Shown: positions 1 to 34,320 of the stretch, in pieces | Layout of the letters: every line of letters starts with the position of its first letter | Numbering within the stretch: the first letter of the stretch is position 1 | Assembly: GCA_021846125.1 (NCBI GenBank) | Contig: JAJZCK010000006.1 | Span: 1-34,320 of the forward strand | DNA: 34,320 nucleotides | Direction of reading: 5' to 3' | Origin: Actinomycetes bacterium | GTDB lineage: Bacteria > Actinomycetota > Acidimicrobiia > Acidimicrobiales > Bog-793 | Notes under the pieces: model-generated | Told to the model about the DNA's origin: nothing | What the model saw: only the letters and a program-made list of their open reading frames with translations | The model's database searches: none | Made by a program: the position numbers and the translations under genes

Positions 1-781
1 GGGGCCGAACGACGCGGGCCTGTCTCGTGGCTACCTGCTCCGCGCGTGCGAGGCGAGCCTGCGGCGCCTCCGGACAGACCACATCGACCTCTACCAGGTC
101 CACGAGCGTGACGGGTCCACGCCGGCAGAGGAGACCCTCGACGCGCTCGACACCCTCGTCCACCAGGGAAAAGTCCGCTACGTCGGTTGCTCGAACCACT
201 CCGCGTGGCACGTGATGAAGGCACTCGGGCTCTCGGAGCGGCTCGGGCTCACGCGCTACGTCAGCCAGCAGATCTACTACTCGCTGCTCGACCGCGAGGC
301 GGAGTACGAGCTCGTCCCGCTCGCCGTCGACGAAGGTGTCGGCATCCTCGTGTGGAGCCCGCTCGCCGGGGGTCTTCTCACCGGCAAGTACCGGAGGGGG
401 GAGCCGGGTCCGACGGGTGCCCGCCAGTCGGTCCGCTCGGCCTCGAGCGAGCCCCCGGTCTACGACGAGGGCCACCTCTACGACGTCGTCGAGCGTCTCG
501 TGGAGGTCTCCGGGTCGATCGGCCGCTCGCCGGCCCAGACCGCCCTCGCCTACCTGCTCGCCAAGCCCGGGGTGACCTCTCTCGTGCTCGGCGCCCGGAC
601 CGAGGAGCAGATCGCCGAGAACCTCGGCGCGGCTACGTGGGCCCTCGGCGCGGCGGAGCGTGCCGCCCTCGACGAGGCGAGCGCGCCGCGCCTCATCTAT
701 CCGTACTGGCACCAGGCGCGCATGGCGGCCGACCGGCTGAGCCCCGGCGACGAGACGCTCCTCGGTCCCCAGCACGACTGA
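1..781 (+). CDS. Aldo/keto reductase, 5' end truncated by window edge
   Basis: Frame 2 is open from the window start (GPNDAGLSRGYLLRACEASLRRLRTDHIDLYQVHERD...GKVRYVGCSNHSAW...GVGILVWSPLAGGLLTGKYRRG), typical AKR motifs; stop at 779-781. Confidence 0.93.
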   Translation, partial: GPNDAGLSRGYLLRACEASLRRLRTDHIDLYQVHERDGSTPAEETLDALDTLVHQGKVRYVGCSNHSAWHVMKALGLSERLGLTRYVSQQIYYSLLDREAEYELVPLAVDEGVGILVWSPLAGGLLTGKYRRGEPGPTGARQSVRSASSEPPVYDEGHLYDVVERLVEVSGSIGRSPAQTALAYLLAKPGVTSLVLGARTEEQIAENLGAATWALGAAERAALDEASAPRLIYPYWHQARMAADRLSPGDETLLGPQHD

Positions 782-796
782 GCCCGGCCCGACGGG

Positions 797-2014
797 TCAT
801 CTCGGCCCGGCCGCCCCGACCCTCTCGTAGCAGGCGGCGGTGCGCTCTGCGACGGCAGTCCACGAGAACGTCTCCTCGACGCGTGCGCGGCCGGCGTCGC
901 CCATCGCGCGGGCGCGTGCAGGGTCGTCCACGAGGGAGTTGACGGCGTCCGCGAGCGCCCGGGAGAGCCCGAGCGGCGCGACCGGTGCCCTCTCGGGGGT
1001 GTCGTCGAGCTCCACGGGCACGAGCAGGCCCGTCTCGCCGTCGACGACGATCTCCGGGATCCCGCCCACGGCGCTCGCGACGACCGCGGTGCCGCACGCC
1101 ATCGCCTCGACGTTGACGAGACCGAACGGCTCGTAGATCGACGGGCACACGAAGCAGGTCGCATGGCTCAGGATCTGCGCGACGTCGCGGCGCGGCAGCA
1201 TCTCGTCGATCCAGCACAGACCGCCCGTACGCCGCCGGGCGGCGTCGGCGAGGCCGTGGATCTCGGCCGCGAGCCCGGGAGTGTCGGCCGCCCCGGCGAG
1301 GATCGCGAGCTGGGCGCGCCCGTCGATCGCCGGCGCCGCCTCGAGCAGGTAGGCCAGACCCTTCTGGCGGGTCACGCGCCCGACGAAGACGACGAGCGGG
1401 CGCTCCGGGTCGAGCCCGGCGCGCTCGAGGACGTCGGTGCCGTCGTCGCGACGCCAGCTCGCCGTGTCGACGCCGTTGTAGATCACCTCGACCCGGGCGG
1501 GATCGACGGCCGGGTAGCACGCGAGCACGTCCGCCGCCATCGCGCGCGAGACGGCGATCACCGCGTCGGCGCTCTCGAGAGCGGTCCGCTCGCACCACGA
1601 GGAGAGCGCGTAGCCGCCCCGTAGCTGCTCGGCCTTCCAGGGGCGGAGGGGCTCGAGGCTGTGGGTGGTTGCGACGTGGGGCATGCCGCGACCGAGCTTC
1701 GCGAGGTGACCGGCCATGTTCGCGTACCACGTGTGCGAGTGGCAGAGGTCGGCGTCGCCGAGGCCGGCGACCATCGCGAGGTCGACCGAGAGGACGCCGA
1801 GGGCGCGTCCGAGCGGGTCGTCGCCCGCGAGCTCGGCGAGCGCGGGCCACGCCTCGTAGCTCGCGGCGACGAGCGGGGAGCTGCGGGGCTGGCCGAAGCA
1901 GTGCACGGCGACCTCGACGAACGGCGCGAGAGCGGTCGCGAGCGCGTCGACGTGCACCCCTGCGCCGCCGTAGACCTCGGGGGGGAACTCCCGGGTGAGC
2001 AGGGCGACCTTCAC
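797..2014 (-). CDS. glgA: Glycogen synthase, actinobacterial GT4 type
   Basis: MKVALLTREFPPEVYGGAGVHVDALATAL start, GT4 C-terminal motif ICPSIYEPFGLVNVEAMACGTAVVAS; adjacent to glgC. Confidence 0.9.
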   Translation of the reverse strand: MKVALLTREFPPEVYGGAGVHVDALATALAPFVEVAVHCFGQPRSSPLVAASYEAWPALAELAGDDPLGRALGVLSVDLAMVAGLGDADLCHSHTWYANMAGHLAKLGRGMPHVATTHSLEPLRPWKAEQLRGGYALSSWCERTALESADAVIAVSRAMAADVLACYPAVDPARVEVIYNGVDTASWRRDDGTDVLERAGLDPERPLVVFVGRVTRQKGLAYLLEAAPAIDGRAQLAILAGAADTPGLAAEIHGLADAARRRTGGLCWIDEMLPRRDVAQILSHATCFVCPSIYEPFGLVNVEAMACGTAVVASAVGGIPEIVVDGETGLLVPVELDDTPERAPVAPLGLSRALADAVNSLVDDPARARAMGDAGRARVEETFSWTAVAERTAACYERVGAAGPR

Positions 2015-2057
2015 GTCGCGGCGCGCTCCAGCTGCGAGTGGGCGAGACGAGCGCGCG

Positions 2058-3311
2058 TCACGCGGGCGGCACGACCTGGCGCTTCTGGATCACCACGATG
2101 CCCGCCTCGGAGATGGTGAACCGCGCGCGATCCGCCTCCGGGTCGACGCCGATGACCGACTTCGCGGGGATGACGACCTGCTTGTCGACGATGCAGTTGC
2201 GGACGACGGCACCTTCGCCGACCTGGACGTCGTCGAGCAGCACGGAGCCTTCGACGAGCGCGCCGCTGTCGACGCGGACACCTGCAGAGAGCACCGAGCG
2301 CCGGACAGTGCCTCCCGAGACGATGACGCCGGGGCTCACGAGCGAGTCGAGCGCCTGGCCGCGGCGCTCGTCGTCGTCGAAGACGAACTTCGCGGGCGGC
2401 ATCGGCGGGTACCAGCTGAGGATCGGCCAGCTCCTGTTGTAGAGGCTGAATATCGGGTGCACCGAGACGAGGTCCATGTGCGCGTCGTAGTAGGCGTCGA
2501 GGGTGCCGACGTCGCGCCAGTAGCCGTGCTCGCGCTCGTTCACGCCGGGGACCTCGTTGGTCGAGAAGTCGTAGACGCGCGCCCCGCCCGCGGCGACGAG
2601 CCGGGGGATGATGTCGCCGCCGATGTCGTGGGTGCTCTCCTCGTCGGCCGCGTCGGTCGTCATCGCTTCGACGAGCGCGTCGGTCCGGAAGATGTAGTTC
2701 CCCATGGACGCGAGCGCGCTCTCGGGGTCGTCTGCGAGGCCGGGAGGGTCTGTCGGCTTCTCGAGAAAGCCCGCAGCGCGCCCGTCCGCGCCGGCCTCGA
2801 TGATGCCGAAGGCGCTCGACTCGGCGCGACGTACCCGCAAGCCGCACAGGGTGACGTCCGCGCCGCTCGCGACATGGGCGTCGAGCATCTGGCGCGGGTC
2901 CATCCGGTAGATGTGGTCGGCGCCGAAGACGATGACGTGCTCGGGGCGCTCGTCCCGGATGAGGTTGAGGTTCTGGAAGATGGCGTCCGCAGAGCCGGCG
3001 AACCAGCGCGGGCCCTGGCGCATCTGCGCCGGGACCGTCGCGACGTAGTTGCCGAGCTGGGGCGCTAGCCGCCAGCTCTGGCTGATGTGGCGGTCGAGAC
3101 TGTGGCTCTTGTACTGGGTGAGCACGACGATCTTGCGGAAGTCGGCGTTCGCGAGGTTCGAAAGGACGAAGTCGACGATGCGGTAGCACCCCCCGAAGGG
3201 CACGGCCGGCTTCGCCCGGTCCGCCGTCAGCGGGTCGAGGCGACGTCCGCGGCCTCCCGCGAGCACGATCGCGAGGACCGAGACCCGACGTGCCCTCGCG
3301 TCAGCTGCCAT
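2058..3311 (-). CDS. glgC: Glucose-1-phosphate adenylyltransferase
   Basis: [51 protein letters not shown], LbH C-terminus; ATG at 3311 preceded by GGGGAGG (ORF extends to 3332). Confidence 0.95.
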
Positions 3312-3480
3312 GCTCGTCGCCTCCCCGGGCACCCGTGCGGACGACGCCGGACCCTAAGTGAATACAACTCGCGTCGCGTCGCCGATTCAACCCGCCACGT
3401 CCCCCCGCTGCTCGCCCGCCGCATCGGGCCGAGCCGGGGAGACCGCTGCCGACCGGTCGCTCGCCCCGATCCGCGAGCGC

Positions 3481-4251
3481 TCAGCCGGCCTGCGGGCGTG
3501 CGGCGCCGGCGAGCGGACCCGGCCGGCCGAGGAGGTAGCCCTGGCCGAGGGTGAACCCCAGCCCGACGAGCGCTTCGAGCTGGCCGATCGTCTCGACTCC
3601 CTCCGCGACGACCTCGAGCCCGAGAGCGCCTGCGAGCTCGAGCACGAATCCGAGCACAGCGGTGGCCTTCGCTCCAGGGAGTCGCACGACGAGCTTCCGG
3701 TCGAGCTTGAGGACGTCGACGGGCAGCTCGCTCAGCGCGTGGAGCGAGCTGTAGCCGGTGCCGAAGTCGTCGAGCGCGATCTTGCAGCCGAGCGAGCGCA
3801 GGTCGCGCAGCGTCACCATCGCCGCGCGGTCGTCGACGACGGCGCTCTCGGTGATCTCGAGGCAGAGGCGGGCGAGCGCGATGCCCTCGCAACCGAGCTC
3901 CTCGACGCACGCGAGGAGGGATTGGCTGTGCAGCTGGTGGGGTGAGACGTTGACCGTGAGCCCCGGAGCGTCCCCGGCGTCGTCGCACAGGAGGTCGGTG
4001 GCAGCGGCGCGCAGCACTTGGCAACCGAGCCAGTCGATGCTCCCGCTGCGCTCGGCCGCGGGCACCCAGTCCTCGGGGGCGACGAGGACGCCGCCGAGCT
4101 CGAGCCGAGCGAGCGCTTCGACGAAGCGAACGTCGCGGCTGACGAGGTCGACGATCGGCTGGTAGTGCACGACGAGGGCGCCGGACAAGGGCCCAGCAGG
4201 TGGCCCGCCGCCACGGTCCGGGCTCGTCCATGCGTGCTCCAAGGGTGCCAT
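3481..4251 (-). CDS. Stand-alone EAL-domain c-di-GMP phosphodiesterase
   Basis: EALARLE, VNVSPHQL, LEITES, DDFGTGYSSL, VDVLKLDR, VVAEGVET and GQGYLLGRP motifs all present; ORF can extend to a GTG at 4305. Confidence 0.9.
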   Translation of the reverse strand: MAPLEHAWTSPDRGGGPPAGPLSGALVVHYQPIVDLVSRDVRFVEALARLELGGVLVAPEDWVPAAERSGSIDWLGCQVLRAAATDLLCDDAGDAPGLTVNVSPHQLHSQSLLACVEELGCEGIALARLCLEITESAVVDDRAAMVTLRDLRSLGCKIALDDFGTGYSSLHALSELPVDVLKLDRKLVVRLPGAKATAVLGFVLELAGALGLEVVAEGVETIGQLEALVGLGFTLGQGYLLGRPGPLAGAARPQAG

Positions 4252-4327
4252 CGCCGCTCTCTCGCTTCCTCTGCCGGGGCGCGGGCGGGGCGCCGTCCCT
4301 TGCACTCTCCACGGCCATCTTCACGTG

Positions 4328-4367
4328 TCGTATACGATTGTCTACATCAGTGTAGACGAACGTCTAC
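4328..4367. promoter_or_regulatory. Palindrome cluster, candidate TetR operator between divergent EAL and tetR genes
   Basis: TCGTATACGA (4328-4337), GTCTACA-TCAG-TGTAGAC (4340-4357), extra half-site GTCTAC (4362-4367). Confidence 0.6.
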
Positions 4368-4394
4368 GAAGCTCGAGCAAGTCGGAGGGGAGCG

Positions 4395-5027
4395 ATGACC
4401 GTCGACGAGGCCGTGGCAGCCGGCGAGGCGGAGGGTCGTCGACCTCACGGGCGCGACGAGTGCGTCCGGGCGATCGTCCGGGCAGCGTCGGTGCTCTTCG
4501 CGGACCGCGGACCTGCCGCGGTGTCGCTGCGGGAGGTCGCGGCGGCAGCGAAGGTCAACCTCGGCCTCATCCACCGCCACGTCGGATCGAAGCACGACCT
4601 GCTCGTCGCCGTGCTCCGGTCGCGGCCTGGTGTGGGCCAGCTCGACGTCGCGACGTACGAGGACGCGGCCGAGCTGGTCGCCGACCTCGTCGGGTTGCGC
4701 GAGCCACGGCCGCTCCAGCTTCTCGTGATCGTGCGAGCGCTGCTCGACGGCTACGACCTCGTCGAGCTCGGGGTCGAGCTGCCGTTCTTGCGGCGGGGAG
4801 CGGACCTGCTCGCCGAGCGGCTCGACCCCGAGGACGCTGTCGCGCGAGCGGCTCTCGCAGCTGCCATGGTCCTCGGCTGGCACACCGCAGGCGAGGCCTA
4901 CCTCCGCGTGCTCGGCGGCACGCAGGTCACGGTGGCAGACCTGGTGGACTCGGTGCGCCCCGCTATCGCGGCGATGCTCGCAGCACCTGCCGGAACGCGT
5001 TCGGACGTGTTGCCCGGCAAGCTCTGA
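4395..5027 (+). CDS. TetR-family transcriptional regulator
   Basis: N-terminal HTH: AIVRAASVLFADRGPAAVSLREVAAAAKVNLGLIHRHVGSKHDLLVAVL; upstream GGAGGGGAGCG. Confidence 0.9.
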   Translation: MTVDEAVAAGEAEGRRPHGRDECVRAIVRAASVLFADRGPAAVSLREVAAAAKVNLGLIHRHVGSKHDLLVAVLRSRPGVGQLDVATYEDAAELVADLVGLREPRPLQLLVIVRALLDGYDLVELGVELPFLRRGADLLAERLDPEDAVARAALAAAMVLGWHTAGEAYLRVLGGTQVTVADLVDSVRPAIAAMLAAPAGTRSDVLPGKL

Positions 5028-5034
5028 CGCACTC

Positions 5035-5105
5035 GCCCGGCCGAGGCGCGCAGGGCCCGGCCGAGGCGCGCAGGGCCCGGCCGAGGCGCGCAGGGCCCGG
5101 CCGAG
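5035..5105. repeat. 20-bp tandem repeat, about 3.5 copies
   Basis: gcccggccgaggcgcgcagg repeated at 5035, 5055 and 5075 plus a partial copy, 8 bp after the tetR stop. Confidence 0.95.
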
Positions 5106-5140
5106 CAGGACACCGCCTTGCGCTCCGCGACAATGGGCGA

Positions 5141-5494
5141 GTGGGACGCGTCCTCGCCTTCGTGCCCGACCTCATGGACCGGTCCCGCGTCGCAGCAGCA
5201 GCACATGCTGCCGGCATCCAGACCGAGCACGTGGCGAGCCCTGGTCAGCTGGCTTCCGCTGCGCAGGATCCTCCCGATCTCGTGCTCGTCGACCTGTCCC
5301 GGCCCGGCGCGGTCGAGGCGCTCGGAGCGCTCGTCGGCTGCCGGACCGTCGGCTTCGCGAGCCACGTCGACCGCGACCTGATCGCGAGGGCACGAGCCGC
5401 GGGATGCGGGAGAGTGCTCTCCCGGTCGGCGTTCTTCGGCCGTCTCGGCGGGCTCCTCGGCGAGATCGGCGGTGAGGGCGCGGGCGCGCTCTGA
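5141..5494 (+). CDS. Degenerate response-regulator receiver-like protein
   Basis: GTG start; MGRVLAFVPDLMDRSRVAAAAHAAG...PDLVLVDLSRPG...TVGFASHVDRDLIARARAAGCGRVLSR; receiver-like Asp region kept, acidic pair and Lys degraded. Confidence 0.65.
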   Translation: MGRVLAFVPDLMDRSRVAAAAHAAGIQTEHVASPGQLASAAQDPPDLVLVDLSRPGAVEALGALVGCRTVGFASHVDRDLIARARAAGCGRVLSRSAFFGRLGGLLGEIGGEGAGAL

Positions 5495-5499
5495 GTGCG

Positions 5500-5655
5500 T
5501 CAGCTCGCGTCGAAGCCGCCGTGGCCGTTGTCCGGAGCGGCGATCCACGCGTAGGCCTCCGCGAGCTTGAGGATCGTGTCGCTCGTCGCCCCCGCCTCGA
5601 GCTGGGAGAGGATCCGCCCGCCGATCGCCGTCAATATCTCGTCCTGGTCCGCCAT
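5500..5655 (-). CDS. Small hypothetical protein (51 aa)
   Basis: MADQDEILTAIGGRILSQLEAGATSDTILKLAEAYAWIAAPDNGHGGFDAS; upstream SD GGAGGT. Confidence 0.6.
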   Translation of the reverse strand: MADQDEILTAIGGRILSQLEAGATSDTILKLAEAYAWIAAPDNGHGGFDAS

Positions 5656-5717
5656 CGCCACACCTCCGTGCACCGCGAGCAGGATTGCCCACGGCGCGAA
5701 GCGTAGGATGAACGGCG

Positions 5718-6086
5718 ATGAGCAGGCGTGCGGCACGACTCGGGAGGTTCCTCCAGCACTGGTGGGAGGGTCAGATCGCGGGCGAGACCTACCCGTGCGA
5801 CTGGCGTCGCGAGCGCAGCGCCGAGCAGCTCGCCGCGGAGCTGCGTCGAGACGTGCACTTCGAGCTCAGCCAGAGCGCGTTCCTCTACCGACGTCCCGGC
5901 GAGGAGATGGTCCGGGCCGCCGTCGCGGCGCTCGTGCCGTCGCCCGACGAGCGGGACGAGGCTCTCCTCGTCGCGGCCTTCGTCCGAGCCGGCGGCGGCG
6001 CTCGGACGGTCCGCTCGGCGACGGGCGCAGGAGCGGTTCTCACGGTGTTCGCGCTCGTCCTGCGCAACGTGCTGCGCGGCCGCTAG
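5718..6086 (+). CDS. Hypothetical protein with C-terminal hydrophobic segment
   Basis: 122-aa ORF MSRRAARLGRFLQHWWEGQIAGETYPCDW...; TAGGAT 9 nt upstream of ATG. Confidence 0.6.
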   Translation: MSRRAARLGRFLQHWWEGQIAGETYPCDWRRERSAEQLAAELRRDVHFELSQSAFLYRRPGEEMVRAAVAALVPSPDERDEALLVAAFVRAGGGARTVRSATGAGAVLTVFALVLRNVLRGR

Positions 6087-6161
6087 GAGCTCGGTGGGGC
6101 GCGGCAACTCGTCCCGGACCGATCGCCCGCTCCGATGGGAGCCGCCTCGTAGACTGACGAG

Positions 6162-6809
6162 ATGACGACAGTGGAACCGGGCGGGCAGCTCGACCGCGTC
6201 GTCACGGTGCCGAACGCGCTCTCGCTGCTGCGCCTCGTGTTCCTCGGCCTGTTCGTGTGGCTGCTGTTCGTGACGGCCGACCGGGTGGCAGCCGCTCTGC
6301 TGCTCGGTGCCGCCGGGGCCACGGACTTCTTCGACGGCTACGTCGCCCGTCGCTTCCACCAGACGTCGAACCTCGGTGCAGTGCTCGATCCGACGGTCGA
6401 TCGCGTCGTGCTCGTGACCTCGGTCGTCTCGATAACCGTCTACGGTGCGGTCCCCGCCTGGCTGACCGCCGTCGTCCTCGGCCGGGAGGTCCTCGTGAGC
6501 GTGGCGGTCCTCGTGCTCGCCTCGATGGGAGCGCGCCGCATCGAGGTCCTCCGGGTCGGCAAGGCGAGCACCTTCGGCCTCATGGTCTGCTTCCCGCTCT
6601 TCCTCGGCGGCCACGGTCCCGGCCTCTGGGCGCGGGTCCTCACGGACGTGACGTGGGTGGCCGTCGTCCCCGCTCTCGCGGCGTCGCTGTACTCGGCCGC
6701 GGCCTACGTCCCGGAGGCGCGGCGCGCGCTCGCTGGCGGGAGCGGCTCGCCCCTGCCCCCGGCCACAGGCGGGCCCCCGCTCGCGAAGAACGACGACGCC
6801 GCCCGATGA
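6162..6809 (+). CDS. CDP-alcohol phosphatidyltransferase family protein
   Basis: Signature DFFDGYVARRFHQTSNLGAVLDPTVDR; multiple hydrophobic segments. Confidence 0.9.
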   Translation: MTTVEPGGQLDRVVTVPNALSLLRLVFLGLFVWLLFVTADRVAAALLLGAAGATDFFDGYVARRFHQTSNLGAVLDPTVDRVVLVTSVVSITVYGAVPAWLTAVVLGREVLVSVAVLVLASMGARRIEVLRVGKASTFGLMVCFPLFLGGHGPGLWARVLTDVTWVAVVPALAASLYSAAAYVPEARRALAGGSGSPLPPATGGPPLAKNDDAAR

Positions 6810-6819
6810 CGGTCGCTCC

Positions 6820-9324
6820 GTGAAGGCGGTCATCATGGCCGGGGGCGAGGGCACCCGACTGCGACCGCTCACGATGAGCCAGCCGAAGCCGATGCTCCCG
6901 ATGGCGAACCGCCCGATGGTCGAGCACGTGGTGGGCCTGCTCCGGCGGCACGGCTTCGACGAGATCGTCGTGACGGTCGCCTATCTCGCGAGCACGATCC
7001 GGACGTATTTCGGGGACGGCTCGGAGTTCGGCGTACGTATCGTCTACGCGACCGAGGAGACGCCGCTCGGGACTGCGGGGTCGGTCCTGAACGCTCGCGC
7101 CGAGCTCGACGAGCGCTTCCTCGTCATCTCCGGCGACGTGCTCACCGACATCGACCTCGGCGGCCTCGTGGCCGTCCACGAGAAGTCCGGAGCGCTCGCG
7201 ACCCTCGCATTGAAGGCGATGGAGAACCCGCTCGAGTTCGGGATCGTCATCACGGACGAGAGCGGCCGGGTCGAGCGCCTCCTCGAGAAGCCGACCTGGG
7301 GACAGGTCTTCTCCGACACCGTCAACACGGGGATCTACGTGCTCGAGCCCGAGGTCCTCGACGCGGTCGCACCCGGGCGTGCCGTCGACTTCTCCTCGGA
7401 GGTGTTCCCGTCGCTGCTGGCAGCGGGGGCGCACCTGCAGGGTTGGGTCACGGACAGCTACTGGGAGGACGTCGGGACCCTCGGGGCCTACCTCCAAGCG
7501 CACGCCGACGTCCTCGACGCGAAGGTCGGCCTACGCGTCGACGCCTTCACGCTGCGACCGGGGATCTTCGTCGGCGAGGGTGCGGAGATCGACCCGACGG
7601 CGTTGGTCGAGGCGCCCGCGCTCGTCGGAGCGAACTGCAGGATCGGCCCGCGGGCACGTGTCGGACCCTACGCCGTGCTCGGAGCGAACGTCCGCGTCGG
7701 CGACGGTGCGGAGGTCGAGCGGACAGTCGTGCACGACAACTGCTATATCGGTGCCCGCGTTCATGCCAGGGGCAGCGTCGTCGGGCGCTCGTGCGAGCTG
7801 CGACCCGGCGCGCGCCTCGAGGAGGGCGTCGTGCTCGGCGACGGGTGTCGCGTGGGCGACGACGCGTCGATCGCCCCGGGCGTGAAGATCTATCCCAACA
7901 AGACGGTGGACGCCGGGGCCGCCGTCACCTCGTCGGTCGTCTGGGAGTCACGCGCTGCCCGTACGCTGTTCGGGCGGGTCGGGGTCACCGGGCTCGCGAA
8001 CGTCGACCTGTCACCGGAGCTCGCCGTGCGGGTCGCCATGGCCTACGCGACCGGCCTGCCGAAGGGTTCGACCGTCGCCGTCTCGCGGGACTCGAGCCGC
8101 GCGGCCCGCGTCCTCAAGCGGGCGGTGATGGTCGGGCTCAACGCCGCAGGGCTCAACGTCGAGGACCTCGAGGCGACGACCGTCCCGGTGACGCGCTTCC
8201 AGGTGCGGACCGGTCAGAGCCGCGGCGGCGTCACGGTGCGGCTCGACCCCGACGACCCGCAGTCGGTGGTCTTGCGGTTCCTCGACGCCGAGGGCGGCGA
8301 CCTCGACGATGCCGCCCGTCGCAAGGTGGAGCGCCTCTACTACCGGGAGGAGTCGAGGCGCGTCCTCGCGGCAGAGATCGGCGACATCGAGTTCACCTCG
8401 CGCGCGGCCGAGCTCTACGCGCTCGCGCTCGTGAAGGGGGTCGATCTCGAGTGCGTGCGCGGCGCGCGGTTCAAGCTCGTCCTCGACTACGCGTACGGCA
8501 CGGCGAGCCTCGTCATGCCGAGCGTGCTCGCGAAGCTCGGCGCCGAGGTGCTCGCCGTCAACCCGCTCGTGTCGACGCCCGGCGTCATCGGCTACGACCG
8601 CGACGTCCACACAGCGCGCCTCGCGGAGCTCGTCCGGTCGTCGGGCGCCCACCTCGGCGCGGTCGTCGCCCCCGACGGCGAGCAGCTGAGCCTGGTCGAC
8701 GACACGGGGCGCGTCCTCGACGACACCGAGGCGCTGCTCGTCTTCGCCGAGCTCGTCGCGTCCTCGTGCCGAGGGGCGCGTCTCGTGGTCCCTGTCAACG
8801 CGACGAGCGCCGTGGCGAGGCTGTGTGCCGAGCACGGCGCCGAGCTCGACATGGCGCCGCTCGGTTGCACCGGTCCTGCCAGCCCTGCTGGACCACCCTC
8901 CCCTGGAACGGCGGACTTCGTGGGCGACACCTGCGGCGGCTTCGCTTTCCCGGCACACCTGTCCGCCTTCGACGCGGTCGCGGCGCTGGTCCGCCTCCTC
9001 GAGATGCTCTCGAGCACAGGGCGCCGCCTCTCGACGCTCGTGTCCTCGCTGCCGCAGACCTTCGTCGCTCACGAGGAGGTGGCGACGCCGGCCGAGCAGA
9101 AGGGGAGCGTCATGCGCCACGTCCTCGAGCTCGCACGCGAGGAGGACCTCGTCCTCGTCGACGGCGTGAAGCGCGTCGACGCGGACGGGGGATGGACACT
9201 CGTCGCTCCCGACCCGGTCCGACCCGCGACCCACGTCTACGCCGAGGGCGCTGACGGGCCCGACGCGACCGAGCGCGCGGCTCGTGCCGTAAGGGAGATC
9301 CGCGCGATCCTCGAGGGAGGCTGA
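6820..9324 (+). CDS. Nucleotidyltransferase (mannose-1-phosphate guanylyltransferase-like) / LbH / phosphomannomutase-like fusion
   Basis: MKAVIMAGGEGTRLRPLTMSQPKPMLPMANRPMVEHVV; hexapeptide repeats; C-terminal PMM-like region with no TASHNP motif. Confidence 0.88.
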   Translation: MKAVIMAGGEGTRLRPLTMSQPKPMLPMANRPMVEHVVGLLRRHGFDEIVVTVAYLASTIRTYFGDGSEFGVRIVYATEETPLGTAGSVLNARAELDERFLVISGDVLTDIDLGGLVAVHEKSGALATLALKAMENPLEFGIVITDESGRVERLLEKPTWGQVFSDTVNTGIYVLEPEVLDAVAPGRAVDFSSEVFPSLLAAGAHLQGWVTDSYWEDVGTLGAYLQAHADVLDAKVGLRVDAFTLRPGIFVGEGAEIDPTALVEAPALVGANCRIGPRARVGPYAVLGANVRVGDGAEVERTVVHDNCYIGARVHARGSVVGRSCELRPGARLEEGVVLGDGCRVGDDASIAPGVKIYPNKTVDAGAAVTSSVVWESRAARTLFGRVGVTGLANVDLSPELAVRVAMAYATGLPKGSTVAVSRDSSRAARVLKRAVMVGLNAAGLNVEDLEATTVPVTRFQVRTGQSRGGVTVRLDPDDPQSVVLRFLDAEGGDLDDAARRKVERLYYREESRRVLAAEIGDIEFTSRAAELYALALVKGVDLECVRGARFKLVLDYAYGTASLVMPSVLAKLGAEVLAVNPLVSTPGVIGYDRDVHTARLAELVRSSGAHLGAVVAPDGEQLSLVDDTGRVLDDTEALLVFAELVASSCRGARLVVPVNATSAVARLCAEHGAELDMAPLGCTGPASPAGPPSPGTADFVGDTCGGFAFPAHLSAFDAVAALVRLLEMLSSTGRRLSTLVSSLPQTFVAHEEVATPAEQKGSVMRHVLELAREEDLVLVDGVKRVDADGGWTLVAPDPVRPATHVYAEGADGPDATERAARAVREIRAILEGG

Positions 9325-9414
9325 CAGCAGGGCGGCAGCACGCTCCGACCACACGACGCTCGCCGGTCGGAGCTGTCCCGAGCCTCGGTGCGCCGATGGC
9401 ATAGCATCGCACCG

Positions 9415-9795
9415 ATGGAGATCCCCGAGACACTGCGCTACACCGACGACCACGAGTGGGTGCGGATCGACGGCGGTCGGGCGACGATAGGCATCACCGA
9501 CTTCGCGCAGTCGGCCCTCGGCGACGTCGTGTTCGTCCAGCTGCCCGAGCCGGGTGCCGCGGTCGCGCGGGGAGCGACGCTCGGCGAGGTCGAGTCGACG
9601 AAGTCGGTCTCGGAGGTCTACGCACCGCTCGCGGGCGTCGTCATCGAGGTGAACCCGGAGCTCGCGTCGTCGCCCGAGCGACTCAACTCCGATCCCTACG
9701 GGCTCGGGTGGCTGTGCGTCATCGAGGTCGCGACGGGTGAAGACTTCGCGACCCTCCTCACCGCCGAGCGCTACCGCGAGCTGACGCAGTCCTGA
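9415..9795 (+). CDS. gcvH: Glycine cleavage system H protein
   Basis: MEIPETLRYTDDHEWVRIDGG...GEVESTKSVSEVYAPLAG lipoyl-lysine motif. Confidence 0.96.
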   Translation: MEIPETLRYTDDHEWVRIDGGRATIGITDFAQSALGDVVFVQLPEPGAAVARGATLGEVESTKSVSEVYAPLAGVVIEVNPELASSPERLNSDPYGLGWLCVIEVATGEDFATLLTAERYRELTQS

Positions 9796-9843
9796 GCGAT
9801 ACGCCGGGTACGTGGCGGCGGACGACCGACTACCGTTAGCGCG

Positions 9844-10314
9844 GTGTTCTGTCACAACTGCGGCCACCGCAACCCGCCGGACGTCAACTTCTGCTCGTCG
9901 TGCGGGACGGCACTCGTCCCGAGCGCCGACACCACGGTCTCGTTCGTCCCCGTCGACCCGTCCGGCGAGCTCGGCGACGACGAGCTCGGGCTCGCGGTCG
10001 GCGAGCTCCTCGAGGGAACCGGTGTCCTTCTCGTCAAGCGGGGTCCCGACGCTGGAGCGAAGTACGTCCTCGACAAGGAGGTCACCCGCGTCGGCCGCCA
10101 CCCCGAGAGCGACATCTTCCTCGACGACATCACCGTGTCGCGGCGCCACGCGGAGTTCGTGCGGGGGTCGGCCGGCTACGTCGTGCGCGACGTCGGCTCG
10201 CTGAACGGCACGTACGTGAACCGCGAGCGCATCGACGAGGTCGCTCTCGCCAGCGGCGACGAGGTGCAGGTCGGCAAGTTCAAGCTCGTCTTCGTCGCGG
10301 CCAGCGCGCATTGA
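9844..10314 (+). CDS. garA: FHA-domain protein with N-terminal zinc ribbon, GarA/OdhI-like
   Basis: CxxC pairs ([21 protein letters not shown]), TT motif ([12 protein letters not shown]), FHA core [23 protein letters not shown]...SLNGTYVN; directly after gcvH as in mycobacteria. Confidence 0.85.
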
Positions 10315-10351
10315 GCAGCGGGTCGCGGGCCGTCCGGATCGGGGGTGCGGT

Positions 10352-11983
10352 GTGACGGAGCGTGCGCACCTGTCGATCCGCGAGGTCCTCGACCTTCTCG
10401 TCCTCGAGTTCCCCGACGTGACGATCTCGAAGATCCGCTTCCTCGAGAGCCGCGGCCTGATCCACCCCGAGCGGACGCCGTCCGGGTACCGCAAGTTCTA
10501 CGAGCCCGACGTCGAGCGGCTCCGTTGGATCCTCCGCCAGCAGCGGGAGCACTTCCTGCCCCTGAAGGTCATCAAGGGGCGGCTCGACGCCGCTTCGGGC
10601 ATCGTGGAGCACGATCACGTCGAGGCGTCGCTGTTCGACGGCGACTGCCCGGAGCCACCGGCAGAGCCTGCGGCTCTCGTCGGTGCGGGCACACCGCCGA
10701 GCGCCACGCCGTCCAACGGCGCTGCGTCCAACGGCGCTGCGTCCAACGGCGCTGCGTCCAACGGCGCTGCGTCCAACGGCGCTGCGTCCAACGGCGAGCC
10801 GCCGAAGGGCCCGGCGGGTGTGGTGGTCCCGGTCGGCCAGCTGGCCGTTCCTGCGAGCGGGGTCGTGTCCCGGCCGGGCGCGCTGCACGCGGTGGCAGCC
10901 GGGGCGGCTCCGGCGAGCGCGTCGCGCCAGCCGAGAGCGTTCTCTGCGGCGAGTCCACGGCGCGCCGGCGACGGTGTCGGCAAACGGGAGGGCCCGGCAG
11001 TTGTCCACGTCCGGGCGCCGGGCATCGCGAGCGCCGCGGCAGCACAGCTATCCCACGACGGACCGCCGGCTCGTGGCTCGTCACCGGCACCGGTCGCCGT
11101 GCGTGCGGCGCCGGGCGCCGAGCTCGCTCGTGGCGCGGCACCGGTCGCGGGTCGAGCCACGGGGAGCCTCGGCGCGCGTGCCGAGGCTCCCGAGCGCGGC
11201 GTGCAGCCGCTCTCGTCGCGGCCCGACGCCGCGCCGGTAGCGCCCGGACGCTCGGTCATGCAGGGCGAAGACGCCGGCGCCGAGACCGCCGGCGCAAGGG
11301 ACGCCGGCGCCGAGACCGCCGGCGCAAGAGCGGAGAGTCCTCGATCCGCGGACGGCACCTCGGAGCGGGTGGCCGGCGGCACCGGGCGCAGCGCCCAGAG
11401 CGGCGAGCCGCAGCAGCCCGCCCAGAGACCCGCCTCGACGTCCGGGAGGGCCGGAGACGGCCGTCCGGCCAACGGCGGGGACGGCGGCGGACAGGGGCAC
11501 CGATCCTCCGCGCGCTCTCGCCGCGGCGCACCGGTTCCCAGCACGCCATCGGCTCGCGCGGCTCCCGGCGTGACCGCCTCGGCGGCCGGGGTGCCCGCGG
11601 GGGCGCCGAGCTTCAGCGCCGACGAGCTCGCGGACGCGGCGGGGATCGGGCCGGAGATCGTCGCAGAGCTCGAGGAGTACGGCTTCGTGTCGAGCAGGCT
11701 CGTCGCCGGGGTGCCTTGCTACGGCGAGGAGGCGCTCGCCGTGGCCCGCATCGCGGCCGGCTTCCGGGCCTACGGCATCGAGTCGCGTCACCTCCGCACC
11801 TTCAAGCATGCGGCAGAGCGCGAGGCGGGTCTGTTCTCCCAGGTCGTCACGCCCCTGCTGCGCCAGAGGAACCCTGCCGCGCACGAGAGAGCACAGGCGT
11901 CGCTCGCCGAGCTGACCGAGCTCGGCGCGGCGCTCCACGCGTCGCTCGTGCGCGCGGAGCTGCGCGACCTCGTGGGAGGGTGA
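10352..11983 (+). CDS. ftsR: MerR-family regulator, FtsR (Rv1828)-like, with about 300-aa low-complexity insertion
   Basis: N-term [56 protein letters not shown]-term conserved domain [29 protein letters not shown]...; Ala/Gly/Pro-rich middle. Confidence 0.82.
10711..10797. repeat. 15-bp tandem repeat (about 5.7 copies) encoding (S/A)NGAA
   Basis: gtccaacggcgctgc at 10711, 10726, 10741, 10756, 10771 and partial at 10786. Confidence 0.97.
11270..11329. repeat. 30-bp tandem repeat, 2 copies ([10 protein letters not shown])
   Basis: gacgccggcgccgagaccgccggcgcaagg at 11270 and 11300 (last base differs). Confidence 0.95.
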
Positions 11984-12570
11984 GGCCGCCGGCCCGGCCC
12001 GTCGAGCTGCTCTCGCCGCGCGACCTCGCCGGGATCGCGAGGCGCCTCGGCACCGAGATCTCGGTCGGTCACCCGCGGGGGGTCGTCCTCGTCGGCGTGC
12101 TGAGCGGGAGCGTGTGCCTCCTCGCCGACGTGCTCAGGTGCGTCACGGTCGCGTGCGCGGTCGACTTCCTCGCCCTCTCCTCGTACGCGCCGGGCGCCGT
12201 CCGGGTCCAGGTCCTCCACGATCTCGGTCTCGACCTGTCCGACAGGGACGTGGTCGTCGTCGAGGACGTCGTCGACACGGGGCTCTCGGCGCGCTACGTG
12301 TGCGATCTCGTCACCCGCCACGGCGCGCGGCGCGTCCGGCTGTGCGCGCTGGCGGACCGACCCGGGCGCCGGATCGTGCCACTCGAGGTCGACTACGTCG
12401 GGCTCGAGGCACCCGAGGACTTCCTCGTCGGCTACGGGCTCGGGCTCGCCGGCCGCTACCGCAACCTCCCGGGCCTCGTCTCGCTCGGCGTCGCCGACCC
12501 GGACGTCGACGCCGACGAGCTCGACGCGGCTCTCCGGCGCGCCGCCCTCTACGGCACGCGCCCCGCGTGA
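11980..12570 (+). CDS. Hypoxanthine/purine phosphoribosyltransferase-like protein
   Basis: GTG start overlapping the ftsR stop (GTGA); PRPP motif [18 protein letters not shown]-terminal [17 protein letters not shown] typical of HPRT. Confidence 0.88.
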
Positions 12571-12607
12571 GCGCCGGTCGCCGGCCTGCGGGGACTAAGT
12601 TGACCCC

Positions 12608-13111
12608 ATGATGGAGGTGCGTCTCGCGGCCGTCAGGGTCGATCTCCAGTCGAACACGCCCGTCATATTGCTGCAGGAGAAGGACGGCGACCGCTCCCTG
12701 CCGATCTTCATCGGTGCTCCCGAGGCCACCGCGATCGCGTACGCGATCCAAGGTGTCGACGTGCCCCGACCGATGACGCACGACCTCATGGTCGACCTGA
12801 TCGGCGCGCTCGGCGCGACCGTCGTGCGTGTCGTGGTGACCGAGGTGCGGGAGACGACGTACTACGCCGAGATCCACCTCGAGATGTCCGGACGCCGGTT
12901 CGAGGTCTCGTCGCGGCCGTCCGATGCCGTCGCGCTCGCCGCTCGCACCGGGTCGCCCTTGTTCGTCGCCGAGGAGCTCATGGACGTGGCCGGCGTCCTC
13001 GTCGAGACCGGCGAGGACGACGACGAGGAGACCCGCGGCGAGCCGGACGAGATCGTCGGGCGCTTCCGTGAGTTCCTCGACCAGGTCCGCCCGGAGGACT
13101 TCTCCGGCTGA
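12608..13111 (+). CDS. DUF151 bifunctional nuclease-family protein
   Basis: VILLQEKDGDRSLPIFIGAPEATAIAYAIQG...RPMTHDL...SRPSDAVALAARTGSPLFVAEELMD. Confidence 0.92.
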   Translation: MMEVRLAAVRVDLQSNTPVILLQEKDGDRSLPIFIGAPEATAIAYAIQGVDVPRPMTHDLMVDLIGALGATVVRVVVTEVRETTYYAEIHLEMSGRRFEVSSRPSDAVALAARTGSPLFVAEELMDVAGVLVETGEDDDEETRGEPDEIVGRFREFLDQVRPEDFSG

Positions 13112-13198
13112 CGCCCGCCTGCGACACTCGTCGCCCGGGTGGCGCTCGCCGCTCGCCGCGGCTCCGACCGGTGGAGGGCCGGCGGCGCTGCTGCGTCG

Positions 13199-13227
13199 TT
13201 GACCGGCGTCGCGCCAGCACGTAGCCT
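13199..13227 (+). promoter_or_regulatory. Housekeeping-type promoter TTGACC-N17-TAGCCT
   Basis: -35 TTGACC 13199-13204, -10 TAGCCT 13222-13227, 17-bp spacer, upstream of MerR gene; GACACC...GGTGTC inverted repeat at 13232-13257. Confidence 0.65.
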
Positions 13228-13336
13228 GTCTGACACCGGCGTAACTACTCGGGTGTCCTCGACCGGTGGACGAGAGGCCCGTGACCGCTCGGCAAGGTGC
13301 CGGGCCGGGCAGAGCGCGGGGCGGGAGGCAGGTGCC

Positions 13337-13861
13337 GTGGCACCAGGAGGCAGCGAGTCGGGGTTCCGGGGTCCCCAGGTCTGCTCGATCGTCGGCATCA
13401 CCTACCGGCAGCTGGACTACTGGGCGCGCACGGACCTGTTGCGGCCCTCCCTCGCCGAGGCGCGTGGCAGTGGCACGCAGCGCCTCTACTCCTACAGCGA
13501 CCTTCTCGAGCTGAAGGTGATCAAGCAGCTCCTCGATGCCGGAGTGCACCTGCGCGAGGCGCGCAGGGCCGTGGCCTGCCTGCGGGAGGGTGGTGACGAC
13601 CTCGCGACGGCGAACCTCGTGCTCGTCGGGGGCGGGACGCTGCTCGCGCGCTCGGGGGAGGAGATCGTCGACCTTCTCCGAGGCGGGCAGGGCGTGTTCA
13701 ACATCGTCCCCCTCGCCGGTGTCGTCGACGAGCTCGACGCCGCGATCGTCGCGTTCCGGTCGGCGCCAGGAGACGAGCCTGTGCGCCGGCAAACGGCGCC
13801 GGGGGCCACAGGCGACCTGACCGGTGGCGCAGCCCTGCCACGCGCCGCGGGCGAGAGCTAG
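13337..13861 (+). CDS. MerR-family regulator (Rv1830-like position)
   Basis: VCSIVGITYRQLDYWARTDLLRPSLAEARGSGTQRLYSYSDLLELKVIKQLLDAGVHLREARRAV; GTG preceded by GGGAGG at 8 nt. Confidence 0.88.
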   Translation: MAPGGSESGFRGPQVCSIVGITYRQLDYWARTDLLRPSLAEARGSGTQRLYSYSDLLELKVIKQLLDAGVHLREARRAVACLREGGDDLATANLVLVGGGTLLARSGEEIVDLLRGGQGVFNIVPLAGVVDELDAAIVAFRSAPGDEPVRRQTAPGATGDLTGGAALPRAAGES

Positions 13862-13905
13862 GGGTCGAGTCGCCTCGTCGGCCACGTGCCGGCCGTACGC
13901 GGTCG

Positions 13906-14250
13906 GTGCGCTTCGCGCACGAGTCGGAGGCAAGGCTCGCTGCCCTGCTCGACTTCTACGGAGTCGCCTGGGAGTACGAGCCGGTGGAGTTCGTGCTCGA
14001 GTGGGATGCCGCCGGGCGGCCGGTCTCCGCGTTCCGTCCAGATTTCTACCTCGTCGACCACTGCGTGTTCGTCGAGCTGACGACGTTGCGCCAGGATCTC
14101 GTGACCCGCAAGCACGCAAAGCTGCGCCGCCTCGGCGAGCTGCATCCCGGGGTGCGCGTCACTCTCCTCCACCGGCGGGACTACGTCAACCTGCTCGTAC
14201 GTGAACGTCTCGGCCTGCTCGCCCTGCAGCCTGCGCTGCGCTCGGCATGA
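13906..14250 (+). CDS. PD-(D/E)XK nuclease-like small protein
   Basis: FRPDFYLVDHCVFVELTTLRQDLVTRKHAKLRRL: PD...ExT with downstream Lys; GTG start; overlaps gcvT start by 4 bp. Confidence 0.65.
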   Translation: MRFAHESEARLAALLDFYGVAWEYEPVEFVLEWDAAGRPVSAFRPDFYLVDHCVFVELTTLRQDLVTRKHAKLRRLGELHPGVRVTLLHRRDYVNLLVRERLGLLALQPALRSA

Positions 14251-15377
14251 CCCTCGAGAGGAGCCCGCTGCATGCGGCTCACGTCGAGCTCGGCGCGACG
14301 TTCGTGGAGTTCGGCGGTTGGGAGATGCCACTCAGCTATCCGTCGGGCACCCTCGCGGAGCATCTCGCGTGCCGGCACGGCGCGGTCGTGTTCGACGTCA
14401 GCCACCTCGGCACGGTCCGGCTCGAGGGGCCGGGCAGCTTCGCCCTGTTGCAGGCGACGCTCACGAACGACCTCGGCCGCATCGCTCCGGGCGGTGCCCA
14501 GTACAGCCACCTGCTGGCCGAGCACGACGCGTCGGTGCTCGACGACATGATCGTCTGGTGGCTCGGCGAGGAGCGCTTCGACGTCATGCCGAACGCGTCG
14601 AACACCGCGAGTGTCCGCGCCGCGATCGGAGGCGTCGACGTCACCGCCGGTCGTGTCGTGCTGGCGGTCCAAGGCCCGCGTGCGCGCGAGGCCCTCGCTG
14701 CGGTGAGCCCGGAGGCCGCGCGAGTCGGTAGGTTCCGCACGGTCGCGTTCCAGCTCCGCGGCGCCGCGTGCGTCGCAGCGGGGACCGGCTACACCGGAGA
14801 GGACGGCGTGGAGTGCGCGGTGCCAGCCGAGGTCGCGGGCAAGGTGCTCGCCGACCTGCTCGCGGCGGGTGCGGTGCCGGCAGGCCTCGGCGCGCGCGAC
14901 ACGCTCCGGCTGGAGGCGGGCCTGCCGCTCCACGGCCACGAGCTCGGTCCAGGGATCACGCCGCTGCAGGCGGGTCTCGGCTGGGTTGTCGCCTGGTCCA
15001 AGCCCACCTTCGCGGGGCGCGAAGCGCTCGCCGCGGAGCGGGCGAGCGGTCCCCGTCGGTTGCTCCGCGGCCTTCTCGGCGACGGTCGCCGGCCGCTGCG
15101 CTCCGGCATGACATGCGCTCGGACAGCCGGCCCGATCGGCGGCGGGCAGCAGGGCGCCGGACCCCGAAGCGAAACGAGCGATCTCGCGGGCGAGGTGGTG
15201 GGCCAGGTGACGAGCGGGAACTTCTCGCCCGTGCTCGGACGTGGGATCGGGCTCGCGTTCCTGGCCCCGGACACCCCCGGCGGCGCGGAGCTCCTCGTCA
15301 CCGGTCGCGGTGCCGGGCTGCCGGCGACAGTCGTCCGACCGCCCTTCCACCGCCTGGCGCTGCCCGCTCGTTCGTAG
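14247..15377 (+). CDS. gcvT: Aminomethyltransferase (glycine cleavage T protein)
   Basis: SPLHAAHVELGATFVEFGGWEMPLSY...VFDVSHLGTVRLEGP...GLGARDTLRLEAGLPLHGHEL...VGQVTSGNFSPVLGRGIGLAF. Confidence 0.92.
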   Translation: MTLERSPLHAAHVELGATFVEFGGWEMPLSYPSGTLAEHLACRHGAVVFDVSHLGTVRLEGPGSFALLQATLTNDLGRIAPGGAQYSHLLAEHDASVLDDMIVWWLGEERFDVMPNASNTASVRAAIGGVDVTAGRVVLAVQGPRAREALAAVSPEAARVGRFRTVAFQLRGAACVAAGTGYTGEDGVECAVPAEVAGKVLADLLAAGAVPAGLGARDTLRLEAGLPLHGHELGPGITPLQAGLGWVVAWSKPTFAGREALAAERASGPRRLLRGLLGDGRRPLRSGMTCARTAGPIGGGQQGAGPRSETSDLAGEVVGQVTSGNFSPVLGRGIGLAFLAPDTPGGAELLVTGRGAGLPATVVRPPFHRLALPARS

Positions 15378-15389
15378 CAGGTCCGCTGC

Positions 15390-15446
15390 GCCTCCGGGAG
15401 CTGTGCCTCCGGGAGCTGTGCCTTCGGGACTACGCCTCCGAAGCTG
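15390..15446. repeat. Degenerate 15-bp-period repeat between and into 3' ends of gcvT/mmpL
   Basis: gcctccgggagctgt at 15390 and 15405, then gccttcgggactacg and gcctccgaagctg. Confidence 0.8.
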
Positions 15447-17757
15447 GCCCCGCAGCGCCGACGAGCGCGGGGGCCCGCTCGTCAGCGGTCGTGTCGGCGC
15501 GGCTGAGCTTTGCTGGCCACCAGTTCCACCGGCCGAGAAGGGCCACGACCGACGGGACGATGAGCGTCCGGACGAGGAAGGTGTCCATCAGTATCCCGAT
15601 CGCGAGACCGAAGCCGATGTCCCGGATCTGACTGCCACTCGACCCGCTGCCGCCCGTGATCGCGAGGACGCCGAAGGTCCCCGCGAGGACGAGGCCGGCC
15701 GAGGTCACCGTCGGTCCCGTCCTCGCCACCGCGCGCACCACCGCCTCGTGGAGCGGAAGGTCGTGCGCCTCCTCGCGGATCCGGGTCATGACGAGGATGT
15801 TGTAGTCCTCGCCCAGCGCGAGGAGGAACAAGAACATGAGGAACGGGAGGATGAAGGTGATGCCGTTGCTGCCGCCGATGTCGATGAACGCGATCGTCGA
15901 CACGCCGAGCGCCGCGAGGTAGGAGAGGGCGACGCTCACGATCAGGTAGAGCGGGGCGATCGCGCTGCGCAGCACGAGGGCGAGGAGGATCGCGATCGCG
16001 AGGATCGCGACGGGGACGATGTGGGTGAGGTCGTGGTTCGACGTGCTGCTGACGTCGTAGAGGGCGGCAGCCTCGCCCGCGAGGCCGCTGCGGACGGCAC
16101 CGGACGCTGCAGCTGCGCGCGTCACGACCGCCCGGATCTGCGGCGTGGCGTCCATCGCGGCGGTCGACTGCTGGCCGCCGGCGCGAAGTGTGGCCTCGAA
16201 CTGGATCGTCCTGCCGTCCGGCGAGACGAACTGGCTCGTCGAGCGGAACGCGTTGTAGTCCGCTAGCGGGATCCTCGCGGGGTACGGGTCGACTGGAGAG
16301 AGCTTCGTCGGGACGCCGAGCAGCTCGTGCAGGCGGGTATAGGTCGCCGGCGAGAGCGCGTGGCCGTTGGGGTCGAGCGGGCCGGAGATCCGGGTGATCT
16401 GGCCCGAGCCGACGAGCGACCTCTCGGCTGCGACCGCAGCGGCGGGGTCCACCCAGAGCGGACGGGTGTAGACGAGAGCGATGTTCGCGGGGTTCTCGCT
16501 CGCGCCGGGGAAGTACCTGGTGAGCGCGGCGTTGCCTGCTGCGGCGTCGGTACCCGCGGGGGCGTTGAGCGATCCGCCGAAGCCGCCCGAGCGGTAGCCG
16601 AGCGCCGCAGCCGCGAGCGCGCCGAAGATCACGACGCCGGTGACGAGCGTGATCCCGGGCCGCGCCACGAGACGCGTCGCGATGCTCGACCACGCGCCCA
16701 CCTTGGCCGGCGCCCTGTCCACCTGCGACGGCCAGAACACGGCCCTGCCGAAGATCGCCAGGAGCGCGGGCAGCAAGGTCAGCCCTGCGAGGAGCATGAC
16801 GGCGATGCCGAGAGCGAGAGGGATCCCGAGGTCCTTGTAGATCCCGAAGCTCGCGAGGAGCAGGCTCAGCAGGGCGAAGATCACCGTGCCCGCGGACGCG
16901 CTGATCGACTCGCCGACACGCACGAGCGCGTGGATGACGGCCTCGTGTGGCTCGAGCCCGTGGCGCAGCTCTTCGCGGACCCGGAAGACGAGGAAGAGCC
17001 CGTAGTCGGTGCCCGCCCCGAGGATCAAGACGATGAGGAGGAGCTCGGTGATCTCTGAGATCTTCAGCCCGTCCGCACCGAGACCGCCGATGAAGCGCGT
17101 CGAGACGAGGAGCGCGAACGCCGCGGGGAGCAGCGTGACGAGGGGCGCGAGGAGGCTGCGGAAGATGAGAAGGAGGAGGACGACGATCAGCAGCAGCGAG
17201 AGCGACTGGGTCTTGCTGCCCGTCGAGTTCGAGCTCTTCTGATTGGCGACGTTCGTCGCGATCGCCCCGGCGAGATCGAGCCGGAGGCCCGCCGGCGCTC
17301 CGACACGCGAGAACGTCGCCTGGATCTCGCCGAGGACGGTCTTCTGGGTGGCGACGTCCGAGCTGTTCACGCGGAGCTTGACGACGATCTCCGTCGCCCT
17401 GCCGTCTGGCGAGGCACCGAGCTCACGGGCACCGGTGACGCGGGCGACACCGTCGACAGCGTGCACCTCACGTGCGATCGCCGCCTGGTCTGCGCTCGTC
17501 AGCGGGCCGGCCGGCCGAGATGCGACGACCGTCGTCTCGCTCGTGGTGGCCGAGCTCCCGAGGATCGGCGCGAGCAGGCTCGCAGCCTGAGAGCTCGGGG
17601 CACTCGACGGCAGGAACTGCGAGTTGTCGTTGTTGACCTGGCTCCCGAGCGAGGGGAGCGAGTGCGACGACACGACGATCGCGGCGATCCACGCGAGCAC
17701 GACGAGGTAGCGGAAGCGGACGACGAAGCGACCGAGGCCGCCGAAGAAGGTGTTCAT
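15430..17757 (-). CDS. MMPL-family RND transporter
   Basis: 775 aa, two hydrophobic repeats, LILGAGTDYGLFLVFRVREELRHG and ALGEDYNILVMTRIREEAHD motifs; AGGAGA upstream of ATG. Confidence 0.94.
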   Translation of the reverse strand: MNTFFGGLGRFVVRFRYLVVLAWIAAIVVSSHSLPSLGSQVNNDNSQFLPSSAPSSQAASLLAPILGSSATTSETTVVASRPAGPLTSADQAAIAREVHAVDGVARVTGARELGASPDGRATEIVVKLRVNSSDVATQKTVLGEIQATFSRVGAPAGLRLDLAGAIATNVANQKSSNSTGSKTQSLSLLLIVVLLLLIFRSLLAPLVTLLPAAFALLVSTRFIGGLGADGLKISEITELLLIVLILGAGTDYGLFLVFRVREELRHGLEPHEAVIHALVRVGESISASAGTVIFALLSLLLASFGIYKDLGIPLALGIAVMLLAGLTLLPALLAIFGRAVFWPSQVDRAPAKVGAWSSIATRLVARPGITLVTGVVIFGALAAAALGYRSGGFGGSLNAPAGTDAAAGNAALTRYFPGASENPANIALVYTRPLWVDPAAAVAAERSLVGSGQITRISGPLDPNGHALSPATYTRLHELLGVPTKLSPVDPYPARIPLADYNAFRSTSQFVSPDGRTIQFEATLRAGGQQSTAAMDATPQIRAVVTRAAAASGAVRSGLAGEAAALYDVSSTSNHDLTHIVPVAILAIAILLALVLRSAIAPLYLIVSVALSYLAALGVSTIAFIDIGGSNGITFILPFLMFLFLLALGEDYNILVMTRIREEAHDLPLHEAVVRAVARTGPTVTSAGLVLAGTFGVLAITGGSGSSGSQIRDIGFGLAIGILMDTFLVRTLIVPSVVALLGRWNWWPAKLSRADTTADERAPALVGAAGPASEA

Positions 17758-17769
17758 GGAGGTCTCCTG

Positions 17770-19371
17770 TCAGAGGTGCGCGTCGAGAGCCAGCGTGTGG
17801 TCGTCGACCGCCGGCGGGCGGCCGTCGACGTCCACACGGGCGGGGCCGGCGCGCCGGAGCTCGACGTGGGGAATGACGAGCGAGCCGAGGAATGCGAGGA
17901 AGCCGATCGGGATCGCTATGAGGAACACCGTGCGGATCGAGTCTGCGTAACCGGCCACGAACGCGTCCCTGATCGGTCGCGCGAGATGGTCGAGCAGCTG
18001 CGGCGTCATGCTCGCACCGGTGACGCCTCGCGGGAGGGTCGCGCCGTGGAGGTGGCGCGCCAGGTTGCCGACGAGGACGTTCGAGAAGATCGCGCCGAAC
18101 ACCGCGGTCCCGAACGAGCCGCCGATCGAGCGGAAGAAGGTGGCACCAGACGTCGCGACCCCGAGCTCGCTCTGGGGGAGCGAGTTCTGCACGATGAGGA
18201 CGAGCACCTGCATCACGCCGCCGAGGCCCATCCCGAGCACGACCATGTAGAGCGAGGACGATGCGGTCCCGCTGCCGACGCCGAGCCGCGAGAGCAGCAC
18301 GAGGCCGAGCGTCATCGCGGCGGTGCCGGCGATGGGGAAGGTCCGGTAGCGACCGGTCCTGCTGATGACCTGGCCGGATGCGATCGAGACGACGAGGAGG
18401 CCGGCCATGAGGGGGAGCAGGTCGACGCCGGAGATCGTGGGCGACGCGCCGCGCACGATCTGGAAGTACGCGGGCAGGTAGGTGATCGCCCCGAACATCG
18501 CGAAGCCGACGATGAAGCCGACCACGCTCGTCGTCGAGAATGCCCGGCTCGCGAACAGGTGCAGCGGCAGCACCGGCTCCGCTGCACGCCGCTCGACCAC
18601 GATGAACGCGACGGTGAACACCGCGCCGGCGACTCCCATCGCGTAGATGGGGGCCGAGCTCCACCGGTAGGTCGTGCCGCCGAGGCTGGTGAGCAGGACG
18701 AAGCTCGTGGCCGCGAGCGCGAGGAGCGACGTGCCGAGGTAGTCGATCACGTGGTGGACGCGGGTGCTGTGGCCGGGCACGGTCGTCGCGACGACGAAGA
18801 GCGCGACGGCCCCGATCGGCAGGTTGACGTAGAAGATCCACCGCCACGACAGCTGCTCGACGAACACCCCTCCGAGGAGCGGCCCGACGACGCTCGCGAC
18901 GCCGAAGACCGCTCCGAACAGTCCCTGGTAGCGACCGCGGTCACGGGGCGGGACGACGTCGCCGACGATCGACTGGGCACCGACCATGAGGCCACCGCCC
19001 CCGAGGCCCTGCACCGCGCGGAAGGCGATCAGCTCGAGCATCGAGTGGCTGACGCCGGAGAGGACCGAGCCGGCGAGGAAGATCACGATCGACGCCTGGA
19101 AGAAGACCTTCCGGCCGTAGAGGTCGCCGAGCTTGCCCCACAGCGGCGTCGACGCGGTCGAGGCGAGCAGGTAGGCGACGACGACCCAGGAGAGGTGCGA
19201 GGCGCCGTGCAGGTCCGCGACGATCGTCGGCAGGGCGGTCGAGACGATCGTCTGGTCGAGAGCGGCGAGCAGCATGCCGAGCATGAGCGCGCCGATGATC
19301 AGCAGGATCCGCCGCCGGGCGAGGGCGGGGATCTCCGGGTCGGCAGGGCCGAGCGCGGCGGTGTCGGTCAT
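17770..19371 (-). CDS. DHA2-family MFS multidrug transporter (14-TMS type)
   Basis: LDQTIVSTALPTIVADL, YLLASTASTPLWGKLGDLYGRKVFFQ, FRAVQGLGGGGLMVGAQSIVGDVVPPRDRGRYQG. Confidence 0.95.
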   Translation of the reverse strand: MTDTAALGPADPEIPALARRRILLIIGALMLGMLLAALDQTIVSTALPTIVADLHGASHLSWVVVAYLLASTASTPLWGKLGDLYGRKVFFQASIVIFLAGSVLSGVSHSMLELIAFRAVQGLGGGGLMVGAQSIVGDVVPPRDRGRYQGLFGAVFGVASVVGPLLGGVFVEQLSWRWIFYVNLPIGAVALFVVATTVPGHSTRVHHVIDYLGTSLLALAATSFVLLTSLGGTTYRWSSAPIYAMGVAGAVFTVAFIVVERRAAEPVLPLHLFASRAFSTTSVVGFIVGFAMFGAITYLPAYFQIVRGASPTISGVDLLPLMAGLLVVSIASGQVISRTGRYRTFPIAGTAAMTLGLVLLSRLGVGSGTASSSLYMVVLGMGLGGVMQVLVLIVQNSLPQSELGVATSGATFFRSIGGSFGTAVFGAIFSNVLVGNLARHLHGATLPRGVTGASMTPQLLDHLARPIRDAFVAGYADSIRTVFLIAIPIGFLAFLGSLVIPHVELRRAGPARVDVDGRPPAVDDHTLALDAHL

Positions 19372-20087
19372 CGGGCTCCTTTGGCGAGCGTCTCTGTCAT
19401 GCTCGAGCTGTCGGCGAGGCCGCTCGAGAGGGCGTGGAAGCCGGCGCGCACCACATCCTCGGCAGCGGTGGCTCCGCCACCTCGTGCCCAGTAGAGGAGC
19501 GCGACGCGTGCGACGGCCATCGCGGCCGAGGCGAGGAGAGCGGGGTAGGGATCGCTCGCGGTGTCGGCGCCCGTGCGCTCGGCGACGGCGTCAGCGACGA
19601 CCCGCTCGAACGCGGCCATGTGCGCGACGAGCGCGACGCGCAGGTACGGGTCGTCCTGCACCGCTCGCATGCGGCGGTACAGCTCCACCGGGTCGCGCCA
19701 CGTGCTGTCGGGGTGCCGGCTCCGCGCGGCGATGTGCGAGCACACGACGTGTTCGACGGCCTGGAAGGGGGTCTCTTGCGACGGGCGTCCGAGGATCTCC
19801 GCGCGTAGCTCGCCGAGAAGCTCGTCGTCGCCGAGGACTGCCGCCTCTTTCGACGGGAAGTAGTTGAAGAACGTCCTCGGCGAGACGTCCGCCGCCTCGG
19901 CGATGTCCTCGACCGTCACGTGCGCGTAGCCTCGTGAGGCGACGAGGTCGAGGGCTGCGCAGCGCAGCGCCTGGCGCGTGGCGAGCTTCTTGCGATCTCG
20001 CCTAGTGGTGTCGTGCTGGGTCGCGTCCTGCCCGCTCGTCGTCGGCGCGGCAGCGTCGCTCGGGAGATGCTCGCTCAGGCCGGTCAT
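19368..20087 (-). CDS. TetR-family transcriptional regulator
   Basis: TRQALRCAALDLVASRGYAHVTVEDIAEAADVSPRTFFNYFPSKEAAV; 4-bp overlap with downstream MFS gene. Confidence 0.93.
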   Translation of the reverse strand: MTGLSEHLPSDAAAPTTSGQDATQHDTTRRDRKKLATRQALRCAALDLVASRGYAHVTVEDIAEAADVSPRTFFNYFPSKEAAVLGDDELLGELRAEILGRPSQETPFQAVEHVVCSHIAARSRHPDSTWRDPVELYRRMRAVQDDPYLRVALVAHMAAFERVVADAVAERTGADTASDPYPALLASAAMAVARVALLYWARGGGATAAEDVVRAGFHALSSGLADSSSMTETLAKGAR

Positions 20088-20111
20088 GTTGCAGCCACTA
20101 TAACGTTGCAG
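20088..20111 (-). promoter_or_regulatory. Candidate leaderless promoter/operator of tetR-MFS-MMPL operon
   Basis: Minus strand reads CTGCAACGTTATAGTGGCTGCAAC-ATG: direct repeat CTGCAAC flanking TATAGT, 9 nt from ATG. Confidence 0.45.
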
Positions 20112-20170
20112 TCAGCGCAGCGGCGGACGGCCCAGCTCGCGAGAGCGCAACCCGGTGCGCACCCGGGTGC

Positions 20171-20230
20171 GGTGTGTCAGGCGGCGGTGTGTCAGGCGGC
20201 GGTGTGTCAGGCGGCGGTGTGTCAGGCGGG
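20171..20230. repeat. 15-bp tandem repeat, 4 copies, containing the sigma-factor stop codon
   Basis: ggtgtgtcaggcggc at 20171, 20186, 20201, 20216 (last base differs); minus strand has TGA in each copy. Confidence 0.97.
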
Positions 20231-21088
20231 GCGGGCGCTAGCGGCGGGCCGCCGCACCTCGTCGGCTGCGAGGAGGCGACGGAGAGTCTGGATCGCAGTG
20301 GCCTCGATCTGGCAGACGCGTGAGTTGCTCACCCCGAGCATCACGCCGATCTGCTCCTGGGTGAGCCCTCCGAGGAAGTGCAACGTGACGACTGTGCGCT
20401 GGCGCTCGGGCAGCTTGGTCACCGCGCGCCTGACCTCTTCGAACTGCTCGCTGCGCAGCACGAACGGCTCGGGCTCGGCGTCGCGGTCGGAGACGATGAG
20501 GTCGATGAGGCGCATCTCCTCGCCCGCTGCGGCGTTCCCCACGCTGTGCTGGAGGTGGAGGAGCTGCGAGGACTGCACGGCCGTGAGGACGTCCTCGCCG
20601 ATCGCGCCGTCGGTGCCCATCTCGGACAGGACCTCGCTCGTCTCCGGGGTGCGCCCGAGCTCGCTCGACAGCGCGTCGACGGTCGCCCGGTAGGTGATGA
20701 CCCGGCGGCGCACCGTGCGGGGGAGCCAGTCCAGACGGCGAAGCTCGTCGAAGATCGCGCCGCGGACCCTTTTCGTCGCGTAGCTGGGGAACCGGTTCGC
20801 AGGGGAGTCGCTCGCCCAGCGGTCGATCGCCTCGACGAGGCCGAGGAGCCCGAAGCTGCGCAGGTCGTCGATCTCCCAGTAGCTGCGGACGTTCGCCGGC
20901 AGGCGGGAGACGACAAGCTTGACCAGGGGCTCGTAGGCGAGGATCAGGTCGTTGCGTGCGACGCGGTCCCGCCCGGCCCAATAGCGCTCCCACAGGGCGT
21001 CGGTGTCGTCAGGTTCCGGCAGTTGATGGTTGGCACGCGCGAGCCGCGGAAGGCACCGGGTCTCGCTGAGGCTCGGCAAGGCTGTCAT
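20222..21088 (-). CDS. FliA/WhiG-type RNA polymerase sigma factor (paralog 1)
   Basis: YEPLVKLVVSRLPANVRSYWEIDDLRSFGLLGLVEAIDRW...FPSYATKRVRGAIFDELRRLDWLPRTVRRR...LTQEQIGVMLGVSNSRVCQIEATAIQTLRRLL; SD AAGGAG before ATG 21088. Confidence 0.92.
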   Translation of the reverse strand: MTALPSLSETRCLPRLARANHQLPEPDDTDALWERYWAGRDRVARNDLILAYEPLVKLVVSRLPANVRSYWEIDDLRSFGLLGLVEAIDRWASDSPANRFPSYATKRVRGAIFDELRRLDWLPRTVRRRVITYRATVDALSSELGRTPETSEVLSEMGTDGAIGEDVLTAVQSSQLLHLQHSVGNAAAGEEMRLIDLIVSDRDAEPEPFVLRSEQFEEVRRAVTKLPERQRTVVTLHFLGGLTQEQIGVMLGVSNSRVCQIEATAIQTLRRLLAADEVRRPAASARPA

Positions 21089-21162
21089 CGCGTTGCTCCT
21101 TGGCCAAACGGGAAAGGTCCTGTCTGCCAGCTCGTCCAAGCACGCAACGTGGTGGCTCCGTC

Positions 21163-21191
21163 ACGGTACACGCAAGCTCGTGTGCCGGCAA
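21163..21191 (-). promoter_or_regulatory. Promoter TTGCCG-N17-TACCGT upstream of sigma paralog 1
   Basis: Minus strand -35 TTGCCG (21191-21186), -10 TACCGT (21168-21163), spacer 17 containing inverted repeat ACACG-N6-CGTGT. Confidence 0.5.
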
Positions 21192-21523
21192 GGGGAAATA
21201 GGCCGGGATCGTTCAGGCGAAGCCCGACCCGTGGGGACGGGGGAGCGGGGACGTCTTTGCACGGTGTCGATCTGCACTTTGTCGAGCGGTGCTGCGCCAT
21301 CCAACCGGGCTCTCCTCCGAGGCCCCCACGGGCCTTTCCGACACTGTCGGCATGAGCGCACTTTCGCTTGAGAGATTTCGTCCACTTGCTCGCGGCCATT
21401 GCCGCAACGGAGGCAGGGCCGCCCCGCGGCCCGTGCTCCGGAGCCGCTCGGGCGCCGGGGAGTGCCGGCGCATGTCCCGGGCGCCTAAAGGTGACGCACC
21501 CCGCGATCGTTGGTAACGGCGAG

Positions 21524-23356
21524 ATGACTGCCGCCTACCTTCCGACGGCGGAGGACGTCACCGCCGCCGGGCGTCTCGCGGACGTCTTCGCCGCGGTCGA
21601 GCTGCTCGGCAAGGAGCTGCCTCTCGACCGTCGCGACAGGGCGCTGTCCGACCGGCTGCGCATCGTCTACCTGGTCGCGAGGGCGGGACTCGGCGACGGC
21701 GAGCGTCTCCTGCTCACCCAGGCGCGCCAGCTGGCAGCGCTCGGAGCAGACGTGACCGTTCTGTCCCGGGGTCATCCAGACGACGCGGACCTCGACCACC
21801 GGGAGCGCCGGGTGGGCACGAGGGCGCGGATGCGACGCGTCCCTTACGGTGAGGCGATCACCGACGCGGTGCCACCGTGCGACCTCGTCGTCGCGGGGTG
21901 CTGGGAGTTCGTGCTGCCGGCGCGCATGCTGGGCCTCGCTCCCGTCGTGCTGTTCGAGCGGGGCGCGCTGCACGTGCTCGGCGACGTGCCCGAGCACATC
22001 CGGGACGTCGTAGCCGCGTCGCTGCGCGCCGCCGTCGCGAGGTACGCGCTCGGCTCCCGGGCCTGCGCGTCTCTCGAGCAGAGCTATGGCGTCGCTGCTC
22101 GCGAGGCACCTGCTGCCGTCGACCTCGCGGTGTTCAACCCCGGTCCGCGGCGAGCGACGCCCGGCCGGCGCCCGCGCGGCGTCGTCGTCGTCGGCAGCGA
22201 CGGGGTCGAGGCCGACCGGCTCGGCGACGCTCGGCGCGTCGTCGCAGCGCTCGAGGAGAGCCACCCCGGCCTCGGCGCTCTCTGGGTGAGCCCGCAACGA
22301 GACCCTGCGCAGCCGTTCGGAGAGGTCCTCGCGGCTCCGACGGAGGCCGAGCGTGCACGCGGCTACCGCTCCGCCCGGGTCTACGTCTCGACGGCAGAGC
22401 ACGAGGTGCTCGCGATGACGCCGCTCGAGATGATGGCGTCGGGCACTCCCGTCGTCGCGACCGCACACCCGGGCATCCTCGCCTACGCGACGCACGAGAC
22501 GAACGCTCTCCTCGCCCCGGTCGGCGACGTCGACGGCCTCGTCGCCGCCGCCCGACGGGTGCTCGACGACGACGAGCTCGCCGCCCGGCTCGCGCTCGCC
22601 GGCCGCAGGACGGCCGTGGAGCACTCGTGGGGTGCCGTCGCTCCGCAGCTGCTCTCGAGCTACGCCGAGGTCGTCCGCGCGTCGCCGCTCGCGACCCCGC
22701 TCGCGGGATTCGAGGTCGCGCTCGGTGGTGCGCGCTTCGCCCGTGCCGGCGACGCGGCGCTCCTTCGCGCGCGCCTCGGATCGTGCACGACCCGAGAGGT
22801 TGCCCTGCCGGTGTCCCAGCCCGCTCTCGGAGGCTGGCGCGTCGTGCGCTGGCGCGTCGTCGCCCGTCGCGACGAGGGAGAGGTAGGCACGACACGGGTC
22901 TACCTGCCGGTCCGTAGCGAGCACCCGCTCGACGACTCGCCTGCCCAGGCGTGCCTCGACCTGCTGCGGTCGGGCGAGCCCACCAAGGCTCTGGCCGGCC
23001 TCGTGGAGCGCTGCGAGCGCGCGGGGCGGGCCGCCCAGGCGGTGCTCGGACGCTGGGTCGTGCTCGCGATGCTCGCGGCCGGCCGGGCCGGCGACGCGCT
23101 CGACCTGGCGCGAGCGTTCGCGAAGGACTTCCCGACCCAGCCCGACTACGTCCTTCTCGTCGTCGTCGCCGCTCGCGCGGCACGCCGTCCCGTCGACGTG
23201 TCGGGCCCCCTCGAGACGATCGCGCTGCTCGGCACGGGCGCCCGCTTCGACGAGTGGTTCGACGACCCCTACGCGCTGCTCGGCACCTATCTCGGCTTCG
23301 GGGGCCCGACGGGCGAGGACGACGTGGCGAGCGGCACCTGGGCGCTCTGCCCGTAG
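21524..23356 (+). CDS. GT4-family glycosyltransferase with C-terminal extension
   Basis: RIVYLVARAGLGDGERLLLTQARQLAALGADVTVLSRG...VYVSTAEHEVLAMTPLEMMASGTPVVATAHPGI; ATG 21524 (ORF extends to 21368). Confidence 0.82.
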   Translation: MTAAYLPTAEDVTAAGRLADVFAAVELLGKELPLDRRDRALSDRLRIVYLVARAGLGDGERLLLTQARQLAALGADVTVLSRGHPDDADLDHRERRVGTRARMRRVPYGEAITDAVPPCDLVVAGCWEFVLPARMLGLAPVVLFERGALHVLGDVPEHIRDVVAASLRAAVARYALGSRACASLEQSYGVAAREAPAAVDLAVFNPGPRRATPGRRPRGVVVVGSDGVEADRLGDARRVVAALEESHPGLGALWVSPQRDPAQPFGEVLAAPTEAERARGYRSARVYVSTAEHEVLAMTPLEMMASGTPVVATAHPGILAYATHETNALLAPVGDVDGLVAAARRVLDDDELAARLALAGRRTAVEHSWGAVAPQLLSSYAEVVRASPLATPLAGFEVALGGARFARAGDAALLRARLGSCTTREVALPVSQPALGGWRVVRWRVVARRDEGEVGTTRVYLPVRSEHPLDDSPAQACLDLLRSGEPTKALAGLVERCERAGRAAQAVLGRWVVLAMLAAGRAGDALDLARAFAKDFPTQPDYVLLVVVAARAARRPVDVSGPLETIALLGTGARFDEWFDDPYALLGTYLGFGGPTGEDDVASGTWALCP

Positions 23357-24087
23357 CGTGCGTGCGGCTCGCCCGCCTTGAGGGTGACCCCGAGCTCGCC
23401 GGCGAGGTGCTCGAGGAGCTTCGGCCACTTGGCTGCCATGTACTGCTCGTAGCGGGCACGGTCCGCGTCGAGCTCGGACGCGCACTCGAGGTAGGTGTGG
23501 TCGATCGAGCTCTTGCCCGAGCTGTAGTGGACGTGCTCGAGGACGACCTCGGGAAGGAAGAGCGAGCGGCCGAGCCCCTCGCCGAGCGCGCGGAGGAACA
23601 GCTCGCTGCCGTGGTGCGCGAGGACCGGCGGCACCACGAAGCCGAGGCTCGCGACGATGTCGCTCGTGAGCACCGCCGCGCTCGGGAGCACGGGCGCGGT
23701 CGCGAGGTCGTCGCCGTAGGCGACACCGGTCCCCATCTCACTAAGGGCGGTGCACAGCAGCTGGTCCCAGCCGGGAGTGCGCGGGCGGTGGTCGTCGCCC
23801 ATCGTGCCGATGAAGCGGTAGCGGTCCGCGTGCCCGACCGCGAGCTCGTTCAGCCACGCGACGAAGCTCTGGCGTGCCCCGACGGTCACCATCGCGACGC
23901 GGTGCGCGTTGTAGTGGTAGAGCTGTGGGTCGTCGTCGTCGAGGGCGACCACGAGGTCCGCGTCGCCGCTCGTGGTCGTCCGCCACGCCTCGACGAGCTT
24001 GTCGAGGTTCGCCGGCCGGCCCCGGCTCGGCACGATCATCAAAAGTGAGGGCACGCGACGTCCTTTCCCGTGGACTCGTACGGCCAT
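23287..24087 (-). CDS. GT-A-fold (GT2-like) glycosyltransferase
   Basis: MAVRVHGKGRRVPSLLMIVPSRGRPANLDKLVEAWRTTTSGDADLVVALDDDDPQL...RYRFIGTMGDDHRPRTPGWD; convergent overlap with upstream GT4 gene. Confidence 0.75.
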   Translation of the reverse strand: MAVRVHGKGRRVPSLLMIVPSRGRPANLDKLVEAWRTTTSGDADLVVALDDDDPQLYHYNAHRVAMVTVGARQSFVAWLNELAVGHADRYRFIGTMGDDHRPRTPGWDQLLCTALSEMGTGVAYGDDLATAPVLPSAAVLTSDIVASLGFVVPPVLAHHGSELFLRALGEGLGRSLFLPEVVLEHVHYSSGKSSIDHTYLECASELDADRARYEQYMAAKWPKLLEHLAGELGVTLKAGEPHARYGQSAQVPLATSSSPVGPPKPR

Positions 24088-24230
24088 CTTGGGGACGCCG
24101 TCCTGGTGTCCCTGTGGTCTCGGATTGTCTGGCTCTTCGTATGTCGGGCTCTGCACTGGTAACGGCTCGCCGGGGCCCGCGTTGGAGGCCCCGTCCCCGA
24201 CAGCTGGTCCCCGGCGCCACGTCCTGACAT

Positions 24231-24276
24231 CTCGGCCCCGGCGTCTCGGCTCGAGTGCCGGGCCGCCGGGGCCGAG
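24231..24276 (-). terminator. Strong hairpin downstream of che operon, no T-tract
   Basis: CTCGGCCCCGGCG (24231-24243) pairs perfectly with CGCCGGGGCCGAG (24264-24276); inner CGGC/GCCG stem; 38 nt past the cheX stop. Confidence 0.7.
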
Positions 24277-24314
24277 CGCCCGACGACGCCGCGACTGCGG
24301 CGCAGGCCGGCCGC

Positions 24315-24833
24315 TCAGCTCGTCGCAGGCCCCGCTGCGCGCCAGACGCGCACCACGACCGGCTCGCCGCGCCAGTCGAGCAGCACCTCGTGCTCGAGCG
24401 TCGCCGCGAAGCGCCACTCGCCGGCCTCGTCGCCGACGGTCGGCACCGACAGGCTCGTCGGCGCCGGGAGGATGCTCTTGATGTTGCCGCCGACGACGTT
24501 GACGAGCTCGCCGACCGCGTCGTGGACGTCGGAGACCTCGAGGGCGTCGCTCGAGAGCGAGAACATCGCCGCGGCGATGCGGCGTGCCGCGGCGAGCGAG
24601 CACGACAGCTCGACGCTGCCCGACCAGCTGCCGCCGATGTCGATACGGCCGCGCACCTCCTCGGTCGCAGGCAGCGTCGAGCCGGGGAGGAGGACCGCGT
24701 CGTCGGGGAGGAAGGCATCCCAGAAGCTCTGGGCGATCTCGGCGATGGTCTCCGCGGTCAGGAAGTCGTCGAGCGCGCCTGCAGGTAGTCCTGCGCACGT
24801 GAGGCCGACCCCGGTCGATCGAGCGTCGTTCAT
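24315..24833 (-). CDS. cheX: CheX-like chemotaxis phosphatase
   Basis: HDAVGELVNVVGGNIKSILPAPTSLSVP (E-x2-N motif); 4-bp overlap with cheY. Confidence 0.82.
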   Translation of the reverse strand: MNDARSTGVGLTCAGLPAGALDDFLTAETIAEIAQSFWDAFLPDDAVLLPGSTLPATEEVRGRIDIGGSWSGSVELSCSLAAARRIAAAMFSLSSDALEVSDVHDAVGELVNVVGGNIKSILPAPTSLSVPTVGDEAGEWRFAATLEHEVLLDWRGEPVVVRVWRAAGPATS

Positions 24834-25246
24834 GGCAGGTACTCGCCTCCTTGGTGGTCGGACGCCGGGGTGGCCTCGGGGGCGAGACCGAGCAGGGAGA
24901 GCTTCTCGAGGACCGCGTCGGCGGAGAACGGCTTGATCAGGTACTCGTTCGCGCCCGCCAGCAGCGCGCGGACCATGTTCTCGTGCTCGCTCTCGGTCGT
25001 GACCATCATGATGGCCATGTGGCGCCACTCCTTGTGGCGACGCATCTCGGTGACGAGCTCGAGACCGTCCATGACAGGCATGTGCCAGTCGACGAGCGCG
25101 ACGTCGGGCAGGGGCCCGGCTACGACCGCGTCGATCGCCGCCCTCCCGTCGGCAGCCTCGGCGACGTCGATGCCGAGTCGCCCGAGGATCTGGCGCAGCA
25201 GCGATCGCATCGCCCGCGAGTCGTCCACGACGAGCGCGTGCATCAC
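24830..25246 (-). CDS. cheY: CheY-like response regulator
   Basis: ALVVDDSRAMRSLLRQILGRLG...PDVALVDWHMPVMDGLELV...MVTTESEHE...GANEYLIKPFSAD. Confidence 0.93.
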   Translation of the reverse strand: MMHALVVDDSRAMRSLLRQILGRLGIDVAEAADGRAAIDAVVAGPLPDVALVDWHMPVMDGLELVTEMRRHKEWRHMAIMMVTTESEHENMVRALLAGANEYLIKPFSADAVLEKLSLLGLAPEATPASDHQGGEYLP

Positions 25247-26067
25247 GCTCCCTCCTTCCGGTAGATGGTGGTGCCGCCAGCCGGCATCGAGTGGAACCCC
25301 TCGACGAGCCCGCGCGGGCTCTCCGCGGTTCCGAGCAGCAGGTAGCCACTCGGCCGGAGGTGCGCCTTGGCCTCCTCGAGAACCTTGGCCTTCGTCGCGA
25401 CGTCGAAGTAGATGAGGACGTTCCGGAGCAGGATGATGTCGTAGTCCTGCATCGGGGGCCAGGGCTTGGCGAGGTTGAACAGCTCGAAGCGGACCTTCGA
25501 GCGCAGCGCGTCCGCGATGACGTAGTGACCGCCTTCGTGGCGGAAGTAGCGCACGAGATGGGAGGCAGGCAGGCCCCTGTTGATCTCGAGAGCCGTGAAA
25601 TGGCCCGAGCGGGCCTTGTCGACGACGGTGGTCGACAGGTCAGTCCCGTGCAGGTCGAGCTTCCAGGACGCGACCTCGGAGAACTCGGCGTCGAGGATCA
25701 TCGCCACGCTGTAGAGCTCCTGGCCGGTCGAGCACGCTGCGCTCCAGATCGACAGCTTCCGCCGTACGACGTTCGCGGCGATGACCTCCGGCAGGACGAT
25801 CTTGCGCAGTGCCTCGAAGGGGGCAGCGTCGCGGAACCACGACGTCTCGTTGGTCGTCATGGCGTCGACGACGGCTACCTCGACGTCTCTGTCCCCGCGC
25901 CGAATCGCGCGGACCAGCTCGCCGATGGAGCCGACCCCGGCGCGCTGCACGACGGGCAGCAGCCTCGTCTCGACGAGGTAGTGCTTCTCCTCGGAGAGGA
26001 CGATCGCCGACCTGTCGAGCAGGAACTGCTGGAGGAAGTGGAAGTCCTCCGTGGTGGCGGTCGTCAC
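25243..26067 (-). CDS. cheR: Chemotaxis protein methyltransferase
   Basis: MTTNETSWFRDAAPFEALRKIVLPE, LSIWSAACSTGQELYSVAMIL, YDIILLRNVLIYFD; GTG start overlapping cheB stop. Confidence 0.95.
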   Translation of the reverse strand: MTTATTEDFHFLQQFLLDRSAIVLSEEKHYLVETRLLPVVQRAGVGSIGELVRAIRRGDRDVEVAVVDAMTTNETSWFRDAAPFEALRKIVLPEVIAANVVRRKLSIWSAACSTGQELYSVAMILDAEFSEVASWKLDLHGTDLSTTVVDKARSGHFTALEINRGLPASHLVRYFRHEGGHYVIADALRSKVRFELFNLAKPWPPMQDYDIILLRNVLIYFDVATKAKVLEEAKAHLRPSGYLLLGTAESPRGLVEGFHSMPAGGTTIYRKEGA

Positions 26068-27263
26068 GCGTGGGCCTCCGTGAGCGGGCGTGCGAGCGAG
26101 CGGGCGATCGCAGGTGCTATGTCGTCGAGACCGAGCACCTGGTGCGCGAGCCCGGCGCGGGCGACTGCACCCGGCATGCCCCACACCACCGACGTCGCCT
26201 CGTCCTGCGCGTAGACGGCTCCACCGGACGCCTGCACGCTCCGGCACCCCTCGAGACCGTCCTGCCCCATCCCGGTGAGGACGACAGCGAGCACGCGGGG
26301 TCCGTAGATCGCGGCCGCACTGCGGAAGAGCACGTCGACAGAGGGCTTGCAGGAGTTCTCCGGCGGTCCGTCGTCCACGGCGGTGACGACTGTCGCACCT
26401 CGACGGCGGACGACGAGGTGGGTCCCGCCCGCCGCGACGTAGACGTTGCCGGCGACGACCTCTGTTCCCGCGACCGCCTCGACGACGTGGAGCGCGCTCC
26501 GGGCGTCGAGCCGCTCGGCGAGGAGCCTCGTGAACAGCGGGGGCATGTGCTGCACGACGAGGACCGGGACGCCGAGGGAACCAGGCAGGTTTGGCACGAG
26601 CTCGGTGAGGGCCTGTGGTCCACCGGTCGAGGAGCCGATCACGACGGCGTCCGGCCGAGCGGAGCGTCCCGAGCGCGTCGCTGCGAGCACGGGCACGTGG
26701 GCGCCGGGCACGGACGGGCCCGGCCGGGGAAGTTCCGGCGATGCGGCAGGCGCTCGGAAAGGCACGTGCGCAGCAGGCGCCGCGTCGTCGGCGCCCGGCG
26801 CCGAGGCAGGCCGCGGGCGACCGGCGTCCCGGCGCGCGCGCTGGAAGGTCCCCCAGGAGCGAAGGACCGGTGCGAGCTCGTCGCGCACCGCCCGGCTCGC
26901 GGCCTCCGGGTCGCCGAGGTGCGAGGGCTTGAGCACGTAGTCCGTCGCTCCCGCGGAGAGCGCGTCGAGGGTCGCGGTGGCGCCGCGCGCGGTGAGCGTC
27001 GAGTACATGACGACCGGCAGGTCGGGCCAGCGCGGGCGCAGCGCGCGCAGGGTCGCGAGCCCGTCCAGCTCGGGCATCTCGATGTCGAGCACGACGACGT
27101 CGGGGAGCTCCGCGGCGAGCTTGTCGAGCGCGATGCGCCCGTTCGGGGCGGTCGCAGCGACGACGATGTCCGGCTCCTGCTCGAGCGCCCCGGTGACGAA
27201 GTGCCGGATGACAGCGGAGTCGTCGACGAGCAGGACCCGCACGGCGGGCCCGGCCGGGCTCAC
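26064..27263 (-). CDS. cheB: Chemotaxis response regulator protein-glutamate methylesterase
   Basis: Receiver VRVLLVDDSAVIRHFV...DIEMPELDGL plus esterase VIGSSTGGPQAL, VVQHMPPLFTRLLAERLD, VVLTGMGQDGLEG; GTG start. Confidence 0.95.
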   Translation of the reverse strand: MSPAGPAVRVLLVDDSAVIRHFVTGALEQEPDIVVAATAPNGRIALDKLAAELPDVVVLDIEMPELDGLATLRALRPRWPDLPVVMYSTLTARGATATLDALSAGATDYVLKPSHLGDPEAASRAVRDELAPVLRSWGTFQRARRDAGRPRPASAPGADDAAPAAHVPFRAPAASPELPRPGPSVPGAHVPVLAATRSGRSARPDAVVIGSSTGGPQALTELVPNLPGSLGVPVLVVQHMPPLFTRLLAERLDARSALHVVEAVAGTEVVAGNVYVAAGGTHLVVRRRGATVVTAVDDGPPENSCKPSVDVLFRSAAAIYGPRVLAVVLTGMGQDGLEGCRSVQASGGAVYAQDEATSVVWGMPGAVARAGLAHQVLGLDDIAPAIARSLARPLTEAHA

Positions 27264-27766
27264 GAGGCACGCCGCGTGCCGGCGAGCTGCGGCGCGACCG
27301 CGTGGTCGAGTGTGATGCGGCTGACGGACTCGGTGTCGAGCACGAGCAGGAGTGACCCCTCGAGCTTGTAGGTGCCGCTGCACAGGCTCCGGATCTGGCG
27401 GGGCGTCGTCGAGGGGACCGGCTCGTAGGTCTCGAGGGCCGGCTCCACCACCTCGCCGGCTTCGTCGACGAGAAGGCTGACCACCTCGTCGGCGAGCCGG
27501 ATGACTGCGTTCATCGACGGCGTCTCGGCCGGCAGGCGGTCGAGGCCGAGCCAGAGCCGGACGTCGATCGCGGTGACGATCTGGCCGCGCAGGTTGATGA
27601 GCCCCCGGACCTCGCGGGGTGCGAGCGGGACCGAGGTCATCGGCTGGTGACGGATGACCTCCTGGACGCGCCAGACCTCGATCCCTATGAGCAGGTGGTC
27701 GACCTTGAACGTGCAGTACTGGACCGCGCCGTCGCTCGCCTGGCGCTGCGGGCTCTCATGCGACAC
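27260..27766 (-). CDS. cheW: CheW coupling protein
   Basis: YCTFKVDHLLIGIEVWRVQEVIRHQPMTSVPLAPREVRGLINLRGQIVTAIDVRLWLGL. Confidence 0.94.
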   Translation of the reverse strand: MSHESPQRQASDGAVQYCTFKVDHLLIGIEVWRVQEVIRHQPMTSVPLAPREVRGLINLRGQIVTAIDVRLWLGLDRLPAETPSMNAVIRLADEVVSLLVDEAGEVVEPALETYEPVPSTTPRQIRSLCSGTYKLEGSLLLVLDTESVSRITLDHAVAPQLAGTRRAS

Positions 27767-30188
27767 GGCCGGTCTCCTTGGTCGAGAGCTCGTAGGCGGC
27801 ATGGACGTCGAGGACGTCGGTGACGTGACCGTGGACGACGGTCGAGCCGAGGATGCCGGGCGACGCGCCGACGGCCCGCACCTCGAAGACCCCTTCGACG
27901 ATGTCGAGGATCTCCGTCGCGACGAGCCCGAGCTGACGCTCGCCGTCGGAGTAGACGACGACCGGCACGCTCGTCGGGGGGTCGCCGAGAGCCTCCGGCT
28001 CGGGCTCCTCGCCGGCGATGCCTGGCAGGATCGACGCGAGGGCGACGAGAGGGAGCAGGTCGCCTCGGTACTGCATCACCCTGCCCCGGCCGGCCTGCTC
28101 GACGGCGTCGACAGGTGCCTCCTCGAGGCGCGAGACCGCCTTCAGCGGGACCGCGACGCGGCGCTCGCGTCCGACGCGCAGCAGCACGAAGGTGCTCCGC
28201 TCCCCGGCACGCCCCGCCTCGTCCGCGTCCGCTCCGGTGGAGCCGAGACCCGCGGCCACCTCCTCGACCTTCGCAGTCGACGCGAGGCCGATGACGTCGA
28301 GGATGAGCGCGACGCTGCCGTCGCCGAGGATCGTCGCGCCAGCGAACAGCGGCACCTGCTTCACGTGCTGGCCGAGCGGCTTGACGACGATCTCCTCGGT
28401 CCCGAAGACGTCGTCGACCACGACGCCGAGCAGGAGCCCGTCCGCCTGGAGCACGACGATGCTCACCGCGTCGGTCCCGTCGTCGGTCGCGAGCGGCGCG
28501 TAGCCGAGGGTCTCGTCGAGCCGGACGAGCGGGAGGAGCTTGCCGCGCAGGCGGTAGACGAGAGCGCCGCCGATCCGCTCGATGTCGTTGTGCGTACCAC
28601 CGGTGCGCAGCTGGACCATCTCGAGCAGGTTCGCCTGGGGGATCGCGTAGCGCTGCTCCCGGCAGCCGACGAGGAGCGCCGGGATGATCGCGAGCGTGAG
28701 GGGGATCTTGATGCGGAAGGTCGTGCCGATCCCGGGCGTGCTCGTGAGATCGACGGTCCCGCCGATCCTCTCGACGTTGGTGCGTACCACGTCCATTCCG
28801 ACGCCTCGGCCGGAGACGTTGGTCACGACGCTCGCCGTCGAGAAGCCCGGACGGAAGATGAGGTCGACGATCTCCCGCTCGCTCATCGAGTCGAGCTGAC
28901 CCTGGTTCACGAGGTCCCGCTCGAGCGCCTTCGCGCCGATCCTCCCGGGATCGATGCCGGCGCCGTCGTCTGTGACCTCGAGGACCACCTGGCCGCCTTC
29001 GTGGTAGGCGCGCAGCGCGAGCGTGCCGGTCTCGGGCTTGCCTGCCGCGACCCTCTCGGCCGGCAGCTCGATCGCGTGGTCGATCGCATTGCGGACGAGG
29101 TGGGTGAGCGGGTCCTTCACGGCTTCGAGGAGTGACCGGTCCAGCTCGGTCTCGCCACCCTCCATCTCGAGCGAGACACTCTTCGCGAACAGCGCCGCGA
29201 GGTCGCGGACGACCCGAGGCAGCTTCGACCAGAGCTGCTCGACCGGCTGCATCCGGGTCTTCATGACACCTTCCTGGAGCTCGCTGACGATCATCGACAG
29301 CCGTTGGACGGTCTGGTGGAGCGCCTGGTTGTCGAGTGCGTCGACGTGCGCGCTGACCTGGTTGCGAGCGAGCACGAGCTCGCCCACCTGGGCCATCATC
29401 GAGTCGAGCAGGTCGACGTCGACTCGCACGCTGCGCTCGCTTGCAAAGCGGTGCCCGTCCGCGGGTGCGGGCTCGGGTGCGTCGGGTGGAAGCGCAGCCG
29501 GCACAGGGGAAGCCGGCACAGGGGAAGCCGGCACAGGGGAAGCCGGCACAGGGGAAGCCGGCACAGGGGAAGCCGGCACAGAGGAAGCCGGCACAGGGGC
29601 ACCCGGCGCCTCGGACGCCGCGACCCGGGGCGCCGCGACCCGGGGCGCCGCGGGGACGGCGGGGGCCGTGACGGCCGCAGGAGCCGGCGCCTCGGCTCGC
29701 GACGCGGGCCCGACCCCTGCAGGAGCCTCCCTCGCGACCTGCTCGACGGCGCCGGGCACCTGCGCGTCGGGCTCCGCCTCCGCCTCCGCGTCCTCGTCCG
29801 GCTGCTGGAGTCGCTCGAGCGTCGCGACGAGGCCCGCGAGGTCCCGGTCGCCCTCCGCACCGGTGTGCTCGATCGCGGTGAGCAAGGCGCGGATCTCGTC
29901 GACGACTTCGAGGAGCGCGTCGGTGCGCGCGCTCGTCAGCTCGAGCCGACCGTCGCGCAGCTCGCTCAGGAGGCTCTCGGCGGCGTGGGACAGGCTCTCG
30001 AGGCGGGTGAAGCCGAGGAAGCCCGTGGTGCCCTTCACGGTGTGGATCGTGCGGAACACGCTGCCGAGCAGCTCGCGCGAGTGGGGGTCGCTCTCGAGCG
30101 CCACGAGATCCTGGTCGAGCTGGTCGAGGTTCTCGCTCGTCTCGACGAGGAACTCCTGGACGATCTCGTTCATCGCGTCGTCGTTCAT
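27756..30188 (-). CDS. cheA: Chemotaxis histidine kinase with P1, Pro/Ala-rich linker, kinase core and two CheW-like domains
   Basis: FRTIHTVKGTTGFLGF (P1), HLVRNAIDHAIE, VTDDGAGIDPGRI, GRGVGMDVVRTNVE, GIGTTFRIKIPLTLAIIPALLV, then a second CheW-like domain at the C-terminus. Confidence 0.95.
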   Translation of the reverse strand: MNDDAMNEIVQEFLVETSENLDQLDQDLVALESDPHSRELLGSVFRTIHTVKGTTGFLGFTRLESLSHAAESLLSELRDGRLELTSARTDALLEVVDEIRALLTAIEHTGAEGDRDLAGLVATLERLQQPDEDAEAEAEPDAQVPGAVEQVAREAPAGVGPASRAEAPAPAAVTAPAVPAAPRVAAPRVAASEAPGAPVPASSVPASPVPASPVPASPVPASPVPASPVPAALPPDAPEPAPADGHRFASERSVRVDVDLLDSMMAQVGELVLARNQVSAHVDALDNQALHQTVQRLSMIVSELQEGVMKTRMQPVEQLWSKLPRVVRDLAALFAKSVSLEMEGGETELDRSLLEAVKDPLTHLVRNAIDHAIELPAERVAAGKPETGTLALRAYHEGGQVVLEVTDDGAGIDPGRIGAKALERDLVNQGQLDSMSEREIVDLIFRPGFSTASVVTNVSGRGVGMDVVRTNVERIGGTVDLTSTPGIGTTFRIKIPLTLAIIPALLVGCREQRYAIPQANLLEMVQLRTGGTHNDIERIGGALVYRLRGKLLPLVRLDETLGYAPLATDDGTDAVSIVVLQADGLLLGVVVDDVFGTEEIVVKPLGQHVKQVPLFAGATILGDGSVALILDVIGLASTAKVEEVAAGLGSTGADADEAGRAGERSTFVLLRVGRERRVAVPLKAVSRLEEAPVDAVEQAGRGRVMQYRGDLLPLVALASILPGIAGEEPEPEALGDPPTSVPVVVYSDGERQLGLVATEILDIVEGVFEVRAVGASPGILGSTVVHGHVTDVLDVHAAYELSTKETGRVA
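29497..29646. repeat. 15-bp tandem arrays in the cheA linker (7 copies plus 2 copies of a second unit)
   Basis: gccggcacaggggaa x7 at 29497-29601; gccgcgacccggggc x2 at 29617-29646. Confidence 0.96.
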
Positions 30189-30234
30189 CGGTGGCCTCTC
30201 TGGACGGGTTCGACAGTGCCGGGCTTGGGGGCGG

Positions 30235-31077
30235 TCACGTGCGCGCGAGACCCTGGGATCGTGCATAGGCGCGCAGCTGCTTGATCGCCCCGGTGCGGAT
30301 CTGGGAGACCCTGCTCTCGGTCACGCCGAGACGGGCGCCGATCTCCGCGAGCGTGAGGCCCTCGCCGAAGCTGAGCGCCGTCACCGTGCGCTCGCGCTCG
30401 TCGAGGGTGCCGATCCAGCTGCGCAGCGCCTCGCTCGTCTCGTTCGCGACGCAGACTGCGAGCGGCTCGTCGTCGGGGTCGGGCGGCTCGGGAGGTGCCG
30501 TCGTCGTCCCCGGCCGGACCGCTTCGAGCGAGCCCACGTAGGCCCCGCTGATCTGGCCCTTCGAGCTCCGGAGGATGCCGACGGCGACGCCGAGGGCACC
30601 TGCCTCCTCGGCCTCGGTGGGCTCGCGACCGTGCTCGGTGCACAAGTCGGCGAAGTTCGCGTGGATCTCGCGCTCCCGGCGCCGGAGGCTGCGCGGCGCC
30701 CAGTCGGTACGGCGGACCCCGTCGTAGATCGCACCGCGGATCCGGTGAGCGGCGAAGGTCGAGAACTGCGCACCGCGTGACGCGTCGAAGCGGTCGACCG
30801 CGTCGAGCAGTCCCTCGGCGCCGTAGCCCTCGAGGTCGTCGAGCTCCACCTTGTGAGAGAGCGAAGCTGCGACTCTCCGTGCGACGTGGCGCACGAGCGG
30901 GTAGTAGGCGGTGACGAGCGACTTGCGGGCGCCGGGGTCCCCGCTCGAGCCGAAGGCCTCCCAGAGGCGCGCGAGCTCCGCCGAGCGCCCGTTCTCTGCC
31001 ACGCGCCCCTCGCCGGCGGGAGACGGGCTCTCGCGCTCGTTCGCTCGAGCGCCCGCGGTCGTACGTAGATGCGTCAT
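30235..31077 (-). CDS. FliA/WhiG-type RNA polymerase sigma factor (paralog 2)
   Basis: YYPLVRHVARRVAASLSHKVELDDLEGYGAEGLLDAVDRFD...FSTFAAHRIRGAIYDGVRRTDWAPRSLRRR...LTLAEIGARLGVTESRVSQIRTGAIKQLRAYA; ATG at 31077. Confidence 0.92.
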   Translation of the reverse strand: MTHLRTTAGARANERESPSPAGEGRVAENGRSAELARLWEAFGSSGDPGARKSLVTAYYPLVRHVARRVAASLSHKVELDDLEGYGAEGLLDAVDRFDASRGAQFSTFAAHRIRGAIYDGVRRTDWAPRSLRRREREIHANFADLCTEHGREPTEAEEAGALGVAVGILRSSKGQISGAYVGSLEAVRPGTTTAPPEPPDPDDEPLAVCVANETSEALRSWIGTLDERERTVTALSFGEGLTLAEIGARLGVTESRVSQIRTGAIKQLRAYARSQGLART

Positions 31078-31201
31078 CGACACAGAGCTGATGACGGCTT
31101 CGTCGCGGTCGTTGTTGATAGCCGACTTCGTGGCACGGCGAAGCCCCTTCGAGGCGGGGCGCAGTCCGCGCGCTCCGATCGGCGGGTCGTCCGACGCCAT
31201 C

Positions 31202-31232
31202 CGCTCAACTGCAGTCGGCACGGGGCCGATAG
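31202..31232 (+). promoter_or_regulatory. Sigma28 (FliA)-type promoter upstream of RR-CheX gene
   Basis: CGCTCAA-N16-GCCGATAG. Confidence 0.7.
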
Positions 31233-31261
31233 AGCTACGGGCACGTCGCTTCGCGTGGTCG

Positions 31262-31282
31262 CCGGCGGAGAGGGACCGCCGG
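31262..31282 (+). promoter_or_regulatory. 5'-leader hairpin presenting an AGAGGGA loop
   Basis: CCGGCGG-AGAGGGA-CCGCCGG; loop identical to the SD region AGAGGGA at 31377-31383. Confidence 0.55.
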
Positions 31283-31390
31283 TGCTCGCCACCTCGGGCG
31301 CGCAGTCCGACAGAGCGACGCGAGCGGCCGGCGACCGGTGGGACGTGACCGGGCCATGGCACGGCTCGACATCGAGAGAGGGAGAACGAC

Positions 31391-32248
31391 GTGCGGGTCC
31401 TCGTAGTGGACGACAGCCGGGCGATGCGGATGATCGTGTCCCGCGAGCTGCGCAGCATCGACGCGGTGAGTGGCGTCGTAGAGGCTGACAGCGCCGAGGC
31501 GGCGATCGAGCTCCTGCCGGTGGAGCCGGTCGACCTGATCCTCTGCGACTGGAACATGGGCGGGATGTCCGGCCTCGAGCTGCTCGAGGCGCTGCGCGCG
31601 GCGGAGTGGACCGTGCCGTTCGGCTTCGTCACCTCCGAGTCGAGCGAGGCGATGCAGCGGAGCGCCTTCGCGGCGGGAGCGGCGTTCCTCGTCGCGAAGC
31701 CCTTCACGGGCGCGGATCTTGCGGCGAAGATCGAAGGGTTCCTCGCGGGCCAGAGCGGCGCGACGACCGCGACCTCCGGCGGTCCGACGGACCGGGCCGC
31801 AATGGTCGCGAGCCTGCTCGCCAGCCTCGTGCGGATGCCCGTCGCCGTCGTGCACGCGGCCGAGGGGCCGGCCCGTCAGGTGGCGCGCTGGACGGCGGAC
31901 TACGCAGACGCGAGCGGCGACGACGCCGCGATCTGCGTGGTCGAGACGCCTATCGCATCGGCGCTGTCCGCGGCGCTCACGCTCATGTCCCCCGCAGTCG
32001 CCGCGGAGTGGGCCGAGTCCGGGACGCTGCCCGACATCTTGTCGGAGAGCTTCCACGAGGTGACCAACGTGCTCGCGAAGGTCGTCCGGACCGACGGCGA
32101 GCGCTGTATCCTGCGCTCGGTGGCGGGATTCGCTGCGGGCGAGAAGCTCCCCGAGGCGGACCGGATCGCGGCCGCGCCATCGAGCGAGCACTTCCAGGTC
32201 TCGCTCGCGGGCTACGGCGCGGGGCTCATGTCCCTCGTCACGCTGTGA
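31391..32248 (+). CDS. Response regulator fused to CheX/CheC-like domain
   Basis: VLVVDDSRAMRMIVSRELR...LILCDWNMGGMSGLELL...FLVAKPFTGADL, then C-terminal ILSESFHEVTNVLAKVV (E-x2-N); GTG with AGAGGGAG SD. Confidence 0.82.
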   Translation: MRVLVVDDSRAMRMIVSRELRSIDAVSGVVEADSAEAAIELLPVEPVDLILCDWNMGGMSGLELLEALRAAEWTVPFGFVTSESSEAMQRSAFAAGAAFLVAKPFTGADLAAKIEGFLAGQSGATTATSGGPTDRAAMVASLLASLVRMPVAVVHAAEGPARQVARWTADYADASGDDAAICVVETPIASALSAALTLMSPAVAAEWAESGTLPDILSESFHEVTNVLAKVVRTDGERCILRSVAGFAAGEKLPEADRIAAAPSSEHFQVSLAGYGAGLMSLVTL

Positions 32249-32829
32249 AGGGGGCGCGTGGGGTGACGACTCGTGACGACCAGACGGGCCTTATGAACCT
32301 GGGCGCCTTCACCTTCGTCGTCGACCACGTCGTCCGCCGCGCGAGCCGCGCGGGGGAGTGCGCGACGATCCTCTCGATAGGCATCGGGACGAGCACCGGC
32401 GCGGGGCGCCCCGGCCGTCCAGTCCCGCCTCCGAGCTCGTCCACGGTGTACCGGGTCGCGCGGATGCTACGGACCGAGCTCCGCGGCGAGGACGTCATCG
32501 CGAGGCTCGGGACGCGCGAGTTCGGCGTCGCGCTGCCGGACACCGACGCAGGACAGGGAGAGATCGTCGTCGGCTGGATCCAGTCTCTGCTGGCCGGCGA
32601 GGACGGCTCCGACCCTCTCGGCGAGGTGGTGTCGGTCGGCCGTGTGACCTTCGAGCCGACACGAGGTCCAGTGTCCGCGGAGGCGCTCCTCGACGCGGCA
32701 CGAGGGTCACGGGGCGGGCCGTCGAGCCTGTCCGGCGACGACGTGCCGGCAGAGCGCGCGAGCGACGCGACCCCGTCGCGCGGCGGTGGGCGCCGGCACC
32801 TTCGCCCCCTGCGCTCGCCGGAGAGCTGA
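32245..32829 (+). CDS. Degenerate GGDEF-domain protein (GTREF) with RxxD I-site-like motif
   Basis: RDDQTGLMNLGAFTFVVDHVVRRASRAGECATILSIGIG...VYRVARMLRTELRGEDVIARLGTREFGVALPDTD; GTGA overlap with preceding gene. Confidence 0.78.
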   Translation: MKGARGVTTRDDQTGLMNLGAFTFVVDHVVRRASRAGECATILSIGIGTSTGAGRPGRPVPPPSSSTVYRVARMLRTELRGEDVIARLGTREFGVALPDTDAGQGEIVVGWIQSLLAGEDGSDPLGEVVSVGRVTFEPTRGPVSAEALLDAARGSRGGPSSLSGDDVPAERASDATPSRGGGRRHLRPLRSPES

Positions 32830-32907
32830 GCCGCGGAGCAGGGCCGCACGGCTCGTTCCCGGCAGCTCGTCCAGGGCAGCTCTCGTGGGGACGGCACGCG
32901 GTGCGCA

Positions 32908-32938
32908 CGCTCAAGATCGGCGTCGCTCCGGCCGATAG
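32908..32938 (+). promoter_or_regulatory. Sigma28 (FliA)-type promoter upstream of flbD-motAB
   Basis: CGCTCAA-N16-GCCGATAG, same core as at 31202; ATG 49 nt downstream. Confidence 0.75.
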
Positions 32939-32987
32939 CTCATCTGGCGATGCGCGCTCGGCTCGCCTGAACGGTCAGGAAGACGAG

Positions 32988-33329
32988 ATGATCACGTTGC
33001 ACAATGTCCAGGGTCATCCGGTCGCGATCAACGGCTCGCTCATCGAGCGGGTCGACGGCGGCCCGGAGACCCACGTGCTCCTCGTGAGCGGGACGAGCTA
33101 CATCGTGACCGAGTCCATAGAGGACGTCGTCCGGCTGCATCGCGAGGACCGTGCTGCGGTGCAGGCGCTCGCCGACTCGATGCCGCGCGAGCTGGTGTCG
33201 GCCGGGCCGGCCTCCTCCCTGGCGTCCACGGCGCCGCGGGACGGCGCGCTCCGGCTGCTCACGAGCTCGAGCGCCTCCGGGGTGCCGGGCCCCGACGGCG
33301 ACGGTGCCGGGAAGGGGACGGCGCGGTGA
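32988..33329 (+). CDS. flbD: FlbD-family flagellar protein
   Basis: MITLHNVQGHPVAINGSLIERVDGGPETHVLLVSGTSYIVTESIEDVVRLHRE. Confidence 0.88.
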   Translation: MITLHNVQGHPVAINGSLIERVDGGPETHVLLVSGTSYIVTESIEDVVRLHREDRAAVQALADSMPRELVSAGPASSLASTAPRDGALRLLTSSSASGVPGPDGDGAGKGTAR

Positions 33330-34111
33330 AGGACAACTGGACGTCGATGGCGATCGGGGGCGCGCTCGCGTGCGTGCTCGTCGCGATGGTGCTCGACGGC
33401 AGCAGCCCGGCGGTGCTCATCAAGCCGGCACCGCTGCTCCTCGTGTTCGGCGGGACGTACTTCGCTGCGACCGCGGGATACATGAAGTCCGACCTGAAGG
33501 GCGTAAAGCCGATCCTCAAGCGGGCCACGGGCGGCGACGCGTACGACATGGAGGTCGCGATCCAGGAGATGGCCCGGCTCGCCGGGATCGCGAAGAACTC
33601 CGGCATCATCGCGCTCGACAAGGAGACCCACAGCATCGAGGACCCCTTCCTCCGCCGTGGCATCGAGCTCGCGGTCGACGGCACGAACTCCGAGGAGATC
33701 CTCGACGTGCTCGAGAACGACATCGCGTCGACCGAGGCGCGTCACCGCATGGGTGCGAAGCTCTTCGCGGACATGGGCGGGTTCGCTCCGACCCTCGGCA
33801 TCATCGGCACGGTCATGGGGCTCGTCCACGTCCTCGGCAACCTCTCAGACCCGCAGTCGCTCGGCCCGGCCATCGGCTCCGCGTTCACGGCGACCCTTTG
33901 GGGCGTGCTCAGCGCGAACCTCATCTGGCTCCCCATCTCGAACAAGTTGAAGCGGGCGAGCGACATCGAGGTCCAGATCAAGCACATGGAGATCGAAGGG
34001 CTGCTCGCGATCCAGAACGGCGCGAGCTCGCGGTTCGTGCGGACCCGCATGGAGTCGTTCCTCGCGCCGCAGTCGCGGGCCGGTGCCGCCGAGAAGGGCG
34101 CTGCGGCATGA
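33326..34111 (+). CDS. motA: Flagellar motor stator protein MotA
   Basis: VFGGTYFAATAGY, FLRRGIELAVDG, MGGFAPTLGIIGTVMGLVHVLGNL, GSAFTATLWGVLSANLIWLPISNKLK. Confidence 0.96.
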   Translation: MKDNWTSMAIGGALACVLVAMVLDGSSPAVLIKPAPLLLVFGGTYFAATAGYMKSDLKGVKPILKRATGGDAYDMEVAIQEMARLAGIAKNSGIIALDKETHSIEDPFLRRGIELAVDGTNSEEILDVLENDIASTEARHRMGAKLFADMGGFAPTLGIIGTVMGLVHVLGNLSDPQSLGPAIGSAFTATLWGVLSANLIWLPISNKLKRASDIEVQIKHMEIEGLLAIQNGASSRFVRTRMESFLAPQSRAGAAEKGAAA

Positions 34112-34320
34112 GCACGACGGCCCGCCGCCGTCGCGGCGGGCACGAGCCGGAGCACGAGAACAACGAGCGGTGGCTGCTCACCTACGCCGACATGATCACG
34201 CTTCTGCTCGCACTGTTCGTCGTCCTGTTCGCGATGAGCTCGATCAGCGTGAAGAAGTTCCTCGAGTTCAAGCTCGGCCTCACCCAGTCGTTCAACCCCT
34301 CCGCCGTCGTCCTGCCGGGC
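34108..34320 (+). CDS. motB: Flagellar motor stator protein MotB, truncated by window end
   Basis: NNERWLLTYADMITLLLALFVVLFAMSSISVKKF; ATGA overlap with motA. Confidence 0.95.
   Translation, partial: MSTTARRRRGGHEPEHENNERWLLTYADMITLLLALFVVLFAMSSISVKKFLEFKLGLTQSFNPSAVVLPG

Follow-up and report, generated by a model that had tools for sequence, protein, structure and literature searches.

Does the flagellar motor of this actinobacterium receive c-di-GMP through a degenerate GGDEF protein encoded beside its stator genes? The question is raised by a locus at the end of the window, by which we mean the whole stretch of DNA analysed (34,320 nucleotides), an entire contig (G000:C277) of an Acidimicrobiaceae MAG (2.83 Mb, 95% complete). 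From position 31391 onward, the forward strand carries a fusion of a receiver with a CheX-like domain (hereafter RR-CheX), a GGDEF relative (hereafter GGDEF'), flbD/swrD, motA and motB (Table 1).

Gene order at the stator locus and its conservation

A first-pass annotation made from the letters of this DNA had read these five genes on one strand, and Pfam matches confirmed the reading, including the overlap (GTGA) between the GTG start of GGDEF' (194 aa) and the TGA stop of RR-CheX (285 aa). The contig ends inside motB, of which the first 71 codons are present, and motA is the sole MotA_ExbB gene found in a search of the genome. A FliA/WhiG-family sigma factor gene and a che operon are divergent from RR-CheX. 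Elsewhere on the reverse strand of the window, we noted a second sigma factor gene (20273-20998) related to the FliA/WhiG one (2e-36), and an open reading frame (3481-4305) that begins like an EAL domain (VVHYQPIVDL) and may encode a c-di-GMP phosphodiesterase.

Table 1. Features of the window, with their positions, strands and the matches or characters that define them
Feature	Position	Strand	Match or character
che operon CheA-CheW-CheB-...-CheY-canonical CheX	24423..30266	-	CheX PF13690 4.1e-15
Canonical CheX	24423-24650	-	PF13690 4.1e-15; beside CheY
FliA/WhiG-family sigma factor	30238..31098	-	NCBIfam TIGR02479 9.8e-58, 195.5 bits (cut-off 189.6)
FliA/WhiG-type promoter-like site upstream of RR-CheX	31205..31231	+	Pattern match, TCAA-N16-GCCGATA
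RR-CheX-like fusion	31391..32248	+	REC Pfam PF00072 5.5e-23, residues 3-114
GGDEF'	32245..32829	+	PF00990 1.1e-5, 25.7 bits (cut-off 23.8)
GGDEF' make-up			RGED I-site, GTREF for GGDEF, loop 48-64, disordered basic tail (RRHLRPLR)
RGED codons (I-site RxxD motif)	32482..32493	+	Invariant in 10/10 orthologues
FliA/WhiG-type promoter-like site upstream of flbD	32911..32937	+	Pattern match, TCAA-N16-GCCGATA
flbD/swrD (PF06289)	32988..33329	+	Pfam 4.2e-15
motA	33326..34111	+	Pfam MotA_ExbB 5e-32
motB, 5' part	34108..34320	+	Pfam MotB_plug 3.8e-21

The order RR-CheX, GGDEF', flbD, motA and motB was found in 10 genomes of the family, the window included, and in an eleventh the contig stops shortly after the GGDEF' behind RR-CheX has begun. 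A lack of conservation of the linkage of RR-CheX, GGDEF' and flbD, which would have refuted the first-pass reading, was not observed: the linkage is kept in all 11 family genomes carrying RR-CheX, the eleventh being read only to the GGDEF' start. RR-CheX and GGDEF' overlap by GTGA or by 1 base in 7 of the 10 loci, and the gap between GGDEF' and flbD is 50-164 bp. In three flagellated genomes of the family that do not carry the module, flgE lies in front of flbD. The same holds in the wider order, in which we inspected 30 flbD loci: at those where the preceding gene could be read it is flgE, apart from exceptions that have another or no flagellar gene in that place. GGDEF' was found neither at these 30 loci (±1.5 kb) nor in 11 larger regions, and a phylum-wide module was rejected on these grounds. 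The survey proposed for flagellated Actinobacteria thus supports conservation within the family and not in the phylum at large, and since GGDEF' was not found at the loci inspected outside it, the module seems to have arisen in one family of acid-loving flagellated actinobacteria. GGDEF matches in G016, G027, G032, G033 and G006 were rejected as other genes at a different locus. In other family members, a separate GAF-GGDEF protein (L195, G016:C37) and a related GGDEF protein (L194, G033:C43) have the altered signatures RSDEF and RGDDF and keep RxxD.

GGDEF' has a GGDEF fold and lacks the catalytic residues

We compared an AlphaFold model of GGDEF' (mean pLDDT 78.7) with known structures using Foldseek, and the top matches listed were GGDEF domains (best E = 2.3e-10, probability 1.00), with PleD, WspR and DgcB among the matches. 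Comparison of the GGDEF' family profile with a PDB GGDEF domain gave an E-value of 5.9e-18. Structure prediction and HMM search (PF00990), which the first-pass annotation had named as checks, both return GGDEF, and by model and profile GGDEF' shares the fold of the degenerate-GGDEF receptors.

GGDEF' has neither the metal-binding Asp on strand 1 nor the INDxxGHxxGD region nor the acidic residue of the signature. In the model, the INDxxGHxxGD region is replaced by a low-confidence loop (residues 48-64), which stands in for the P-loop and the first helix. GTREF (residues 89-93) occupies the position of the GGDEF signature, and RGED (residues 80-83) precedes it at the exact spacing of an I-site. 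The suspicion of a dead active site was well founded, with metal, GTP-loop and signature residues gone, and as judged from its residues GGDEF' is a GGDEF-fold domain whose catalytic residues have been lost. Near its C-terminus (window 32764-32826), the protein has a disordered linker and a basic motif (RRHLRxLR) conserved in the clade of the window, which is a possible docking peptide.

The I-site is conserved while the signature drifts

We aligned the GGDEF' orthologues of the window and nine other genomes of the same family (10 complete loci). Pairwise identity falls to 24%, and 17 of 122 ungapped columns are invariant; RGED, present in all 10 orthologues, is the sole run of four invariant residues. 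At the signature position, the variants GTREF, GLREF, GDREF, GGREF, GEAEF, GANEL, GSSEL, GPREL and GN-GF were observed. A simple shuffle, which ignores phylogeny, gave P = 0.018 for the invariance of both I-site columns and 0.03 for four consecutive invariant columns at any position. The dN/dS ratio of the GGDEF' core was 0.14-0.54, being below 1 in every pair tested, and the reading frame is open in all 10 complete orthologues. These results support the earlier claim of an intact I-site, which is kept under selection while the signature changes. RxxD alone is weak evidence: it also occurs in 12 of the genome's 18 other GGDEF domains, so that its presence is ordinary, and what carries information is that it was retained once catalysis had been lost.

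The second arginine of the I-site of PleD, R390, corresponds to Trp111 of GGDEF'. This position holds Trp in the clade of the window, Cys in one orthologue and Arg in 3 of the 10 (G005, G010 and G018); the window protein thus lacks the accessory second arginine (R390) of I-site receptors. We do not consider this arginine strictly defining, because BcsE binds c-di-GMP via R415 and D418 of its I-site, and these are the residues named as its conserved ligand residues (PMC7439463).

Promoter-like sites suggest two units of one regulon

A search with the pattern TCAA-N(14-16)-GCCGATA gave 2 matches in the window and none in 100 shuffles; the 2.83 Mb genome contains 3 matches, the third of which (C57) is apparently in unrelated sequence. 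The window sites resemble the flagellar/WhiG consensus TAAA...GCCGATAA (PMC8325347), and the predicted -35/-10 site TCAA...GCCGATAG is of the type TAAA...GCCGATAA that characterizes the sigma-28 (FliA/WhiG) regulon. The site before flbD is exact in 8 of the 10 orthologous loci and almost exact in a ninth, with TCAAG and CGATA blocks invariant in the 9 aligned, and the site upstream of RR-CheX is present in 5 of the 10. The first-pass annotation had placed GGDEF' and the stator genes on the same transcript. This is not supported in that form, because a conserved FliA-type promoter-like site sits between GGDEF' and flbD, and 'same transcript' becomes 'same sigma-28 regulon', with RR-CheX-GGDEF' and flbD-motAB probably being two units of it. 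No terminator-like site was found between the two units, so that read-through may still occur.

A predicted c-di-GMP receptor acting on motor output

The 18 other GGDEF domains of the genome make it likely that c-di-GMP is produced, and GGDEF', keeping only the messenger-binding site, probably lets c-di-GMP tune swimming. We propose that GGDEF' is a former diguanylate cyclase with its product-binding I-site kept, and that it may act as a c-di-GMP receptor on motor output; we see about equal chances that this proposal is right or wrong. The evidence is drawn from sequence, namely the loss of catalytic residues, the conservation of the I-site, purifying selection, gene order and the shared type of promoter. 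GGDEF' would be expressed with the late (sigma-28/WhiG) flagellar genes and would be coupled to the fused CheY-CheX-like protein, directly upstream of the stator genes. When the messenger rises, c-di-GMP would bind R80/D83 of GGDEF', the bound protein would interact differently with the RR-CheX fusion or with the FlbD-MotA-MotB machinery, and motor output would be lowered or redirected. We infer the binding of c-di-GMP by GGDEF' as well as its partner and the direction of its effect; the neighbouring genes suggest an output on motor power or on receiver phosphorylation, and gene order does not in itself prove the partner.

The loss of the second I-site arginine in 7 of the 10 orthologues counts against the receptor reading, as do the commonness of RxxD among GGDEF domains and the single PilZ match of the genome (G000:C275:4864-5145, outside the window contig), since this PilZ protein could carry the c-di-GMP input as a YcgR-like competitor. 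With rather less confidence, we tentatively suggest a PilZ-independent c-di-GMP route, in which a stand-alone dead GGDEF protein and a self-contained CheY-CheX fusion in the stator locus of one actinobacterial family would allow chemotactic phosphorylation and c-di-GMP to meet at the stator. If the receptor reading is right, a degenerate GGDEF protein would serve as the c-di-GMP input of the motor in a lineage of flagellated actinobacteria, with messenger sensing, CheY phosphorylation and stator power brought together in one small gene set.

The main rival of the receptor reading is that GGDEF' is a structural adaptor that has lost nucleotide binding, retains the RGED strand-loop because its folding or its contact with RR-CheX needs it, and scaffolds the fusion at the stator. 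Such an adaptor would fit the loss of the R390 equivalent, the conserved basic tail that follows a disordered linker and the frequent GTGA or 1-base overlap with RR-CheX (7/10); moreover, G81 and E82, which an I-site does not require, show the same invariance as R80 and D83. However, the conserved R and D are the very residues that bind the ligand, as R415 and D418 are in BcsE (PMC7439463), and we regard an adaptor without ligand as a possible but doubtful explanation.

It is also conceivable that the linkage reflects co-regulation only, with RR-CheX and GGDEF' acting on the chemotaxis switch (the level of CheY-P) and flbD-motAB being simply the next sigma-28 operon. The separate conserved promoter-like site before flbD, the 50-164 bp in front of that gene and the location of RR-CheX in other lineages, mostly among che genes and away from motAB, are all consistent with this explanation. 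We nevertheless consider it unlikely, given that order and orientation are kept in every RR-CheX-carrying family genome readable far enough, although GGDEF' identity falls to 24%, and that a terminator-like site between the units was not found.

V. cholerae VCA0965, with an AGDEF motif, is reported to be active (PMC3974145), and a weak or altered cyclase activity, as in some AGDEF-type enzymes, might be imagined for GGDEF' too; with the metal-binding Asp, the INDxxGHxxGD loop and the acidic residue of the signature all lost, this is highly improbable, and an active cyclase was rejected on residues. A decaying pseudogene, which the divergence and weak Pfam score of GGDEF' might suggest, is equally improbable and is ruled out by the dN/dS ratios and the open frames.

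Relation to known systems

The principle of the degenerate-GGDEF receptor is already known from PopA, PelD and BcsE. PopA of Caulobacter and SgmT of Myxococcus, the precedents for a GGDEF domain with a degenerate A-site and an intact I-site (PMC3509222), resemble GGDEF' in the dead catalytic site, the intact RxxD and the partnership with a receiver domain. However, their GGDEF domains share a polypeptide with receiver or kinase domains and function in cell cycle or matrix control, whereas GGDEF' is a separate small protein before the genes of the flagellar stator. The P-loop and the first helix have also been lost in BcsE and PelD, and the I-site of these proteins still binds c-di-GMP (PMC7439463); GGDEF' is like these GGDEF* domains in this loss, in its diverged signature and in the kept RxxD, and unlike them in that they are parts of larger proteins acting on exopolysaccharide secretion. 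YcgR, MotI/DgrA and FlgZ act on stators and provide a c-di-GMP input to the flagellar motor, as proposed for GGDEF', but have the PilZ fold, which GGDEF' does not.

SwrD is reported to increase flagellar motor power (PMC9195833), and SwrD/FlbD of B. subtilis belongs to the same Pfam family as the flbD product of the window and is likewise encoded beside motAB. The gene upstream of flbD is GGDEF' in the window, in contrast to flgE in the other flagellated genomes examined (where readable, with exceptions). Our search of open-licence papers, which is weak evidence of absence, yielded no description of the gene set or of the receiver-CheX fusion; a 2023 survey of actinobacterial flagella counts GGDEF proteins, and we found no description of the locus there (PMC10746217).

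The receiver-CheX-like fusion and its relatives

In an alignment of 20 sequences, the receiver residues D7, D8, D53, T81 and K103 of RR-CheX are invariant, as in CheY-like receivers, and so is E223-x2-N226 in the C-terminal half, which has the form of an E-x2-N phosphatase helix. The AlphaFold model (mean pLDDT 87.7) lets the C-terminal half start with a helix and three strands, continue with three helices and end in three strands, with a short helix between the last of these, which agrees with the order of secondary structures in CheX. A fold search with full-length RR-CheX was dominated by receiver matches, a Pfam search recognized no family in the C-terminal half, and in a profile comparison with canonical CheX (hhalign) the ExxN helices align with an E-value of only 0.15. 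Neither Pfam nor hhalign thus supports membership in the canonical CheX family, and we call the domain CheX-like only, probably a remote CheX relative as judged from its predicted topology, its invariant ExxN and its weak profile match. The C-terminal domain shares with the CheY-P phosphatases CheC, CheX and FliY the predicted order of secondary structures, the invariant E-x2-N helix and a CheY-like receiver as partner, and differs from them in lacking a Pfam CheX match, in its profile distance from canonical CheX (E = 0.15) and in being fused to its own receiver. RR-CheX is not the only CheX of the genome, which also encodes an ordinary CheY and a canonical CheX (Table 1); canonical CheX also occurs in most relatives carrying the module.

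Relatives of RR-CheX, most of them encoded among che genes, were found in Actinobacteria, Planctomycetes, Proteobacteria and others. In many phyla, two neighbouring genes encode them, one for the receiver (~120 aa) and one for the CheX-like domain (~160 aa), and the window protein is accordingly a fusion of a second CheY/CheX-like pair. The fusion thus points to a widespread second CheY/CheX-like pair, the CheX-like half of which has no Pfam name. At loci L103-L160 (e.g. L104:4905-5786, L107:8001-8897 and L139:8859-9704), a second CheY-like receiver precedes a CheX-like gene that no Pfam family matches; such pairs are widespread beside the che operons of Actinobacteria, Planctomycetes and Proteobacteria, and their nameless CheX-like half has a conserved E-x2-N. 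In some Acidimicrobiia-like genomes (loci L077, L101 and L102), cheR and then the gene of a membrane GGDEF protein with a degenerate signature come after the RR-CheX fusion; in L101 and L102, this is a GGDEF-EAL protein with the signature GGGSF/GGGNF.
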